NCBI GenBank assembly: GCA_035549195.1
Contig: DASZRK010000018.1
Coordinates: 1-64,000, forward strand
Direction of reading: 5' to 3'
Source of the DNA: a bacterium
Lineage (GTDB): Bacteria; Oederibacteriota; Muellerivitia; Muellerivitales; Muellerivitaceae
Length of the DNA: 64,000 bases
In this document: in pieces, positions 1 to 64,000 of the stretch
Position numbering within the stretch: the first letter of the stretch is position 1
Layout: each line of letters starts with the position of its first letter
Notes under the pieces: generated by a model
What the model was told of the DNA's origin: nothing
Databases searched by the model: none
The model's input: the letters and a program-made list of their open reading frames with translations, nothing else
Translations under genes and position numbers: made by a program

Positions 1-2
1 AC

Positions 3-1385
3 GTGGACCAATGCCACGCCGGGCACATCCGCTTCATCGGCGGCACCACGGCGACCGTCCTTTTCGCCGACGAGTTCTCCCCGGACGACTTCGACCGCAT
101 CGCCTGCCGGGACGCCTCGGGCAAGATCGTGCCCCACGACAACATCGTGCCCGGGGCCCACCGGGGAAGCCTGGCCTCCCCCGAATACCGGGATTACCTG
201 GTGAACATCGGCAAGGTGCAGATCGACGGCGGTGTGGACGGGATCTTCTTCGACGAGGTGGACCAGGACTACCAGGGCGAACACTACGACAACAACGAGG
301 GTTTCGACGATTACCACCTGGCCGATTTCAACGCCTACCTGCTGGCCAAATACCCGGCAGGGACCGACTTCGGCAAGCTCTTCGGGATGAAGCCGGGGAA
401 CATGCTGCGACGGGACCTGCCGCCGGGGGACCTGCGCCGCAATTTCAATTACCTGCGCTACCTGGCCGACAACGGCTGGACCAACAGCCCCCTGTCACCC
501 GCCAACCCGCTGGCCCAGGAATGGGGAAGGACCTACGACGACCACGTGGAGCCGGGGGCCAAGAGCTTCACCGCCGCCGCCGAGCCCTACCGCTATTTCG
601 GCGAGATCGTCCGCAAGCTCAAGGACTACGCCCAGGAAAAATACGGGAGGAAATTGCTCATCACGGGCAACGGCATCCTGCCCAACGTGGATTTCGAGAG
701 CATCGGCCTCTGGGATTACAACCACGACGGGGACAACGGGAGCATGGCCGATTACACGCCGGTGATCGACGGCCATTTGAACGGGAAGGTCTCATTGCAA
801 AGCGTGTTCCGCCGCTTCCGGGCGCAGTCGAAACTATTGGCGCCGGGGGCGCCGGTGGTGCTTTTCATCGACTGGCCCACGCCCACCCTCAACCGCTACA
901 CGGCCCTGCCCCAAAAGGAACGGGAGGATTATTGGCGGCTCTACGCCGCCGAGGCCTACGCCAACGGGATCTTTTACGCCTTCCATTTGAAGACCGCCAC
1001 CGGCGAACCTACCGCCGACCAGCAGGGCATGATGCCCTTTTTCAAAAGCTACACCGCCTTTTACCGTTCCCACGCGGCCCTCTATCACCAGGTCGAGCCG
1101 TCGGACAAAGAGGCCGCCTGTTCGCTCCCCGGCGCCATGGTGTCGGTGATGGAAGGGAAGGGCCGGGTCTTGGTGCATCTGGTGAACCACAACTATGACA
1201 AGGGGTTCCAGGAACAGCGCAACGTCCTGGTCACGGTCCCCCTGGACGCTTCCCCCAAGACGGTCACTTGGGCTTCACCCGATCGCTCCTCCGACCAGCC
1301 GTTGAAATACAGCTATTCGGATAGGAAACTGAAGGTCGTGCTTCCATCCCTGGAGGCCTATTCGGTCTTGGTCATCCAAGAATGA
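3..1385 (+). CDS. Glycoside-hydrolase-like TIM-barrel protein, 5' end cut by window edge
   Basis: The frame is open from the first bases, so the true start probably lies upstream; a GTG at 3 is only the first possible start inside the window. The 460 visible residues look like a (beta/alpha)8 glycosidase-like fold. An acidic strand end, GIFFDEVDQDY (about residues 79-89), is a plausible catalytic strand of the hypothetical-glycosidase (GHL/GH114-like) type. A small beta-rich tail (VLVHLVNHNYD, about 392-402) ends the protein, as in many amylase-superfamily enzymes. Substrate is unknown. A polysaccharide role fits the GH43 and GH36 genes elsewhere in the window, but this is inference. Confidence 0.55.
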   Translation: MDQCHAGHIRFIGGTTATVLFADEFSPDDFDRIACRDASGKIVPHDNIVPGAHRGSLASPEYRDYLVNIGKVQIDGGVDGIFFDEVDQDYQGEHYDNNEGFDDYHLADFNAYLLAKYPAGTDFGKLFGMKPGNMLRRDLPPGDLRRNFNYLRYLADNGWTNSPLSPANPLAQEWGRTYDDHVEPGAKSFTAAAEPYRYFGEIVRKLKDYAQEKYGRKLLITGNGILPNVDFESIGLWDYNHDGDNGSMADYTPVIDGHLNGKVSLQSVFRRFRAQSKLLAPGAPVVLFIDWPTPTLNRYTALPQKEREDYWRLYAAEAYANGIFYAFHLKTATGEPTADQQGMMPFFKSYTAFYRSHAALYHQVEPSDKEAACSLPGAMVSVMEGKGRVLVHLVNHNYDKGFQEQRNVLVTVPLDASPKTVTWASPDRSSDQPLKYSYSDRKLKVVLPSLEAYSVLVIQE

Positions 1386-1415
1386 ATGAAAATAGAACGA
1401 AGGGGCTGGGCCTAG

Positions 1416-1700
1416 ATCCTTGGGTTTTCCGTTCTCCGCGAACCGTTCACACAGTTCCCCAAGCCTCTTCGCCGCCTCCGGGTCCACCGCGTAGGGCATG
1501 ACGCCCAGCGATTTCGAGGCGAACTTCTTGGCGGTATCCTCCGCCAGATCCACTCCCGGATCCTTTTTATGCTCTTTCCCGTGGGAAGTCGCATGGGTCC
1601 GGGATTACCCATTCGTACCCAATGACTTGTGGTCATTGGGTAGGTATGCCGGGGCCACATCGCGATCCTGGCCATGGACCCTGCCCATTCCTTTTGCGTC
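1416..1700 (-). pseudogene. Decayed gene fragment, copy 1 (SDR-like C-terminus?)
   Basis: Read on the minus strand, about 1430-1555 encodes AKKFASKSLGVMPYAVDPEA followed by KRLGELCERFAEN. The same peptide with substitutions occurs at 4790-4955. Similarity between the copies continues at about 1660-1690 (CGCGATCC-GGCCAT-GACCCT), so this copy seems to carry about 100 bp of extra DNA, which includes a perfect hairpin. No start codon with a ribosome binding site fits. The pattern AVDPEVAERLW is reminiscent of short-chain dehydrogenase C-termini; that parentage is a weak guess. Confidence 0.5.
1616..1642. repeat. Perfect 11-bp inverted repeat
   Basis: TACCCAATGAC (1616-1626), a 5-nt loop, then GTCATTGGGTA (1632-1642). 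It is not followed by a T-run, so it is not a standard terminator. It lies inside the stretch that is extra in fragment copy 1 relative to copy 2. Confidence 0.7.
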
Positions 1701-1758
1701 TTGACCGATACTGCACAAAATCGGGAATCGTGTCGAAAGATATTAGCTTTGGGACCTT

Positions 1759-1787
1759 TTGAAACTAAAATGACCGGATATTAATAA
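1759..1787 (+). promoter_or_regulatory. Possible promoter of the first barrel gene
   Basis: TTGAAA (1759-1764), a 17-nt spacer, then TAATAA (1782-1787), 15 nt before the ATG at 1803. The -35 box is good and the -10 box is weak. The region is AT-rich compared with its surroundings. Confidence 0.35.
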
Positions 1788-1802
1788 GATCCGAGGGCTT
1801 AT

Positions 1803-2360
1803 ATGAGATCTTTTCTGGGCCAATGGACCGTTTTTCTCTTCGCCGGTTTCTTTTTGTCCTTCCTTCCATCTTCTTCACAAACCTTGAATGGCCCGGCCCG
1901 AGTCCCCGGTCAGGTTAGGGATGTTTCTGTCCTAAAGTCCGATCATGGAGCCCAAGCCCCCAGGGGGATCAGTTTCGGCGTTGGGTGGCCCTACGTGGGT
2001 GTGCGGGATTATTTTGACGGGGAACTTGGGGCCGAGTTCCGCTTTGCCGCCCAGGATGGGGTCCACCTTTTCCAGGGCCGTGGCTATTGGAGCTTCGCCC
2101 GACAGGGGCCTTTCGACATCCTCACGGGGGCCGAAGTCGGCTATTTCGGCTTCAATACGATGAACGCGGACAATACCTTTCGTGTTTCCGGGCATGGCTG
2201 GGAAGCCGGCCCCTTCGTGGGGGTGGATTACCAGTTCGGCCAACGCTTTTCGCTCCTCTTCGATGTGACCATGCCTGTCATTGTTCCGTCCTGGCAAGAA
2301 GTCACCCTTTCGGATGTCCAGTGGGTCATCAATGGCGGAGTTTACTTCTATCCCTTTTAA
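1803..2360 (+). CDS. Small outer-membrane beta-barrel protein, paralogue 1
   Basis: 185 residues with an N-terminal signal peptide (hydrophobic core about 9-24). The rest shows alternating polar/hydrophobic strands ending in the aromatic C-terminus GVYFYPF, typical of an outer-membrane barrel. It is a clear paralogue of the protein at 5869-6411: GVGWPYVG, RGYWSF, TGAE-GYF-F-TMN and MPVI recur in order. It is followed 18 nt later by a Thr/Pro-rich propeller gene, exactly as its paralogue is. Function unknown; an anchor or pore for the partner is an inference. Confidence 0.7.
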   Translation: MRSFLGQWTVFLFAGFFLSFLPSSSQTLNGPARVPGQVRDVSVLKSDHGAQAPRGISFGVGWPYVGVRDYFDGELGAEFRFAAQDGVHLFQGRGYWSFARQGPFDILTGAEVGYFGFNTMNADNTFRVSGHGWEAGPFVGVDYQFGQRFSLLFDVTMPVIVPSWQEVTLSDVQWVINGGVYFYPF

Positions 2361-2378
2361 AACGCCGGAGTGAAGAAA

Positions 2379-4724
2379 ATGCCAAAGAACAAAAATAAAA
2401 GATTCCTGGGTCTGCTCTTGGCCCCTGCTCTGCTGACCGTGTTCGTCCTTCCAGCGGCGGCGGAGCTCAATTTTGGGCCTATCCAGGCCATCAAACACTC
2501 CTTGAGGTTCCACGGGACCCCGACCCCTGTTTTCACCCGAACGCCGACAATGACTTCGACTTTGACAGTAACATCCACGCCTACGGGAACGTCCACATTG
2601 ACCTCGACCGCGACCATCACGCCTACCCCGTCATGGACGCCGACCATGACCCCGAGCTTTACGCGGACTTGGACGCCGACCTGGACCTATACCTGGACGC
2701 CGACGCAAACATGGACACCGTCCGGGACCTTGACGCCGGCTTGCACTTATTATGTCGACACGTTCGCGGGCGGCGGGGTCGGGGATGGCGACCAGGCTGT
2801 TTCGACCTCCATTGGGCCAAGCGGTTTGGCGATGGACGCCGCTGGAAATATTTATTTCGGGGACACGAACAACGACCGCGTTCGGAAAGTGGATGCGACA
2901 GGTATTATTTCCACGATCGCGGGGACCGGCGTCCAGGGGTTCATGGGGGATGGAGGAGCTGCCGTTACTTCGAGGATCTATAACCCGAGTGGAGTTGTTT
3001 TGGACGCTGGTGGGAACCTTTATTTCGCCGACAATAACAACGGACGGATACGGAAGGTGGATACGACAGGGGTGATCACCACGGTGGCTGGAGGCGGTTC
3101 CAATGTCCCGGGAGACGGCGGCCCTGCGACCTTGGCGCAATTGAGTCCTACGAGCCTAGCTATCGATGGTGCGGGAAACCTTTATTTTGGCGACGGAACC
3201 AGGGTTCGTAGGGTCGATACAAGCGGGATTCTCACGACGGTGGCGGGTAATGGGACCTATGGTTTTTCCGGAGATGGTGGCCCGGCCACTCTGGCGCAAG
3301 TGAACAGCCCTTCCGGGATAACCTGGGATAGCTTGGGGAATCTTTATATGGCCGATACCCAAAATTTCAGGATCAGGAAAGTGGATCTGGCGGGGAACAT
3401 CACCACCGTGGCGGGTAATGGAAATTACCAACCCCTTGGGGATGGTGGCCCAGCTACTTTGGCGTATTTGAACCAACCCTCTGGTTTGGTCTTCGACGGC
3501 GGGGATAATCTCTACATCGGGGATAGGGGCAATAACCGTATCCGAAAAGTGGATACGACAGGGATGATCACGACCGTAGCTGGGGGTGGGGCCAGCATTC
3601 CTGGAGATGGGGGAGCCGCCACTTTGGCGCAACTGCAACAGCCTTCGAACCTGATCTTGGATGGAGCGGGGAACCTTTTGTTCTCGAGTTGGAACCGGAT
3701 CCGAAAGGTCGATACAACCGGCAATATCACGACGGTCGCCGGAAATGGGACCACTTTTTACGTGGGCGATAGCCGTCCTGCGACCACGGTACAACTGGGT
3801 CCCAATGGTGTGGCGATGGATAATTCGGGAAACGTATATTTTTCAGACGGCATAAATGATCGGATCCGGAAGGTGGATCCATCCGGGATCATCACGACGG
3901 TGGCCGGGGGTGGAACCAGTGGTCGCGGTGATGGCGGTCCTGCCACTATGTCCCAATTGGGTAATCCTGCCGGGATCGCCTTGGACGGCGCGGGAAACCT
4001 ATTCATCGCGGATTACGCTGACGGAAGGGTCCGGAAGGTGGACGTAACAGGGACCATCACCACAGTGGCCGGGGGAGGCGTCAGTTACGCATGGAATGGC
4101 GTCCCGGCTACTTTAGTGGTCATGGGTGGGCCCACGGGAGTGGCGGTCGATAACTCGGGAAACCTCTATATTTCGGATAAGAACTATTCCCGGATCTGGA
4201 AAGTAGATCCTTCAGGGATCCTCACGACGGCCGTTGGTTACGGAGGGCCCGGTTACTCGGGGGACGGAGGACCTGCCACGATGGCACAATTGTATTACCC
4301 TCTTGGAGTGGCAGTGGATGGTGTGGGGAACCTTTTTATTGCGGACTCCTTTAATGGACGGATCCGGAAAGTGGATACGACCGGGATCATCACCACGTGG
4401 GCAGGCGGTGGGACCAATTACCTGGGGAACGGGGTTCCCGCCACTTCAGCTCAACTGTCACCCCGTGGGGTTGTTTTGGATGGTTGGGGGAACCTCTACT
4501 ATACCGATTTTAGCAATAGTTTGATCCGCAGGGTGGATCCCATCGGAACCATTACCACGATTGCCGGGAATGGATCCTATGGTTTCTCGGGAGATGGTGG
4601 CCCGGCGACTTCGGCACAGTTTGAATTTTCTGGTTTCATTTCAGGATTAACCGTGAACAACGCGGGTGATGTTTATGTTGTTGATTCAGGGAATGATCGC
4701 GTTCGTAAGCTTTATTGCCATTAA
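2379..4724 (+). CDS. Secreted Thr/Pro-rich protein with twelve NHL-type repeats
   Basis: 781 residues. GGAG at 2367-2370 lies 8 nt before the ATG at 2379, which favours this start over the in-frame GTG at 2370. After the signal peptide comes a short segment NFGPIQAIKHSLRFHG, then a Thr/Pro/Trp stalk of about 75 residues, then twelve repeats of about 56 residues with the core NLYF-D--N-RIRKVD, ITTVAG and GDGGPAT. Such NHL repeats fold as beta-propellers; twelve would suit one large or two smaller propellers. Cofactor and ligand are unknown. It forms a pair with the upstream barrel gene, and the pair is duplicated at 5869-9120. Extracellular or surface location is inferred. Confidence 0.8.
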   Translation: MPKNKNKRFLGLLLAPALLTVFVLPAAAELNFGPIQAIKHSLRFHGTPTPVFTRTPTMTSTLTVTSTPTGTSTLTSTATITPTPSWTPTMTPSFTRTWTPTWTYTWTPTQTWTPSGTLTPACTYYVDTFAGGGVGDGDQAVSTSIGPSGLAMDAAGNIYFGDTNNDRVRKVDATGIISTIAGTGVQGFMGDGGAAVTSRIYNPSGVVLDAGGNLYFADNNNGRIRKVDTTGVITTVAGGGSNVPGDGGPATLAQLSPTSLAIDGAGNLYFGDGTRVRRVDTSGILTTVAGNGTYGFSGDGGPATLAQVNSPSGITWDSLGNLYMADTQNFRIRKVDLAGNITTVAGNGNYQPLGDGGPATLAYLNQPSGLVFDGGDNLYIGDRGNNRIRKVDTTGMITTVAGGGASIPGDGGAATLAQLQQPSNLILDGAGNLLFSSWNRIRKVDTTGNITTVAGNGTTFYVGDSRPATTVQLGPNGVAMDNSGNVYFSDGINDRIRKVDPSGIITTVAGGGTSGRGDGGPATMSQLGNPAGIALDGAGNLFIADYADGRVRKVDVTGTITTVAGGGVSYAWNGVPATLVVMGGPTGVAVDNSGNLYISDKNYSRIWKVDPSGILTTAVGYGGPGYSGDGGPATMAQLYYPLGVAVDGVGNLFIADSFNGRIRKVDTTGIITTWAGGGTNYLGNGVPATSAQLSPRGVVLDGWGNLYYTDFSNSLIRRVDPIGTITTIAGNGSYGFSGDGGPATSAQFEFSGFISGLTVNNAGDVYVVDSGNDRVRKLYCH

Positions 4725-4789
4725 GCATTCATCAAAAGGGTCGAGAACAAAGGGCCAGGCCACCATTTTACACTTTTGGATTTTCAGCT

Positions 4790-4955
4790 TTCTCCCAACT
4801 CTTTACCGAGTTCCAAAGCCTCTCCGCCACATCCGGGTCCACCGCGTAGGGCATGACGCCCAGCGATTTCGAGGCGGACTTTTTCGCCGCCTCTCCGGTC
4901 CCATCTGCCACCGAGGCGATGCCGCGATCCAGGCCATAGACCCTAGCCGATCCCC
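4790..4955 (-). pseudogene. Decayed gene fragment, copy 2
   Basis: The minus strand reads VYGLDRGIASVADGTGEAAK and continues KSASKSLGVMPYAVDPDVAE to a stop near 4767. It is a diverged duplicate of the fragment at 1416-1700, with matching DNA over most of 4820-4940. It has no start codon with a ribosome binding site and is broken upstream. It sits just before the lipoprotein gene, between the two barrel/stalk cassettes. Confidence 0.5.
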
Positions 4956-5051
4956 ATGGTCATCCGATCTTTGTTAACTGCATTTGGTTTGCATTCCCTT
5001 CTTTTGGGTCCTTTAATGTGCCCACCAAAATCCTCGGAATGGAACCGAACC

Positions 5052-5657
5052 ATGAAAAAACGCCTGTGGATCCTCTTGTTCTGCCTGACGCCCGTTCTGG
5101 CGATCTTCCTTAATACTGGATGTTCGGAAACACCCGCCGCGCCGGCCCCCACGCCCACCTATACCCCGACCCTGACCTGTAGCGGTGCCAGCGGCCAATT
5201 CGGCCTGACCACCACCGACGGGGTCAATTCGACCCAAAGCAGCACCAACATGGCCACGCAATTCACCATGGCCTCCAACGGCGCGGTGACGGCCATTGCC
5301 GCCGGGATCTGCGGCTCAAGCGGCCCAACGACGGCCTACTTCGGGATCTATTCGGACGCTTCAGGCGGACCGGGCACCCTGATGGGCCCCGCGGCCAGCC
5401 AAGTCATCAGCAGTTGTCCCGGCGGTCCTTTCAGCCCGGTGACGGTCACCCTTTCGACCCCGCTGGTCCTCTACGCGGGGACCTATTGGGTGGCGGTCGG
5501 AAGCCCGGGTGAGTTGTTTTACTCGGTCACGGCCAGCACGGGGACCAATGTCCAACCGACCAACCCGGGGGCTGGAGCCCTGCCTTCCACCTATCCCTCG
5601 GCCAACTTCAGCTATTGTTGCCAACCCCAGCTTTACGGATTCTGGGCCTGTCCTTGA
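5052..5657 (+). CDS. Lipoprotein with a jelly-roll-like domain
   Basis: 201 residues. The ATG at 5052 is chosen because it begins a standard lipoprotein signal (lipobox LNTGC, Cys24); the in-frame upstream start would add 32 unlikely residues. A short Pro/Thr linker (PAPTPTYTPT) leads to one domain with the pattern YFGIYSDASGGPGTLMG and GTYWVAVG. The same pattern occurs twice in the protein at 6424-9120, where DGSGTKPGA and GDYWVAY appear. The domain resembles the choice-of-anchor type seen in secreted bacterial proteins. Function unknown. Confidence 0.65.
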   Translation: MKKRLWILLFCLTPVLAIFLNTGCSETPAAPAPTPTYTPTLTCSGASGQFGLTTTDGVNSTQSSTNMATQFTMASNGAVTAIAAGICGSSGPTTAYFGIYSDASGGPGTLMGPAASQVISSCPGGPFSPVTVTLSTPLVLYAGTYWVAVGSPGELFYSVTASTGTNVQPTNPGAGALPSTYPSANFSYCCQPQLYGFWACP

Positions 5658-5790
5658 TCCGCACGTAAGGGTCCCGTCGGCCTGGCTCCTTTTTTGACTT
5701 CCGACAGGAATGTTCACAAAGAATTTTCACGGCAAGGCCAATAAAAGGTTGCCGGGCCTTCCTCCGCAGGATAAAGTCCTGCATCTTTCG

Positions 5791-5815
5791 GCCCCCTCGC
5801 GGGGGCTTTTTTTGA
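5791..5815 (+). terminator. Rho-independent terminator
   Basis: GCCCCC, loop TCGC, GGGGGC, then seven T. It ends the lipoprotein transcript. It also argues that the next gene starts at the TTG at 5869 and not at the in-frame ATG at 5710, which would place the terminator inside the coding region. Confidence 0.85.
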
Positions 5816-5868
5816 CCTCGATCGGGAAAAGGTTCAACCCTTGGTCCCGTCCTGAACAGGGAACCGGT

Positions 5869-6411
5869 TTGAAATCGTCTCTTTTCAAAATTTCATTCTT
5901 CCTTCTGGCTTTCCTTGGGGCCGTTGCTCCTTCCATGGCCAAGGAAGCCAAGGCCGCGAAGACGGCCGGACCCGTGGCGACCCCCGCCCCTGTCATGGAT
6001 TCCAACATCCGCCCCGGGTTCTCCCTGGGCGTGGGCTGGCCCTACGTGGGCGCCAAGTACTTCTTCAACAATGACCTGGGCCTGGAAGCGCGCTTCGCCA
6101 CCGGGGACGGCATCGATGTCTACGCCGCCCGGGGCTATTGGAGCTTCCTGCGTTACGGCAATTTCAGCCTGCAGACGGGGGCCGAGTTCGGCTACTTCAC
6201 CTTCGACACGATGAATTCCAACAACACCCTCCAGGTTTCCGGGAGCGGTTACGAGATCGCCCCCTTGGTGGGGTTGGATTATTTCATGGACCGGAACCTC
6301 TCCGTCCTGATCGATTTTTCCATGCCCGTCATCGACCTCTCCTCCCACCAGGTCTCCCTGGGGGATGTGGAATGGGTCTTCGAGGGCGGCGTTTACTTCT
6401 ATCCTTTTTAA
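5869..6411 (+). CDS. Small outer-membrane beta-barrel protein, paralogue 2
   Basis: 180 residues from a TTG start. This start begins exactly at a good signal peptide (LKSSLFKISFFLLAFLGA, then SMA) and lies downstream of the terminator at 5791-5815. The mature part opens with an Ala/Lys/Pro segment, then follows paralogue 1 closely: GVGWPYVGAK, RGYWSF, TGAEFGYFTFDTMN, SMPVI and the aromatic end GVYFYPF. It is 12 nt upstream of its Thr/Pro-rich partner. The role is unknown; conservation of the pair suggests that the two products act together at the outer membrane. Confidence 0.7.
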   Translation: MKSSLFKISFFLLAFLGAVAPSMAKEAKAAKTAGPVATPAPVMDSNIRPGFSLGVGWPYVGAKYFFNNDLGLEARFATGDGIDVYAARGYWSFLRYGNFSLQTGAEFGYFTFDTMNSNNTLQVSGSGYEIAPLVGLDYFMDRNLSVLIDFSMPVIDLSSHQVSLGDVEWVFEGGVYFYPF

Positions 6412-6423
6412 GGGGCTGTTGAA

Positions 6424-9120
6424 TTGAAGCGAATCAAACCGATCCTCCTGGCGGTCGCCTTTCTGGCCTGCCTGGCCCCCAACTGGGCCATGGCGGGAGG
6501 ACTGCACTTGGGCATCATCCGGGCGATCAAGAGCGCCGTGGACCGGCTGGGGGACAAGCTGTTGACCCAGACGCCGGTCTTCACCGCCACCCCGACCTTC
6601 ACCCCCACCGAAACCCCGACGGAGACGACCACCTTCACCCCTTCCAACAGCCCCACGGACACGGCCACCGCCACGGCCACCGATACGGCCACGGATAGCG
6701 CCACGGCGACCCCGACGGATACGGCCACTTCGACGTCCACGGCCACCGCGACGAACACGGCCACTTCGAGCGCGACCTCCACGCCCACCTCGACCCCGAC
6801 CGTGACCATGACCTATACGGCGACGGACACGGCCACGGATACGGCCACTTCGAGCGCGACCTCCACGCCCACCTCGACCCCGACCGTGACCATGACCCAT
6901 ACGGCGACGGACACGCCCACGGATACGGCCACTTCGACCGCCACGTCGACGGCCACGGACACGCCGACCCCGACAGCGACCAGCACGGCCACCTCGACGG
7001 CCACGGACACGGCCACGGACACACCGACCTCGACGGCGACCAGCACGGCCACCGATACGGCGACGGCCACCCCGACATCCACTCCCACGGATACCCCCAC
7101 CGCTACCCCGACCCAGACCTCCGGCTGTGCCGGGGCCGGTTCCAGCGCAGGGGTGCTGATCACGAACAATAATGGTGGCGGTATCGCCGCCAAGGCGGCC
7201 AAGGTCCATTTGGACTACAACAGTTGGGTCAAACAGATCCGTTTTGTCGGGGATTCCTCCACCAATTGCGCCCTGGATGGGGCCCTTTACGCGGATGACG
7301 GGTCCGGCACCAAGCCCGGGGCCATGATCGTTCGGTCCACCTCGGGTAGCTTGGTCGGGGCCGTGACGCTGACCTTGGACATCCCGGATATGCTCCTGCC
7401 CCCCGGTGACTATTGGGTGGCCTATGCGACGCAAGCGTCCGGCACTTTCCCCATCCAATATCCGACCGCGCTCAATCCGACCGTGCGTCTGGGGACGACC
7501 CTACCCGCGAACGGGTCCGGGGCCACCCCGGATTCTTTCGGGATCCCGGCGGCGCTGGACTATTGCACCAGCGACGTGACCTTCACCCCCACCTTCACCT
7601 ATTCGCCCACCCCGACCCAGACCTCGGGCTGCGCCGGGTTCCCGGCGACCATCAACCATGGTCTCAGCGATGGCAGCGGGAACAATCCCATCGCCCTGGC
7701 CTCGCGGGTGGACCTAGGCGTCAACGCTTACGTCAAGCGGGTGCGCATCACGGGCAATTCCTCGGGCATCAATTGTTCGGTCAGGGCCGCGATCTATTCG
7801 GATAACGGTTCCGGCACGGCGCCGGTGAGCCTCTTGACCCTTTCCTCCGTCGCCAGCCTGACGGGGCCCACCACCGTGGTCTTGGATATCTCCGACATTT
7901 ACCTGCCGGCGGGGAGCTACTGGGTGGCTTATGAGTTCCAGGGCGGGACTTGGCCCTTCGACAGCACCAATTCGACCCCAACCTATTACATGGGGACGAC
8001 CTTCTCCCCGGTGGTCTCGGGCGGGTTCTCTTACCCCTTCAGCATGCCCTATATCCTGGATTTCTGCTCCAACGACTTCACGGCCACGCCCACGGGCACC
8101 CCGACCCAGACGGTCACCGACAGTCCCACCCAAACCCCCACCCGCACGGCGACATCCACCCCGACGGATACGGCGACCGCAAGTCCGACCCATACCCCCA
8201 CCTCCTCGCCCACGGATACCGCCACGGGCACCTCGACGAACACCATCACCCAGACTGCCACGGCGACGCCCAGCGGCACCCCCACCAGGACCTTCACGCC
8301 CACCTTCACCTTCACCCCGACGGCGACCAACACGGCGGTCTATCCTTGGTCGCTGAACATCGCCGGATCGGCGCCCAACACGATCCTGGATGTCAGCTAT
8401 GTCGCGGTGAACGGCTCCAGCCCGGTCACGGTCTATGTCAGCGGACCCAACGCCTTCCAAGTGCAGTATTACAACGGTTCCACCGGGGCTTACATCGGGA
8501 GCTGGCCCGACGGCCATAACGTGGAGGGGCTCGCGGTCAATTCGGCCGGGACCTCCATCTTCACCGCCGATGGATATGACGGAACGGGGGTCTCGATCGT
8601 GCGCACCGACCTGGTGGGCGGGAACCCCTTCGCCTGGAAGGTCACCGGTCTTGGGGGCGCCGCGGACCTGAAGGTGGACCCCTATACGGGCAACGTCTGG
8701 GTGGGCGGCGGCGCTTCGGTCTTTTGCTACGCGCCGACCGGCGGGAGCGCGCTCGTCAACTTCACCGTGTCCGGTTCGGTGGCGGCCTTCGCCTTTGACG
8801 CCAACTATGTCTATGTCTTCGATGGTGGCACCCTGGGCTGGTACAACAAATCCACCGGGAGCTTCGTCAATAACCAGGGCGTGAGCGGCTGGGACTACAT
8901 CACCAATGACGCCGCGGGCAATTTCCTGGTGTCCGACAGCGTCATTCCCGGGGTGCGCAAATTGAACCCCAGCCGGGTCCAGTTGACCCAGTGGGGAAGC
9001 GCCGGCTCGGGGAACGGCCAGTTCAACTATCCCACGGGCATCGCGGTGGACAGCGCCGGGAACGTCTATGTGGGAGATGCGGCCGGCACCAATCGCGTGG
9101 AGAAATTCGCCCCCTTCTGA
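6424..9120 (+). CDS. Thr/Pro-rich surface protein with two jelly-roll-like domains and a C-terminal propeller segment
   Basis: 898 residues from a TTG start just after the barrel gene; no good ATG is available before the signal peptide (LLAVAFLACLAPNWAMA). Order: signal peptide; short segment HLGIIRAIKSAVDRLG, which matches the equivalent segment of the 2379-4724 protein; a Thr/Ala/Pro/Ser/Asp stalk of about 180 residues; two copies of a GDYWVAY-type domain (about 235-385 and 400-540); a second Thr/Pro stalk; and a C-terminal NHL-like part (GNGQFNYPTGIAVDSAGNVY). The stalk DNA holds an 84-bp tandem duplication. It is likely exported and may be glycosylated, by inference from composition. Confidence 0.75.
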   Translation: MKRIKPILLAVAFLACLAPNWAMAGGLHLGIIRAIKSAVDRLGDKLLTQTPVFTATPTFTPTETPTETTTFTPSNSPTDTATATATDTATDSATATPTDTATSTSTATATNTATSSATSTPTSTPTVTMTYTATDTATDTATSSATSTPTSTPTVTMTHTATDTPTDTATSTATSTATDTPTPTATSTATSTATDTATDTPTSTATSTATDTATATPTSTPTDTPTATPTQTSGCAGAGSSAGVLITNNNGGGIAAKAAKVHLDYNSWVKQIRFVGDSSTNCALDGALYADDGSGTKPGAMIVRSTSGSLVGAVTLTLDIPDMLLPPGDYWVAYATQASGTFPIQYPTALNPTVRLGTTLPANGSGATPDSFGIPAALDYCTSDVTFTPTFTYSPTPTQTSGCAGFPATINHGLSDGSGNNPIALASRVDLGVNAYVKRVRITGNSSGINCSVRAAIYSDNGSGTAPVSLLTLSSVASLTGPTTVVLDISDIYLPAGSYWVAYEFQGGTWPFDSTNSTPTYYMGTTFSPVVSGGFSYPFSMPYILDFCSNDFTATPTGTPTQTVTDSPTQTPTRTATSTPTDTATASPTHTPTSSPTDTATGTSTNTITQTATATPSGTPTRTFTPTFTFTPTATNTAVYPWSLNIAGSAPNTILDVSYVAVNGSSPVTVYVSGPNAFQVQYYNGSTGAYIGSWPDGHNVEGLAVNSAGTSIFTADGYDGTGVSIVRTDLVGGNPFAWKVTGLGGAADLKVDPYTGNVWVGGGASVFCYAPTGGSALVNFTVSGSVAAFAFDANYVYVFDGGTLGWYNKSTGSFVNNQGVSGWDYITNDAAGNFLVSDSVIPGVRKLNPSRVQLTQWGSAGSGNGQFNYPTGIAVDSAGNVYVGDAAGTNRVEKFAPF
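6757..6924. repeat. 84-bp tandem repeat inside a Thr/Pro stalk
   Basis: 6757-6840 and 6841-6924 are nearly identical copies (one visible change in the latter part is CCTATACG against CCCATACG, another GGCC against GCCC). The unit is 28 codons, so gain or loss keeps the frame and changes only stalk length. It reflects recent slippage or recombination. Confidence 0.75.
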
Positions 9121-9585
9121 TCCCGCCCCCCGGCCCTTTCGGCCGGTTCCTCGATCTTTCCCTAAAAAAACCAGGAAAACGGTTTTCCCCAACGGGGAAG
9201 CCCCTTGTCACGGGTTTGGTCGTTGGGTGAAGTTGGTGTTCAAGGAATGACAGTGCTAGCCTATTGATAAGAAGAACGGCTTCCCGACAGAGGTCCTCTT
9301 CCAGCGCTTTTAGCCACTCCGATCCGTTCCATTGGTTTGCCCACCAAAAGTTCCATTCATCCCCGGTCTTCCGATCTTTTAGGTTTTCCCCTTCAAGGCG
9401 GTAGTCCGGGTTTTCGGCCCCTTCCTGGTCGCTTCAGGCGGGGACCGTTCCTTATTTTTTTCCCCCGGAATGATGGCCCCGTGACGAGGCAAGCCATCGT
9501 TCCTCTCCCGGTCACCCCGGGAACAACCCCCTCCTAGGCTGAAACCTAGCCCCTTGGTCGCATGACGTTCCGCGAGGAGGATGAG
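9121..9585. other. Intergenic region with two hairpins, no gene seen
   Basis: CCGGCC-CTTTC-GGCCGG at 9130-9146, ten bases after the stop codon, may end the preceding transcript although no clean T-run follows. TTCCCC-AAC-GGGGAA lies at 9185-9199. The rest shows no convincing reading frame, RNA gene or promoter. Confidence 0.5.
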
Positions 9586-9870
9586 ATGAAAAGACACAAA
9601 AAGGTCTCGTTGATGGTCTTGGCCCTGGTGTTGGCGGCCGCAATGCCCGCTTTGATCCTGGGGCAAACGGCCCCCACGGACAGTTCCACCGGTGGGGTCG
9701 ATGCGAAACCGACGCCTTCCCGCAAGGCGGATCCCACCCCGACCCCGGTCGTGGATAACCATCCATGCGAAGGAGGCTTCAAGGGTTTCAAGGGTGTGGA
9801 CCATTGGGATGGAACCTGCCACCTCCACCAGTTCGGATCGAACGACCGGGAGGGCTGCGGGCATGATTGA
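9586..9870 (+). CDS. Small secreted protein with Cys/His-rich tail
   Basis: 94 residues. The ATG at 9586 has a strong ribosome binding site (GAGGAGG at 9574-9580). A cleavable signal peptide (VSLMVLALVLAAAMPALILG) is followed by a Pro/Thr/Lys linker (KPTPSRKADPTPTP) and a compact tail with NHPCEGGFKGFKGVDHWDG and later CHLHQFG and CGHD. The three Cys and several His residues could bind a metal, but no family is recognised. A terminator follows closely. Confidence 0.6.
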   Translation: MKRHKKVSLMVLALVLAAAMPALILGQTAPTDSSTGGVDAKPTPSRKADPTPTPVVDNHPCEGGFKGFKGVDHWDGTCHLHQFGSNDREGCGHD

Positions 9871-9892
9871 GATGTGACGGTCGTTCGTTGGG

Positions 9893-9924
9893 AGCCGGTT
9901 CCCGGAGGGGGGCCGGCTTTTTTG
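9893..9924 (+). terminator. Rho-independent terminator
   Basis: AGCCGG (9893-9898), a 14-nt G-rich loop, CCGGCT (9913-9918), then a T-run to 9923. It ends the small secreted-protein gene. Confidence 0.75.
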
Positions 9925-10042
9925 TTTTGGGGATCTTTGGTCCGGGGAGGGGAACGGATGGCCCCGACCCAAAACCTGCGCTGGCTTTTTGGCGGCCTGG
10001 ATGGTATTGATGGGCATTCCGACTTCCCCCAAAGAGGTCCCC

Positions 10043-10489
10043 ATGACCGAAACCGAAGCCGAGAAGGTCCTATCGATCTTCGCCGGCCTGTTGAAGGAGC
10101 TCCAGACCACGGTCTTCCTGGTCAGCGGTGAGGTCGACGAGAGGCTCATCCTGCGCAAGACCCTCCCGGCCTATTTCGCGCTTTGTTCCTGGCCGACCGG
10201 CGCGGTCAGCGGTTTCTTCCCTTATTCCCTGGCTTTGGAGGGGGAAGCCATGGGATGCCGCCATTCCATCGGCATCACCCCGACCGACCTCTATGTCTGC
10301 CTGGCGGCGCCGGACCGGTCGGCCCTGCATAAGGCCCTGGACTGCATCCGCCGGACCAACGACCTGTTCCTCGCCCCCGAGGTGGAGGAGCCGCCCCGAC
10401 TGCAGGTCTGGCTCAAGGGCTATAACGAGCGGCTGGTGGAGATCGCCGATTACCAGGGCGAGGACCCGGCCCAGCTCGACCTGGATTAG
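10043..10489 (+). CDS. Conserved-looking hypothetical cytoplasmic protein
   Basis: 148 residues from the ATG at 10043, with GAGG at 10034-10037; the longer in-frame version begins at a non-ATG codon without a ribosome binding site. There is no signal peptide or membrane segment. It looks like a mixed alpha/beta single-domain protein (strands FFPYSLAL, HSIGITPTDLYVCLA; helices near both ends; acidic C-terminus). It stands alone between a terminator and the next gene. No family is recognised. Confidence 0.6.
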   Translation: MTETEAEKVLSIFAGLLKELQTTVFLVSGEVDERLILRKTLPAYFALCSWPTGAVSGFFPYSLALEGEAMGCRHSIGITPTDLYVCLAAPDRSALHKALDCIRRTNDLFLAPEVEEPPRLQVWLKGYNERLVEIADYQGEDPAQLDLD

Positions 10490-10630
10490 GCCCAGGGCGG
10501 TCCCGCCCGTTCCTTTCCCCGAAGTCCCCCGATCCATATGGATCCGGGACAAGTCCCGGCCCGAAAGATTTACCCCCGCGAAGGTCCGGATGGAATAAAA
10601 TTGGCCCACTTTTTTATCTGAAAGGTCCTT

Positions 10631-11284
10631 ATGAAACCCCTGGCAATCCTGATCTGCGCGATGCTCTTATCTTCCATCCTCTCGGCCCCGGTCGGGGCCG
10701 CGCCCAATAGGATCACCCCGGTCATCGACGACCAGGCCTTCGAGTCCAACTTCAAGAAGGGCGTCGAGGAGAGCGTGACGCTCAAGGATGGGCGGGTCGT
10801 GGACCTGCACGGCGACTTCACCTGGGATTACGCCCAACCCGGCCGCAAGCAAGAAGGGGAGGCGCCGGCCCCCGCGGCCCAGCCCGCCGGGGATCCCCGG
10901 ACCGCCGCGGAGGCGGTCGAGGTCTGGGACACCACCCTGGACAAGTCGGAAGTGAACGGGTCCGACGCGGTGCGGCTCTTCCTCCACTACCAGAACAACA
11001 GTTCCCGCAAGGTCGTGGGGGTTTCGGTCACGGTGAGGATCACCAACTCCTTCCACAAGCTCCTTTTCCAGTTCTCCCACGATGACGAGGTGTCGATCGA
11101 CCCCGGGGAGAAGATGCGCAACGACGCCTTCTTCGTTTGGAAGGACAATCCTTATATCAACGGGGAACCCTATGACCTGCTTTGGGAAAGCGCCAAGAAC
11201 GGCACCGCCCGGGTGTCCGTCCAGGTGCGCAAGGTGGTCTTCGACGACGGGACCGTGCTGACCAACGCGGCCCGCAAGAAGTAG
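10631..11284 (+). CDS. Secreted protein of unknown function, first gene of an envelope pair
   Basis: 217 residues with a signal peptide (LAILICAMLLSSILSAPVGA), then a linker rich in Ala/Pro (APAPAAQPAGD), then a beta-sandwich-like region (VRLFLHYQNNSSRKVVGVSV and DDEVSIDPGEKMRNDAFFVW). The strand pattern resembles extracytoplasmic Ig-like or FxLYD-like domains, but no family is certain. It is separated by 7 nt from the next gene on the same strand, so the two probably share a transcript. Confidence 0.6.
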   Translation: MKPLAILICAMLLSSILSAPVGAAPNRITPVIDDQAFESNFKKGVEESVTLKDGRVVDLHGDFTWDYAQPGRKQEGEAPAPAAQPAGDPRTAAEAVEVWDTTLDKSEVNGSDAVRLFLHYQNNSSRKVVGVSVTVRITNSFHKLLFQFSHDDEVSIDPGEKMRNDAFFVWKDNPYINGEPYDLLWESAKNGTARVSVQVRKVVFDDGTVLTNAARKK

Positions 11285-11291
11285 GCGGCCC

Positions 11292-12656
11292 ATGCGACCC
11301 TTTTCCCTGATGCGCGCCGGGTCCCTCCTGTTGCTCCTGACGCTGGGACCCTTCCTTCCCGCCGCCCGGGGGGCCACGCCCTCCCCGAACGGGCCCATCC
11401 AGGGATGGGGCACGGAGAAGTTCGACGGCCCGGACGACCTGCCGCGGGCCATCCAGGCCTCCCAGGACAAGGCCCGGCAGGACCTTTCGGCCAACATCCT
11501 CACCTACGTGAAGAACGTCACCATCGACAAGACGGTCGAGGAGAACGGCAAGACCCGCGAATTCTTCAAGCGCATCACCGTCACCCGGGTGGTCCAGCTC
11601 CTGCGGGAAGTGGACCTCTCCCGCCCCCAGGTGGACCAAGCGGACCACCTGGTCACCACCCAGGCCTCGGTCTCCCGCCCGGTGGCCCAGCGTATCATCC
11701 AGGACGCCCTGGCCAAGATCCGCCAGAAGGAAGCCGAATACAACGACAACATGGCCCGCTTGCGGATGCTCACCGACGGCGGCAAGTACTATTACAAAAA
11801 AAAGGTGGAGACGGTCGAGGACATGGACGACGTGGAGCACATGACCGCCGCGATGGAGGAGCTCAAGGAAGAGCTGATCCATGAGAAGCTCCGGGACATC
11901 CAGGACGTGCGCAACGCCATCACGACCCGCTTCCTGAAGGAGTTCCCCCGGGACGACAAGGTCACCTACCTGGCCTATATCGGCATCGACCAATACAAGG
12001 CCATCATCAACAACTACGACAAGGAAGTTTACGGACAGGTGAGCCCTTCCTATATCGGGGGGGCCTACAACAAGGAAGCGGACCCCTGGAACATGCCCAA
12101 CGTGGCCGAGGCGGTCCTGCCCGGCAAGGCCTTCTCCAACATCGGTTGGGGCTATCGTTGGCTCTATTACACGGGGGTCGATCCAGTGTTCGGCTGTTCC
12201 CTTTATGGCCGATATTCCTATGAGAAGGACATTTGGGGACTCAGCGCCAGTTTGGGGCTAGGCATTGACCTGGGGGGGAACCAGATCACGGCTAATAGCC
12301 CCTATAAGGACTTGGGCTGGGATACCTACGGCTTTCACATCCCTGTGGAGGTGGATGCCCACCTATACCTGCGCACCGTCAAATCGGACGCCCATATTCC
12401 CTTCCTGAAGGTCGGGTTGGTGGGAGAGTGGTCCGTCATCGATGCCAAGGACCCGGACTCCGGCAAAACCTACGATCTGGTCAGCGGCTTTTCGGGCGGG
12501 TTCGTCTTCGGCGGTGGATTTACCATTTTCCACAAGAGCGGTATGTTCCTGCAGACCATGGATTTCGGCCTGGATTGCCAATGGATCCCCAACGGCCTCT
12601 ATAATGAGGGTTCCCAATATGGGATCGGCTTCTTCTGCAATTGGGGGATCACCTGA
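11292..12656 (+). CDS. Periplasmic/outer-membrane protein with an LPP20-like N-terminal half
   Basis: 454 residues. A signal peptide (about 1-25) is followed by a helical and charged domain (AIQASQDKARQDLSANILTY) of the kind seen in LPP20/FlgT-N-like proteins. A long Lys/Glu-rich region (about 135-235) contains coiled-coil-like stretches. The C-terminal part (about 275-454) is rich in Gly and aromatic residues in alternating strands and could be a barrel or sandwich. A terminator at 12659 follows directly. Function unknown; envelope location inferred. Confidence 0.6.
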   Translation: MRPFSLMRAGSLLLLLTLGPFLPAARGATPSPNGPIQGWGTEKFDGPDDLPRAIQASQDKARQDLSANILTYVKNVTIDKTVEENGKTREFFKRITVTRVVQLLREVDLSRPQVDQADHLVTTQASVSRPVAQRIIQDALAKIRQKEAEYNDNMARLRMLTDGGKYYYKKKVETVEDMDDVEHMTAAMEELKEELIHEKLRDIQDVRNAITTRFLKEFPRDDKVTYLAYIGIDQYKAIINNYDKEVYGQVSPSYIGGAYNKEADPWNMPNVAEAVLPGKAFSNIGWGYRWLYYTGVDPVFGCSLYGRYSYEKDIWGLSASLGLGIDLGGNQITANSPYKDLGWDTYGFHIPVEVDAHLYLRTVKSDAHIPFLKVGLVGEWSVIDAKDPDSGKTYDLVSGFSGGFVFGGGFTIFHKSGMFLQTMDFGLDCQWIPNGLYNEGSQYGIGFFCNWGIT

Positions 12657-12658
12657 TC

Positions 12659-12682
12659 CCGGGCCCCAAGCCCGGTTTTTTT
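12659..12682 (+). terminator. Rho-independent terminator
   Basis: CCGGGC (12659-12664), loop CCCAA, GCCCGG (12670-12675), then seven T. It separates the preceding pair from the lipoprotein gene at 12719. Confidence 0.85.
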
Positions 12683-12718
12683 GTCCGTAAAAGTCGTTCC
12701 ATTCTCGAGGAGGCTACG

Positions 12719-13375
12719 ATGAAGAAGATCCTGATGGGTTTGTTGGCGGCGGGCCTGCTGGCGGCCGGTTGCGGCGGGAACAAGGCGGAAGTGAAGCCCG
12801 AGGCCCAGGTGGAAGGACCGGTCAAGCCGGCCTGGGTGGACAAGGGCGGCGTTTACATGGGCGACAAGGGCTCCATCGTCGAGGGTGTGGGCATCGCCGA
12901 TAAGGGACCGAACATCTCCCTGATGCGCGAGAAGGCGGACAGCCGGGCCCGGGCCGACCTGGCGGCGCAGCTCAAGGTGGCCGTCAAGAAGCTCACCTCC
13001 GACTACATGAGCGACCACAAGGACTATTTCGACCAGGCCAACACCGCGGGATCGGACGAGATGACCACGGTGGTGTCCAAGCAGGTGGTGGACCAGGTGC
13101 TGGTGGGAAGCCACATCGTGGACCGCTGGACCGACCCCGAGACCGGCGCCCTCTATGCCTTGGCCCGGATGGACATCGGCGACGGGCTCTATGACGCCTA
13201 TGAGGCCGCCTTGAAGCGGGCCCTGAAGAGCCAGCACAAGCTGGCGACCCAGCAGGACATGAAGGCCGCCATGGCCGATCTGGACAAGGAGGTCGCCGAC
13301 CAGCGCCAGCACGAGGACAAGATCATCGGGGCCAACCAGTCGGCGCCCGCGGTGGAAATGGGCTCGACCCGGTAG
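12719..13375 (+). CDS. LPP20-family lipoprotein
   Basis: 218 residues. The ATG at 12719 follows GAGGAGG (12707-12713) and starts a lipoprotein signal with lipobox LAAGC (Cys18). The body shows the LPP20 pattern: GSIVEGVGIADKG, then a helix with REKADSRARADLAAQ, then YALARMDIGDGLYDAYEAAL. LPP20-type proteins sit at the outer membrane and are often encoded near peptidoglycan-synthase activators; no such partner is seen here. Terminators on both sides make it monocistronic. Confidence 0.75.
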   Translation: MKKILMGLLAAGLLAAGCGGNKAEVKPEAQVEGPVKPAWVDKGGVYMGDKGSIVEGVGIADKGPNISLMREKADSRARADLAAQLKVAVKKLTSDYMSDHKDYFDQANTAGSDEMTTVVSKQVVDQVLVGSHIVDRWTDPETGALYALARMDIGDGLYDAYEAALKRALKSQHKLATQQDMKAAMADLDKEVADQRQHEDKIIGANQSAPAVEMGSTR

Positions 13376-13402
13376 GACGGACGGAACATCCCAGGACGCG
13401 AA

Positions 13403-13432
13403 AAGGCCGGGGGACCTCCCCGGCCTTTTTTA
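13403..13432 (+). terminator. Rho-independent terminator
   Basis: AAGGCCGGGG, loop GACCT, CCCCGGCC followed by a T-run. It ends the LPP20 lipoprotein transcript and argues against the longer GH43 start at 13433. Confidence 0.85.
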
Positions 13433-13480
13433 TTGGCCGAGCGGAGGTTTTCGGAACGATCCACCTCGTTGGAAGTTAGA

Positions 13481-15646
13481 ATGGGCGCCATGCGATCCCA
13501 CAAAAGCCGTGGATCCGTCCCGACCAGGGACCGGAAGGTCCGCCAGGACCCCTTTTTCGCCTGGGCCCTTTCCGCCCTGCTGTTCGCCGGAGCGGCCGCT
13601 CCCTTGGAGGCCAAGACCATGGCCCGGACCTTTCAGAATCCCATCCTGACCGGGTTCCATCCCGACCCCTCCTTCTGCCGGGTGGGGGACGATTTCTACC
13701 TCACCAACTCCACCTTCGAGTTCTTCCCCGGGCTTCCCATCTATCACAGCCGCGACCTGGTGCATTGGGAGCAGGTGGGGAACGCCTTGGTGCGGCCCGG
13801 CCAACTGCCCCTGAAAGGGGCGAGCGATTCGGGCGGGCTCTACGCGCCGACCCTTCGCTATTGGAAGGGGACCTTCTACCTGATCTGTGACAACGTGAGC
13901 GGGGGCGGGAACTTCATCGTGACCGCCAGGGACCCGGCGGGCCCTTGGTCCGACCCGGTCTGGCTGGGCGACTACGGCATCGACGGGTCCCTCTTCTTCG
14001 ACGACGACGGGCGCATCTACTACCACCGGGCGGGCGCCGACAACGGCAACGGCATCTCCCAAGGGGAACTGGACCCCTCCAGCCTGAAGCTCAAGGGTCC
14101 CTTGAGGAAGATCTGGGAATACCCGGGGGAATGGAACGAAGGCCCGCATCTCTATAAGGCCCAAGGGAACTATTACCTCATCAGCGCGACCGGGGGGACC
14201 GAGACCCATCACCAGGAGGTCGTGGCCCGGTCGGAGAGCCCCTGGGGTCCTTTTGTTTCCAGTCCCCACAACCCCCTCCTGACCGAACGGGACGAACCCC
14301 GGAGCCCCATCCAATGCGCGGGACACGCCGACCTGGTGGAGGCCCCGGACGGGAGTTGGTGGGCGGTCTTCCTGGGGACCCGGCCTTATCAGGGCATGTC
14401 GGTGCTGGGCCGGGAGACCTTCCTGGCGCCGGTGCATTGGACGAAGGATGGCTGGCCGGTGGTGGGCAACGACCATCACGTCGCCCTGCGGATGGCGGCA
14501 CCCCGGTTGAAGCCGTTCCCCGTGAAGGCCAATCCTCCAAGGACCCTTTTCACCCAGGGCTCGAAGGGCCTGGGGCCCGAATGGCTCCATATCCGAAATG
14601 GCGACCCGAAGGATGTCTCTTTGGAGGAACGTCCGGGATACTTGCGCCTGCACGCGGCCAAGGACGGTCTTGACAGCCGTTGGGAGGCACCCGCTTTCGT
14701 GGGGGTCCGTCAACCGGCTTTGCGTTTCACCGCCCGGACGGCCCTGGAATTCGCGCCCCGGCAGGACGGGGAGGAGGCGGGCCTTTGCGTGAGGGCCGAC
14801 GAAGGGAACCATTACGAGATCGGCGTCGGTCGCTTGGGCGGCCAGGTCCAACTCTTCGTGAGGAACCGGATCAAGAACCGGGACCACTGGATCGCCCAAA
14901 GGCCGCTTGCGTCGGACAAGGTCCAACTGGAGATATCGGGCAACGAAGCCAAGTACCGCTTCGCCTGGTCCATCGACGGTAAGACCTGGAAAACCCTGGC
15001 CGTTTCGCCCAGCGCGGACCTTTCCCGGGAGAAGGCGGGCGGCTTTACGGGGACGGTCCTGGGCCTTTACGCCACCTCCCATGGGAGGTCCTCGGAGGCC
15101 TACGCGGATTTCGGGTGGTTCGAATTGACGCCGGACAGTGTCCCCGCGATCGGCGCCGTCACCCGCAGGCCCGCCCCCACGCCCCTGACCCCCACGGACC
15201 ATTGGCGCATCCTCACTGACCGGGAGGACTACCGGGACCGCGCCGGGAACCTCTGGTCCTGGGACCTGGGCTATTCGGGCGGGGAGACCTCCCGCTCATG
15301 GGGCGGCATCGCGGGGACCCGGGAAGCGGAGCTGTTCCAGCATGAGCGTCAGGGCAGGGAATTCAGCTACACCCTTCCGGTCCCGCCGGGCAAGTACCGG
15401 GTGCGCCTCAAGTTCGCCGAGACCAGCGTGCGGGAAAAGGGAAAGCGGGTCTTCGACCTTTCGATCAACGGTCGGAAGGTCCTCACGGGTTTCGACATCC
15501 TGGAAGAAGCGGGGGGATCCGATCGGGCGCTCGAAAAGAGCTTCGACGACGTATCCCCGAACCAGGAAGGCGAGATCACCCTGGGTTTCGCCGCTTCCGC
15601 CGGGGAGGCCAAGGTCTGCGCCCTGGAGATCGAACGGCGGCCTTGA
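13481..15646 (+). CDS. Secreted GH43 glycosidase (beta-xylosidase/arabinofuranosidase type) with malectin-like C-terminus
   Basis: 721 residues; start placed at ATG 13481 (13490 is also possible) after the upstream terminator. A signal peptide is followed by a GH43 five-bladed propeller. The opening NPILTGFHPDPSF carries the catalytic base Asp, DGSLFFDDDGRIYY the second Asp (about residue 168) and EGPHLYK the general acid Glu (about 220). A concanavalin-like C2 domain follows (about 340-550), as in beta-xylosidases. A malectin-type domain ends the protein (about 570-721: LPVPPGKYRVRLKFAE and VFDLSINGRKV). It should cleave xylan or arabinoxylan side chains or oligosaccharides outside the cytoplasm; the tail may bind carbohydrate. 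Confidence 0.85.
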   Translation: MGAMRSHKSRGSVPTRDRKVRQDPFFAWALSALLFAGAAAPLEAKTMARTFQNPILTGFHPDPSFCRVGDDFYLTNSTFEFFPGLPIYHSRDLVHWEQVGNALVRPGQLPLKGASDSGGLYAPTLRYWKGTFYLICDNVSGGGNFIVTARDPAGPWSDPVWLGDYGIDGSLFFDDDGRIYYHRAGADNGNGISQGELDPSSLKLKGPLRKIWEYPGEWNEGPHLYKAQGNYYLISATGGTETHHQEVVARSESPWGPFVSSPHNPLLTERDEPRSPIQCAGHADLVEAPDGSWWAVFLGTRPYQGMSVLGRETFLAPVHWTKDGWPVVGNDHHVALRMAAPRLKPFPVKANPPRTLFTQGSKGLGPEWLHIRNGDPKDVSLEERPGYLRLHAAKDGLDSRWEAPAFVGVRQPALRFTARTALEFAPRQDGEEAGLCVRADEGNHYEIGVGRLGGQVQLFVRNRIKNRDHWIAQRPLASDKVQLEISGNEAKYRFAWSIDGKTWKTLAVSPSADLSREKAGGFTGTVLGLYATSHGRSSEAYADFGWFELTPDSVPAIGAVTRRPAPTPLTPTDHWRILTDREDYRDRAGNLWSWDLGYSGGETSRSWGGIAGTREAELFQHERQGREFSYTLPVPPGKYRVRLKFAETSVREKGKRVFDLSINGRKVLTGFDILEEAGGSDRALEKSFDDVSPNQEGEITLGFAASAGEAKVCALEIERRP

Positions 15647-15658
15647 GCGGGTCCTGCC

Positions 15659-15874
15659 TCAAGGTTCCTTCGGGGAACCTGGGTCCTTCTTTTCGATCTT
15701 CTTCGACCCTTGGCTCTTGGGTCGGGCGGGAACCCGTTCCTTCTTGAGGAAGTCGCCGTATTTGGGCCCGACGCGCCGGCCGGCGGGGACCTTTGAGCTC
15801 CATTCGCCCGCGACGGCTAGACCGCAAGCGAGCAGAAGGACCACCGCCATTCCCAAGACCGTCGATCGTCGCAT
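15659..15874 (-). CDS. Small secreted basic protein
   Basis: 71 residues. The ATG at 15874 is chosen because GGGAGG lies 6 nt before it. A signal peptide (VLGMAVVLLLACGLAVAG) precedes a short, very basic, Pro/Lys-rich tail (PARPKSQGSKKIEKKD). No family is recognised. Its 3' end contains a UUCG-type hairpin (15662-15680) that could also end the convergent GH43 transcript. Confidence 0.5.
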   Translation of the reverse strand: MRRSTVLGMAVVLLLACGLAVAGEWSSKVPAGRRVGPKYGDFLKKERVPARPKSQGSKKIEKKDPGSPKEP

Positions 15875-15902
15875 GGTTTTCCTCCCGTTCAAGATGGTCC
15901 CC

Positions 15903-16766
15903 TCAAGGCGGCGTGATGGTGAAGTGGTAGGGGATGGGGGCCGCGCCGCTATAGGCCGTGATCATGAAATAGAAACTGTCCCCCGGGTTCAGGGGTGCGT
16001 TCGCCGAATTGCCCGGCTGGGCAGGCCCGGGATCAAAGAGGTAGTTGCAGCCCGTGTCGAAGATGACGATGTCCAACAAATTGCTGTCGGAGCCGGTCGA
16101 ATAGCAGTCCACGGTGAGGGTATAGGTCCCCGTCGAACCGGCCGTGAAAAGGTAATAGTCCGTGTCCCCATTGTAGGCATTGGTGCCCGCCGGGTTCAGG
16201 ACGCCGGAGATGACCAGGGGCGTGCCCGAATAGACGGTCCCGATGTTCTCGGCGGTGGCGCAGGAGTCGTTGGTGCCCGTGGGGCCGCCTTGGGTGGGGA
16301 GTTCCACTTCGGTGTAGGCGGCCGCGCCGACGGGCGTGGCGCCGCAGACGAAGGCCGGGGTATCGGTGGGCGTGACCGTGGGCGTATCGCTGGGAGTGTC
16401 GGTGGGGGTGTCAGTGGGGCTGTCGGTCACGGTCGGGGTATGGGTCGCCGTAGGGGTGGAAGTGGGTGTGCCGGTGTTCGTGCTGGTGAAGGTGTAGGTG
16501 GACGTAAAGGTGGGGGTGAAGGTCGGGGTGAACGAGGACGTGGGAGTGAGGGTCGGCGTGAAGGTCCGGGAAGGAGTCGGGGTCGGGGTCAGGGTCGTTG
16601 TATCGGTGGGAGTGGAAGTGGGCGTGATCGTGGGGCTGTTCGTAGGCGTGGGGGTATGGGTATAGAGGGCGACGGGGTTGGGGGAGACGACGATGTCCCG
16701 GGAACAGGAAGCCGCAAACAGGGCCGCCCCCACAAGAGCGATCAAGAAAAGATGGCCTGGTTTCAT
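15903..16766 (-). CDS. Thr/Pro-rich lipoprotein with C-terminal beta-sandwich domain
   Basis: 287 residues from the ATG at 16766, which opens a lipoprotein signal (lipobox FAASC, Cys21). A Thr/Pro/Ser stalk (about 35-135) is followed by a domain with [35 protein letters not shown] and [13 protein letters not shown]. That is the pattern of the bacterial pre-peptidase C-terminal (PPC) family of secreted beta-sandwiches. A surface lipoprotein on a stalk is likely. It lies 28 nt downstream of the small secreted gene's start on the same strand. Confidence 0.7.
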
Positions 16767-16981
16767 CCGGGTCCTGGGAGGATTTCGTTCTGACAGCCGA
16801 GAACGGCCCAATAGTACCACCCTTTAGCCCTCTAAAAGGCCTGAAAGCCCCTTATCCGGTTTAACGGTCACTTCAAGGGAAGGTTCGGAAGGTTTCCGAT
16901 TTACCGATGGATGCGATATCCTTCCTGCCAATGGATGTCGCCGTCTTGAGCCTTATTTTCTTTGAAAGATGAGACCGGAAC

Positions 16982-17923
16982 ATGAGCCACCTTGAAAGGA
17001 TCGCTTTTCGTCCGATCCCGGTCCACCGCCTTGTCCTTCCCGTGGCTTTCCTGCTCCTGGCCGTGTCACCGCTTTTTGCCGCGGACTGCAATTGCAATCC
17101 CCAGGTCGTGGCAGGCGGCAACCAGCCGGTGACGGGCATCTACGACCTCGGTGTGACATCGGGTGCTTTCACTTTCTTTTATGATACCCAGTCCATTCCG
17201 GACCGGATCCTCGTTTTAAGCGGGGGCGTGACCCTTTTCGATACGGGTTGCGTTGGGGCGAAGGGCACGGTGCCTTTGAACCTGAACGGCTCCAATCTCG
17301 TGACCGTCCAGGTCATTCCCAACTGCAATGGGGATACCTCGACCGGCTGGTCCTATGGCCTGGATTGGTGCAACATCAGCACCGCCCCGACCTGCACCCC
17401 CACCAACACCTTCACCCCGACCCCGACCTTCACGCCGACCTGGACCCGGACCCCTACGCCGACCTTCACTTTCCAATTCTCGGCGACGGACACCCCGACA
17501 CCGACCATCACCGATACCCCCACCAAGACCGCGACCATGACGCCGACCTATACTCCCACCCTAACGCCGACCATGACCCCCACCTACACCCCCACGACCA
17601 CGGCGACCTTCACGCCCACCTCCACTCCCACCTGCGTGCCGCTGGTCTGGCCGGACCCCTTCAATCCCCGCTACGCGGTGGATGGGGTGATGAAGATCGG
17701 GTGCCTGGAGCCGGGATCCCGGGCCGAGATCTATACCGTTGCGGGGGAAAAAGTGGTCACGATCAGTGATTCGGCCTTCCAATACGGGGGCCCTTTCACA
17801 GCGGTCTGGAATGGAAAGAACGAGAAGGGTGTTCCGGTGAGCGCGGGCATTTATTTCTACATGATCCGGAACGGGGACCGGGTGTCCTACAAAGGCAAGT
17901 TCCTGGTCATCGGAGGGCCTTAG
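16982..17923 (+). CDS. Thr/Pro-rich secreted protein with sorting-type C-terminal domain
   Basis: 313 residues. A signal peptide ends near LLLAVSPLFA. A Cys-containing N-terminal domain (about 36-135: DCNCNPQVV, GGVTLFDTGC, VIPNCNGDT) is followed by a Thr/Pro stalk (about 140-215). The last 90 residues match the Ig-like FlgD/T9SS-type C-terminal domain: WPDPFNPRY, AEIYTVAGEKV, VWNGKNEKGVPVSAGIYFY, YKGKFLVIGG. In Bacteroidota such domains direct export by the type IX system; whether this organism has that system is open. Transcribed divergently from the lipoprotein at 15903-16766. Confidence 0.75.
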   Translation: MSHLERIAFRPIPVHRLVLPVAFLLLAVSPLFAADCNCNPQVVAGGNQPVTGIYDLGVTSGAFTFFYDTQSIPDRILVLSGGVTLFDTGCVGAKGTVPLNLNGSNLVTVQVIPNCNGDTSTGWSYGLDWCNISTAPTCTPTNTFTPTPTFTPTWTRTPTPTFTFQFSATDTPTPTITDTPTKTATMTPTYTPTLTPTMTPTYTPTTTATFTPTSTPTCVPLVWPDPFNPRYAVDGVMKIGCLEPGSRAEIYTVAGEKVVTISDSAFQYGGPFTAVWNGKNEKGVPVSAGIYFYMIRNGDRVSYKGKFLVIGGP

Positions 17924-17938
17924 GGCCGCTCGTAATTA

Positions 17939-19228
17939 TTAGGGTTGGAATAGTTTCTGGGCCTCGTCCAAGCGGCCCATCTTGACCAGACAATTCCCCA
18001 ACAACTGGCGTGCGGTGGTGTTCGAGGGGTCCTGATCGAGGGCCTCCTGGAGGATCCTGCGCGCGTCGTCCAATTTTCCCGCGTCCATGGCCTGACGGCC
18101 CATTTCCAGTTGATTATTGGAGGGGTTCTTGTTTTGGGCGGAATAACGAAGCTCATCCATTCCCGGGGAAGCTTGTGCCGGACCCACCATCGGGACCGAG
18201 CCCGCGGGGGGAACCCCTTGGGCGGGTGCCGACAGGTCCTGTCTTCCGGCCGGGGATCCTCCCTGCGGTAAGGAAATGTTCAAGGTGAAGCGGTGGGTCG
18301 CGCCGATGGCCCCGTAGGGCACGAAGGCGTAATCGAGCCCGGCGGCGAGGTCCCCGAAATCCTTCTGCAGGCCCGCCCCGAAGGTCATGGCCGAGAAACC
18401 CTGCAGGTCGTCGGTGGTGCGCACCCCCGTGCGAAGGGCCCCCGCCAGGTCCTGGGTAAGGGGCGTGCGGTACTCGGCGCCGAAGCTGGGTTGGAAGCCC
18501 GTGTCCTCATGGATGTCGCTGTCGACCGCCAGGGTCAGCCGGTCGCCGGGAGCGAAGGCGGCGGGCTGGTACCAGGAGGCCCCCGCCTTGACCAGGAAGG
18601 GTTGGGAGTGGTCCAGCAGGTCCGTGCCGATGTTCTGGAACGCCAGCCCGAAGAGAAGGTGCGCCGAGGGGATGGAATGCAGGAAACCCGCGTCGAAGGA
18701 AAGGGCGGTGTCCCCCAAGCTGGGGGTGTCCTGGCCCAGGATGTTCACCTTGAGCCCGGCGTAGGTGTTGGCCATCAGTTCCCCGGGAAGGAAGCGGCCC
18801 AGGCTGTCCGCGTAGGCGAGCGACAGGGCCCAGTCGGAGGCCGAGACGGCCCCGCCGGTCCCCGCGTAGTTGCCCAGGGGGTCCTCGAGGGTGGCGTGGA
18901 AGGCCTGGGTGTCCTGCAGGGTGAGGCCCAAGCCCACCCCGCCCGCGTCGGGGAGCTTGTGGGCCAGGGCCAGGTAGTCCTGGGTGACGCCCTGGAGCCA
19001 TTGGCCGTGGGTGGTGGAAAGGCCCGTGCCCGAAAGGAGCGCCAGGCCCGCCGGGTTCCAGTAGAGCGCCGTGGGGTCGTCGGCCACCGCGGTGAAACTG
19101 TCGGCCATGGCGGCCGCCCGGGCGCCGGTGCCGATCTTCAGGAAGTTGGCGCTGGTGTAACCCGCTTCGCCGAAGGCCTGGAAGGGGAGGACCAGGAGCA
19201 TCCCGGCCAGGAAGGGTCCCTTTTTCAT
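17939..19228 (-). CDS. PorV/PorQ-like (UPF0164) outer-membrane protein with C-terminal TPR
   Basis: 429 residues. After the signal peptide it starts SANFLKIGTGARAAAMADSF followed by DDPTALYWNPAGLA, the signature of the PorV/UPF0164 family of outer-membrane barrels. The barrel runs to about 320. A Gly/Pro linker follows, then a tetratricopeptide-like helical part (about 370-429: GRQAMDAGKLDDARRILQEA). In Bacteroidota, PorV shuttles type IX substrates. The start overlaps the stop of the upstream VWA gene by 4 nt, so the two are co-translated. The TPR tail is an unusual addition. Confidence 0.75.
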   Translation of the reverse strand: MKKGPFLAGMLLVLPFQAFGEAGYTSANFLKIGTGARAAAMADSFTAVADDPTALYWNPAGLALLSGTGLSTTHGQWLQGVTQDYLALAHKLPDAGGVGLGLTLQDTQAFHATLEDPLGNYAGTGGAVSASDWALSLAYADSLGRFLPGELMANTYAGLKVNILGQDTPSLGDTALSFDAGFLHSIPSAHLLFGLAFQNIGTDLLDHSQPFLVKAGASWYQPAAFAPGDRLTLAVDSDIHEDTGFQPSFGAEYRTPLTQDLAGALRTGVRTTDDLQGFSAMTFGAGLQKDFGDLAAGLDYAFVPYGAIGATHRFTLNISLPQGGSPAGRQDLSAPAQGVPPAGSVPMVGPAQASPGMDELRYSAQNKNPSNNQLEMGRQAMDAGKLDDARRILQEALDQDPSNTTARQLLGNCLVKMGRLDEAQKLFQP

Positions 19229-21096
19229 GGCCTATCCCTCCAAATGACCAGTACGCCGGTCGCCAGCGTGTTCGAGCCCTGGCGAATGACGTAATAGTAG
19301 GTCCCCGCGGCCACCGGCCGCCCGCCGGTCGTGAGGCCGTCCCATTCCACCGGTCCACCCGAGGCCACCTGGCTGTGCACCAGTTCACCCGAGACGGTGT
19401 AGACATTGAAGCTGGCGCCGGCCGGCATGCCCAGGACCTTCACGGTCCCGCGCACGGCGGTGCCGGGGTTGTAAGGGTTCGGGTAGACCGTAAAGGCCGA
19501 GGCCGGGGTGAGGGTGGGGGTCTTGGTGAAGGTGAAGGTGGGCGTGACCGAGGGGGTCTCGGTGGCGGTGTGGGTCAGGGTCGGGGTGGGGGTGTTGGTC
19601 GCCGTATCCGTCGCGGTGGAGGTCGTGGTGTCCGTCGCGGTCTCGGTCGGGGTGGAAGTGGTGGTTGGGGAAGCGGTCGAAGTAGCGGTGGAGGTGGCCG
19701 TTGAGGTGGCACTGTTGGTCGCGGTATCCGTGGCCGTATCGGTGGCGGTGGGCGTGGGTGTTGAAGTGGCCGTTCGGGTCGCCGTATCCGTCGGTGTGGA
19801 GGTGGCGCTGGAAGTGGCCGTGGAGGTCGCTGTGTTAGTGGCGGTCGGTGTGGCCGAATCCGTGGCCGTGGAGGTGGCGGTGTTCGTGGTGGTGTTGGTC
19901 GTGGTGGCCGTTGGTGTGGAAGTGGTGGTCGAAGTCGGGGTCGAAGTGGCGCTGCTGGTCGTGGTGGAAGTGGCGCTGTTCGTGGCCGTCGGGGTCGCGG
20001 TGTGGCTGGGTGTCGCGGTGGCCGTGGAAGTGGGGGTCCGGGTCGCGGTCTGGGTGGGGGTATGGGTGGCCGTGATGGTCGGTGTGTTCAGGGTATAGGA
20101 AACGGAACTGGAGCTGATCTCAGGCACCTGGTCGGCGGAGAAATAGGCGGTGTTGGAAAGGGTGGTGCCGGGTGGGGCGGTGACATTGGCCTGGAAGCAG
20201 ACCTGCCAGGTGTCCCCGCGGTCCATGGCGGGTTGTTTCCAGATCAGTTCATTGCCGCTGAGCGTTGCGCTGCCGTAGGTTCCGGCCACGGGGGCGAGCC
20301 CGGTGGGCAGGGGATCGTGGATGACGAGGTTCGTGAGCTGGGCGGTGACACGTCCCAGGTCGCCGAGGAAGGTGGTCCACTGGGAGGCGGGCGCGGAGTA
20401 GTTGAGCCAGGTGCCTCCGGCCATGGGAGGAAGGGTCTTGGGGTTACAGCGGTTCTCGGGGGCGGTGGTGGGGTCGAGGTCGTTGGTGACGCCGTGGATC
20501 ACGATGCCCTGGGCGTAGAGGCTGGCGGCCACCGAGGACATGGTCAGGGGACCGCTGCCGTATTCGGCGCAGTCAACGCGTTCGTCGGTGACCAGGATGA
20601 TGGTGCGGGAGGCGTCGGTACGCCAGGGTCCGGCCCCGGCCAGGGTGACGGCCTGCAGGGTGGGTTCGACCCCGCCGGTGGTGGTGATGGCGGTGAGCCA
20701 GCCTTCGAACTGCGAGTCGCTGGAGGCGTAACCGTAATTGGTGATGTTGGGGTGGCCGGTGGTGCCCGTGAAGGTGATGAGCCCGATGCGGTAATTGATG
20801 TTCTGCCCGGAGAGTTGGGAAGTGAAATTGGCGATGTTGGCCTTGATCTGCGAGATCCCGGAATTCATGGAGGTGGATCGGTCCACGACCCAGAGGATGT
20901 CGGCCAAGGGGATGGCGCTGGCGGTGTCCACCGTGATGCAGACGGTGGCCGGGGCGCCGTTGTTCGGTTCGGGGAAGCTCATGGTCTTATGGATGGCCGC
21001 GATCTGGGCCAAGGCCGGCGACAGGCCAGCCATGGAAATCCCAATGACCAATAGGGTTCTGCGTTTAACCTCTTGGAACCAATTTTTTCCCGTCAC
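19225..21096 (-). CDS. VWA-domain surface protein with Thr/Pro stalk and sorting-type C-terminal domain
   Basis: 623 residues. After a signal peptide comes a von Willebrand A domain (about 60-230) with an intact MIDAS start DRSTSM (Asp72, Ser74, Ser76). A DUF11-like beta domain follows (about 240-330: NLVIHDPLPTGLAPVAGTY). Then a Thr/Ala/Ser stalk of about 190 residues. The C-terminal domain reads VYPNPYNPGTAVRG, FNVYTVSGELV, VEWDGLTTGGRPVAAGTYYY, as in type IX cargo. VWA domains with a MIDAS bind ligands through a metal, so an adhesin role is likely. The downstream PorV-like gene overlaps its stop. Confidence 0.8.
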   Translation of the reverse strand: MTGKNWFQEVKRRTLLVIGISMAGLSPALAQIAAIHKTMSFPEPNNGAPATVCITVDTASAIPLADILWVVDRSTSMNSGISQIKANIANFTSQLSGQNINYRIGLITFTGTTGHPNITNYGYASSDSQFEGWLTAITTTGGVEPTLQAVTLAGAGPWRTDASRTIILVTDERVDCAEYGSGPLTMSSVAASLYAQGIVIHGVTNDLDPTTAPENRCNPKTLPPMAGGTWLNYSAPASQWTTFLGDLGRVTAQLTNLVIHDPLPTGLAPVAGTYGSATLSGNELIWKQPAMDRGDTWQVCFQANVTAPPGTTLSNTAYFSADQVPEISSSSVSYTLNTPTITATHTPTQTATRTPTSTATATPSHTATPTATNSATSTTTSSATSTPTSTTTSTPTATTTNTTTNTATSTATDSATPTATNTATSTATSSATSTPTDTATRTATSTPTPTATDTATDTATNSATSTATSTATSTASPTTTSTPTETATDTTTSTATDTATNTPTPTLTHTATETPSVTPTFTFTKTPTLTPASAFTVYPNPYNPGTAVRGTVKVLGMPAGASFNVYTVSGELVHSQVASGGPVEWDGLTTGGRPVAAGTYYYVIRQGSNTLATGVLVIWRDRP

Positions 21097-21279
21097 GTGA
21101 TAGGACCTCTTTTAAATTTTCCCTGGACGAAGTGGGGAACGACTCAAGGAAGGATGGGTGATAGTAACTGAGGATGGGGAGCCTGTGAAACCATGTTCTT
21201 TCGATCCGACATTGGTTGATGGATAAAGCTTGGCTTAAAACGTTTGAAGGGATCGATGATTTTCTCGGGGAACAACGGG

Positions 21280-21377
21280 TCAGGCCTCAAGGACCGCCTT
21301 GAGGAACTCCCGGGTGCGCTCTTCCTTCGGGTCGAAGAAGACGACCGGCCCCCACTCGCCCCAGGTTTTGGGCGATC
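21280..21377 (-). pseudogene. Possible remnant of an ABC-transporter ATPase C-terminus
   Basis: The minus strand reads WGEWGPVVFFDPKEERTREF and then LKAVLEA before a stop at 21280. FFDPKEERTREFL resembles the end of amino-acid ABC ATPases (typical form PPKEERTRAFL). The frame continues upstream only into a frame-shifted shadow of the membrane-protein gene, so at most a fragment remains. It could be chance; confidence is low. Confidence 0.25.
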
Positions 21378-22199
21378 TTATGACCTGAGCCGCTTCAAGA
21401 AATGGATCAGGACCGCCAGGTCCGCCAGGGCCATCCCGCCGAAGACCCAGGTGATGGTCAGGTCCGTCGTGATCCCTTTCATGGCCATCATCACCGTCAT
21501 CCCTCCGATGGCCACCGCCATCACCGCACAAAGCGTCATCACGGTGGGGAAAAAGAAATAGCCGAAGGGTCTTTTTTTGAGGAGGGCCCAGCCGGCCAGG
21601 ACCATGGCGGGAAGGGTGAACCCCAAGTCCAGGACGTGCACCGGATTGGAAGGAAGCCCCACCTCGTCCAGGCTTTTGGGATAGGTCCCCTGGACCAGCG
21701 CGGGCAGGTCCTCGGAAAGCCAAAGGAAATAAAAGACCAGGGCGGTGAGGATGAGATAAAGGGCGGGGAAACGGGTGGGGCTTTCCAGGTCGAACCAGAT
21801 ATCCGCCCTTTCCTTTTGGAGCCTCAAGGCGACCAGCACCAGGCCGTAACCCGAGGTCCCAAGGGCGGCTGTATATACGAGGAAGAGTCTGTTGAAGTGC
21901 ACACAGAAGGCGTAAAGGGTGAAGGAATAGACCAGGTACCCCAAGAGGCCGCCGAGGACAAGGAGGGCCACCCGGCCACCCCGGGCGGCCCGGAAGGTGA
22001 CCGCCAGCATCAAAGGCACCACGAAGAAGAGGTCCACGTAATCCTGGCCCATTCCCTGGGCGGCCCAGGAGGGTGTTTCCCGGGCGTAGGTCGAAGGAAG
22101 CCAGATGCCCCCGATGCTGTCGATGGCCACGGCCAAGGCGGCCAGATAGGAAAGGAGGGGGATCGCTCCCAAGTCCGGTCCCTTCGATCTTTCATTCAT
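21378..22199 (-). CDS. Multipass membrane protein, unknown function
   Basis: 273 residues from the ATG at 22199, which has GGAG 6 nt upstream. About eight hydrophobic segments span nearly the whole length (for example LLSYLAALAVAIDSIGGIWL, LFFVVPLMLAVTF, VFGGMALADLAVLIHFL). No family is recognised. It is the last gene of a four-gene operon, with 10 nt between it and the Yip1-like gene. Confidence 0.7.
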   Translation of the reverse strand: MNERSKGPDLGAIPLLSYLAALAVAIDSIGGIWLPSTYARETPSWAAQGMGQDYVDLFFVVPLMLAVTFRAARGGRVALLVLGGLLGYLVYSFTLYAFCVHFNRLFLVYTAALGTSGYGLVLVALRLQKERADIWFDLESPTRFPALYLILTALVFYFLWLSEDLPALVQGTYPKSLDEVGLPSNPVHVLDLGFTLPAMVLAGWALLKKRPFGYFFFPTVMTLCAVMAVAIGGMTVMMAMKGITTDLTITWVFGGMALADLAVLIHFLKRLRS

Positions 22200-22209
22200 G
22201 GTCCGCTCC

Positions 22210-22791
22210 TTACCTGGCGAATAGCATGAGAAAACCCTGGTAGACCAGGAAGCCGGTCCAGCCGGCCCCCACGGCCCTTCTCCCGGAGAGGCGGTGAACG
22301 GTCCACACGACCTGGGGATAGAAAACAAGGAAAAGGCCGAGGTAAAGCAACAGGTAGGCCCAGACGATATAGAACCAGGGGCCCCCGTGGTCGACCGATC
22401 CCCGCCAATGACCGTAATCCATCCAGCCGGCGACCTGGACCAAGGTCAGGACCAGGTCCGGGAGAAGGGTCGCCAGGGTCCCCAAGGCGGAGGCCCAGCC
22501 CGTCAATGCCAGGGTATCCTCGAATTTTCCTTGGCCCCCTAGGAGCCTGGAGAAGATCTGTATCACGGCCGAGGCCAGGATCCAGCCCAGGAGCATCCCG
22601 GGAGCGTAGAACCAGGCGGCCCAATGGAAATAACGGTCGGCCGGGATGGCGAGGAATGGCGGAGGAACGGGAGGGGCGTGGAGCAGGTCCAGGAAATGGG
22701 CGACCAGAGAGTAGCCCAAACCCACGGACAGCATGGACAGGAAGCCGATCTTTCCGCGGCGGGGGTTCCCGGCCAAATCCTGGAAGGTCAT
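22210..22791 (-). CDS. Yip1-like integral membrane protein
   Basis: 193 residues with five hydrophobic segments. The motif GGQGKFEDTLALTGWAS (about 85-101) matches the Yip1/YIP1-domain hallmark (G-G-G-F--TL-L--YA). Bacterial members are uncharacterised. It lies third in the operon, 10 nt after the double-SRPBCC gene, and precedes another membrane protein, so the two may form a membrane complex (inference). Confidence 0.65.
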   Translation of the reverse strand: MTFQDLAGNPRRGKIGFLSMLSVGLGYSLVAHFLDLLHAPPVPPPFLAIPADRYFHWAAWFYAPGMLLGWILASAVIQIFSRLLGGQGKFEDTLALTGWASALGTLATLLPDLVLTLVQVAGWMDYGHWRGSVDHGGPWFYIVWAYLLLYLGLFLVFYPQVVWTVHRLSGRRAVGAGWTGFLVYQGFLMLFAR

Positions 22792-22801
22792 AGGGTCTTA
22801 C

Positions 22802-23944
22802 CTAGGCAACGCCGAGAGAGGCCGCTTCACAACGCGATTTCAGGTTCTTCAGTTGCTCGGATTCCATGAAGCGGTGGACGAGCAGGATGATCGGCCCCCC
22901 CAGGGACATTTTGAGTCCCGGCTCGAATTCCCCCCGGACCCGCACATAGAGCCGGCAGGCGTCCCGGCCGTGGGGGACCAGGTCGAACTGCCAGGTGGAG
23001 CGGTAGGGAAGACCCCAGGCCCCTTTCCGGAGTTCCGGTGGGAGCAATTCAGGGGACCCGAGGACCAGGCCCCTGCCCATTTCCATCCGGAGCACCGCGA
23101 AGCCGCCGGTGTCCTTCGGGGTGGCGGGGAAGAGGTCGCCGACCTGGATCCTTTGGAGTTCCGGGTGGACATAGAGGGCGCTGGGAACGCCGCCGTTGTC
23201 CAGCCGGTCGTAGCTGTACCAGCCGCCCCGGCGGCAGCCCATCTGCGCCAGCCAAGGCCAGACCCGGTAGGCCGGGGCCTCGATGAGGCGGCTCAGGGTG
23301 AGCTGGGCCTTGGGGCGGGGGATCAGGTCGTCGCCGAAAAGGGCGAGGGATTCGGGGTCGGGGGCCGGTCGTTCCCCCAGCGCCTTCTTGAAATGGGCGA
23401 GGAGGACCCGCCGGATGGCGTGGGAGAAGGGGCCGATGAGCGACCAATAGGCCCGGAACTTCCGCCAGGAGACCTCGTCGGTGGCCGTGACGCGTACATC
23501 GGTCTTGAGGGTGGAGCCGCCCCCGGGAAGGGGATCGACCGAAAGGCTCCAGGCCACCTTGGTGAAACCGGGGTCGTGGAAACGCCGCCATTCCCAGGCG
23601 GGGACCTCCAGGAAGGGGATCTTCAACTTCCATACTTTACCGATGGCGCCCAGGGCGACCTCCCGGCCCTTTTGTTCCTCGAGCAACCGGAAACCCGGCT
23701 CCGGGATCCTGAAGATGTCGTCGATGGTCATTTGAGGCGGCATCTTGGGGCCCCGGCCGAGGAGGCGGTCCGGGACCGTCCGCAGCCAAAAGAGGCCTTT
23801 CACGAAACCGAGTCGGTAAAGATCGAGCTCTCGCGCGGCGGCCCAAGCCTGGTCGGCCGGCGTGGTCACATCGATGCGGTCCACTTGGCGCAGGCGCCAA
23901 TCGGGGAGGAATTTGTCGAGCGGGGTAAGACTGTGGGTCTCCAT
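22802..23944 (-). CDS. Double SRPBCC (START-like) domain protein
   Basis: 380 residues from the ATG at 23944 (AGGAG upstream); the longer version would overlap the upstream gene deeply and lacks a ribosome binding site. Two hydrophobic-cavity domains are seen. The N-terminal half (about 20-195) begins with RIDVTTPADQAWAAARELDL. The C-terminal half (about 230-370) begins with LTLSRLIEAPAYRVWPWLAQ and continues MGCRRGGWYSYDRLDN, typical of SRPBCC-family proteins near oxidoreductases. Such domains bind lipids or other hydrophobic small molecules. Its place directly after a CrtI-like flavoprotein suggests a shared hydrophobic substrate. Confidence 0.7.
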   Translation of the reverse strand: METHSLTPLDKFLPDWRLRQVDRIDVTTPADQAWAAARELDLYRLGFVKGLFWLRTVPDRLLGRGPKMPPQMTIDDIFRIPEPGFRLLEEQKGREVALGAIGKVWKLKIPFLEVPAWEWRRFHDPGFTKVAWSLSVDPLPGGGSTLKTDVRVTATDEVSWRKFRAYWSLIGPFSHAIRRVLLAHFKKALGERPAPDPESLALFGDDLIPRPKAQLTLSRLIEAPAYRVWPWLAQMGCRRGGWYSYDRLDNGGVPSALYVHPELQRIQVGDLFPATPKDTGGFAVLRMEMGRGLVLGSPELLPPELRKGAWGLPYRSTWQFDLVPHGRDACRLYVRVRGEFEPGLKMSLGGPIILLVHRFMESEQLKNLKSRCEAASLGVA

Positions 23945-23957
23945 GGTGCGCTCCTGA

Positions 23958-25520
23958 TCAATCCTTGTGGGCGAAGAGCTCTTCGCTGTAAGTGGGATCC
24001 TTCTCCCCGACCGGGTCCGGGAGCGGTCCGCCCTGGGCGGGGCCTTCGGGAGGCAGGTTTGTGGTAAAGGCCTTCCCATCTTCCCTGCAGATCCTTTTGA
24101 TGATGTCCTTGCCGGTCATCAGGCAGGTGGGAAGGCCCCCGCCGGGCTGGACCCATTGGCCCGCGAAGTAGAGTCCCCGCAAGCCCTTCAAGGTCTTGGG
24201 CAAGGGCTTGAGGAAGCTCTTCAGGTCCGGAAGCCAACCCTCGATAGAGCCCCGCCAGTTATGGGTGTAACGCTCGAAGGTGGTGGGGGTGGCCACGTCG
24301 GTCACTTCCACCTGGCTGGTGATCCCCAGGAACCGCTTGTCCAAAAGGGCCAGCACCTTCCGGGAAAGCCCGTGTTTCTCGGCCTCGTATCTCGCCGGGT
24401 CGGCATGAAGGGCTTTCCAGTAACCGTAGTCGGTCTGGAAGCTCACCTTCACGATGGTGCGGCCTCTGGGCGCCAAGGTCGGGTCGTGGGCATAGTGCCG
24501 GACATAGAGGTACTTCTGGGGCTTTCCCGCGACCTCGAGCGGGGGATCGAGGGGAAGGAGGAGCCCGTGGGGTTCGTGGGACATGTCGCGCCTTACCCCG
24601 TAGGAACAGACCACGATGGGGTTGAAAGGCTTGAGGTTTTTGAAACGCTGGTAGAGCTCCTCGTCGTTGTGGCGGTTCTCCAGCAGGCGCTCGAAGGTCA
24701 TGTGCCCGTCGCCCGCGGCCAGGATGCGGTCGAAGTAATGTTCCGTCCCATCGGCCAGCTCCAGTCCGAAGACCTTCCCGTTCATCTCCAGGATCTTCTC
24801 CACCTTGGCCTCGTATTGGACCTTCCCGCCCAATCCCCGATAGCGGGCTTCGATGGACTTGGCGAATTCCAGGGATCCGCCGATGGGATAACCGCCGTTC
24901 TTGTTGTGGTGCCAGCCGAGCGGTGTAATGAGCATGAGGATGGACATCTCGGGCATGCCGAAGACCGTTCCGAAGAAGTTCCTCAGGAAGGGGTCCTTGA
25001 ACTGCAGGGAAAAACGGCGGAAGTTGGTGCGGAGGGCCCAGACGGCCTTTTCCAAATAGACGGGGGCCAGGGGAAGGTCATCCCAATGGAAATTCCACTT
25101 GTCCAGGCGCGCGAAGAGCCGGATGGCGTCGGTCAGCCGGTGGATGGGTTTGGCGTCCTGGGGCGAGAAACCCAATAGGTGCTTCTCCAGGCGGTCCACG
25201 TCGCTGTAGAGATGGAGGGCCTTCCCTTCGGCCTCGTAGGTCATGAAGACTTCCGGGTGGACGATCCGCTTGCCCTGGAGGGCGCCCAGTTCCAGCCATC
25301 CCTGGTGCAAGGGTCCGTAGGGGGCGACCCCTACCAGCCACTCGATGCAGCCGTCGATGGTGTAGTCGTCGCCTTTCTTCCAGGAAGTGCAGAGCCCTCC
25401 GGGGATATGGTGCGATTCGAAGATCGTGGTGTCATAGCCGTTCATGCGGGCGTAACAGCCGGCGGCCAACCCGGTCACCCCCGCGCCGATGATGCCGATG
25501 GTGCCTTTGCGGTCGTTCAT
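23958..25520 (-). CDS. NAD(P)/FAD-dependent oxidoreductase of the phytoene desaturase/retinol saturase (CrtI-like) type
   Basis: 520 residues. The N-terminal dinucleotide-binding motif is GIIGAGVTGLAAG (about 8-20), followed by the acidic strand end TTIFES and the family motif PGGLCTSWKKGDDYTIDGC. A C-terminal FAD motif reads GLRGLYFAGQWVQPGGGLPT (about 462-481). This organisation is that of CrtI, carotene isomerases and retinol saturases, which desaturate, isomerise or saturate polyenes. The exact substrate cannot be told. It is the first gene of the minus-strand operon 25520-21378, with gaps of 13, 10 and 10 nt. Confidence 0.8.
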   Translation of the reverse strand: MNDRKGTIGIIGAGVTGLAAGCYARMNGYDTTIFESHHIPGGLCTSWKKGDDYTIDGCIEWLVGVAPYGPLHQGWLELGALQGKRIVHPEVFMTYEAEGKALHLYSDVDRLEKHLLGFSPQDAKPIHRLTDAIRLFARLDKWNFHWDDLPLAPVYLEKAVWALRTNFRRFSLQFKDPFLRNFFGTVFGMPEMSILMLITPLGWHHNKNGGYPIGGSLEFAKSIEARYRGLGGKVQYEAKVEKILEMNGKVFGLELADGTEHYFDRILAAGDGHMTFERLLENRHNDEELYQRFKNLKPFNPIVVCSYGVRRDMSHEPHGLLLPLDPPLEVAGKPQKYLYVRHYAHDPTLAPRGRTIVKVSFQTDYGYWKALHADPARYEAEKHGLSRKVLALLDKRFLGITSQVEVTDVATPTTFERYTHNWRGSIEGWLPDLKSFLKPLPKTLKGLRGLYFAGQWVQPGGGLPTCLMTGKDIIKRICREDGKAFTTNLPPEGPAQGGPLPDPVGEKDPTYSEELFAHKD

Positions 25521-25872
25521 GGAGCCCTCCCTTCAAGGTGGAACCCTTGTCTTTAAGGTAGGGGAAGAGGGGCGGGCCCTCTATGAGGAGGGTCATGGGG
25601 AATGGCCTTGCGCGAGGGGATGGGAATGACGGCCTTTTTGCGGGGCTTCGGGAGGCCGGCGACAAGGTAATAACGCCCGGGAAGGTCGACGTCCTATTGG
25701 CCCGCTTCTATTCCGCCGCGCCCTTCGTGGGGAGCCGCCTGCTCTTCGCCACCGGGTCCTTCCACCGCCTACATGGGCCTGGGGCTCTTGGTCCCGCGCG
25801 CGCCGACCATCCGGATCAGCCATGAGCGGTTCCACCAGACCCTGGATGGAACGGGCGTCGGGCCCGGCTGGG
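25521..25872. other. Intergenic region, coding-like debris only
   Basis: It carries the upstream region of the CrtI-like operon. The plus strand at about 25650-25860 has stretches that read like protein in changing frames (DKVITPGKVDVLLARFYSA, then after a shift MGLGLLVPRAPTIRISHERF), but there is no intact frame and no ribosome binding site. It may be a decayed gene; the family is unknown. Confidence 0.35.
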
Positions 25873-26157
25873 TCAGTCCTTGCGGATGTGGATGCGGTTG
25901 GTGACGCCCTTCACGCCCGGGACCTTGGAGGCTTCGGCCCCGAGGGCTTTTTTGGATCCCGGGTCCTTGACCTGACCGATCAAGGTGACCCACCCGCCGC
26001 GGCAGACGACCTTGATGCCATGGGCCTTGAGGTCGGCGGCCCTTTCGATCTCCGCTTCCAACTTTTCATCCATGGGGTCCAACTGAGGCCCGGCGGGAGC
26101 CGCTTCCTTGGCCTTCCCGATCTTCAGTTCCAGTTTTTCTTCCTTGGTCATGGACAT
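25873..26157 (-). CDS. BON-domain protein
   Basis: 94 residues from the ATG at 26157 (GGAG 6 nt before). A Lys/Glu-rich N-terminus is followed by a BON domain (about 34-94). It has the order helix (DEKLEAEIERAADLKAHGI), strand VVCRGGWVTLIGQV with the conserved Gly, a helix (GSKKALGAEASKVPGVKGV), then NRIHIR. BON domains bind membranes or form periplasmic assemblies in OsmY-like proteins; here no signal peptide is seen, so it may be cytoplasmic. Confidence 0.75.
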   Translation of the reverse strand: MSMTKEEKLELKIGKAKEAAPAGPQLDPMDEKLEAEIERAADLKAHGIKVVCRGGWVTLIGQVKDPGSKKALGAEASKVPGVKGVTNRIHIRKD

Positions 26158-26364
26158 GGCGGGCTCCTTTTGGCTTTTCATGGTTTCCTGGACTACGTTA
26201 AGCTTCCGCCGGTCTTTTTGGATGGCCGAAATCATGATGAAGAACGGTTTTTCGGTGGATTTAACATGGGGATGAAGGGATCCCTTATTTTGTCATCGGC
26301 CCACGGCTTCATGGGCCTGGTGTAAACTGATCGCAGGCTTTCGATCCCGATCCTGATAGGACCC

Positions 26365-26778
26365 ATGAAACCCTCCGAACTCACCCTCCTTTTCGCCGAT
26401 GACGAGGCCCCGATCCGCAAGATCTACGAAAAATCCTTTGTCCCGGACGGGTTCAAGGTCATCCTTTGCGAAAGCGCCGGCCAGGTGCTGGAACGGTTGG
26501 AAAAGCAGAAGGTGGACCTGCTGGTCCTGGACCTTCATATGCCGGGTATGGATGAGATGGACCTTTTCGCCATCCTTCGGGAGAAATATCCCGCCCTTCC
26601 GGCCCTGGTGGTGTCCGGGGCCTATTCGGGGCTGGTGGACGATTTCGCCGCCAAGGGCTACGACACCATCACCTTCTTCAACAAGCCCGCGCCCTTGAAG
26701 GAACTCAAAAAGAGCATCTATAAGCTTCTTAAGATCGACGCCCTGGGGACCTTCCTGAACGATAAGGAAGTTGGATAA
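26365..26778 (+). CDS. Single-domain response regulator
   Basis: 137 residues, a receiver domain only. Phosphoacceptor Asp56 lies in LLVLDLHMPGMD, the acidic pocket is Asp12/Asp13, the switch Ser is Ser84 (VVSGAY) and the conserved Lys is Lys107 in NKPAP. All key residues are present, so it should be phosphorylated. It has no output domain, as in CheY-like or relay regulators. No kinase gene is adjacent; the orphan hybrid kinase at 37722-42194 already has its own receiver. Confidence 0.85.
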   Translation: MKPSELTLLFADDEAPIRKIYEKSFVPDGFKVILCESAGQVLERLEKQKVDLLVLDLHMPGMDEMDLFAILREKYPALPALVVSGAYSGLVDDFAAKGYDTITFFNKPAPLKELKKSIYKLLKIDALGTFLNDKEVG

Positions 26779-26898
26779 CCCCGGATGGTTTTTCAACCCG
26801 TGGATCCCCAGGCCTCGATCATCTCCATTCCCCATCTTCTGGTCCGGGTTGTGAGCCTTGTCATGGAACGATAGGTTTTTGGGTGTTGGACTGTCTTC

Positions 26899-27303
26899 AT
26901 GGACACAAAAGGTTCCGGGTTCGATCCATGGCTGATAGCCCCCTGTGGGATGAATTGTGGTTTATGCCGGGCCCATTTGCGAGCCGCGAACCCCTGCCCG
27001 GGATGCCGCCGGTTAGGACCGGACGCGCCCAAGACCCGGGCCCGGTGCCCCATGCGGTCTTGCCCGAAACGTCACGGTCGATTTTGTTGTGCTTGTAAGG
27101 ACTTTCCCTGCGAAAGCCTGAGGAAGCTGGATGCCCGTTATCGGTCGAAGTTCGGAATGAGCGAGATCGAGAACCTGGAACTCATTCGAAAGAATGGCCT
27201 GAAGCGGTTTTTGCTGATGGAAAATGAAAAGTGGATCTCAGGCGGGCGAATTCTTTGCGTCCATGACCGGCGTTATTATCCCGAAGCGAAGCGTCACTTA
27301 TAG
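26899..27303 (+). CDS. Cys-rich DUF3795-like protein
   Basis: 134 residues with eleven cysteines in the first 71 (Cys16, 20, 23, 33, 36, 50, 55, 63, 64, 66, 71). The opening APCGMNCGLC and the CPGCR motif are the DUF3795 pattern, thought to bind metal; the function is unknown. The 3' end overlaps the convergent gene at 27294 by 10 nt. Confidence 0.75.
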   Translation: MDTKGSGFDPWLIAPCGMNCGLCRAHLRAANPCPGCRRLGPDAPKTRARCPMRSCPKRHGRFCCACKDFPCESLRKLDARYRSKFGMSEIENLELIRKNGLKRFLLMENEKWISGGRILCVHDRRYYPEAKRHL

Positions 27304-27572
27304 AGGATCTCGAAGACCGTCATGCCGATGTTGAATTCCTGTTCCGTGAGCCGGTCTTCCTTGATGCCGCCCAGGTACTGGATCCACTGGCAACGGACCC
27401 CGCTCTTCAAGAGGTCCTCGTAGCGGACGGACCGGAAGACCTCCTCACGAAGGCATTCCCGCAGCTTTTTTTCGGCCGCAAGTTTCATTTCCTGGACCTT
27501 TTCCTTGGCCAAATGCTCGAAATTGGTCAAGAAATCCGTGACGTGCATTGTCTCTCCGCGGTAGGGGGCCAT
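27294..27572 (-). CDS. Hypothetical protein paired with an XRE regulator
   Basis: 92 residues if started at 27572; an internal ATG at 27548 with GGAG upstream is equally plausible and would give 84. It is mostly helical and charged (EHLAKEKVQEMKLAAEKKL), with a C-terminal half ending in GMTVFEILYK. No family is recognised. It follows the XRE gene by 9 nt on the same strand, so the two likely form one small operon, possibly a regulator with its partner. Confidence 0.5.
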   Translation of the reverse strand: MAPYRGETMHVTDFLTNFEHLAKEKVQEMKLAAEKKLRECLREEVFRSVRYEDLLKSGVRCQWIQYLGGIKEDRLTEQEFNIGMTVFEILYK

Positions 27573-27581
27573 GCGCCTCTC

Positions 27582-27788
27582 CTATTTGAAGAAATCCATG
27601 AAATCGCGCTTCAAATGTTCGGCGATCAGTTCCAGCGCGTGGATGCTGGGGATGCGTTTCCCGCTCATATAGTTGGAAAGGGCCGACTTGGAAACCCCCG
27701 ATCCAAATGCCACTTTTTCGGCACTAAAGCCGCTTTGCCGGATCATCCGCCGCAGGTTCTTTGAGATACGGTGTTTATATACGGGCAT
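27582..27788 (-). CDS. XRE/Cro-type HTH regulator
   Basis: 68 residues, almost only a Cro/CI helix-turn-helix: LRRMIRQSGFSAEKVAFGSG, then VSKSALSNYMSGKRIPS as recognition helix and turn, then HALELIAEHLKRD. The ATG has no Shine-Dalgarno sequence. Instead TAATAT lies exactly 6 nt before it, suggesting a leaderless transcript. Inverted repeats immediately upstream are likely operators. First gene of a two-gene operon. Confidence 0.85.
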   Translation of the reverse strand: MPVYKHRISKNLRRMIRQSGFSAEKVAFGSGVSKSALSNYMSGKRIPSIHALELIAEHLKRDFMDFFK

Positions 27789-27794
27789 GGAGAA

Positions 27795-27836
27795 ATATTA
27801 GGGATTTTTGAACCTTCAAGCGTCCACAAACGTGGA
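27795..27836 (-). promoter_or_regulatory. Leaderless promoter and candidate operators of the XRE gene
   Basis: On the minus strand TAATAT (27795-27800) is 6 nt before the ATG. Upstream lie two inverted repeats: TTGAA-2-TTCAA (27808-27819) and TCCAC-AAAC-GTGGA (27823-27836). No strong -35 box is seen, which would suit activation or weak basal expression. Confidence 0.5.
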
Positions 27837-27960
27837 AAAGGTATGTCTTGACGGTGTTTTTACCGTCTCGGAAGGATCGGGGAAGGGGGAGCGGGGATAG
27901 GAGGGTGAAACCGGACAGTTTTTGGGCTACGAGGACTTCGACAAGGGGGGCGAGGGATGA

Positions 27961-28548
27961 TCACCTTTCGCCAAAATCCTGGGAGAGGGTGATGTAATCC
28001 GGGTAGTCGAGGTCGTGGCCCGACACCTGGACCGAGGGTTTGAGCTTGAGTGAGACGTGGGTGGGATGGGTGCCCTCGCCGGCGACATTCAAGGCCAAGT
28101 TCAACATCGAGTCCAAGGTCTTGCCCGTCAGGACCCTGTTGAGGTCCAGGGAGACGGCCAAAGGAATGGGCGCCACGCCCCCTTGGGCGGGGATCTGGAT
28201 GCTCCTCGCGAAATCACCCCGGGTCAGTTCGGAACCGTCGATCTCCAGGATCCAGGCGAAATGTCCCATGGCGGCGGGGGAATCGTTGGGATTCCGGCCT
28301 TCCAGGTTCAGGGTGAAGGTGAGGGAAAGGGCCCCCGAACTGAGCGCCCTTTGGAGCTTGAACAGGGTCATGGCATCGAACTGGGAAAGGCTGGTCTTGC
28401 CTTGCAGGCCGATGCCGGCGATGGCCACGTCCGAGACCGAGACGAGGCGATATTCGCACTTGGAAAGGGTGAGGGCCTTGGCGAAGTCCTTCAAGGTGGA
28501 ACATCCGGCGAGGGAGACCAGGCAAAGGATAAGGGCCAGCTTTTTCAT
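27961..28548 (-). CDS. LEA14/WHy-like lipoprotein
   Basis: 195 residues. Lipobox LAGC (Cys16) after a short signal, and GGAG before the ATG. The single domain has the pattern of LEA-type-2/WHy proteins: LVSVSDVAIAGIGLQG, LTFTLNLEGRNPNDSPAAM, FAWILEIDGSELTRGDF, then a second strand set. Bacterial members are periplasmic lipoproteins linked to stress or desiccation, without known biochemistry. Divergent from the serine hydrolase gene. Confidence 0.65.
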   Translation of the reverse strand: MKKLALILCLVSLAGCSTLKDFAKALTLSKCEYRLVSVSDVAIAGIGLQGKTSLSQFDAMTLFKLQRALSSGALSLTFTLNLEGRNPNDSPAAMGHFAWILEIDGSELTRGDFARSIQIPAQGGVAPIPLAVSLDLNRVLTGKTLDSMLNLALNVAGEGTHPTHVSLKLKPSVQVSGHDLDYPDYITLSQDFGER

Positions 28549-28664
28549 GGGGCGCTCCTTGGATTTTCCCGGTCATTGGAGCGCAACCTGGCGTCCGGGT
28601 AAAGGGGTGTTTGGGTCCATTTTTCCCAGGGGCCTTTTCTGCGGCATCGGTTATTCTTGGACCC

Positions 28665-29822
28665 ATGAAAAGAAGGATCCTTTTATCCCTATTCGTCCTG
28701 CCGCTTTTGTCCGCTCCGCCGGGAGCCTTGGCCGATGAGGACATCCCGCCTCCCCCCTTGGTCGCGCCGACACCCATCCCCACCGATACCCCGGTCCCGT
28801 TCCATTACCGGATCCCCCCGGACCTCCACGATGGCTGGCCGGTGGGGGACCTGCGCCATGAAGGGGGCGATCTTCGAAAGATCACCCATGCCGTGAATAG
28901 CATCGACCTGAACCAGCTATCCGGTATGCGAAGCCTGCTGGTCTTCCGGCACGGGAAATTGTTGCTGGAGGAATATTTCAACGGGGCCGATGCCAGGACC
29001 GATCATCCCCTCTTTTCCTGCACCAAGTCGGTCTTTTCCACCGTCTTCGGCATCGCCCAAGACCAGGGACTTTTGAGCGTGGACCAAAAGCTCTATGACC
29101 TCTATCCCGACGAACGGGGCAAGGCCGGATGGGACGCGCGCAAGGCGGACATCACCGTCGGGAACATGCTTTCCATGACCTCGGGGCTGGATTGCGACGA
29201 CGTCGGAGTGGGGGACGCCAATTGCGGGTCCCAAATGGGGCGATCGAAGGATTGGTTGGGCTTCATCTTCGCCCTGCCCATGGCCCATGATCCGGGGAAG
29301 GTCTGGACCTACAACGGCTGTTGCCTGTCCCTGCTCTCCAATTTTATCGCCGAAAAAAGCGGCCTGGCTTTTCCCACATACGCCAAGAAGAACCTGTTGG
29401 ACCCCTTGGGGATCGCCGAAGGCGATTGGGTGACCGGGCCTTCGGGTGTGAACCGGGTGGATTACGGGTTGGCCTGGAAAGCGCGGGACATGGGAAAACT
29501 GGGACAGCTCTACTTGAACCAAGGGATGTGGAAAGGGAAGCGTGTCGTTTCCGAGGCCTGGGTGAAGGACGCCACGAGCCTCCATGCGGCCAAGGGGACT
29601 TCCTTCCACCATAGTTACGGTTATCTCTGGCATCTCAAGGATATGGGCTATCAAGAAAAGACGGTCCAGGTCTTTTTCGCCAATGGCTACAAGGGCCAGG
29701 CCATTTTCGTGTCGCCGGAAGCCGACCTGGTCTGCGTGGTGACCGCGGACAGTCCGGATGACACCATTTACACCAAGGAAGAGCAGCTTTTCGAGGACGA
29801 TATCCTCGGGGCCTTCCGATGA
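28665..29822 (+). CDS. Secreted serine hydrolase of the beta-lactamase/esterase (class C-like) family
   Basis: 385 residues from the ATG at 28665, which opens a signal peptide (LLSLFVLPLLSAPPGALA). A Pro/Thr linker (PPPPLVAPTPIPTDTPVP) leads to the beta-lactamase fold. Catalytic SxxK is Ser118-Cys-Thr-Lys121 in LFSCTKSVFS, and the Tyr-x-Asn-like motif is Tyr216-Asn217 in VWTYNGCC. FHHSYGYLW (about 310) lies near the third motif. Such proteins are esterases, peptidases or penicillin-interacting enzymes; true beta-lactamase activity is not implied. Followed after 14 nt by the VOC gene. Confidence 0.8.
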   Translation: MKRRILLSLFVLPLLSAPPGALADEDIPPPPLVAPTPIPTDTPVPFHYRIPPDLHDGWPVGDLRHEGGDLRKITHAVNSIDLNQLSGMRSLLVFRHGKLLLEEYFNGADARTDHPLFSCTKSVFSTVFGIAQDQGLLSVDQKLYDLYPDERGKAGWDARKADITVGNMLSMTSGLDCDDVGVGDANCGSQMGRSKDWLGFIFALPMAHDPGKVWTYNGCCLSLLSNFIAEKSGLAFPTYAKKNLLDPLGIAEGDWVTGPSGVNRVDYGLAWKARDMGKLGQLYLNQGMWKGKRVVSEAWVKDATSLHAAKGTSFHHSYGYLWHLKDMGYQEKTVQVFFANGYKGQAIFVSPEADLVCVVTADSPDDTIYTKEEQLFEDDILGAFR

Positions 29823-29836
29823 AAGGGAGTTGAGGG

Positions 29837-30292
29837 ATGCCTGAGATCAAGAAAGCCTACGCCACCCTGATGGTCGACGATCTGGATCGGTCCATCGACT
29901 TCTACACCAACGTGTTGGGGCTCGTGGAGGACCTGCGTTTCGGGGATAACTGGGCCGAGATGGTCACGAAGGGCATCACCATCGGGTTGCATCCCAAGAA
30001 GATGGACTCTTCACCCGAGCTGGCCGCCAAGATGGGCTGGGGGGCGGTTGCCCATCCTCATGGTGGCGCCGTCGCAAGCTCCGGCGCCTCGGCTGGGCAC
30101 AAACCAGGTGCGGCCCACGCACAGCAGCCCCATAACCTCACCATCGGCTTCGAGGTGAAGGACATCCGGGCCGCCGCCAAGGAGATGGAAGCCAAGGGGG
30201 TGCGGTTCCATTTCCAGGAGAACGAGGTCAATATCCTGGCTTTTTTCTTCGATCCCGATGGCGCGCCGCTTTACCTGACACAGGTGCGGTGA
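29837..30292 (+). CDS. VOC (glyoxalase/bleomycin-resistance fold) protein
   Basis: 151 residues. The first half-domain begins KAYATLMVDDLDRSIDFYTN and continues VLGLVEDLRFG; the second has IGFEVKDIRAAAKEMEAKGV and the end ILAFFFDPDGAPLYL, as in VOC proteins. Metal ligands are only partly clear. Between the halves is an unusual Ala/Gly/His/Pro-rich loop (about 70-95, with HPHGGAVASSGASAGHKPGA). Co-transcribed with the serine hydrolase. Substrate unknown. Confidence 0.75.
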   Translation: MPEIKKAYATLMVDDLDRSIDFYTNVLGLVEDLRFGDNWAEMVTKGITIGLHPKKMDSSPELAAKMGWGAVAHPHGGAVASSGASAGHKPGAAHAQQPHNLTIGFEVKDIRAAAKEMEAKGVRFHFQENEVNILAFFFDPDGAPLYLTQVR

Positions 30293-30370
30293 AGATGAGG
30301 GTCGGGTGGATATCCTTTTCTGTTGTTATAATCGGCCGACGCCACTGAATTTTTGGGCCGGGAGGGTGCC

Positions 30371-31330
30371 GTGGAGAGAAAGCCGTTCCTATGGCTCCTG
30401 CCCATCCTTGTGATTTGGCCTTGGGCTTGCACGACCCATTATTCCCTGGCCCCCGTCAGCTCTGGTTCCGGGCCGGTCACCCATTGCTCCACAGGCCCCC
30501 ATCCTTACATCCTGACCTGGGGCTCCAACGGGACCGGGAACGGTCAATTTTCCTTCCCGGCCGCTGTCGTCTCCGGTTCCGGGGGCAAGATCTACGTCGC
30601 CGATTTCCAGAATTCCCGCGTCGAGGTCTTCAATTCCTCCGGGACCTACCAGTCCCAATGGGGTGGGGTGGGATCCGGGAACGGTCAATTCAACGGCGCC
30701 ACGGGCGTGGCAGCGGATGCCTCCGGGAACATTTATGTGACCGATTACCAGAACAGCCGGGTCCAAAAATTCAACAGCTCGGGGACCTACCTTTCCCAAT
30801 GGGGAACTTACGGGTCCTCGAACGGCCAATTCCACACGCCGGACGGCATCGCGGTGGACGGTTCCGGGAACGTTTATGTCGTCGATTCGGGCTTGGGCAC
30901 CATCCAAAAATTCACTTCCGCCGGCAGTTATCTGTCCCAGATGGGAGGCGGGCTCCTTTCGGGACCCGGACCATTGGATGTGGATTCCTCCGGGAGCGTG
31001 TATGTGGATGATTACGGGAACGATCGGATCGCGGTCTTCACCTCGACAGGCGCCTATTCCTATTCGATCGGAAGCACGGGATCGGGTAACGGACAATTCA
31101 ACGGTCCCTTCGGCGTGCGATTGGACGGTTGTGGCAACCTTTATGTGGCCGACGGTTATAACAGCCGGGTCCAGGAATTCAGCGTTTCGGGGACCTATGA
31201 ATACCAATGGGGGACCTATGGGACGGCCGCGGGTCAGTTCCTGCGCCCAGGCGGCCTGGGGATCGATACCAATGGGAACCTCTACGTGACCGACGCCACC
31301 AACAACACCGTCCAAAAGTTCCAGCCCTAG
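30371..31330 (+). CDS. NHL-repeat lipoprotein
   Basis: 319 residues from a GTG at 30371, chosen because GGAGGG lies just upstream (30361-30366); the earlier TTG at 30353 lacks one. Lipobox WPWAC (Cys20). Six NHL repeats of about 45 residues follow (GNGQFNGATGVAADASGNIY, VTDYQNSRVQKF, and so on), enough for one six-bladed propeller. There is no Thr/Pro stalk, unlike the related protein at 31682. Likely on the outer membrane; ligand unknown. Confidence 0.75.
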   Translation: MERKPFLWLLPILVIWPWACTTHYSLAPVSSGSGPVTHCSTGPHPYILTWGSNGTGNGQFSFPAAVVSGSGGKIYVADFQNSRVEVFNSSGTYQSQWGGVGSGNGQFNGATGVAADASGNIYVTDYQNSRVQKFNSSGTYLSQWGTYGSSNGQFHTPDGIAVDGSGNVYVVDSGLGTIQKFTSAGSYLSQMGGGLLSGPGPLDVDSSGSVYVDDYGNDRIAVFTSTGAYSYSIGSTGSGNGQFNGPFGVRLDGCGNLYVADGYNSRVQEFSVSGTYEYQWGTYGTAAGQFLRPGGLGIDTNGNLYVTDATNNTVQKFQP

Positions 31331-31358
31331 CCATCCAAGGTCCGGCCGATCCCATCTT

Positions 31359-31527
31359 TGAGGACATCCCGAACAGTCTCGGGGGCATCCTCATCAAGAA
31401 GATGATGGGAAAAGGTTGGAAGGGGACGTTCGAGGAACGCATTCCCCTGGTGCTTCAATATGCGCCCAGAAGGATGGGAAAATGTCCCGAAGGATCGGAA
31501 GCTGGTCAAGGCGGCTGTCACGCCTGA
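31359..31527 (+). pseudogene. 3' fragment of an SRPBCC gene, duplicated from 34193-34678
   Basis: The DNA from about 31359 to 31527 matches 34508-34678, the last third of the intact SRPBCC gene, with a long unbroken match around AAGATGATGGGAAAAGGTTG. It encodes IPNSLGGILIKKMMGKGWKG to the stop, with small indels near the end. The first two thirds and the start are missing. It is a clear partial duplicate about 3.1 kb from its source. Confidence 0.85.
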
Positions 31528-31566
31528 GGCCCTGAAATCCACCCATTAACCGTTTGCCCTTCGGGA

Positions 31567-31591
31567 GGTACTACACTAAAAGTGTAGTACC
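31567..31591. promoter_or_regulatory. Perfect 11-bp palindrome, candidate operator
   Basis: GGTACTACACT, 3-nt centre AAA, AGTGTAGTACC. No T-run follows, so it is not a terminator. It lies 90 nt upstream of the stalk/propeller lipoprotein gene. ACTAC/GTAGT half-sites recall BlaI/MecI-type operators, though the spacing differs; the regulator is not identified. Confidence 0.5.
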
Positions 31592-31681
31592 AGGCAGGAC
31601 CGTTCTTTTGGACCTGGGTGGAGGAATCATCCCGGGCTTCTGTTAGAATCCGCCCATTCCAAAGCTTGGAAATGGGGAATC

Positions 31682-33790
31682 ATGCGGTCCATCATGAAGG
31701 TCCGAGCCATCCTGTGGTCGATCCCGGCGGTCCTTCTTTTGTCCTTCCTCCAAGGGTGTCCCGGGAGCAGCAACCCTACCACCCCGAACAATCCCGCGAC
31801 CTCGACCGTTACGGCGACCCCGAGTTCCACCACCTCCACCACCCCGACCCTGACGGTCTCTTCCACCGCCACTTCCAGTGCCACCCATACGGGGACCGAT
31901 TCGCCCACGGCGTCGCCGTCGACCACGCCAACGTCCAGCCCCACGCCCATGGCCACCCCTACCATCACCCTTACCCCCACGAATTCGACAACGGCGACAC
32001 CGTCGTCTTCACCCACCGATTCACCTTCGGCTACGCCAACGCCCACGATCACCCAGACCCCGACCAAGACCTCTACCCCGACCATCACCAGCACGCCCAC
32101 CGTGACCGCTACCCCGACCTTGGACAATCCGACCTTCCTCCTTCAATGGGGCGGTACCGGCTGCACCAGCGGCAACAGCGACGGCCAGTTGGCTTATCCT
32201 TACGATGTAACTTGGAATTCCTCGGGAACGACCCTTTACGCAATGGATACCAATAACTACCGCGTTCAATATTTCACCAACTCAGGGAGTTTCCTGGGGA
32301 AATGGGGCTCGAATGGCTCCGGCCCCGGTCAATTCTACTATCCGACAAGTTTATCCCGGCCATCCTCGGGGACGACCATCTTTGTGAACGACTTTACGAG
32401 ACAGAAAATCAATTCCTTCGATCTGACGGGGACCTATCTGACGAGTTTTTCGACGCCATCGACTGTGTACTGTTATTGGATCAAGGCCAATTCGGCAGGA
32501 ACGACCATTTATTTGACCGATACGGACAACAGCAAGATCTTCGCTTATAGCTCAGCCGGGGTTTCCCTATTTAATTTCGGTTCCGGCCAGCTCTCCCATC
32601 CGCAGCAGGTCGAGATCAATTCAGCCGGGACCAGTATTTACGTGGCGGACCGGGACGACCAGCGGATCATGATCTTCGACTCGGCGGGAGTCTCCATCGG
32701 CAGCATTGTGGGAGCCCCAGGGCCCACCTTCCTCTTGGGGCCCACCGGGGTCGCCTTGAACAGCGCGGGAACGACCCTCTATGTCACCGACCCCTATTTC
32801 GACAACGTGAAGATGTTCGACCCGGCGACGGGGAATTCCCTGGGAACGGCGGGGAGTTTGGGGAACGGGAACGGTCAGGTCAATTATCCGCAGGGGATCG
32901 CCGTGAACAGCGCTGGGACCACCGTGGCCATCGCGGATTCAGGCAACAACCGGGTCGAACTCTTCGACGGGGCCATGAATTACATCACGGATTTTGGAAC
33001 GGCTGGAGCGGTGCCGGATGGGAAGTTCTGCCAACCCTATGGCATCTCCACGGATGGCGCCGGGGCCACGGTCTTCGTGGCGGACCAAGCCAACAACCGG
33101 GTCCAATTCTTCGATAACTTGGGCAATTTCCTGGGCAAATGGGGGACCTTGGGTTCGGCCGACGGAGAACTGCAGACCCCATCGGGGATCGTAGCGAACA
33201 GCGCGGGCACGACCATCTATGTCCTATGCAGGGGGAACAACTACCGGATCGAATATTTCAGCGGGACCGGGACCTATTTGGGCAAATTCTCGACCCTCTA
33301 TGATCCCTTTGGGATGGCCTTGAACTCCGCGGGAACCACCCTTTATGTGGCCGATGGGACCGTTGGGGTCTACGCTTACAGCCCGACGGGCGTTTACCTG
33401 GCGACCTTGGGGTCCAGCGGCGCAGGGGATGGACAATTCAACAATCCCCAGGGCATTGCCATCAATAGCTCGGGGACCACGATCTATGTGGCGGATACTG
33501 GGAACAGCCGGGTCCAGGCCATCAGCCCGTCCGGGACCTTTTTGACGAAGTGGGGCCCATCGGGATCGGGTTTCAGCCTCAGCCAACCTTACGGGGTGGC
33601 GGTAAACGCGGCCGGAACGAACGTCTATGTGGTGGACAATGCCAATAACAACTTATTGTCCTTCAGTCCCACCGGGTTCTTCTTGGGGAGCAAAACCGGG
33701 ATCTCGAGCCCCTTGGGCCTCGCGTTGGATCCTTCCGGCAAGATCTACGTCAGCGACGGCATTAACCAGGTCCAGAAGTTCGCGCCTTAA
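31682..33790 (+). CDS. Thr/Pro-stalk NHL-propeller lipoprotein
   Basis: 702 residues. Lipobox LQGC (Cys26) after a signal peptide. A Thr/Ser/Pro stalk (about 30-150) is followed by about eleven NHL-type repeats to the end. Many carry the phrase NSAGTTIYV and then a DNNRVQ-like turn (for example AIADSGNNRVELFDG and VADQANNRVQFFDN). It would display a propeller on a stalk anchored by lipid. It is related in design to 30371 and 2379. Function unknown. Confidence 0.75.
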   Translation: MRSIMKVRAILWSIPAVLLLSFLQGCPGSSNPTTPNNPATSTVTATPSSTTSTTPTLTVSSTATSSATHTGTDSPTASPSTTPTSSPTPMATPTITLTPTNSTTATPSSSPTDSPSATPTPTITQTPTKTSTPTITSTPTVTATPTLDNPTFLLQWGGTGCTSGNSDGQLAYPYDVTWNSSGTTLYAMDTNNYRVQYFTNSGSFLGKWGSNGSGPGQFYYPTSLSRPSSGTTIFVNDFTRQKINSFDLTGTYLTSFSTPSTVYCYWIKANSAGTTIYLTDTDNSKIFAYSSAGVSLFNFGSGQLSHPQQVEINSAGTSIYVADRDDQRIMIFDSAGVSIGSIVGAPGPTFLLGPTGVALNSAGTTLYVTDPYFDNVKMFDPATGNSLGTAGSLGNGNGQVNYPQGIAVNSAGTTVAIADSGNNRVELFDGAMNYITDFGTAGAVPDGKFCQPYGISTDGAGATVFVADQANNRVQFFDNLGNFLGKWGTLGSADGELQTPSGIVANSAGTTIYVLCRGNNYRIEYFSGTGTYLGKFSTLYDPFGMALNSAGTTLYVADGTVGVYAYSPTGVYLATLGSSGAGDGQFNNPQGIAINSSGTTIYVADTGNSRVQAISPSGTFLTKWGPSGSGFSLSQPYGVAVNAAGTNVYVVDNANNNLLSFSPTGFFLGSKTGISSPLGLALDPSGKIYVSDGINQVQKFAP

Positions 33791-33813
33791 GTTCCCCGCC
33801 TTTCTTCAAACGA

Positions 33814-33867
33814 TTAATCTTTTGCTTAATTATTTCGATTGACAGTTAAGCTATCGCTTAATAATAT
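33814..33867 (+). promoter_or_regulatory. Consensus promoter with ArsR operator in the spacer
   Basis: TTGACA (33839-33844), 17 nt, TAATAT (33862-33867): near-perfect sigma-70 boxes. The spacer holds the inverted repeat TTAAGC-TATC-GCTTAA (33846-33861), exactly between the boxes, so a bound repressor would block polymerase. A second, one-mismatch copy, TTAATC-TTTT-GCTTAA (33814-33829), is centred 32 bp upstream, about three helical turns. TAATAT ends 6 nt before the ATG, so the transcript should be leaderless. Confidence 0.85.
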
Positions 33868-33873
33868 TCTCCC

Positions 33874-34212
33874 ATGAACCGACGACCTGCCCACGAAGAC
33901 GTCTTCCAGGCCATCGCCCACCCGACCCGGCGCAAATTGCTGGAGCTACTGGAAAAGGGGGAATTGCCGGTAGCCGAATTGGCGAAGGATTTCCACGCCA
34001 CCGCACCCGCCCTTTCCCAACACCTGACGGTCCTGAAGAAAGCCGGGTTGGTGAGCGAGCGCCGGGAAGGGCGCCAGCGCCTTTACCGGCTCACGCCAAC
34101 GCCCCTGAAGGAAGTGGAGGATTGGGTCTCCTCCCACAAGGCCTATTGGGTGGTCAAGATGGCGGCTTTGGGCGACTACTTGAGGAGGAAACATGGGCAA
34201 GATCGAACTTGA
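33874..34212 (+). CDS. ArsR-family repressor, autoregulated, leaderless
   Basis: 112 residues with a winged helix-turn-helix: VFQAIAHPTRRKLLELLEKG, then ATAPALSQHLTVLKKAGLVS and the wing ERREGRQRLYRLT. No metal-binding CxC motif of ArsR/SmtB sensors is present. It belongs to the type usually paired with SRPBCC (AHSA1) genes, where the signal is unknown. No ribosome binding site precedes the ATG. Its last 20 nt overlap the SRPBCC gene, which takes its AGGAGG from within this gene. Confidence 0.9.
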   Translation: MNRRPAHEDVFQAIAHPTRRKLLELLEKGELPVAELAKDFHATAPALSQHLTVLKKAGLVSERREGRQRLYRLTPTPLKEVEDWVSSHKAYWVVKMAALGDYLRRKHGQDRT

Positions 34213-34678
34213 GGCCTATTATCCCTATTCCATTGAGAACGTGTGGGAGGCCCTGACGCGACCAGAGGCTTTGGAACAATGGCTCATGAAGAACGAGGGG
34301 TTCGAGCCGGTCCAAGGGAAGAAGTTCAACTTTTATGCCAAACCGGTCATGGGTTGGGATGGGAAGGCCCGTTGTGAGGTCCTGGAGGTCGAGAAGCCCC
34401 ATAGGATCGTGTGGAGCCAGTGCGGCAACGACGAAGGGAAGGACCCTTTCATCATGACCTGGACCTTGAAGCAGGAGGGCCCGGGGACCCGCTTGACCCT
34501 GCTCCATGAGGGCATCCCGAACAGCCTCAAGGGCATCCTCATCAAGAAGATGATGGGAAAAGGTTGGAAGGGGATGTTCGAGAAACGCATTCCCCTGGTG
34601 CTTCAATATGCCGCCCAGAAGGGATGGGGCCAATTCCCGAGGGACCGCCGACTGGCCGAGACGGATTGCCACGCCTAA
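34193..34678 (+). CDS. SRPBCC (AHSA1-like) protein, ArsR partner
   Basis: 161 residues. It opens IELEAYYPYSIENVWEALTR and continues PEALEQWLM, the AHSA1/START-like start. EVEKPHRIVWSQ and TWTLKQEGPGTRLTLLHEG form the beta sheet of a hydrophobic cavity, and a C-terminal helix (GWKGMFEKRIPLVLQYA) closes it. Ligand unknown. Overlaps arsR by 20 nt, so translation is coupled. Its last third is duplicated at 31359-31527. Confidence 0.85.
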   Translation: MGKIELEAYYPYSIENVWEALTRPEALEQWLMKNEGFEPVQGKKFNFYAKPVMGWDGKARCEVLEVEKPHRIVWSQCGNDEGKDPFIMTWTLKQEGPGTRLTLLHEGIPNSLKGILIKKMMGKGWKGMFEKRIPLVLQYAAQKGWGQFPRDRRLAETDCHA

Positions 34679-34699
34679 AAATCACCTTGGGGGTTTTGA

Positions 34700-34894
34700 A
34701 TGCCTGTCTGCCTTGGATGTGGAAGCGAAATGAACGAGGTTTCCCGGAAGATCATCAAGGGGGAAGTGGCCAAGGGAACGCCTAACTACAAGGTGGAATA
34801 TCACTGCGAAAATGTGAAATGCGGAAAAAAGGGCCAGCGGAAGGCTTTTCTTGACGATGGGCTGATGTTCATCCCACTTCCCGATGGAAAATAA
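34700..34894 (+). CDS. Small zinc-ribbon-like protein
   Basis: 64 residues. CLGCGSEM near the start and CENVKCGKKG in the second half give two Cys pairs (Cys4/Cys7 and Cys36/Cys41) spaced as in a zinc ribbon. The remainder is short and charged. No family is recognised. It follows the SRPBCC gene by 21 nt and may share its transcript. Confidence 0.6.
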   Translation: MPVCLGCGSEMNEVSRKIIKGEVAKGTPNYKVEYHCENVKCGKKGQRKAFLDDGLMFIPLPDGK

Positions 34895-34898
34895 AGCT

Positions 34899-35049
34899 GT
34901 CATTGCGAGGGGTGGACCACCGATTAGGCGGTCGTTCATGACGAACCAACCCCAGTTCCAGAATAACTTCCTTGGGAAACGGCTTATTTCAAACTGAGAT
35001 TGCCGCGTCGTTTTCGCTCCGCTATTCGCGGGTCACTCCTCGCAATGAC
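34899..35049. mobile_element. MITE-like element with 12-bp terminal inverted repeats
   Basis: GTCATTGCGAGG (34899-34910) and CCTCGCAATGAC (35038-35049) are perfect inverted ends of a 151-bp element with no coding capacity. The GTCATTGCGAG end and the internal GAGATTGCCGCGTCGTTTTC stretch (34996-35015) match a type of non-autonomous repeat seen in many bacterial genomes. No transposase is nearby. Confidence 0.75.
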
Positions 35050-35054
35050 AGAAA

Positions 35055-35170
35055 AGGCCAGGCCCTAAAGCGCCTGGCACGAACTGTCTCATACAGTTCG
35101 TACCGTCAAACCTTGTTCCTCGGCTTGAGGCCTCGGAACAGACCCGGCGCTAAAGCGCCTGGCCGCAAGT
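35055..35170. repeat. Cluster of short palindromes next to the MITE-like element
   Basis: CTAAAGCGCCTGGC occurs twice (35065-35078 and 35152-35165). Between them are the hairpins ACGAACTG-7-CAGTTCGT (35079-35101) and a GGC-TTGAG-GCC core within GTTCC...GGAAC (35115-35139). The second copy contains the stop codon and last codons of the convergent flavoprotein gene. Confidence 0.65.
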
Positions 35171-36337
35171 CCATCCGGACGCCCAGGCCCATTGGAAATT
35201 GAAGCCGCCTAACATTCCGGTCACGTCCAGGACCTCTCCAATGAAGTAAAGCCCGGGGACCTTCTTTGTTTCCATCGTCTCCCGGGAGATCTCCCGGGTA
35301 TCCACCCCGCCCCGCGTCACTTCCGCCATCCGGTAACCGAAGGTCCCGGAGGGGATGAAGGTGAGGGCGTTGATGTCCTTGGCCAGGGTCAAAAGCACGT
35401 CATCGGGCAGGGCCGCCCAGGCGCCCCGGGCCCCGGCGTTCCAGGCGATACGCTCGGCCAGGCGGCGGGGGAGGCGCCCCTCGAACCATTTGCGGTATTC
35501 GCCACGTCCCCCAGCGACCTTGTCCTTCTTCAATTGCTGGAATGTCTCTTCCGCGGACATCTCGGGGATCCAGTTGATGGTGACCTCCTGTCCCGGGTTC
35601 CAATGGAGGGAACAGTTGAGCAGGAGGGGCCCGCTCAAACCCTTGTGGGTGATCAGGAAGTCCTCCTCCATCTTCCATTTGCCGGTGGAGGCCCAGGCCC
35701 GGCCATGGACCCCCGACAGGTCCTTGAACCGCTCCATATCCTTTTCGCCGAAGGTCAGGCCGCAGAGGGCGGGGGATTGGGGCAGGACCTTCAATTCGAA
35801 GCGTTTGGCGATCCGGAATCCCAGATCGGTCGAACCCAGTTGGGGCCAAGAAAGCCCCCCCGTCGCGACCACCAGTTTGGGGGCTGTGTAGGTCTTTCCG
35901 TTGGCCTGGATCGTGAAGGTGCCTTCTTGATGGTTAAAGTCCTCCACCTTTTGGCCCAACAGCATCTTGGCGCCCTTTTCCCGGGCCCGGTCCACGAGGA
36001 GGTCGATGATCTCCTTGGCGCTGGTGTCGCAGAAGAGCTGGCCGTCCTTCTTTTCATGAAAGGCGATCCCGGCGTGTTTGACCAGGTCGATGAAATGCTT
36101 GGGGGTGAATTTACCCATGGCGTAATGGATGAAGGCGGGGTTGGACGAGACGTAGTTGGCGGGTTTGGCGTACATATTGGTGAAATTGCAGCGGCCGCCC
36201 CCCGAAACGAGGATCTTGGGGGCCGGTTTTTGGGACTGCTCCAGGACGAGGACCTTTTTGCCTCGTCCCGCGGCCTCAGCGGCGCACATGAGCCCCGCGG
36301 CCCCGCCGCCCAGGATGAGAACGTCATAGGAATTCAT
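35150..36337 (-). CDS. BaiN/HI0933-type NAD(P)/FAD-dependent oxidoreductase
   Basis: 395 residues from the ATG at 36337, since the FAD motif starts there: YDVLILGGGAAGLMCAAEAA. The family hallmark KILVSGGGRCNFTN lies at about 42-55 and VVATGGLSWPQLGSTDLG at about 155-172. The C-terminus has the second FAD contact GLYFIGEVLDVTGMLGGFNF and QWAWASG. These two-domain flavoproteins include BaiN and are mostly uncharacterised. No clear ribosome binding site precedes the ATG. The last codons lie in a repeated palindrome. Confidence 0.85.
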   Translation of the reverse strand: MNSYDVLILGGGAAGLMCAAEAAGRGKKVLVLEQSQKPAPKILVSGGGRCNFTNMYAKPANYVSSNPAFIHYAMGKFTPKHFIDLVKHAGIAFHEKKDGQLFCDTSAKEIIDLLVDRAREKGAKMLLGQKVEDFNHQEGTFTIQANGKTYTAPKLVVATGGLSWPQLGSTDLGFRIAKRFELKVLPQSPALCGLTFGEKDMERFKDLSGVHGRAWASTGKWKMEEDFLITHKGLSGPLLLNCSLHWNPGQEVTINWIPEMSAEETFQQLKKDKVAGGRGEYRKWFEGRLPRRLAERIAWNAGARGAWAALPDDVLLTLAKDINALTFIPSGTFGYRMAEVTRGGVDTREISRETMETKKVPGLYFIGEVLDVTGMLGGFNFQWAWASGWTCGQAL

Positions 36338-36674
36338 GGGCGATAAGATAACAGCGCGTTCCACGGGGACGGGTTCTTTTTTAGAGTTGGGGGTCTTAAC
36401 TTGAGGGAACCCGTCAATTTCATCCATCCCTTTGCTAATCTTGTCGGAGTTCCTTTCCTTATCTTGCTTCCATCGGACCGAAACCCCGCCTTCGCTTGGA
36501 TCCTTTCAAGACCAACGGATCATGCGAGGCCTTCCTAATAGAGGGCCAGGGATACGTTTGGATGATCAAATGGCCGGTCTTGGGGTGAGGATCGAAAAAT
36601 AAAGTGACGAAGCCGAAAGGGGGTGAGACCGATAAAAAAAGGCCGGGCAGGCCTTTTTTTATTTTAGGGACCTC
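36338..36674. other. Intergenic region upstream of the BaiN-type gene
   Basis: No gene is seen. It contains the upstream region of the flavoprotein gene and, at its distal end, the terminator of the small gene at 36675-36917. Confidence 0.5.
36634..36660. terminator. Bidirectional rho-independent terminator
   Basis: Seven A, GGCC, loop GGGCA, GGCC, seven T. The symmetric A/T runs let it work on both strands. On the minus strand it ends the small gene at 36675-36917. Confidence 0.85.
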
Positions 36675-36917
36675 TTAGACCTTCAGGTCGACTTTGGTCC
36701 CGAGGTCGGGCATCTGGACCGGTTTTTCCTGCCCCAATTCGGCCAATTGCTTGGTCTGTTGGGCGGCGGCCTCGATGGGCTTGGCCGGGATGCTCTGCGA
36801 TTCCCTCGGGGTCAATTGGGGCGGCAGGTTATTGATGTTTTCCATGACATTCCTAACGTCGGTTCGGGTCTTTTCTTGAGGCGGTTTATGGCCCAAAAAC
36901 CGATGGATCTCGGCCAT
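36675..36917 (-). CDS. Hypothetical small Pro/Gln-rich protein
   Basis: 80 residues from the ATG at 36917. It has no signal peptide or membrane segment. The middle is rich in Pro, Gln and Ala (NNLPPQLTPRESQSIPAKPI, AAAQQTKQLAELG) and looks partly disordered. It resembles the short N-terminal flagellar-associated or FlaG-like type only superficially. A terminator follows. Divergent from the COG4705 gene. Confidence 0.5.
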   Translation of the reverse strand: MAEIHRFLGHKPPQEKTRTDVRNVMENINNLPPQLTPRESQSIPAKPIEAAAQQTKQLAELGQEKPVQMPDLGTKVDLKV

Positions 36918-36952
36918 TATAGGGCCTTCCATACCGGCCCTAAAGGAGCCTC

Positions 36953-37717
36953 ATGAGGAAAAAGTCCGGCCAATCTTCAAGCCCTTCCAAGGTCCCCGAA
37001 GTGATCCTGATCTTTTGGATCATCAAGATCGCCGCCACCACCCTGGGGGAGACCGGAGGCGACATGGTCTCCATGTCCATGAACCTGGGCTACCTGGTCG
37101 GAACGGCCATTTTTGCCGTCATTTTCGCGGGAGCGGTCCTGGTCCAGATCCAGGCCAAGAAGTTCCATCCCGTGATCTATTGGTCCACGATCATCGCCAC
37201 GACCACCGTGGGCACCACCTTGGCCGATTTCGCCGATCGGTCGTTGGGGATCGGCTATGCCGGAGGTTCCTCACTTCTGCTGGCCCTCCTTTTAGGGTCC
37301 TTGGCCGCCTGGTATTTCACGATGGGATCAGTGGCGATCGAAACGGTCAAGGGTCCCAAGACCGAGATGTTCTATTGGTCGACCATCATGTTCTCCCAGA
37401 CCCTGGGCACGGCCCTGGGGGATTGGGTAGCCGACACGGAAAAGTTCGGTTATGGCGGGGGCATGGTGATCTTCGGGGGACTTTTGGCCCTTCTGGCCAT
37501 CCTGTACTTCCGGACCCGGGTCTCCCGGACCTTCCTTTTTTGGGCCGCCTTCATCCTGACCCGGCCCCTGGGAGCGGTGTTGGGGGATTTCCTGGACAAG
37601 CCGTTGGACCATGGCGGGCTGGCCTTGAGCCGTTACGGGGCCTCGGGTGTCCTCTTGGCCTTCATCTTGGGCTCCATCCATCTTTTCCCGCAACGGGCGG
37701 CCCGGAAACCGCATTGA
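36953..37717 (+). CDS. COG4705 (DUF347-repeat) membrane protein
   Basis: 254 residues with AGGAG 6 nt before the ATG. Eight or so membrane segments carry repeated motifs of the family: KIAATTLGETGGD, YWSTIIATTTVGTTLADFAD, IGYAGG, FYWSTIMFSQTLGTALGDW, FGYGGG and LTRPLGAVLGDFLDKPL. The internal repeat of T-GT-LGD is typical. Proteins of this family are uncharacterised integral membrane proteins. Confidence 0.8.
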   Translation: MRKKSGQSSSPSKVPEVILIFWIIKIAATTLGETGGDMVSMSMNLGYLVGTAIFAVIFAGAVLVQIQAKKFHPVIYWSTIIATTTVGTTLADFADRSLGIGYAGGSSLLLALLLGSLAAWYFTMGSVAIETVKGPKTEMFYWSTIMFSQTLGTALGDWVADTEKFGYGGGMVIFGGLLALLAILYFRTRVSRTFLFWAAFILTRPLGAVLGDFLDKPLDHGGLALSRYGASGVLLAFILGSIHLFPQRAARKPH

Positions 37718-37721
37718 AAGG

Positions 37722-40700
37722 CTAGGCCGTCGAAGAGGGGACGCCCTGTTGTTTCTCCCGGGTGTCCAGGACTTCCCGGACCTTCACCAACAACTCTTGG
37801 ACCTTATAGGGTTTCGGCAGGAAGTCGAATTTGTCCTTCTGGAGCCCATGCTCGAAGACGGCATGGTCCGCGTGGCCGCTGATGAAAAGCACCGGCATGT
37901 GCGGGAAGCGTTCACGGACCATCTCGGCCAGAGCGGGACCGCTGAGGGACGGCATGACCACGTCGGAGACCAAGAGCTGGATGGACGGGCCGTGCTCGTC
38001 CAGGACCCGAAGGGCGTCGTGGCCCGACGAGGCGCTCAGGACCCGGTAGCCGTTGTCCGTCAGGGCCCGGGAGGCCAGGCGACGCAGGGATTCCTCGTCC
38101 TCCACCAAAAGGATCAATTCGTTCCGGGCATGCCCGGGCTCCGGGGCGGGAGCCTTTTCACGGACCGGACCCGCGCTTGAGGCCGCCGCGGGGAAGTAGA
38201 GCAGGAAAGAGGTCCCGCGGCCCGGAATGCTGTCGATGGCGATATGGCCGCCGCTCTGCTGGACGATGCCATAGACCATGGCCATTCCCAGGCCGGTCCC
38301 CTTGCCCGCTTCCTTGGTGGTGAAGAAGGGCTCGAAAATCCGGGCTTGTACCTCGGGGGTCATCCCGGTCCCCGTGTCCCGGACCGTGAGCAGTACATGG
38401 TCCCCGGGGACCGCCCCCGGATAGAGGCGGCAATGGTCCTCGTCCAGCCGGACCCTCGAGGTGGACAGATAAAGGCCCCCTCCCTTGGGCATGGCGTCCC
38501 GGGCGTTGACGGCCAGGTTGAGGATGGCTTGTTCCATCTGTCCGGGATCGGCCTTGCAATGGACCGGGGCGGGCGAGAGGTCCGTGGAGACGTGGATGTC
38601 CTCCCCGATGACGCGCTTGAGCATCTTCAGCACGTTCTCCACGCTCTGGTTCAGGTCCAGGACCACGGGTTGGATCACCTGTTTGCGGCTGAAGGTGAGC
38701 AATTGCCGGGTCAAGCCGGCGGCCTTCTCGGAGATGGTCAGGATCTGTTCCAGGTCGTGGCGCCGCGGGTCCTGGGGGTCCATCTCGCCCTTCAGGAGGT
38801 CGGCGTATCCCATGATGGCCGACAGCATGTTGTTGAAATCGTGGGCGATGCCACCCGCCAGGTGTCCCACGGCCTCCATCTTCTGGGCCTGTTGGAACTG
38901 CTGTTCCAGGCGTCTGCGGTCGCCCTCCGATTCCCGGCGGTCGATGGAGATGCGTAGCATCCCGGCGATGGAATCGATGAGGTTACGCTCTTCCCGGAGG
39001 AAGGGCCCTTCGGACTCGGGCGGCCTTGGCTCGAGGTAAGCCACCTCGATGGTGCCTTCCTTCCCCCGGGAGGTGGTGAAACGGCTTTCCTGGACCCAGG
39101 ACGACCGCCGGAAGCCCGGGGTGGCATATTCCACGTCCCCCAGGCGGATCCGGGCCTCGGTCACTTCCGGATACTGCCAGGCGGGAGGGAGAAGGCGGCA
39201 GACCTCCCGGATCCAATCGGCGTTGGTGAGTTCCTCGTCGCGGAGCACCTCCGCGGCGCTTTTCAGGCAGGTCAGTTCCTTCACCCTTTCACCCAGGTCG
39301 TGCATGAGCTGGGTATTTTCCGCCCGGACCCTGCATTTCTCGATGGCCACCCCGGCCAGGTGAGTGGCCCGCTGGATGAGCATCTGGTCCTCCGGACCGG
39401 GCAGGCGCGGTTCCTTGTAATACATGGCGAAGGTCCCGAGGACCTTGCCTTGGGCGTCCCGGATGGGGGTGGACCAACAGGCCCGGAGGCCAAAGGGCTC
39501 CACCCAATCCCTGTATTTTTCCCAGAGCGGGTCGGTCTGGATGTCCTGGGTGATGACCGGTTTTCCAAGGTGGACGGCGGTGCCGCAGGAGCCGGCCTGG
39601 GGGCCGATGGGCTCTTTCAGGATGGCTTGGCAATAGACCTCCGGCAAACTGGGGGCGGCGATGCGCTCGAAACGGGTCCCGTCGGGCGTGAGCAGGAGGA
39701 TGGAGCCCGTCATGTCCTTGGAGATGGCCTCGATGCCGCGGACCATGGCATCCAGGACCTCGGGCATGGAACTTCCGGAGGCGATCATCTCCAAAAGGCG
39801 CGTTTCTTCCGCCATGAGGATGTCCTGGTATTTGCGTTCGGTGGTGTCCAACGCGATGCCCAGGACCTTGAGGGTGTCGCCCTCGGGGCCCTTCAGGGGG
39901 CGGCCGAGGAACCAGAGGTCGCGCTCGATCCCGTCCTTGCGCACGATGCGGCACTCGAAGCCGGCGTCGTCGCCTTCCCGGGCGACCCGGGCCATGGCGG
40001 CCCTCAGGCGGTCCCGGTCCTGGGGATGACAGAAGGCCATCAGGGTCTCGACCCGCCCGTCGAATTCGGACAGCTTGATGCCATGGATGCGGGCCAACTC
40101 CTCGGACCATTTGAAGGTCCCGGAGCCCAGGTCCCATTCCCAGCTCCCCACATGGGCGGCCTCCTGGGCCAGGCGCAGGAAGGTCTCGCTTTGCCGCAGG
40201 GCCTCCTCGGAGGCCAGCCGCTGGGTGGCGTCCCAATTGATGCCCACGATCCGGAGCGGGACACCGTTCCCGTCCCGCAGGACCTGTCCCATGCCGCGGA
40301 TAGTGCGACGGGCGCCGCTCTTTAGACGCACCCGGAACTCGGTGTTAAAGGGCCTTTCCCCGCGGATGGCCGCCCGCAGGTCCGAATCGGCGCGGATGAA
40401 ATCGTCCGGGTCCACCAGGCGGGCCCAGGCCTGGAAGTTCGCCTTGAAACCCTCGGCCGGAAGATCGTAGAGGCGGAACATGGCCTCATCCCAGGTGAGC
40501 TTGTCCTCCACGATGTCCCAGTCCCAGATGGCCAGGTCCCCCGCCTTGAGGGCGACCTCCAGGCGGTTGCGGCCCAGTTCCAACTCCTCCTCGCGTTCCT
40601 TGCGGGTCCGCACTTCCGCCCTGAGCTGCCCGATGGATTCGGAGAGGCGGTCGGCCATGAGGTTGAAGGAGTCGGACAGGTCGTTGAGTTCCTCCAGGCG

Positions 40701-42194
40701 GCTCCCGGACATCCGTTGGGACAGGTCCCCCCGGGCCAGGGCCTGGGTGGCCAGGGAAAGGCGCCGAAGCCCGCTGGTCATCAAGGTGCCCAGGAAAATG
40801 GCCAGGCCCAGGCCTGAAAGCAAGGCGACGGCGGAGATCATGGCGGAGCGGCTATTGCCTTCCGCCACCCCCGCCAGGTAATAGGACTCGGGCATCAAGG
40901 TGACCAACAACCAATCCCGGTGGCCCCCCCGGCGGTCCTGATAGGCAATGGCCCTTCCGAGCCAGGTGACCCGGTCCAGGGGTTTCTCGGTGACATGGTC
41001 GAAATGGAAAAGAACGCCGTCCTGCAGGGCGCCCAGGTCCTGGTGGGCGGCATCGAGGCTTTCCAGGGCGTGGGTTTGGACCCCATCGGGGTCGGGGGAA
41101 GAGGAGGCAACGATCCTTCCGTCGCGGCCCACGACAAGGGCGATGCCGTGCTTGGCCACGGGCAGTTTCCGGAGGAGTTCCCCGATGCCCTGTTCCGGGT
41201 CGTCGCCCTTGGGAACATGGTCCAAATAATCGTCCAGGCTCAGGTCGATCCCTTTGGAGATCTCTTCGTGGAGCCGGCCTGCCAGCTTGTAAGCGTCCTC
41301 CCGGGCGCTCTTCAAGGTGACATAGGCGGTGGCCCCGACCATCACCAGGATCAGGGACAGGAAGGGCGCCAGCACGACCAGCCTTATGGGCAGTCCTTGC
41401 GGGCCTTGCCCGATCGGAGCGCCCCCGGAGGTCCAGGCCCACTCCCGGGATCCGAGTCGCCGTTCCCGGACATGGCCGGGGATATCGGCCCAGAACATCC
41501 CCAGTTTCCGGACCAGCGGAAAGGCCGCCAACATGGCGAAGGGTGCGATCAGCCAGGTGATGGAGGTGGTGAAGGCGAGGGCCGAGGTGATGTTGCGGTA
41601 GGAGATCTCCGGGGTGAATTTGCCGGCGCAGATGTGGCCCCAAAGAACGGGTTCGAAGACCATGAAAGAGGCCAGGAAGAGAAGATAAAGGCCCCAGGTC
41701 CGGGCCTTGCGGAAATCGGGATCCTTGCCGAAAAGCTGGTAGGCCACCCAGAAACAGGTGGGATTGATGAAATAACCCGGCAACCAGTCCATCAAGAAGG
41801 AGGGCGGCACGCCTTCGATGAGGTCGGAGAGCCCATAGGCAAAGGGGACGGTCAAGAGGGCGGGATAGCCGAAAAGGACCACACAGAGGAAGACCGTCAG
41901 GTCCTTCAAGGACTCGAAGGTCTGGGCGCCCGGCACCAGCACGATGAAGGAACCGATATAACCGGTCAGGACGATGAGCAGGAAGGTCAGCGGGATGGAA
42001 AGAAGGGCCTTGGTATCCCAGGCCTGGTGTTCCCGGCCCAGGCCCCAGTGGCCCCCGGGACGGAAGGTGAAGCCGCCGAAGGCGGCCAAGGCCAGGGCGA
42101 AGCCGATGATGAAAGCCAATTGGCCCCAGACCGCCAGGAGGGGAAGGGGCAGGGAAGCGAAGAGATCTTCCAGCGAGCGGAGGGCAAGGTTCAT
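37722..42194 (-). CDS. Hybrid sensor histidine kinase with membrane, PAS, GAF and receiver domains
   Basis: 1490 residues from the ATG at 42194 (GGGG upstream). Order: an N-terminal block of about eight membrane segments (1-260); an extracytoplasmic Cache-like domain between two further membrane segments (about 275-465); HAMP (about 470-525); two PAS domains (about 540-790, including [20 protein letters not shown] and [10 protein letters not shown]); two GAF-like domains (about 790-1085); HisKA with [20 protein letters not shown] (His about 1117); HATPase with [20 protein letters not shown]; and a receiver with LLVSDVVMP (Asp about 1409) and KPY. All catalytic motifs are present. It should sense several inputs. 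No separate output regulator is adjacent. Confidence 0.9.
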
Positions 42195-42342
42195 AGGGCC
42201 CCTTGGGTATAGGTCGGCCGAATATAGATGAGAGGCGCCGGAAGGCCCGGTCGCGGCCATGGATCGGAACGGCCCGGCCATTATCCGTCCAGGCCCTTGG
42301 TCCCGGAACAAAAATGGGCGGGAAGGGCCTCCACATCCCCCG

Positions 42343-42351
42343 TGCTATACT
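42343..42351 (+). promoter_or_regulatory. Extended -10 promoter
   Basis: TGCTATACT: a TATACT -10 box preceded by TG, 37 nt before the ATG at 42388. No good -35 box is seen, as expected for extended -10 promoters. It would drive the barrel-protein gene, divergent from the hybrid kinase. Confidence 0.5.
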
Positions 42352-42387
42352 TTCCCGGTCCCATCAGCCCGGCTTTTCAGGAAGATC

Positions 42388-43794
42388 ATGAAGCCATCGA
42401 ACCCGTTTTTCGCCTTACTTTCGGCCTTTTTTTCGTTCCTTCTTTTTCCACCGGTTCTTTCCGCTTCCCAGACCCGGGTGGCCGCCACGGGGGGATTGGG
42501 CACCCTGCTCGAGGACGAGACCGCCGACCTGAACCTTTACCTGGACGGTAATCCCGCCGGGCTCCTCTACCTGAACACCAAGGACCGGCTCGACCTGTCG
42601 GGGGAATGGTCCTCCAGCGATCAGGAGGGTCCTTGGGGTTCGGAGAGGACCACGGTCCTGAGCAGTTTCCCCAACGCCCTCGAGACCATTCCTTCCTATG
42701 GAGGGGTCATGGTCTTCCCGGACCCCCATTGGGCTTTCCAGGCCTCGGGTGGAGTCCTCTCCCGGCAAGGTTTTTCCGCTCCCGATCTTCTGGCCGATGA
42801 CCAGGACCTGACGCGATACCTGGGGATATTACGGGGAAGCTACGCGGCACCCTTTGCCTGCTTGGGGATGGAACTGGCCGGCATCCAAACGGACAAGTCC
42901 TATGCCTTGGGTTCCTATGATCCGGATGATCAAGTGCTTGCCGGTTCCAGCGCACAAGGGTCCACCCGTTTGAAGCTGGGTGTGGCCGCCACCTTTCCGG
43001 ACCGTTACACCGCCGACCAGACCCGGTTCCGGGTAGGGGTCCTTTGGGGAACCTCATTGGGTGATCCGGCCGAGACCAGGACTTTCCGGATCGAACCCCT
43101 GTCGCCGCCCGCCATCGGTGTGACCCAGGTCTGGGCCACCCGCGGTTCCGTGGAATGGGGAGGGGAGGCCACGATGGAGGTCCCGGGGATCCTGAAGATG
43201 ATGTTGGACGTCCATGAGGAGGATGCTTCGATGGAAATGACGCAGACCTCCACCGCCCCCGTAACCCTTACCACTTCCGGGCCCGCTCCCCCTTTCCGGA
43301 CCGGGAACCTGGGAGTGGATTGGAACTTCAAATGGACCGTGGCCGGTCTCGAGACCGAGGACCTGAAGCTGGGCGGAGGTCTTTCTTATTTTCGCGACTC
43401 CACCACCGATGCGAATTCAGCCCCGGGTCCCTACGAGGAATTCGCGACCCGCTTAGGGGTGGGATTGGACTCTCCCCGGGACCATCTGGTGGGCGTTCAA
43501 TGGACAGGGATCCGGACCTTGAGCGGCTTGGACCGTTCCCAGATCGCCTTCGGCGGGGAAAAGTGGATCTCGTCGACCTGGGCCTTGCGGTTGGGATTGA
43601 CCGGGGAGATCGACCATTCCGATGGCGCTTCCTATGAGACCTTGGACACGGTCCTGGACATGGGGGCTGGTTTGCAGGAGGTCTTCGGCCGGGTGGACCT
43701 GCGCCTGCGCCTGGGCCAGACGGTCAATATGAGCGATTCCTCCGACACGATCGGCCTGATGGAAGGTCAGGTCTCCGGGACCCTCTTCATTTGA
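42388..43794 (+). CDS. Putative outer-membrane beta-barrel protein
   Basis: 468 residues from the ATG at 42388. A signal peptide ends near FPPVLSAS. Alternating strands run through the whole length with many Gly/aromatic turns (LRLGLTGEIDHSDGASYETL, VDLRLRLGQTVNMSD), ending in TLFI. The N-terminal part (RVAATGGLGTLLEDETADLN, LYLDGNPAGL) resembles the start of surface or porin-like proteins in related candidate phyla. No family is recognised. It precedes the TonB receptor gene by 174 nt. Confidence 0.6.
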   Translation: MKPSNPFFALLSAFFSFLLFPPVLSASQTRVAATGGLGTLLEDETADLNLYLDGNPAGLLYLNTKDRLDLSGEWSSSDQEGPWGSERTTVLSSFPNALETIPSYGGVMVFPDPHWAFQASGGVLSRQGFSAPDLLADDQDLTRYLGILRGSYAAPFACLGMELAGIQTDKSYALGSYDPDDQVLAGSSAQGSTRLKLGVAATFPDRYTADQTRFRVGVLWGTSLGDPAETRTFRIEPLSPPAIGVTQVWATRGSVEWGGEATMEVPGILKMMLDVHEEDASMEMTQTSTAPVTLTTSGPAPPFRTGNLGVDWNFKWTVAGLETEDLKLGGGLSYFRDSTTDANSAPGPYEEFATRLGVGLDSPRDHLVGVQWTGIRTLSGLDRSQIAFGGEKWISSTWALRLGLTGEIDHSDGASYETLDTVLDMGAGLQEVFGRVDLRLRLGQTVNMSDSSDTIGLMEGQVSGTLFI

Positions 43795-43968
43795 TCATCT
43801 GATTCGTCTGCTTTTCCTTCAAAAGGCCGGACCTTCTCCACTTAAAGGCTTTTCTTTATGTTGAAAAGCTGTCCCCGGGGCTCGGAAAGTCTTTCCGTTT
43901 GTTATGATTGTTAGCCGAACGGATCCGGCAAAACCGGGCGTTAAAATAGCGGGGTATGGAGGTCTTCT

Positions 43969-46167
43969 ATGAACAAGTCCTATTTCGCCGGTGGAATAGG
44001 TCCATTATTTTTCACGTTCATCCTCTCCCTTGGATGGTCCTTTCCCCATCCTGCCCAGGCTAAAAAGGCACAACCCACCTCCCAAACCGCCGTGAACGAG
44101 GACGACGACGCGGATGGGGGAACCACCGCTCCCGATCTTTCCCAAATGAGCCTGGAGAAATTGGCCGACCTGGACGTTACCGTGACCTCCTCGGCCAAGA
44201 AGTCCGAATCCCTCCGTGACGCGACCTCCGCGATCTATGTCATCACGGCCGAGGACATCCGGCGCAGTTCGGCCCGGACCTTGCCCGATCTTCTCGCCAT
44301 GGTGCCGGGGGTGCAAGTGGCCCGGCAGTCGGGCAACGAGTGGGCCATCAGCGCCCGTGGGTTCAACTCCCAATACAACAACAAGATGCTGGTGCTGGTG
44401 GACGGCCGCAACGTCTATGACCCCACCTTCGGCAAGGTGAAGTGGAACGAATTGGACCTGTTCCTGCCCGACATCGAGCGCATCGAGGTCATCCGGGGTC
44501 CGGGCGGCACCCTTTGGGGCTGCAACGCGGTCAACGGGATCGTGAACATCATCACCAAGGATTCCAAGAGCACCCAGGGCACCTATCTTTCCACCTTGGC
44601 CGGCCTCGACCTCTATGGCTCCCGGCCCGATCCTCGCATCATGGACAGTCGGCTCCTGATCCGTTATGGAGGAGCGCTGGCCGCCAATACCAATTACCGG
44701 ATCTATGGCCAATTCTCCAGCGAGGCCCCTTCCATCAACCCCAAGGTGGATCCCTATGAGGATGACTTGGGCCCTTTTTGGAACGACAGTTGGTACGATT
44801 TCCGCGTGGGGGGACGTCTGGATTGGCGCAACGCCACCGATCAGGTGACATGGGAAAGTGAATTCCAAAAGGGCCATTTCGACTACGCCCGGCTCACGAC
44901 CGCGGTCGACAGTTTGTTCGACCCCACGACCTTCCAGGACATCAACGACCTCAATACGGAGATCGACCAGAACGCCCATCTTTTGTTGCGGTGGACCCGG
45001 GATTATTCCGATGGCTCCGAACTGCAGACCTTGGCCACCTACGATTACCACAACCTCACCTACACCAACGACCCGAGGGTCGAGAACCTGGGGCAGTTCG
45101 AGCTCCAGTTCCAGCACCGGTTCCTCCTAGGGTCCTGGAACGAGATCACCTATGGGGGGAATTACCGGAACTATTCCGACCAATTCCTGAACCCCCTTTA
45201 TTTTTTCTATTCACCGGACAACCTGACCTTGGACATCTATGGAGGCTATCTCCAGGACCGATTGACCTTGTTGGAAGGGCGGCTCTTCTTCACCGGAGGG
45301 GTGAAACTGGAAAGCAATTCCTTCACGGGCGGGGAATGGCAGCCTTCGGGACGCCTCCTTTTCACCCCGGACGACAAGAACAGCCTTTGGGTGGCGGTAT
45401 CCAAGGCGGTCCGCATCCCGGTGCAGGTCGGGACCAACTTGACGATCTATTTCGGCGGGATCCCGGCGGATGGTATCGGGCCTGGGACCCCCCCGGTGAA
45501 CACCTATGGCGCCTTCATCCCCAACCAGGATCTGAACGTGGAGAACTTGATCTCCTATGAATTCGGCTATCGGACCAATCCTACGAAAGAAACCTCCCTG
45601 GACCTGGCCCTCTTCTTCAACGACTACACCGACCTTTTTCGCTTCGTCCCGGTCAACGGCACCTACCCTTCCCCCGCCGGAGGAGTGATCGATAGTTCCT
45701 ATTTGCCGGTGGTCCAGCCCCAGAACGGCGGTAAGGGCGCCATCTATGGCCTGGAGCTCGCGGGGGAATGGAAACCGATGAAGTCCTTGAAATTCATGGC
45801 GGCCTACACCTACCAGGATTATGACCAGAACATGGTGGCCGCCTCCAATATCGAAACGGGCGCACCCCCTCCCCACCACCTGGCCAATGGACGTGTCTAT
45901 TTCGATCCCTTGCCCGACTGGGAACTGAACAGCGCGCTCTATTTCACCGACACCACCACCCTCTACGACCTGTTGGACAATACCCATGTGGTGCCGGCCT
46001 ATTGCCGGTGGGACCTGGGATTGGCCTGGAAAAGCCCGGAGGGGATGCGTTTCGAGATCGGCGCCACGGACCTGGAAGGGGGCTACAAGGAGACCCTTCC
46101 TTCGGCTTTCGTGGACCCCGTCCAGGTGGCGACCTCCCTTTACACCCGTTGGAGCCTCGAATTTTAG
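43969..46167 (+). CDS. TonB-dependent outer-membrane receptor
   Basis: 732 residues with GGAGG before the ATG and a signal peptide of about 31. The plug domain spans about 60-185: VTVTSSAKKSESLRDATSAI, YVITAEDIRRSSARTLPDLL, RIEVIRGPGGTLWGCNAVNG and IVNIITKDS. The barrel follows, ending in YTRWSLEF with terminal Phe. An Asp-rich stretch (NEDDDADGG, about 44-52) precedes the plug. The substrate is unknown; siderophore, cobalamin and glycans are possible. It leads an operon with YfiR-like, kinase and regulator genes (gaps 8, 3 and -4 nt), so uptake or surface sensing may feed the signalling pair. Confidence 0.9.
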   Translation: MNKSYFAGGIGPLFFTFILSLGWSFPHPAQAKKAQPTSQTAVNEDDDADGGTTAPDLSQMSLEKLADLDVTVTSSAKKSESLRDATSAIYVITAEDIRRSSARTLPDLLAMVPGVQVARQSGNEWAISARGFNSQYNNKMLVLVDGRNVYDPTFGKVKWNELDLFLPDIERIEVIRGPGGTLWGCNAVNGIVNIITKDSKSTQGTYLSTLAGLDLYGSRPDPRIMDSRLLIRYGGALAANTNYRIYGQFSSEAPSINPKVDPYEDDLGPFWNDSWYDFRVGGRLDWRNATDQVTWESEFQKGHFDYARLTTAVDSLFDPTTFQDINDLNTEIDQNAHLLLRWTRDYSDGSELQTLATYDYHNLTYTNDPRVENLGQFELQFQHRFLLGSWNEITYGGNYRNYSDQFLNPLYFFYSPDNLTLDIYGGYLQDRLTLLEGRLFFTGGVKLESNSFTGGEWQPSGRLLFTPDDKNSLWVAVSKAVRIPVQVGTNLTIYFGGIPADGIGPGTPPVNTYGAFIPNQDLNVENLISYEFGYRTNPTKETSLDLALFFNDYTDLFRFVPVNGTYPSPAGGVIDSSYLPVVQPQNGGKGAIYGLELAGEWKPMKSLKFMAAYTYQDYDQNMVAASNIETGAPPPHHLANGRVYFDPLPDWELNSALYFTDTTTLYDLLDNTHVVPAYCRWDLGLAWKSPEGMRFEIGATDLEGGYKETLPSAFVDPVQVATSLYTRWSLEF

Positions 46168-46175
46168 GAGCGGTT

Positions 46176-46739
46176 TTGACCCGAAAAAGCCTGATCCTTA
46201 TCTTCCTTTTGGCTTTCCTGACCGGGCCCTTGGGGCTCCGCGCGGAATCTTCCCGGGCGGTGGACCCTTATGAGCTGGAAGCGGCCTATTTGGTCCATTT
46301 CCTTGAGTTCGTGGGTTGGCCCGAAAGTGCCTTCGCCGACCCTAAATCCCCTTATGTGATCGGGGTACTGGGGGAAGACCCGTTCGGGGAGAAGCTCTCC
46401 CGCCTGACCTCCGGCCGCCTTTTCAACGGAAGGACCGTGATCATCAAGAAATTCGGGGGATATGACCCGGAGGAAGGGGATGACCTTCGGGCCTGCCATG
46501 TCCTGTTCGTGGCGGGGTCCGAAAAAGATCGCTTGCCCATCATCCTCAAGATCCTCAGGCGGGCGCCCGTCCTGACCGTATCCGAGATCGAAAAATTCCC
46601 CCTCTATGGGGGCATCCTGGCCTTCGACCAGGAGGGCAAGAAGATAAGGCTCTATGTCAATCCCAAGGCCGCCAAAGGCGCCCAACTCCAGTTCAGCGCC
46701 AGGCTCCTGCAGGTCTGCCGGACCTACGGGGACGACTGA
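46176..46739 (+). CDS. YfiR-family periplasmic protein
   Basis: 187 residues from a TTG at 46176, chosen because AGGAG at 46166-46170, which overlaps the receptor's stop codon, is 5 nt before it. A signal peptide is followed by the YfiR pattern: DPYELEAAYLVHFLEFVGWP, YVIGVLGEDPFGEKL, RTVIIKKF, CHVLFVAGSEKDRLP, VLTVSEIEKFPLYGGILAFD and RLYVNPKAAKGAQLQFSARL. In Pseudomonas, YfiR binds and represses the diguanylate cyclase YfiN in the periplasm. Here the next gene is a histidine kinase with the matching sensor type. Confidence 0.85.
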   Translation: MTRKSLILIFLLAFLTGPLGLRAESSRAVDPYELEAAYLVHFLEFVGWPESAFADPKSPYVIGVLGEDPFGEKLSRLTSGRLFNGRTVIIKKFGGYDPEEGDDLRACHVLFVAGSEKDRLPIILKILRRAPVLTVSEIEKFPLYGGILAFDQEGKKIRLYVNPKAAKGAQLQFSARLLQVCRTYGDD

Positions 46740-46742
46740 ACC

Positions 46743-48146
46743 ATGGCCTGGAACTTCAAGGACCTGGCCCTCAAGCGGAAGATATTCCTCATCGCGGTGG
46801 CCTCCAGCACCCTTTCCCTGGCCCTGGCCTCCTGTCTCATCCTCCTGAACGAGCGTCTGACCTTCCCGGGCATCCTGGAAAAGCAGCTCTTGAACCTCGC
46901 CACCCTGGTGGGGGACAACTGCACGGCGGCCCTGACCTTCAATGACGAAAAGACGGCGCAGGAGGTGGTCAGCACGCTCCACAACAACCCCCATATCCTG
47001 GAAGCGGTCCTTTACGACAACCGGGGCCGGGTCGTCGCCTGGTTCCCGCAGACCGGGACGCCTCCCGCCGTCCCGGCCAGACCCTTGCGGGAAGGGATCT
47101 GGATGGACCGGGACAAGGCCTGGCTCTATCACTATGTCCTGGCCGGGCCCGAACGGCTGGGGACCCTCTACCTGGTCTCCGACATGCAGGAGATGAACAG
47201 CCGGCTCCTCAATACCGCCATGGCGACCGGCGTCGTTCTGGTGGTCTCCCTGCTTCTGTCGGCCCTGGTGGCCGACCGGCTCCAACGGCGGGTGACCGAG
47301 CCGCTCCAACAGGTGGTCGAGAAGATGAAGGGCATCGCCATGGGCGAAGGGAACCTTTCGGAGCGCCTGGAGGTGGATGGCCGGGACGAGATCGGGCAAG
47401 TGGCGGAATCCTTCAACACCTTCGTGCACAAGCTCCAGACGGTGGATGAGATGAAACAGAACCTCATCTCGGTCGTTTCCCACCAGCTGAAGACGCCGGT
47501 GGCCGAGATCAACGGCTATATCGAGAACATGTTGGACGGGCTCTCGGGCGAATTGGCGCCCCGGCAACGGCGCTACCTGGAGGAGATGCGGGAGATCGGG
47601 CTGGAGAACTACCGGATGATCTGCGATCTGCTGAGCGTTTCGAAGATCGAAAGGGGCGTCATCGCGATCACCGCGAAGGAGGTCCCGCCCCGACGCTTGG
47701 TGGAACTGGCCATCCGGGACTACGAGACCTCCATCCGGCGCAAGGGCTTGAAATTGGTGCTGGAGGGGCTGGACCTGGACGTCCGGGTGCTCGCGGACCA
47801 GGACAAAACCGTTGAAACCCTCCGGAATCTGATGAACAATTCCTTGAAGTTCACCGATCAAGGTTCGATCACGGTCCGCGTCCTGGACCAGGGCGCCGAG
47901 GTCGCCTTGGAGGTGGAGGACACGGGCCTCGGGATGTCCCCCACCACACTGGAGAGCCTCTTCACCAAGAACCGGGTGTTGGGCGCCGAAGCCTCCCGGG
48001 CCGGGGCCGGCCTGGGCCTCTTCATCGCCAAGCGTTTCATGAAGCTCCAGGGAGGGGATGTGACCGTCACGTCCCGGCTGGGAAAGGGAAGCTGTTTCCG
48101 GGTCACGATCCCCAAGGCCACGGGACAGGAAGGGATGGGAACATGA
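46743..48146 (+). CDS. Sensor histidine kinase with CHASE8-like periplasmic domain
   Basis: 467 residues. TM1 about 14-36; a periplasmic domain (about 40-150) with ALTFNDEKTAQEVVSTLHNN and PHILEAVLYDNRGRVVAWFP, the CHASE8 pattern also found in YfiN; TM2 about 160-178; HAMP (about 180-232); HisKA with VVSHQLKTPVAEINGYIENM (His about 246); HATPase with LRNLMNNSLKFTDQGSI, VEDTGLGMS and GAGLGLFIAKRFM. It should phosphorylate the receiver protein encoded by the next gene, whose start overlaps its stop by 4 nt. YfiR next door is the likely periplasmic modulator. Confidence 0.9.
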   Translation: MAWNFKDLALKRKIFLIAVASSTLSLALASCLILLNERLTFPGILEKQLLNLATLVGDNCTAALTFNDEKTAQEVVSTLHNNPHILEAVLYDNRGRVVAWFPQTGTPPAVPARPLREGIWMDRDKAWLYHYVLAGPERLGTLYLVSDMQEMNSRLLNTAMATGVVLVVSLLLSALVADRLQRRVTEPLQQVVEKMKGIAMGEGNLSERLEVDGRDEIGQVAESFNTFVHKLQTVDEMKQNLISVVSHQLKTPVAEINGYIENMLDGLSGELAPRQRRYLEEMREIGLENYRMICDLLSVSKIERGVIAITAKEVPPRRLVELAIRDYETSIRRKGLKLVLEGLDLDVRVLADQDKTVETLRNLMNNSLKFTDQGSITVRVLDQGAEVALEVEDTGLGMSPTTLESLFTKNRVLGAEASRAGAGLGLFIAKRFMKLQGGDVTVTSRLGKGSCFRVTIPKATGQEGMGT

Positions 48147-48736
48147 CCAGCCAGAACTTGATCCTGATCGTGGAGGACCAACCGGGTTTCCGGCGCATCT
48201 ACGAGGATGTCCTGTCCGATGCGGGTTACGAAGTGGTGGTAGCGGAGGACGGGGAAAAGGGCTGGCAGATGATCCGGGACCGCAAGCCCAACCTGGTCCT
48301 GCTGGACCTGGGGCTTCCCAAGATGGACGGTTTCGAGGTGCTGAAGCGCATCCGGGAGGACGAGGCCACCCGGTCCATTCCCATCATCATTTTTTCGGTC
48401 ATGGGCGACGAGAAGGACATCAAGAAGGCCATGGATATGGGGGCCAACGACTACACCATCAAGGGTTTCTACACTCCCCGCCAGATCCTCAGCAAGGTGA
48501 AGAACCTGGTCCAGACCAGCGAGGTCGGGCCCTCCGAGACCTCCTTCAAGCTGATGGTCGATCCTTCGGGCGCCGATGCGGTCAAGGTCGGGCAGATCCT
48601 CAGCTTAGGCAAGGATAACCAGTGCCCGGCCTGCGCGGTTTCCGTCCGGTTGGAGGTCTTCCCCGACGCCGCCCCTGGCGGCGAGCATTGGTTCCGGGCC
48701 CGCTGGTCCTGCCCTCAATGCGGGAAGATCTTCTAA
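48143..48736 (+). CDS. Response regulator with C-terminal zinc-ribbon-like extension
   Basis: 197 residues. Receiver domain about 1-125 with Glu11/Asp12, Asp55 in LVLLDLGLPKMDG, switch Ser85 and Lys107 (IKGF). There is no DNA-binding or enzymatic output. Instead the tail (about 135-197) has two Cys pairs, Cys161/Cys164 in NQCPACA and Cys190/Cys193 in WSCPQCGK, as in a zinc ribbon. Output is probably protein-protein or nucleic-acid binding. Co-translated with the kinase gene. Confidence 0.85.
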   Translation: MTSQNLILIVEDQPGFRRIYEDVLSDAGYEVVVAEDGEKGWQMIRDRKPNLVLLDLGLPKMDGFEVLKRIREDEATRSIPIIIFSVMGDEKDIKKAMDMGANDYTIKGFYTPRQILSKVKNLVQTSEVGPSETSFKLMVDPSGADAVKVGQILSLGKDNQCPACAVSVRLEVFPDAAPGGEHWFRARWSCPQCGKIF

Positions 48737-48860
48737 CAAGATGGCCGGGAATTGGCGCGGATCTTCGCGAATTAAAACCTGAAGATAAAAGTCATTCGGG
48801 CCTGGGTCGGCTTTTTGAATCCGCGCTCATTTGCGTAAATTTGCGGCCGAAGCTTTGCCG

Positions 48861-49487
48861 TTATGCCGTCCATTTGGCCGTGAACTTCGGCGCGAAGGCG
48901 TAGTTCAACTGGACCAACACGATGAAGGCGATGCTCCAGGCGGTCCCAAAAACACAGAGCGCGGCCCCGAAGGCGTAGTAGGCCTGGGCCACCAGGACCC
49001 GCCGCCGTACCGCATGGTAGACCCCTTCGGTGCTCTTCCTCCCCAGCAGGTTGGCCCGGCAGGCGTAGCTCCAACTGGCCAGGATCACGACCCCCAACAG
49101 CAGGATGTTCAGCCAATAGAACAGGAGGGCCGATCGCAGGTGGATATGGGAGGCGAGCAGGGCGGTGGAGAAGGGGACGACCGCCACCAGGGCCAGGAAG
49201 GCCAGGTTGATCCAGGTGAAGTCCCGGTCGGCCCGGACCAATTGGTTCAACTGGGTTTGTTGGCCCACCCAAAAGATGCCAAGGGTCAGGAAGCTCATCA
49301 GGAAGGTCACGAAGCGGGGAAAAAGGGCGAGCAGTATCCCCGCCAATTCTCCATCACCCGATAGGGTCCCTTCGGGAACTTTCAGGTCGAGGATCAAGAG
49401 CGTCATGGCGATGGCGAAAAGGCCGTCGGAAAGGGCGGCCAGGCGTTCGTGGTTCCCCCCGGCGATCTGGTTGTAGTGCTTGGCCAT
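48861..49487 (-). CDS. TMEM175-family (DUF1211) membrane protein, likely potassium channel
   Basis: 208 residues, six membrane segments. The N-terminal signature RLAALSDGLFAIAMTLLILD matches the RxxxFSDGxFAIA type of TMEM175 proteins; here the Phe before Ser is Leu. Bacterial TMEM175 proteins with one six-helix unit form tetrameric potassium channels. It starts 3 nt after the alpha-galactosidase gene ends, so they share a transcript, although no functional link is obvious. Confidence 0.8.
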   Translation of the reverse strand: MAKHYNQIAGGNHERLAALSDGLFAIAMTLLILDLKVPEGTLSGDGELAGILLALFPRFVTFLMSFLTLGIFWVGQQTQLNQLVRADRDFTWINLAFLALVAVVPFSTALLASHIHLRSALLFYWLNILLLGVVILASWSYACRANLLGRKSTEGVYHAVRRRVLVAQAYYAFGAALCVFGTAWSIAFIVLVQLNYAFAPKFTAKWTA

Positions 49488-49490
49488 GGC

Positions 49491-51668
49491 CTATCCCTTC
49501 AGGTGGTAAAGCCCACAGATGAATTTTTGGGAAGGCGAGCGGAAGGGGGCGGGCAGGAAACCAACCTCCATCAACCGGTCTCCCTTGAACTTCCCGGCCC
49601 CTTCGATGGAGTAGTGCCGCAAAGGGGCCAGCCCCCGCAAGCGGACCGGGGGAACCTTCGTTCCCCTCTTCCAAGGTTCGGTCTGGAAGATGAAAAGAAG
49701 GGCTTGGGACCGCTCCGGGCTCACGAAGAGCCAGGAGGCCCGGGGCCCGGCGAAAGGGCTCTCCAGCCGGTAGAAGTCCCCGAATTGGACCAGGGGACGG
49801 ATCTCCCGGTAGAGGGAAATATAACCGGCCAATTCCTTCAGGTCCTTCTTGCTCCATTTCGTCAGGTCCGCCTCCACCCCGAAATTGCCCGACATGGCGA
49901 CCAAGGCGCGCCATTTCAAGGGAAGGGAGCGATGGGTGAAGTGGTTGGGGACGCTGGAAACATGGGCGCCCATGACCAGCGGCGGGTAGGCGAAGGAGGT
50001 GGCGTATTGGATCTTGAGGCGGTCCAGGCCGTCGGTGTTGTCCGAGGTCCAGATCTGGGGATGGTAGTTGAGCACTCCTAGGTCGAAGCGGGCTCCACCC
50101 CCGGAGCATCCCTCGAAGAGCACCCGGGGGAAACGCCGGTTAAGGCGGTCCATCAGGTCATAGACCCCCATGACATATCGGAAATAGACCTCGCTTTGCC
50201 GGTCGGGGGGGAGGGCCGCGCTGTGGACCTCGGAAAGGGAGCGGTTCATGTCCCATTTCACGTAATCGACCTTGGCTTCCTCCAGGGCGGCCGTGAGGAC
50301 CTTGAACAGGTGATCCCGCACTTCGGGCCTTCCCATGTCGAGCACCAACTGGCTGCGGGAGCCCCGACGGACCCGGCCGGGGGCGTGCAGGCACCAATCG
50401 GGATGCTTCTTGTAGAGAAGGCTCTTGGGGGAGACCATCTCGGGTTCGATCCAGAGGCCGAACTTCAGGCCCATCCCATGGATGCGCTCCGAAAGGCCCC
50501 CCAGTCCTTCCGGCAATTTGCGGCGGTCCACGGTCCAATCCCCCAGCGATGTGGTGTCGTCGTTCCGTTTCCCGAACCAGCCGTCATCCAGGACGAAAAG
50601 TTCCAGGCCGGCATCCTTGCCCGCCTTCGCGATCTTGAGCAGTTTTTCCTGGTCGAACTTGAAGTAGGTGGCTTCCCAGTTGTTGATGAGCATGGGGCGG
50701 GGTCTTTTTTGCCAGTGGCCGCCCAGGACCCGGTCCTTGACGAAACGATGGAGCCGGAGGCTCAAGTTGGAGAAGCCGTCCCCGGAATAGGCCAGGAGGG
50801 ATTCGGGCGTCACGAAGGCCTTGCCCGGCTCCAGGCGCCATTTGAACCCGAAGTCGTTCAGGCCCACGGTCATCCGGAGAGATCGGTCCCGGAAAAGTTC
50901 CGCCTCGATCAGCCAATTGCCGCTAGTGACGGGCGCCAAGGCGAAGACCTCCCCCTTTTCCTCGGAGGTTTCGCCCCGGGTGACCATGGCGAAGGGGTTC
51001 ATCTCGTGGGAGGAGATACCCCGGCGGCTTTCCAGACGGACGGTCCCTTCCTGGAGGGGACCGTCCTTCATTTGCCGTTCCCCCGCCCATTTACCGGGGA
51101 AGCGCACCAGGTTCCAGGGGCCGGGCGGAAGGTCGAGGGAGGCGCTTGCGAGCTTCAGGATATCCACCGGTTTGCGGCCCTGGTTCCGCAGGATGGTCCG
51201 ACGGACGAGGAGCCCGTAGGAAGGGTAGAACGTGTAGTAGAGGTCCAACTCCAGCTTTTGGAGCTGGTCCACCAGGACGATCTTGAGGGTCTGCGCCTGG
51301 TCCCCGGTCTTGGACCGGGAGGCGGGGCCTGGCCCAAAATCGGGCTTTCCGGGAAGGACCTTGAATGAATCGTAAAGAAACTCACTGACCCGGGTGCCGT
51401 CGGTGTGTTCCAGGAGAAAGGCGGGGGTCCGGAGGTCGTTGTGTCCGAAGTCGGGGAATTCCCGACGTTGGAACTCCCGGCTGATGTGGTGCTCGTCCTC
51501 GAGGGCCCTTTTTTCCCAATCGGAAAGAAGGGCTCTTTTCGCCTTTGGGGAAAGCGGGACGCCCCAATGGAGATGGTGGAGGTCCTTCCGGGGAGAAACG
51601 CCCAGAAGGTAGGAAAAACCCTGTCCCTCCAATTGGAAGGTCCGTGAGCGTGGGTCGTGGCGGATCAT
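49491..51668 (-). CDS. GH36 alpha-galactosidase
   Basis: 725 residues, typical for the family, with no signal peptide. An N-terminal beta-supersandwich (about 1-320) precedes the TIM barrel. The catalytic nucleophile is the Asp in DYVKWDMNRS (about 471) and the acid/base Asp is in GCSGGGARFDLGVL (about 527). NWEATYF, FVLDDGWFG, KFGLWIEPEMVS and PDWCLH are all family blocks. It removes alpha-1,6-linked galactose from raffinose-type sugars or galactomannan oligomers in the cytoplasm. It is followed by the channel gene. Confidence 0.92.
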   Translation of the reverse strand: MIRHDPRSRTFQLEGQGFSYLLGVSPRKDLHHLHWGVPLSPKAKRALLSDWEKRALEDEHHISREFQRREFPDFGHNDLRTPAFLLEHTDGTRVSEFLYDSFKVLPGKPDFGPGPASRSKTGDQAQTLKIVLVDQLQKLELDLYYTFYPSYGLLVRRTILRNQGRKPVDILKLASASLDLPPGPWNLVRFPGKWAGERQMKDGPLQEGTVRLESRRGISSHEMNPFAMVTRGETSEEKGEVFALAPVTSGNWLIEAELFRDRSLRMTVGLNDFGFKWRLEPGKAFVTPESLLAYSGDGFSNLSLRLHRFVKDRVLGGHWQKRPRPMLINNWEATYFKFDQEKLLKIAKAGKDAGLELFVLDDGWFGKRNDDTTSLGDWTVDRRKLPEGLGGLSERIHGMGLKFGLWIEPEMVSPKSLLYKKHPDWCLHAPGRVRRGSRSQLVLDMGRPEVRDHLFKVLTAALEEAKVDYVKWDMNRSLSEVHSAALPPDRQSEVYFRYVMGVYDLMDRLNRRFPRVLFEGCSGGGARFDLGVLNYHPQIWTSDNTDGLDRLKIQYATSFAYPPLVMGAHVSSVPNHFTHRSLPLKWRALVAMSGNFGVEADLTKWSKKDLKELAGYISLYREIRPLVQFGDFYRLESPFAGPRASWLFVSPERSQALLFIFQTEPWKRGTKVPPVRLRGLAPLRHYSIEGAGKFKGDRLMEVGFLPAPFRSPSQKFICGLYHLKG

Positions 51669-51723
51669 GACCTACTTATACCAGAAGGGAAGGAGTTGGG
51701 CATTAGGGTGGAGAAAGGACGGA

Positions 51724-52092
51724 TCAGAGGCTCTTAAGGGCCGCTTGGGGGTCCGGGAATACCTTGAAAAGCCGGTGGAAATCCAAAAGCTTGAAGATCT
51801 CCTCCACTTCCACCCGCATTCCCGTCAGGATCAGGTCGCCTTGCAGGCCCCGGATCCTCTTGATCTGGCTGACCAGGATGCCCCAGCCCGCACTGCTGAT
51901 GTAGGTGGCGTCCCGGAGGTCCAGGATCACCTTGAGGCGGCCCTCGCCCAGGACCGACAGGAGCTTCTTCTCGAACCCGTGGACGGTGACCGAGTTGATC
52001 TCGCCTCGGACCGTCAGGAGCGCGGTCCCTTCCTTCTCGAAGAACTTATCCGTTATCTCCAGGTTGTCGTTCAGGTCGAAATTATCGTCCAT
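51724..52092 (-). CDS. STAS-domain anti-sigma factor antagonist-like protein
   Basis: 122 residues from the ATG at 52092. STAS fold: ALLTVRGEINSVTVHGFEKK, VILDLRDATYISSAGWGILV with the phosphorylatable Ser (Ser66/Ser67), and GDLILTGMRVEVEEIFKLLD. Such proteins are released from or bound by anti-sigma kinases depending on Ser phosphorylation. No kinase or phosphatase gene is adjacent, so its partner is unknown. Confidence 0.85.
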   Translation of the reverse strand: MDDNFDLNDNLEITDKFFEKEGTALLTVRGEINSVTVHGFEKKLLSVLGEGRLKVILDLRDATYISSAGWGILVSQIKRIRGLQGDLILTGMRVEVEEIFKLLDFHRLFKVFPDPQAALKSL

Positions 52093-52315
52093 GGGTTCCC
52101 GCCGATATCGGTCCAGTGGATATGCGGATCTTGGGACCGGTTCCAAAGAAATGACCTATGGATTGTAGGGGTATTTGGCGCCGGGTCAATTTTTTGGCCC
52201 GCTTTTTATCGGTCGGACGGAAGGGCGGGATGGAAAGGGCCAAAATGAACTAATTTTGTCGCTTTGGGCCGGGTATTTGTAACAAGTCCGAAACAGGACC
52301 GGGTGAAATCCGCAA

Positions 52316-53707
52316 CTAATCGCCGGAAGGATCCAAGGAAGCGCCGTTGCCGGAAGGGGTCCCCTTTTGTTCCCCGTAGCTGAATTGGTAGAAGATCCAG
52401 CCTCCGATGGAGATCAACGCGAAGATCAGCATGAGATTGCCGTAGGCATGGCCACGGGAAAGGGTGGGAAGGAAAGGGTGGTCCAACCAGCCGCCATCCA
52501 GGACCTTTCCGACCAGGGCCGTTCCCAGGGCCCCCGAGATGATGGCCACCAGGTTGAAGACGCCCATGCCGATGCCCGTTTCTTGGGGCCCCAGCGTCCG
52601 GGAGACGCTGTTGATCAGCGCGGTTTGGAAAAAGGCGAAACCAACATTGGTCAAGAGGAGCGAGCCCGCGATGACGGTGGGGGAAAACCCCAGGAAGAGG
52701 GCCATCAGGCCCATGCTGGCGATGACCAGGGTGAGCCCGATGGCCACCACGAAGGGGTTGCCGCGGCGGTCGGCCAATCGCCCCGCATAGGGGCCGAAGA
52801 AGACCGAACTGATGGCGCCCGGGAACAGGATGAGCCCGATCCGGGCCGTGCCCAACCCGTGGACCTGGTGGAGCATCAAGGGGATCAGGAAGAAGATCCC
52901 CATGACGATGGAGAAAAGGACGAGCCCCACCACGACCCCATTACGGAAGCGGACGTTACGGAAGAGATCCGGCGGGATGAAAGGGGACCGGGCGGTGAAC
53001 ATCCGCCCAAGGGACAGGGAAAGGGCGGCCAGGAAGAGGATGAGGTAAGTCCCACGGTTGAAGTTCAGGAAGACGACCAAGGTGCCCACCGTGCAGGCCA
53101 CCAGGACCGCGCCCAGGATATCCAGGCCCCCTTCCCGCCGTTCCTCCCAGGGCAGTTCCCGGTTGAAGAAGGGGAGGGAAACAAGCGTGAAAAAAGGGAC
53201 CAGGAAGAGGTAGGACCAATGAAGGGACCCGGACACGAAGCCCCCCAGGACCGGGCCCACGCCGATGGCGAAAGAGACCGTGGAGGTGATGCCGCCGAAG
53301 ACCCTGCCCCTTTCGTCCGGGTGGAAATAACGGGCCACCACCACGAAGACCAGGGCGGGGATGGCGGAAGCCCCCATGCCCTGGACGGCGCGCGCCAGCA
53401 GGACCCAGCCGTAGGAATCCCGCAAGAGGAACCCGAGGAGGGAGCCGAAATTATAAAGAACGGTGCCGATGAAGATGAGGCCCTTCGGGCTGTAAATGTC
53501 GGAAAGCTTCCCATAGATGAGGGAGCCCACCCCGAAAAAGACCATGAAGGAGGTCATCATCCAGCTGACCCCGGCGGGGGTGAGGCCGAACTGCTCCGAA
53601 ATGCGGGGAGTGGAGACGTTGAAGACCGTCTCGTTCACCACGCAGAAGAAGATGAGGTAGTTGATCCAAGGGACCAATCTCTTGCGGTCGACGGCGGCGG
53701 GGGCCAT
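52316..53707 (-). CDS. MFS drug exporter of the DHA2 (EmrB/QacA) type
   Basis: 463 residues from the ATG at 53707; the longer version adds a low-complexity, non-membrane leader. About fourteen membrane segments. Motif A-like GSLIYGKLSDIYSPKGLIFI, and RAVQGMGASAIPALVFVVVA followed by RGRVFGGI, are the DHA2 hallmarks. An acidic residue is present in TM1 (NETVFNVSTP). It should export small organic compounds using the proton gradient. It lies 53 nt after the SRPBCC gene at the end of a minus-strand SRPBCC/VOC cluster. Confidence 0.85.
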   Translation of the reverse strand: MAPAAVDRKRLVPWINYLIFFCVVNETVFNVSTPRISEQFGLTPAGVSWMMTSFMVFFGVGSLIYGKLSDIYSPKGLIFIGTVLYNFGSLLGFLLRDSYGWVLLARAVQGMGASAIPALVFVVVARYFHPDERGRVFGGITSTVSFAIGVGPVLGGFVSGSLHWSYLFLVPFFTLVSLPFFNRELPWEERREGGLDILGAVLVACTVGTLVVFLNFNRGTYLILFLAALSLSLGRMFTARSPFIPPDLFRNVRFRNGVVVGLVLFSIVMGIFFLIPLMLHQVHGLGTARIGLILFPGAISSVFFGPYAGRLADRRGNPFVVAIGLTLVIASMGLMALFLGFSPTVIAGSLLLTNVGFAFFQTALINSVSRTLGPQETGIGMGVFNLVAIISGALGTALVGKVLDGGWLDHPFLPTLSRGHAYGNLMLIFALISIGGWIFYQFSYGEQKGTPSGNGASLDPSGD

Positions 53708-53760
53708 GGGTTTCCTTCGGGGTGGGGCCGGGCGGTCCGCGCCCGGCCGGTGGGTGGCGC

Positions 53761-54297
53761 CTACTTTTTGGCGTTCTCGGCGGCCGTCTTCATGTCGGCC
53801 AGGCCCTTCTCGAATTGGCCTCCGATCATCTTGTCCATGCTCATGAAGAGGCACATGACCTTGGCCGGATAGGCTTTCTTACCGGTCATGGTCCAGGTCA
53901 CCTGGGTCCCCTTGCCTTCGGGCTTGAAGGTGAAGTCGGCGTTGCAGGTATCCTTCATGGGCTTCTCGAAATCCAGGCGCAGGGCCACTTCGGAGGCGGG
54001 TTTGCTGCCGGTGATGGTGAGTTTGCCCTCACCCACCTTGCTGTTGCCCACCCAACCGTAGGAAGCGCCGATGCCGGCGGCGGGGCCCTCGAAGGTGACC
54101 TTCATGGCCGGGTCCATCTTGGCCCAGGGGTCCCAGTTGTTCCAGTTGCCCAGGTCATTGACCTGGGCAAAGACCTTGGCGGGGGAAGCATCGATGGTGG
54201 CGGAACGGGCGACGGTGAAGTCGGCCGGTTGAAAAGCGGCGACGACGAGGATGACGGCGATGACCGCGGCCAAGGCGATCAGTATCTTCTTGAACAT
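53761..54297 (-). CDS. Membrane-anchored SRPBCC (polyketide-cyclase-like) protein
   Basis: 178 residues with AAGGAGA before the ATG. An N-terminal hydrophobic anchor (LIALAAVIAVILVVAAF) is followed by an SRPBCC domain: TVARSATIDASPAKVFAQVN, DLGNWNNWDPWAKMDP, GVTFEG-like turn and DFTFKPEGKGTQVTWTMTG. This is the standard form of the polyketide-cyclase family found in many bacteria. Ligand unknown. Confidence 0.85.
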   Translation of the reverse strand: MFKKILIALAAVIAVILVVAAFQPADFTVARSATIDASPAKVFAQVNDLGNWNNWDPWAKMDPAMKVTFEGPAAGIGASYGWVGNSKVGEGKLTITGSKPASEVALRLDFEKPMKDTCNADFTFKPEGKGTQVTWTMTGKKAYPAKVMCLFMSMDKMIGGQFEKGLADMKTAAENAKK

Positions 54298-54378
54298 GAG
54301 TCTCTCTCCTTGAGGAATGATCCTGTCCCGGTGAGGGGGCAGGGAATGCTAAAAGAACGGCTGGCGGAAAACAATGGG

Positions 54379-54873
54379 TCACCGGCCTTCGTAAGCCCTT
54401 TGGATGGTCTTGATATCGAGTTTTTTCATGGGAAGGAAGGCCTTCATGACCCGGTCCCGGCGCACCGGATCCTTGCCCGACATCCATTTTTTCATGGCGG
54501 CCGGCACGATCTGCCAGGAAACGCCGTACTTGTCCTTGAGCCAGCCGCAGGCTTGGGCCTTGGGATCGCCCCCCTGGGAGAGCTTTTTCCAGAAATGGTC
54601 GATCTCCTTCTGGTCCTTGCAATGGACCTGGAGGGAGATGGCTTCGGTGAACTTGAAGAGGGGACCGCCGTTCAAGGCGGTGAAACGCTGGCCCCTTAGG
54701 CTGAATTCGGCGACCAGGACGGTCCCTTCGGGCATGCCGTGGACCTCGCGGCCTTCCTTGCCGTAATAGGAAACATCCAGGATCTTGGATCCCCTCTTGA
54801 AGATGGAGACGTAGAACTTGGCCGCCTCCAGGGCTTGCTTGTCGAACCAAAGGCAATTGGTGATCTTTTGCAT
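54379..54873 (-). CDS. VOC protein of the PhnB type
   Basis: 164 residues with AAGGAG upstream. KITNCLWFDKQALEAAKFYV followed by SIFKRGSKI, then FSLRGQRFTALNGGPLFKFT, DHFWKKLSQGG, CGWLKDKYGVSWQIVP: the pattern of PhnB/demethylubiquinone-methyltransferase-like VOC proteins. Function in these clusters is unknown; they often occur with ArsR-SRPBCC genes. Confidence 0.85.
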   Translation of the reverse strand: MQKITNCLWFDKQALEAAKFYVSIFKRGSKILDVSYYGKEGREVHGMPEGTVLVAEFSLRGQRFTALNGGPLFKFTEAISLQVHCKDQKEIDHFWKKLSQGGDPKAQACGWLKDKYGVSWQIVPAAMKKWMSGKDPVRRDRVMKAFLPMKKLDIKTIQRAYEGR

Positions 54874-54894
54874 TTTATTTCTCCTTGTCTTTGA

Positions 54895-54980
54895 CCCCGC
54901 CCCTTAGGGGAGGGTGAGAGGTGACTTGAACTGGTCATCATCACCCTCATCCCGGCCTTCTCCCCTCAAGGGAGAAGGGC
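54895..54980. repeat. Imperfect palindromic intergenic element
   Basis: It contains CCTTCTCCC-CTCAA-GGGAGAAGG (54957-54979) and a GC-rich left part CCCCTTAGGGGAGGGTGAG (54901-54919) whose GGGTGAG pairs loosely with TCACCCTCA in the middle. Elements of this composition (CTCACCCT plus CCTTCTCCC palindrome) occur as dispersed repeats in many genomes. It sits between two cluster genes. Confidence 0.55.
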
Positions 54981-54993
54981 GATGAAAGCGTAG

Positions 54994-55464
54994 CTATTTC
55001 TTGCCGGCCAAGTATTCGGCCAGGTTGTCCAGGGTCATGTTCGTGCCTTGTTCCATGCCGCCCAGGAAAGGCTCGCTGCCCGGGTTGGCTTCCAGGATCC
55101 TCACCTCAAAGGTGAGGGCCGTGGCTCCATCCTTTTCCTCGAAGGTGATGGTCTGGCGGATCTTGAAAAAGGGTTTTCCGTCCGGCATCGGGACGGCCTG
55201 GGTCATGACCAGCTTGGCGGGCGGTTCGACGACCTCGTAGATGGCGTCGCAAGGGTGTTCCTGGCCCTCGGGAGAGCGGAAGACATAGTGCCAGGCCCCG
55301 CCGACCTTCAGGTCCATGGTGCAGACCGGCATGGTATAGGGCTTGGGCGGCCACCAGTTCTTCACATGCTCGGGTTTGGTGAAGGCCTCAAAGACCAGGG
55401 CCCGGGGGGCCTGGAAGGTCCTTTTGAACACGATGACCTTATCCTTCATTTTGCTCAGTTCCAT
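54994..55464 (-). CDS. SRPBCC (AHSA1-like) protein downstream of an arsR remnant
   Basis: 156 residues. VFKRTFQAPRALVFEAFTKP, EHVKNWWPPKPYTM, DLKVGGAWHYVFRSPEGQEH, FEEKDGATALTFEVRILE and GTNMTLDNLAEYL are the AHSA1 type. The ATG at 55464 is preceded by GAGGAGG, which lies inside a short upstream frame identified as the end of a lost arsR gene. Ligand unknown. Confidence 0.85.
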   Translation of the reverse strand: MELSKMKDKVIVFKRTFQAPRALVFEAFTKPEHVKNWWPPKPYTMPVCTMDLKVGGAWHYVFRSPEGQEHPCDAIYEVVEPPAKLVMTQAVPMPDGKPFFKIRQTITFEEKDGATALTFEVRILEANPGSEPFLGGMEQGTNMTLDNLAEYLAGKK

Positions 55465-55561
55465 CGCCCATTTCCTCCTCTATTTTTAAAGCTATTTAAG
55501 TAAGCCTCTAAACGGTCCAGGGCCTGTTCCCAGAAGATCCAGTAGGCATGAAGCACGGGCT
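55455..55561 (-). pseudogene. C-terminal remnant of an arsR gene
   Basis: On the minus strand a short frame reads LHAYWIFWEQALDRLEAYLN and runs to a stop at 55455-55457. It matches the C-terminal helix of ArsR partners (compare LWEDQLDRLDEYLQELQ at the end of the intact protein at 56915-57268). It overlaps the SRPBCC start by 10 nt, as intact pairs overlap by 20. The DNA-binding part is gone, replaced by the DoxX gene end. Confidence 0.6.
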
Positions 55562-55969
55562 TTACCGGCCCCGTTTACGGGCGATCAAGGTGTCTAAACT
55601 CCAAGCTCCGCTTCCATAAGCGGCGAAGAAGAGGAAGACGAAACAAAAGAGCACCGCCGTTTCGCCGTGATTCTGGACCGGCCAAAAGCCTTGGGGGAAG
55701 TGAGCCTGAAAATAGGCCACCGCCATCTCGCCCGAAACGACGAAAGCCGCGCAGCGGGTGAAAAGCCCCAAGAGGATCAAGGTCCCGCCGATCAATTCCA
55801 GCATCCCGGCGAACCAAACCTCTGCGGGGAAGTGAGGATGGCCCCCAAATTGAGCCGGGACGCCCCCGAACCAATCCAGGATCTTGACCCCGCCCGCCTG
55901 GAGGAAGAGCAGTCCGGCCACCACCCTCAGCAAGAAATAAGTCACCTCGACCATTTGTTCCTTTTTCAT
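55562..55969 (-). CDS. DoxX-family membrane protein
   Basis: 135 residues from the ATG at 55969, whose ATGA overlaps the stop of the upstream SRPBCC gene. Four membrane segments: YFLLRVVAGLLFLQAGGVKI, WFAGMLELIGGTLILLGLFT, CAAFVVSGEMAVAYF and ETAVLFCFVFLFFAAYGSG. The charge and motif pattern is DoxX (GGVKI, GE at a conserved site, NHGE). DoxX proteins are linked to oxidative stress and terminal oxidase function in some organisms, without settled biochemistry. Confidence 0.85.
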   Translation of the reverse strand: MKKEQMVEVTYFLLRVVAGLLFLQAGGVKILDWFGGVPAQFGGHPHFPAEVWFAGMLELIGGTLILLGLFTRCAAFVVSGEMAVAYFQAHFPQGFWPVQNHGETAVLFCFVFLFFAAYGSGAWSLDTLIARKRGR

Positions 55970-56934
55970 TTTGCCGCTCCTTGATGTTCCGGAATGTATT
56001 CGTCCAATTTGTCGAAGGAACCGGTCCAGCCGCCGTGCATGCCGGAACGGGCCTTGATGAAGGTGTCGGTCTCCGCGGCCGAGGGATCGACCGGCTCCCA
56101 GATAACGGTCACCCGGGTCTGTTCGGGACCCTCGGCCGTGAGCAACACCGTCGTGCGCATGGTCTCGGGCCAAGTGGGGGCCATCGGGTGTTTGGCCACG
56201 TTGCCTTTCGCATCGGCGAATTGCTGGGTATAGACGATGCGGTTCGGTTTGGTGAACTCCAGGTACTGGGTCTTGCCGTACATCGTGTGCTGGCCGCTGG
56301 CGTCGGTCATGGAATAGAAGCTCTTGCCGCCGGGCCGCATGTCCACCTCGATGAATTTCATCGTGAACCCGGTCGGGGGAACCCACCGGGCGACATGTTC
56401 GGGGCGGGTCCAAAGGTCGTACATCAACTCCAGGGGCGCCTGGAAAGAGCGGTTGATGACGAAGATCTCTTTGCGCGAGGTCCCTTTCTCCAGGTATTCG
56501 GCCAACCGGTCCCAGGTGGAATCGCCGTTCGCCTTCTTGATGAACTTGCGGGTTTCCGCGGCCGCTTCGGCCGTGGGCAGGGCCATGGTCATGTCCAGGT
56601 GGGTCTTGCCGTCCAATTCCTTGAAGAGGACCGTGACCCGGAACAGGGGCTTTTGCTCGTCGTTGCCGCCGTGGTCATAGACCATCTTGGAGAAGGGCTC
56701 GACCTCGAAATACCGGGTCTTGTTGACGTAGTCGACGCCGTCGGGTCCGTGCATGGTGTAATGCCACATCCCTCCGGGGCGGATATCCTTGCTGTGGGTG
56801 GTGATAGTGAAGCCGCGGGGGCCCCACCAGTGGCCGACCTGGTCGGTCGTCCAGGCGTCCCAGACCATCTTCACCGGGGCGTCGTAGACCCGGAGGATGT
56901 TGATCTCGTTCGGTTTATTTTTTGTGGCGGGCAT
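55966..56934 (-). CDS. Tandem double SRPBCC (AHSA1) protein, ArsR partner
   Basis: 322 residues with two complete AHSA1 domains. The first (about 8-150) opens INILRVYDAPVKMVWDAWTT and ends WDRLAEYLEKG. The second (about 155-315) opens IFVINRSFQAPLELMYDLWT and ends GSFDKLDEYIPEHQ. Two AHSA1 domains in one chain suggest gene fusion. It overlaps the arsR gene by exactly 20 nt, as the pair at 33874-34678 does, and its stop overlaps the DoxX start. Confidence 0.88.
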   Translation of the reverse strand: MPATKNKPNEINILRVYDAPVKMVWDAWTTDQVGHWWGPRGFTITTHSKDIRPGGMWHYTMHGPDGVDYVNKTRYFEVEPFSKMVYDHGGNDEQKPLFRVTVLFKELDGKTHLDMTMALPTAEAAAETRKFIKKANGDSTWDRLAEYLEKGTSRKEIFVINRSFQAPLELMYDLWTRPEHVARWVPPTGFTMKFIEVDMRPGGKSFYSMTDASGQHTMYGKTQYLEFTKPNRIVYTQQFADAKGNVAKHPMAPTWPETMRTTVLLTAEGPEQTRVTVIWEPVDPSAAETDTFIKARSGMHGGWTGSFDKLDEYIPEHQGAAK

Positions 56935-57268
56935 TCTCTTTCTCCTTTTTCTGCAGTTCCTGCAGGTATTCGTCCAGACGGTCCAACTGGTCCTCCCAAA
57001 GTTTGCGGTGATGCTCCAGCCAATCCACGGCGTCCTTGATGGGCTCGGTCTTGAGCTTGCAAAGGCGTTTCTGGGCCTGGCTCCGGCGGATGATCAAGCC
57101 GTTCTTCTCCAGCACCTTCAGGTGCTTGGAAATGGCGGGCAGGCTCATGTGGAAGGGTTTGGCCAACTCCTGCACCGAGGCTTCCCCGGTCGCCAGGCGG
57201 GCCAGCATGGCCCGGCGGGTCGGATCGGAGAGCGCGGCGAAGGTCCCACTGAGTTGATCGGTCGACAT
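56915..57268 (-). CDS. ArsR-family repressor leading the SRPBCC/DoxX/VOC cluster
   Basis: 117 residues. TFAALSDPTRRAMLARLATG, then HMSLPAISKHLKVLEKNGLI and the wing IRRSQAQKRLCKLK give the winged helix. There is no CxC metal motif; the C-terminal helix LWEDQLDRLDEYLQELQ is the dimer helix of the SRPBCC-paired type. The start has AGAGG 6 nt upstream, inside an inverted repeat that is the probable operator. Confidence 0.9.
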   Translation of the reverse strand: MSTDQLSGTFAALSDPTRRAMLARLATGEASVQELAKPFHMSLPAISKHLKVLEKNGLIIRRSQAQKRLCKLKTEPIKDAVDWLEHHRKLWEDQLDRLDEYLQELQKKEKENARHKK

Positions 57269-57270
57269 AT

Positions 57271-57328
57271 TTAACCTCTAGGTTAATTAACTGTTTGGTA
57301 AAGTAACGGAGGAGCTGCGGTTTGTCAA
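57271..57328 (-). promoter_or_regulatory. Promoter and operator of the second arsR gene
   Basis: On the minus strand TTGACA (57323-57328), 17 nt, TACTTT (57300-57305). Downstream lies TTAACC-TAGA-GGTTAA (57271-57286), a 6-4-6 inverted repeat like that of the other arsR gene. It contains the AGAGG ribosome binding site and ends 2 nt before the ATG. Repressor binding would block transcript elongation or initiation. Confidence 0.75.
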
Positions 57329-57545
57329 CGACCCCTTTTGTTTTTTTACACGTCGGAAAAATAAGGACGCTGAAAAGGGCTTGTCATAAGGCTTTTAGGC
57401 CGATCTATTCCGTTCTTTTTTCGTGGCGGGGCTTCAATTTACCCCCCAAAAATCCGATTCCTTGTAGGATGGGGAGCTTCCGCCAAGGCGGTCCCCGTCG
57501 TGGTATCTTTGAGCCTTGGTCGAAAAAAACATCTGAGGTGCTGCC

Positions 57546-59345
57546 ATTCCTAAATCGCCATCCAAACCCAAGAGCGAACACGCCGATAAGATCCTGCAAG
57601 TGGGGAAAGAGAAAGGTTACATCACCCATAAACAGGTGAACGACATCCTGCCCAACGAGGTCGTTTCATCGGAGGAGATCGACCAGATCCTTTCCATGCT
57701 CGGCGAGAACGACATCAAGATCGTCGACCAGGAAGAGGGCGAGGAGACCATCCCGGACGGGCCCAAGGGCGCCGGAGCTTCCGCCAAGGATGACGAGGAC
57801 GACGACGAGGACGATTTCGCCAAGGCGGTCGCGGGTGCCGGGGCCGAGACCCGGATGAACGATCCGGTCAAGATGTACCTGCACCAGATGGGCCGCATCC
57901 CCCTGCTCACGCGCGAGCAGGAGATCGCCATCGCCAAGCGCATGGAAGCGGGCGAATTCACCGTCGGCAAGGCGGTCCTGGGTTCGGCCCTGGGTTTCCA
58001 GGAGCTCCACGACCTTTTTACCGCCATCCTCACCAAGAAGAAGACCCTGCAGGAGACCATCGACCTGACCCCTTACGCCGACGCCCCGGGCGGGGTACCG
58101 GAGGGGAAGATCTACGCCAAGATCAAAAAGAACCACGCCAAACTGAAGGCCCTGGAAAAGAAGGTCAAGGACCTGCAGCACAAGGTGGCCCTGAAGTCCC
58201 TCAAGCCCGAGAAGAAGAAGGAGCTGTCGGACAAGTTGGACGGCCTCTTGATCGACCTGATCTGGCTGGTCAAGGACTGCCAGTTCCAGAAGAAGGTGCG
58301 GGAACGTTTCACGAACCGCCTGAAGGAGCAAGGGGAGAACCTGGAAGAGCAGGAGCACCTCATGCATAAGCAGGAGAACCGCATGAAGCTCCCCCCGACC
58401 GAGTACCTCAAACTTCCGTCCTATTTGGCGGGGGACATGAGCTCCAAATTGAAGCATTTGGAGAAGAAGAGCAACGTGAAGGGCGAAGAGCTCCACTTGG
58501 CCGCCAAGACCTGGGACGACGCACGCCGCCAGATCAAGAAGATCGAGAAGGAGACCATGGCCAGCCGCCTGCAGATCAAGGCCATGATGAAGAACATCCG
58601 GGTCGGGGAGCGGGAAGCCTATACGGCCGCCATGGAAATGGTGGAAGCCAACCTCCGTCTCGTCATCTCCATCGCCAAGAAATACTCCAACCGCGGGCTT
58701 TTGTTCCTCGACCTGATCCAGGAGGGGAACATCGGCCTGATGAAGGCGGTCGAGAAATTCGAATACCGCCGGGGCTACAAGTTCTCGACCTACGCCACCT
58801 GGTGGATCCGGCAGGCCATCACCCGCGCCATCGCGGACCAGGCCCGGACCATCCGTATCCCGGTGCACATGAACGAGGTCATCAACAAGTTCGTGAAGAC
58901 CTCGCGCGACCTGACCCAGGAACTGGGCCGGGAGCCTATGGCCGACGAGACGGCCAAAAAGCTCAAGATGCCGGTGGAGAAGGTGCGGTCCATCCTCAAG
59001 GTGGCCCAGTCGCCCATCTCCTTGGAAACGCCCATCGGCGAGGACCAGAGCACGCATTTGGGCGATTTCATCGAGGACAAGGAAGTGGCCTCGCCCGCCG
59101 ACGCCGCCAATTTCGTCCTGTTGCAGGAGAAGATCGAGAAGGTCCTCAGCACCCTCAAAGAGAGGGAAGCGGAGATCCTTCGCATGCGCTTCGGGCTCAA
59201 TGACGGCAATCCCCAGACCTTGGAAGAGGTCGGGAACGTCTACAAGGTCACCCGCGAACGCGTCCGGCAGATCGAGGCGAAAGCCCTGCGCAAACTGCGG
59301 CACCCTTCCCGCAGCCGCGAGCTCCGAGGCTACCTGGAACAGTAA
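57546..59345 (+). CDS. rpoD: Primary sigma factor RpoD, apparent AUU start
   Basis: 599 residues if read from ATT at 57546, which follows GAGG (57535-57538) by 7 nt and would read (M)[16 protein letters not shown]. The first in-frame conventional start, GTG at 57600, would remove the first helix of region 1.1 ([20 protein letters not shown] begins before it). Region 1.2 is at about 103 ([20 protein letters not shown]), a long charged non-conserved insert at about 140-345, regions 2.3-2.4 at about 380-425 ([36 protein letters not shown]), and region 4.2 at the end ([17 protein letters not shown]). It directs most transcription. Confidence 0.9.
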
Positions 59346-59363
59346 GCCGGTCGAAGTCATCCG

Positions 59364-59397
59364 GGCCGGGGGCGAAAGCTTCCGGCCTTTCTTTTTT
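59364..59397 (+). terminator. Rho-independent terminator with GNRA tetraloop
   Basis: GGCCGGGGGC, loop GAAA, GCTTCCGGCC (two G-U pairs), then TTTCTTTTTT. It ends rpoD. Confidence 0.85.
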
Positions 59398-59423
59398 CTC
59401 CCAAAACCCTCCAAGGAAACAAC

Positions 59424-61250
59424 GTGGGCATCCTTTTAAGCTGCCAGAACCTATCCAAGACCTTCGGGGCCCGGCCCCTTTTCGAGAAGCTGTCCTTCGG
59501 GCTTTTTGAGGGGGAGCGCGCCGGGTTGATCGGCCCCAACGGCACCGGAAAATCCACTCTCCTCAAGATCCTGGCGGGCGAGGAAAAGGCCGATGAAGGC
59601 GTCCTTTCCCCCCGCCGGGGTTTGAAGGTCGGCTATCTTCCCCAGAGGGATACCCTGGCCCAGGCCGATCCGGACCTGACGGTCCATCGGGCCGCGACCC
59701 GTGCCCTCTCGGACCTGGGTTTGGAGGATTGGGAGGTCGATATCCGCGTCGACGGCGGCCTGGAACGGGCCGGCTTCCAAGATCCCGATCAGAAGGTGGC
59801 CAGCCTTTCGGGGGGCTGGCGAAAGCGTCTTTCCATCCTCATCCAGGTCCTGCGGGAACCCGAATTGCTGCTCTTGGACGAGCCCACCAACCACTTGGAC
59901 CTGGAAGGCGTCCTTTGGCTGGAGGCCTTCCTGGAAGAACTGGAATTCGCCTTCCTTGTCGTCACCCATGACCGCCGCTTCCTGGAGCGGGTCACCAACC
60001 GGGTCATCGAGCTCAACAAACGCTATCCGGAAGGTTATTTTTCCTCGCCCGGCAACTACACCCAGTTCCTGGAGAAACGGGAAGAGCTCTTCAACAGCCA
60101 GTCCCAGCGGGAGAGCACCGTGGCCAACCTGGTGCGCCGCGAGATCGAATGGCTGCGCCGGGGCCCCAAGGCCCGTCAGACCAAGCAGCAGGCCCGCATC
60201 GACCGGGCCGGGGACCTGATGGGGGAATTGGACGACCTGAAATTCCGCAATGCCCAAGGCAAGAACGTGGACATCGACTTCACGGGCAGCGACCGGCAGA
60301 CCCAGCGGCTGGTGGCGGCCTCTCATATCGCCAAGGGCTTCGGTGGCCGCAAGCTTTTCGGACCCTTGGACCTGCTCCTGACCCCCGGGGATAAATTGGG
60401 GCTTCTGGGCGAGAACGGCAGCGGAAAGAGCACCCTGCTCAAGATCCTGGCGGGGGAATCCCAGCCCGATTCGGGGACCCTGAAACAGGCTGAGAAGCTA
60501 CGGGTGGTGACCTTCGACCAGCACCGCGATCAACTGGACATGAAGCAGACCCTGCGCCAGGCCCTTTGCGAGAAGGGTGACTATGTTTTCTATAAGGAAA
60601 GGCCCATCCACGTGGCCAGCTGGGCGACCCGCTTCCTCTTCGACGCGGACCAGTTGGACCGCCCCTTAAGCCGCTTCTCGGGCGGGGAACAATCGCGGGT
60701 CCTCATCGCCCGCCTCATGTTGAAGCCTGCCGACCTGCTCCTTTTGGACGAGCCGACGAACGACCTGGACATTCCCTCGCTGGAGGTGTTGGAGCAAAGC
60801 TTGGCGGAGTTCCCCGGCGCCCTGGTCCTGGTGACCCATGACCGTTATCTTTTGGACCGCATCAGTCACCGCATCCTGGCCTTGGACGGCCATGGCCGCG
60901 CGGACTATTTCGCCGACCTGGCCCAATGGGAAGCCTACCGGGAAGAGCAAAAGAACCGCCCGGAACCGAAAGCCAAGGAAGTTCCCAAACCACAACCCGT
61001 TCCCGCCGCTGCGGCCAAAAAGTCCCTGTCCTCCAAGGAAAAGAAGGAGTTGGATGGAATGGAAGCGGCGGTCCAAGGCGCCGAGGCGGTTCTCGCCAAG
61101 GCCAAAGCGGCGTTGGAAGACCCGGCCATCGCGCGAGACTCAGGGAAGCTCATCGACGCCCAAAAGAACGTCGAAAAGGAACAGGCCAAGGTCGATTCGC
61201 TTTACCAGCGCTGGGACGAGCTGAATTCCAAATTGGACCTGGTCCCATAG
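59424..61250 (+). CDS. uup: ABC-F ATPase, Uup type
   Basis: 608 residues from a GTG at 59424 (AAGGA 6 nt before). Two ABC domains: Walker A GPNGTGKST (37-45) and GENGSGKST (about 329-337); signatures SLSGGWRKR (about 129) and FSGGEQSR (about 418); Walker B LLLLDEPTNHLD and LLLLDEPTNDLD. The linker carries charged helices. A C-terminal coiled coil (about 525-608: KKELDGMEAAVQGAEAVLA and KNVEKEQAKVDSLYQRWDEL) is the Uup hallmark that binds DNA or ribosomes. There is no transmembrane domain. Probably active in ribosome rescue or genome maintenance. Confidence 0.88.
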   Translation: MGILLSCQNLSKTFGARPLFEKLSFGLFEGERAGLIGPNGTGKSTLLKILAGEEKADEGVLSPRRGLKVGYLPQRDTLAQADPDLTVHRAATRALSDLGLEDWEVDIRVDGGLERAGFQDPDQKVASLSGGWRKRLSILIQVLREPELLLLDEPTNHLDLEGVLWLEAFLEELEFAFLVVTHDRRFLERVTNRVIELNKRYPEGYFSSPGNYTQFLEKREELFNSQSQRESTVANLVRREIEWLRRGPKARQTKQQARIDRAGDLMGELDDLKFRNAQGKNVDIDFTGSDRQTQRLVAASHIAKGFGGRKLFGPLDLLLTPGDKLGLLGENGSGKSTLLKILAGESQPDSGTLKQAEKLRVVTFDQHRDQLDMKQTLRQALCEKGDYVFYKERPIHVASWATRFLFDADQLDRPLSRFSGGEQSRVLIARLMLKPADLLLLDEPTNDLDIPSLEVLEQSLAEFPGALVLVTHDRYLLDRISHRILALDGHGRADYFADLAQWEAYREEQKNRPEPKAKEVPKPQPVPAAAAKKSLSSKEKKELDGMEAAVQGAEAVLAKAKAALEDPAIARDSGKLIDAQKNVEKEQAKVDSLYQRWDELNSKLDLVP

Positions 61251-61264
61251 GGCGGGAGGACGGC

Positions 61265-61963
61265 ATGAAGGTCATTCTATTCGGCGGGTCGGGGATGGTG
61301 GGCCAAGGGGTCCTCTTGGAATGCCTTCGGGACGACCGGGTCACCGCGATCCTTTCCATTGGGCGTGGGAACCTGGACCGGGGTCCCTTGACGCGGGCGG
61401 GGCTTTCGGCCCAAACGGCCAAATTGCGAGAGGTCGTTCACAAGGACTTCGCCGATTATTCGTCCCTGGAGGGGCCGATGACCGGTTATGACGCTTGTTT
61501 CTTTTGCTTGGGCGTCTCGTCGGCGGGCATGAGCGAGGCCGATTACCGGCACATCTCCTTCGATTACACCTTGGCGGCCGGGAGGTTGCTGGCCCGGTTG
61601 AACCCGGGCATGACCTTCACCTATGTGTCCGGAGTGGGGACCGATAGCACCGAAAAAGGCGGGATGATGTGGGCCCGGGTGAAGGGCGCCACGGAGAACG
61701 CCCTCCTGTCCCTGCCCTTCAAGGGCGCTTATATGTTCCGTCCCGGCGCCATCGTTCCCATGGACGGTATCGTGCCCCGCAACAAGTGGTTGAAGGCCGG
61801 GTTGGTCGTCCTCGGTCCCCTTTTCGCCCTGCTGAAGAAGCTCATGCCGAACTCCATCGTGACCACCCGGGAGATCGGACGGGCCATGATCCGCACCGTC
61901 GTGGAAGGCTATCCCAAGAAATGGCTGGAGCCTTCGGACATCGTCCAAAGGGGCCGGGAATGA
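61265..61963 (+). CDS. NAD(P)-binding epimerase/SDR-like protein
   Basis: 232 residues with GGGAGG upstream. It opens VILFGGSGMVGQGVLLECLR, a Rossmann GxxGxxG motif. CFFCLGVSSAGMSEADYRHI, TYVSGVGTD, ARVKGATENALLSLPF and RPGAIVPMDG match the atypical short-chain (NAD-dependent epimerase/TMEM-like) family, without an intact YxxxK. Function unknown. Terminator overlaps the stop. Confidence 0.8.
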   Translation: MKVILFGGSGMVGQGVLLECLRDDRVTAILSIGRGNLDRGPLTRAGLSAQTAKLREVVHKDFADYSSLEGPMTGYDACFFCLGVSSAGMSEADYRHISFDYTLAAGRLLARLNPGMTFTYVSGVGTDSTEKGGMMWARVKGATENALLSLPFKGAYMFRPGAIVPMDGIVPRNKWLKAGLVVLGPLFALLKKLMPNSIVTTREIGRAMIRTVVEGYPKKWLEPSDIVQRGRE

Positions 61964-61984
61964 GGGGGAAACGCCCCTTTTTTC
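61963..61984 (+). terminator. Rho-independent terminator
   Basis: AGGGG, loop GAAACG, CCCCT and a T-run of six. It overlaps the last base of the epimerase stop codon. Confidence 0.7.
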
Positions 61985-62044
61985 ATGGGGGTTTCCGGTC
62001 TTCGGTATGTTAGCCTGACCGCCGATTTTTGAAGGAAGGACCGA

Positions 62045-62341
62045 ATGGATTACCGGGAATATAAGGACAACTTGAAAGAGGGTATCGAGCGGCGGGCCGG
62101 CTGCAAGGCGGTCTATGCCCAGACCCAGCCCGTCAAGGTGGCGGCCGAGGGCAAGGTTTTATGGAAGGGGAAGGTCGAGATCTACCGCCTGGAAGGGCAT
62201 CCCCAGGCCCAATTGGCCTTCGGATGGGGCTTCATGACGGCCCAAAAGAAGGTCGAATATGTCACCATTATTGGGGTTCCCCCCTTGGATAATCCTTTGG
62301 CGGCGGTGAAGGCCTTTTTGGCCCAGCACGGGAAGTTATAG
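62045..62341 (+). CDS. Hypothetical small protein
   Basis: 98 residues with GAAGGAAGGA before the ATG. It looks like a single alpha/beta domain: a charged helix (YREYKDNLKEGIERRAG), strands KAVYAQTQPVKVAAEG and VLWKGKVEIYRLEG, then LAFGWGFMTAQKKVEYVTII and a final helix (NPLAAVKAFLAQHG). No family is recognised; soluble and cytoplasmic. Confidence 0.6.
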   Translation: MDYREYKDNLKEGIERRAGCKAVYAQTQPVKVAAEGKVLWKGKVEIYRLEGHPQAQLAFGWGFMTAQKKVEYVTIIGVPPLDNPLAAVKAFLAQHGKL

Positions 62342-62419
62342 GCCCTTGCTATCGGACGTCGGCAGCTTTATGTTGAATGGACGAGATTGAAAGTCATTTT
62401 CACCCAAGGGAGAAGCCCC

Positions 62420-63043
62420 ATGTCCGAGACGCTCAAGATCAACAAACGCAGCACGATGCAGGAGGTCCTGGAGGCCTATCCCAGCGCCCAGCGGGCCCTG
62501 TTCCGTCAATACCACATCGGCGGGTGCCATAGCTGCGGTTACGAGCCCACCGAGATCCTCGAGGACGTGGTGGCCAAGCACAACATCTCCGACATCAATG
62601 AGGTGCTCGATTTCATCTTGGAAGCCGACCGTTTGGACCAGAAGATGCGCGTTTCCCCCGAGGAGGTCTCCAAGGCCCTGAAGGACGGCAACGCCCCCAA
62701 GCTCATCGACGTGCGCAGCCCCCATGAATGGGAGATGGCCCATATCGAAGGTTCCCAATTGATCGATGAGGAATTGGCCCAGCAGATCTATCGCTGGCCC
62801 AAGGACACCGCCATCGTGTTCCTCTGCCACACCGGCCAACGTAGCATGGACGCGGCCGCCTATTTCGCGGGCCATGGTTTTTCCAACGTGAAGTCCCTGG
62901 ACGGAGGGATCGACGCCTGGTCCCGGAAGGTGGACGAAAGGGTGCCCCGTTACGAGATCGCGCGGGACATGACGACCGGCCGCCCCACCCTGCGCCACCT
63001 GCGTTCGGTGGTGTCCCAGGCCGAAGGTTGCATCAACCCTTAA
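62420..63043 (+). CDS. Rhodanese-domain protein with N-terminal CxxC domain
   Basis: 207 residues from the ATG at 62420. The N-terminal part (about 1-75) has HIGGCHSCGYEPTEILEDVV with Cys36 and Cys39, similar to the DUF1858/disulfide-type domain found beside rhodaneses. The rhodanese domain (about 78-175) has LIDVRSPHEWEMAHIEGSQL and the active-site loop CHTGQRS with Cys136. It should move sulfane sulfur or act as a redox sulfur carrier. A strong terminator follows. Confidence 0.85.
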   Translation: MSETLKINKRSTMQEVLEAYPSAQRALFRQYHIGGCHSCGYEPTEILEDVVAKHNISDINEVLDFILEADRLDQKMRVSPEEVSKALKDGNAPKLIDVRSPHEWEMAHIEGSQLIDEELAQQIYRWPKDTAIVFLCHTGQRSMDAAAYFAGHGFSNVKSLDGGIDAWSRKVDERVPRYEIARDMTTGRPTLRHLRSVVSQAEGCINP

Positions 63044-63059
63044 GTTTTTGGGGAGAGAG

Positions 63060-63091
63060 AAGGGGAACCCCGATCGGGGTTCCCCTTTTTT
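63060..63091 (+). terminator. Rho-independent terminator, 28-bp perfect palindrome
   Basis: 63060-63087 is a perfect palindrome (AAGGGGAACCCC, centre GATC, GGGGTTCCCCTT) followed by T-run. It ends the rhodanese gene and faces a convergent gene. Confidence 0.85.
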
Positions 63092-63102
63092 GTTCTGGGG
63101 GG

Positions 63103-63645
63103 TTACGGCAGGTCCAGCGAACGGAAACCGTTCAAGATCCCGTCGAAGACCTTTTGGGCGGCCTTATCGGGGTCCCAGGACCGGACTTTTGAGCCTTCCA
63201 TCAGCTCGGGGTTCGTCGCCGATAGGATCCCGACCAGGTGGTATTGGTGGGAAACGGTCATGGCCGTATAGCTGACGGTGATCATGGTATGTCCCGCCCC
63301 GGCGCTCCCTCCCACGGATTTTTCCCATTCCAGGTTGCCCGCCACGAACTTACTGATGACCGCGTCCGGGTCCGCGTCCACCGGGTTTTCGGCATCCCCA
63401 TCGGTGACCTTGCTGACCTCCAGGTCCAGGATGGCCGATTGGATCCAGTCCTGGCCTTTGAATGGGGCGAGGGACAATTCGAAGGTACCCTCCCCCGTTT
63501 CCTTCCAATGGGATCCCTTGGGCAGGTTCAGCCGGAAGGCCCAAGCCTTGTTCACGACGCTCTTGGGCGGCTTGGGTTTGGCGGCTTGGGCCGCCGGGGG
63601 AAGGGTGATGGCCAGCAGGAGCCCGGGGATGAGGAGGTTTTTCAT
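63103..63645 (-). CDS. Secreted hypothetical protein
   Basis: 180 residues from the ATG at 63645, which opens a signal peptide (LLIPGLLLAITLPPAAQA). A Lys/Pro segment (AKPKPPKSVVNKA) precedes an alpha/beta domain with FRLNLPKGSHWKETGEGTFE, LDLEVSKVTDGDAENP and HTMITVSYTAMTVSHQYH. The pattern resembles PsbP-like or DUF1795-like periplasmic domains but is not certain. It follows a small membrane-protein gene by 5 nt, so they share a transcript. Confidence 0.6.
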   Translation of the reverse strand: MKNLLIPGLLLAITLPPAAQAAKPKPPKSVVNKAWAFRLNLPKGSHWKETGEGTFELSLAPFKGQDWIQSAILDLEVSKVTDGDAENPVDADPDAVISKFVAGNLEWEKSVGGSAGAGHTMITVSYTAMTVSHQYHLVGILSATNPELMEGSKVRSWDPDKAAQKVFDGILNGFRSLDLP

Positions 63646-63650
63646 GGCCT

Positions 63651-63821
63651 CTACTTCTTCTTGGGACCCATGAAGTACCAGAGGATGACGCCCAGCAACG
63701 GCAAAAGGACGATGAGCACGATCCAAAGGGCCTTTTTCATGTCATCGGCCCTGCTCTGGATGATCTGGACAATGCCGTAGATGTCCGCGATGAGGACCAA
63801 CAGCCCGAATAAGGACGTCAT
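63651..63821 (-). CDS. Small PLDc_N-type membrane protein
   Basis: 56 residues with AGGAGG 5 nt before the ATG at 63821. Two hydrophobic segments (LFGLLVLIADIYGIVQII, and ALWIVLIVLLPLLGVILWYF) separated by QSRADDMKK, ending in MGPKKK. This is the phospholipase-D-nuclease N-terminal (PLDc_N) type of small membrane protein. Function unknown. First gene of a two-gene operon. Confidence 0.7.
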   Translation of the reverse strand: MTSLFGLLVLIADIYGIVQIIQSRADDMKKALWIVLIVLLPLLGVILWYFMGPKKK

Positions 63822-63914
63822 GGAAGCCTCCTGAGGTTTGATGCAGCGGGCCCATCTTAGGGTCTGTCACCCTCCCCGAAAAGGGAATTGACGATCACTT
63901 TTTACCTCGGGAAA

Positions 63915-64000
63915 TCAACCGCCGACGGGGAATGGATCGATCCATTTGGATTCCAGATATTTCAAAAAGATATCCAGGTGGTCCCAATCCTCCGGTTTCC
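63915..64000 (-). CDS. C-terminal end of a gene entering from the right edge
   Basis: The minus strand reads PEDWDHLDIFLKYLESKWID, then PFPVGG and a stop at 63915-63917. At least 27 residues are visible with protein-like composition. The rest lies beyond the window. No family can be named. Confidence 0.45.
   Translation of the reverse strand, partial: KPEDWDHLDIFLKYLESKWIDPFPVGG

Follow-up and report, generated by a model that had tools for sequence, protein, structure and literature searches.

The closest described system is YfiBNR of Pseudomonas aeruginosa (the TpbB/DgcN system), in which YfiR is encoded next to YfiN, a protein with a periplasmic CHASE8/PAS sensor carrying an AAxxF motif, a HAMP domain and a GGDEF output, and which includes the OmpA/Pal-like lipoprotein YfiB. 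According to Malone et al. 2012 (PMC3375315), the YfiR-YfiN[PAS/HAMP] core is widespread and modular, and its outputs include sensor histidine kinases, HPt and MCP domains, and pairs of GGDEF and EAL. In their work YfiN makes the contact through its AAVVF motif and YfiR through a hydrophobic C-terminal patch, and most of their distant YfiR-YfiN operons lacked YfiB and mostly had no known outer-membrane partner. TonB receptors go unmentioned in the text of that paper, and our literature search found no study that treats YfiR, a TonB receptor and a kinase as one unit. NCBIfam already curates a linked trio, namely NF053590 (the TOL_0244 receptor), NF053591 (the TOL_0243 YfiR-like protein) and NF053592 (the YfiR-associated sensor kinase). 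A preliminary description of the present locus had proposed that YfiR control of CHASE8 sensors is modular; this is correct but not new, since the idea goes back more than ten years, to the 2012 work, which included histidine kinases and MCPs. The locus is a good example of a known system and not a new kind, and what this analysis adds is a multi-phylum survey, a coevolution test and the co-inheritance of the receptor.

The window analysed is a 64,000-nucleotide stretch from the metagenome-assembled genome of a soil bacterium of candidate phylum FCPU426. Four same-strand ORFs between 43969 and 48736 form an operon encoding a TonB receptor, a YfiR-like protein, a CHASE8 histidine kinase and a receiver protein, separated by gaps of 8, 3 and -4 nt. 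Both this composition and these gaps had been given in the preliminary description; the ORF coordinates agree with it, and Pfam scores above cutoff back all four gene names. The window shares with YfiBNR the YfiR fold, a periplasmic CHASE8/PAS sensor with AAxxF, the HAMP domain and the adjacency of the genes. In contrast to YfiBNR, its sensor ends in HisKA and HATPase_c and is followed by a receiver, no YfiB ORF was recognised within 42259-49487, and a TonB receptor is encoded first. Assignment of the locus to YfiBNR itself was rejected on the absence of both the GGDEF output and YfiB. The window locus shares its histidine kinase output and its conserved interface residues with the divergent modules of Malone et al. 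2012 (PMC3375315), and adds the receptor to that unit. Upstream of the cassette on the opposite strand (37722-42311, minus) lies a very large sensor protein, read from the sequence as several PAS-like segments, a GAF-like part, a histidine kinase core and a C-terminal receiver.

The first gene (43969..46167, plus strand) encodes a TonB-dependent outer-membrane receptor with Plug (85 bits) and TonB_dep_Rec beta-barrel (125 bits) matches in Pfam. Among 33 receptor models NF053590 was clearly the top match at 440.9 bits, under its curated cutoff of 645. Signalling receptors of the FecA/FpvA type carry an N-terminal STN domain and partner with an anti-sigma factor, whereas Pfam gave no STN match in the window receptor, and its adjacent partner is YfiR.

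The YfiR-like periplasmic protein (46176..46739, plus strand) begins at a TTG codon preceded by AGGAG, ends with a TGA stop, and has an N-terminal signal peptide as judged by eye. It matched PF13689 (DUF4154, YfiR/HmsC-like) at 115.9 bits against a cutoff of 24.9, and NF053591 at 137.4 bits, above the curated cutoff of 125; the canonical YfiR equivalog NF053586 gave 12.9 bits and did not reach its curated cutoff of 85. Window YfiR is thus the one member of the NCBIfam trio to exceed its cutoff, while the receptor (441/645) and the kinase (163/194) fall below theirs, as expected from the remoteness of this phylum. A single-sequence search of the PDB with YfiR returned no match, whereas a profile-based search did. 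The predicted fold is close to that of P. aeruginosa YfiR in its crystal structures, with TM-scores on the target reaching 0.77, and also resembles, at lower scores, the small substrate-binding proteins 6k1x, 5z6v and 3lkv. Cys107 (window 46494-46496) is kept in 205 of 259 YfiR-like proteins, with no obvious disulfide partner conserved alongside it.

The third gene (46743..48146, plus strand, ATG start) encodes a membrane histidine kinase with the order TM1, periplasmic CHASE8 (residues 46-144), TM2, HAMP (180-232), HisKA (H247) and HATPase_c, all four domains being assigned by Pfam. The CHASE8 call made earlier from sequence was borne out by profile search, PF17152 scoring 48.7 bits over a cutoff of 27 between two transmembrane segments and ahead of HAMP. 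Searched against PDB sequences, the CHASE8 domain found no match of its own, hits being confined to HAMP regions. The kinase aligned with NF053592 over the whole model (162.9 bits, E 8e-48), and is related to that family though under the curated cutoff of 194.

The fourth gene (48143..48736, plus strand) starts at an ATG, overlaps the kinase gene by 4 nt and encodes a response regulator with a single receiver domain (Response_reg, 97 bits; D55 by alignment) and a C-terminal Cys4 zinc-ribbon-like tail with two CxxC motifs (window 48530-48733). Across 45 genomes of the phylum the tail was matched 18 times, always in members of the window's family (7 genomes). The window genome has two more copies, in tandem at another place (G000:C72:18189-19162). 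The tail matched no known family and does not reveal the output. Since no DNA-binding domain was detected in the protein, its output is likely protein-protein or allosteric. The locus encodes no HPt or second relay step. The earlier statement that the receptor is linked to a phosphorelay is therefore too strong in its second term, a histidine kinase with one receiver being a two-component pair; the receptor link is backed by conserved gene order and co-inheritance only.

The receptor-YfiR-CHASE8 cassette is a true, well-formed and widespread unit. In eight genomes of the window's family, all 14 YfiR copies lie beside a TonB receptor and all 11 CHASE8 domains lie beside YfiR, which excludes a chance neighbourhood; the remaining 3 of the 14 YfiR copies have a receptor without a CHASE8 sensor. 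The 80 loci examined in public genomes come from Verrucomicrobia, Acidobacteria, Gemmatimonadetes, Armatimonadota, Planctomycetota, Proteobacteria, Ignavibacteria and further groups. With the closest FCPU426 matches left out, 59 loci had both flanks present, and 46 of these carry a receptor upstream as well as a CHASE8 sensor downstream; a Pfam CHASE8 match was obtained in 54/54 sensors scanned. When genomes were sampled evenly from six phyla, 7 to 23% contained a TOL_0243-type YfiR. A neighbour survey, which the preliminary description had proposed, covered 153 uncut loci from six further phyla and placed a CHASE8 sensor beside YfiR at 139 of them. A TonB receptor is directly upstream at 113 of the 153, and in many cases its gene overlaps yfiR by 13 nt; about a quarter have no detected upstream receptor. 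A kinase output was recognised at 105 loci and a GGDEF-like motif at 2, and at 32 no output was recognised in the examined stretch. These loci were the best-scoring by the TOL_0243 model, so the counts describe the TOL_0243 branch and not all YfiR proteins.

Receptor distances track YfiR-CHASE8 distances at 53 loci (Mantel r 0.54, shuffle maximum 0.28). The correlation holds for pairs from different phyla (r = 0.49) and inside each of four groups tested (p <= 0.014). Because it extends across phyla, we conclude that the whole cassette, receptor included, is inherited together. The window cassette falls in the same FCPU426 group in both trees, and its receptor stands next to that of a cassette from the same family (L024, G030:C204, 4570-10528; support 90/97). 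In this sister cassette the TonB receptor shares 55% identity with that of the window and YfiR comes next; the CHASE8 protein ends in a methyl-accepting chemotaxis domain, and cheR- and cheD-like genes come after it, both as read by eye and motif. Within one family, then, closely related units of receptor, YfiR and CHASE8 serve a kinase in one case and a chemoreceptor in the other.

A second cassette in the window genome (L017, G000:C12, 785-6677) has its own receptor and YfiR, a longer CHASE8 kinase and small receiver proteins, and lies on another branch than the window cassette in both trees. At a further locus (L023, 7608-11867), two tandem TonB receptor genes precede a single yfiR-kinase-receiver set. 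Three TonB receptor-YfiR pairs without a nearby CHASE8 sensor (L027, G029:C8; L028, G029:C54; L029, G030:C92) have receptors that form a separate, distant clade in the receptor tree. By eye, the YfiR proteins of L027 and L029 have an extra C-terminal stretch resembling a TPR repeat.

Both elements of the published YfiR-YfiN contact recur in the window. In an alignment of 54 sensors, the counterpart of the YfiN motif AAVVF is AALTF at kinase residues 62-66 (46926..46940, plus strand). F66 is invariant in the 54 sensors, and 257 of 259 YfiR-sensor pairs have Phe at this position of what is more widely an AALxF motif. In YfiR, the residues aligned to P. aeruginosa positions 160/162/183 are I157, L159 and V180; these positions stay hydrophobic, and Phe predominates family-wide at 159. 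We then turned to mean-field DCA of the 259 YfiR-sensor pairs (Meff 242, about 280 columns), which recovered sensible intra-protein pairs, including L159-V180. The top inter-protein pairs (YfiR-sensor) include R176-T61, L171-N59, C181-T61, Q179-A62, R176-A62, Q179-T71, Q179-V75 and A175-T71. An interface rectangle (YfiR 145-183 by sensor 58-69) was set around the residues named in Malone 2012, its margins being drawn after the first listing, and it contains 5 of the 30 highest-ranking inter-protein pairs, as compared to a shuffle mean of 0.7-0.8 and maximum of 4. The top 30 averaged 4.15 sd in score, and no shuffle went above 3.56. Both comparisons use 169 shuffles, most of them restricted to clusters of similar sequences. 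A second rectangle (8/30 pairs, shuffle maximum 3) was chosen wholly after seeing the data and is set aside as evidence. Pseudo-likelihood DCA was under-converged, ranking the clade-level pairs A37-D68 and R81-D68 over interface pairs, and was not relied on. Conservation of the motif and the paired coevolution thus support a YfiR contact with CHASE8 sensors of this type, as far as sequence comparison can indicate.

Structure prediction, also proposed at the outset, was run with AF2 on a natural in-frame YfiR-kinase fusion in which one TGA was read as Trp. It confirmed the folds of YfiR and of the sensor domain (pLDDT 94 per residue), and the non-YfiR half resembles the periplasmic sensor domains of WalK, LapD-type and DctB proteins. 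The interface is not shown by this model, which is unusable as interface evidence because its pTM is 0.62 and it comes without inter-domain error values.

Taken with the gene order, domains, fold, motif conservation, interface coevolution and receptor co-inheritance observed here, the window locus is probably one copy of a widespread TonB receptor-YfiR-CHASE8 cassette in which YfiR binds the kinase and relays an outer-membrane signal. Secreted YfiR would, through its C-terminal part, bind the AALTF surface of the periplasmic CHASE8 domain, as YfiR does on YfiN, and would hold the kinase in one signalling state, presumably a repressed one. The amount of free YfiR would respond to an outer-membrane signal, for which the state of the first-encoded TonB receptor is a plausible candidate. 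This change would travel through TM2 and HAMP, reach H247 and then pass to D55 of the putative phosphotransfer partner, the receiver protein.

It is very improbable that the gene order merely reflects shared ancestry or hitch-hiking and that YfiR makes no contact with the kinase. Phylogeny does confound coevolution methods, and a Meff of about 240 is to be set against 280 columns; nonetheless, the couplings exceed those of within-cluster shuffles and map to an independently published interface, and F66 is nearly invariant. We also think it unlikely that YfiR is an activator or a ligand-carrying co-sensor, akin to a periplasmic binding protein, and not a sequestered repressor. The lower-scoring matches to substrate-binding proteins and the retention of Cys107 would suit such a role, and a cognate receptor is compatible with ligand delivery, but YfiR gives the best fold matches, and the couplings lie on the surface reported for YfiR repression of YfiN.

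The role of the receptor is more evenly poised, since by sequence it may act on YfiR, be under regulation by the kinase, or both. The chance is only a little short of even that the signalling pair consists of YfiR and the kinase, with the TonB receptor a co-regulated target or genomic companion that does not act on YfiR. Such a bystander is easier to reconcile with the lack of an STN domain, with the roughly one-quarter of loci at which no upstream receptor was detected, and with the distant YfiR-YfiN pairs of the 2012 survey, mostly without a known outer-membrane partner (PMC3375315), than with a receptor that is the first gene at most surveyed loci, often overlaps yfiR, and tracks YfiR-CHASE8 distances within and between phyla. 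The three receptor-YfiR pairs that stand without a CHASE8 sensor likewise suggest a direct relation between receptor and YfiR. More tentatively, and with the balance leaning somewhat against it, the TonB receptor may replace YfiB, its ligand- or TonB-dependent state capturing or releasing YfiR and so reporting nutrient uptake to the kinase or, in the sister cassette, to the chemoreceptor. If true, this would constitute a transducing receptor route that dispenses with both the STN domain and the anti-sigma factor.

For the cassette as reconstructed here, with YfiR relaying a signal from the outer membrane to the kinase, the TonB receptor, inherited with YfiR-CHASE8 across many phyla, is a specific candidate for the outer-membrane input to YfiR. 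Should the receptor act on YfiR, the cassette would represent a general uptake-sensing route, one that, if real, has been overlooked because the family has been studied mainly through YfiBNR in Proteobacteria.
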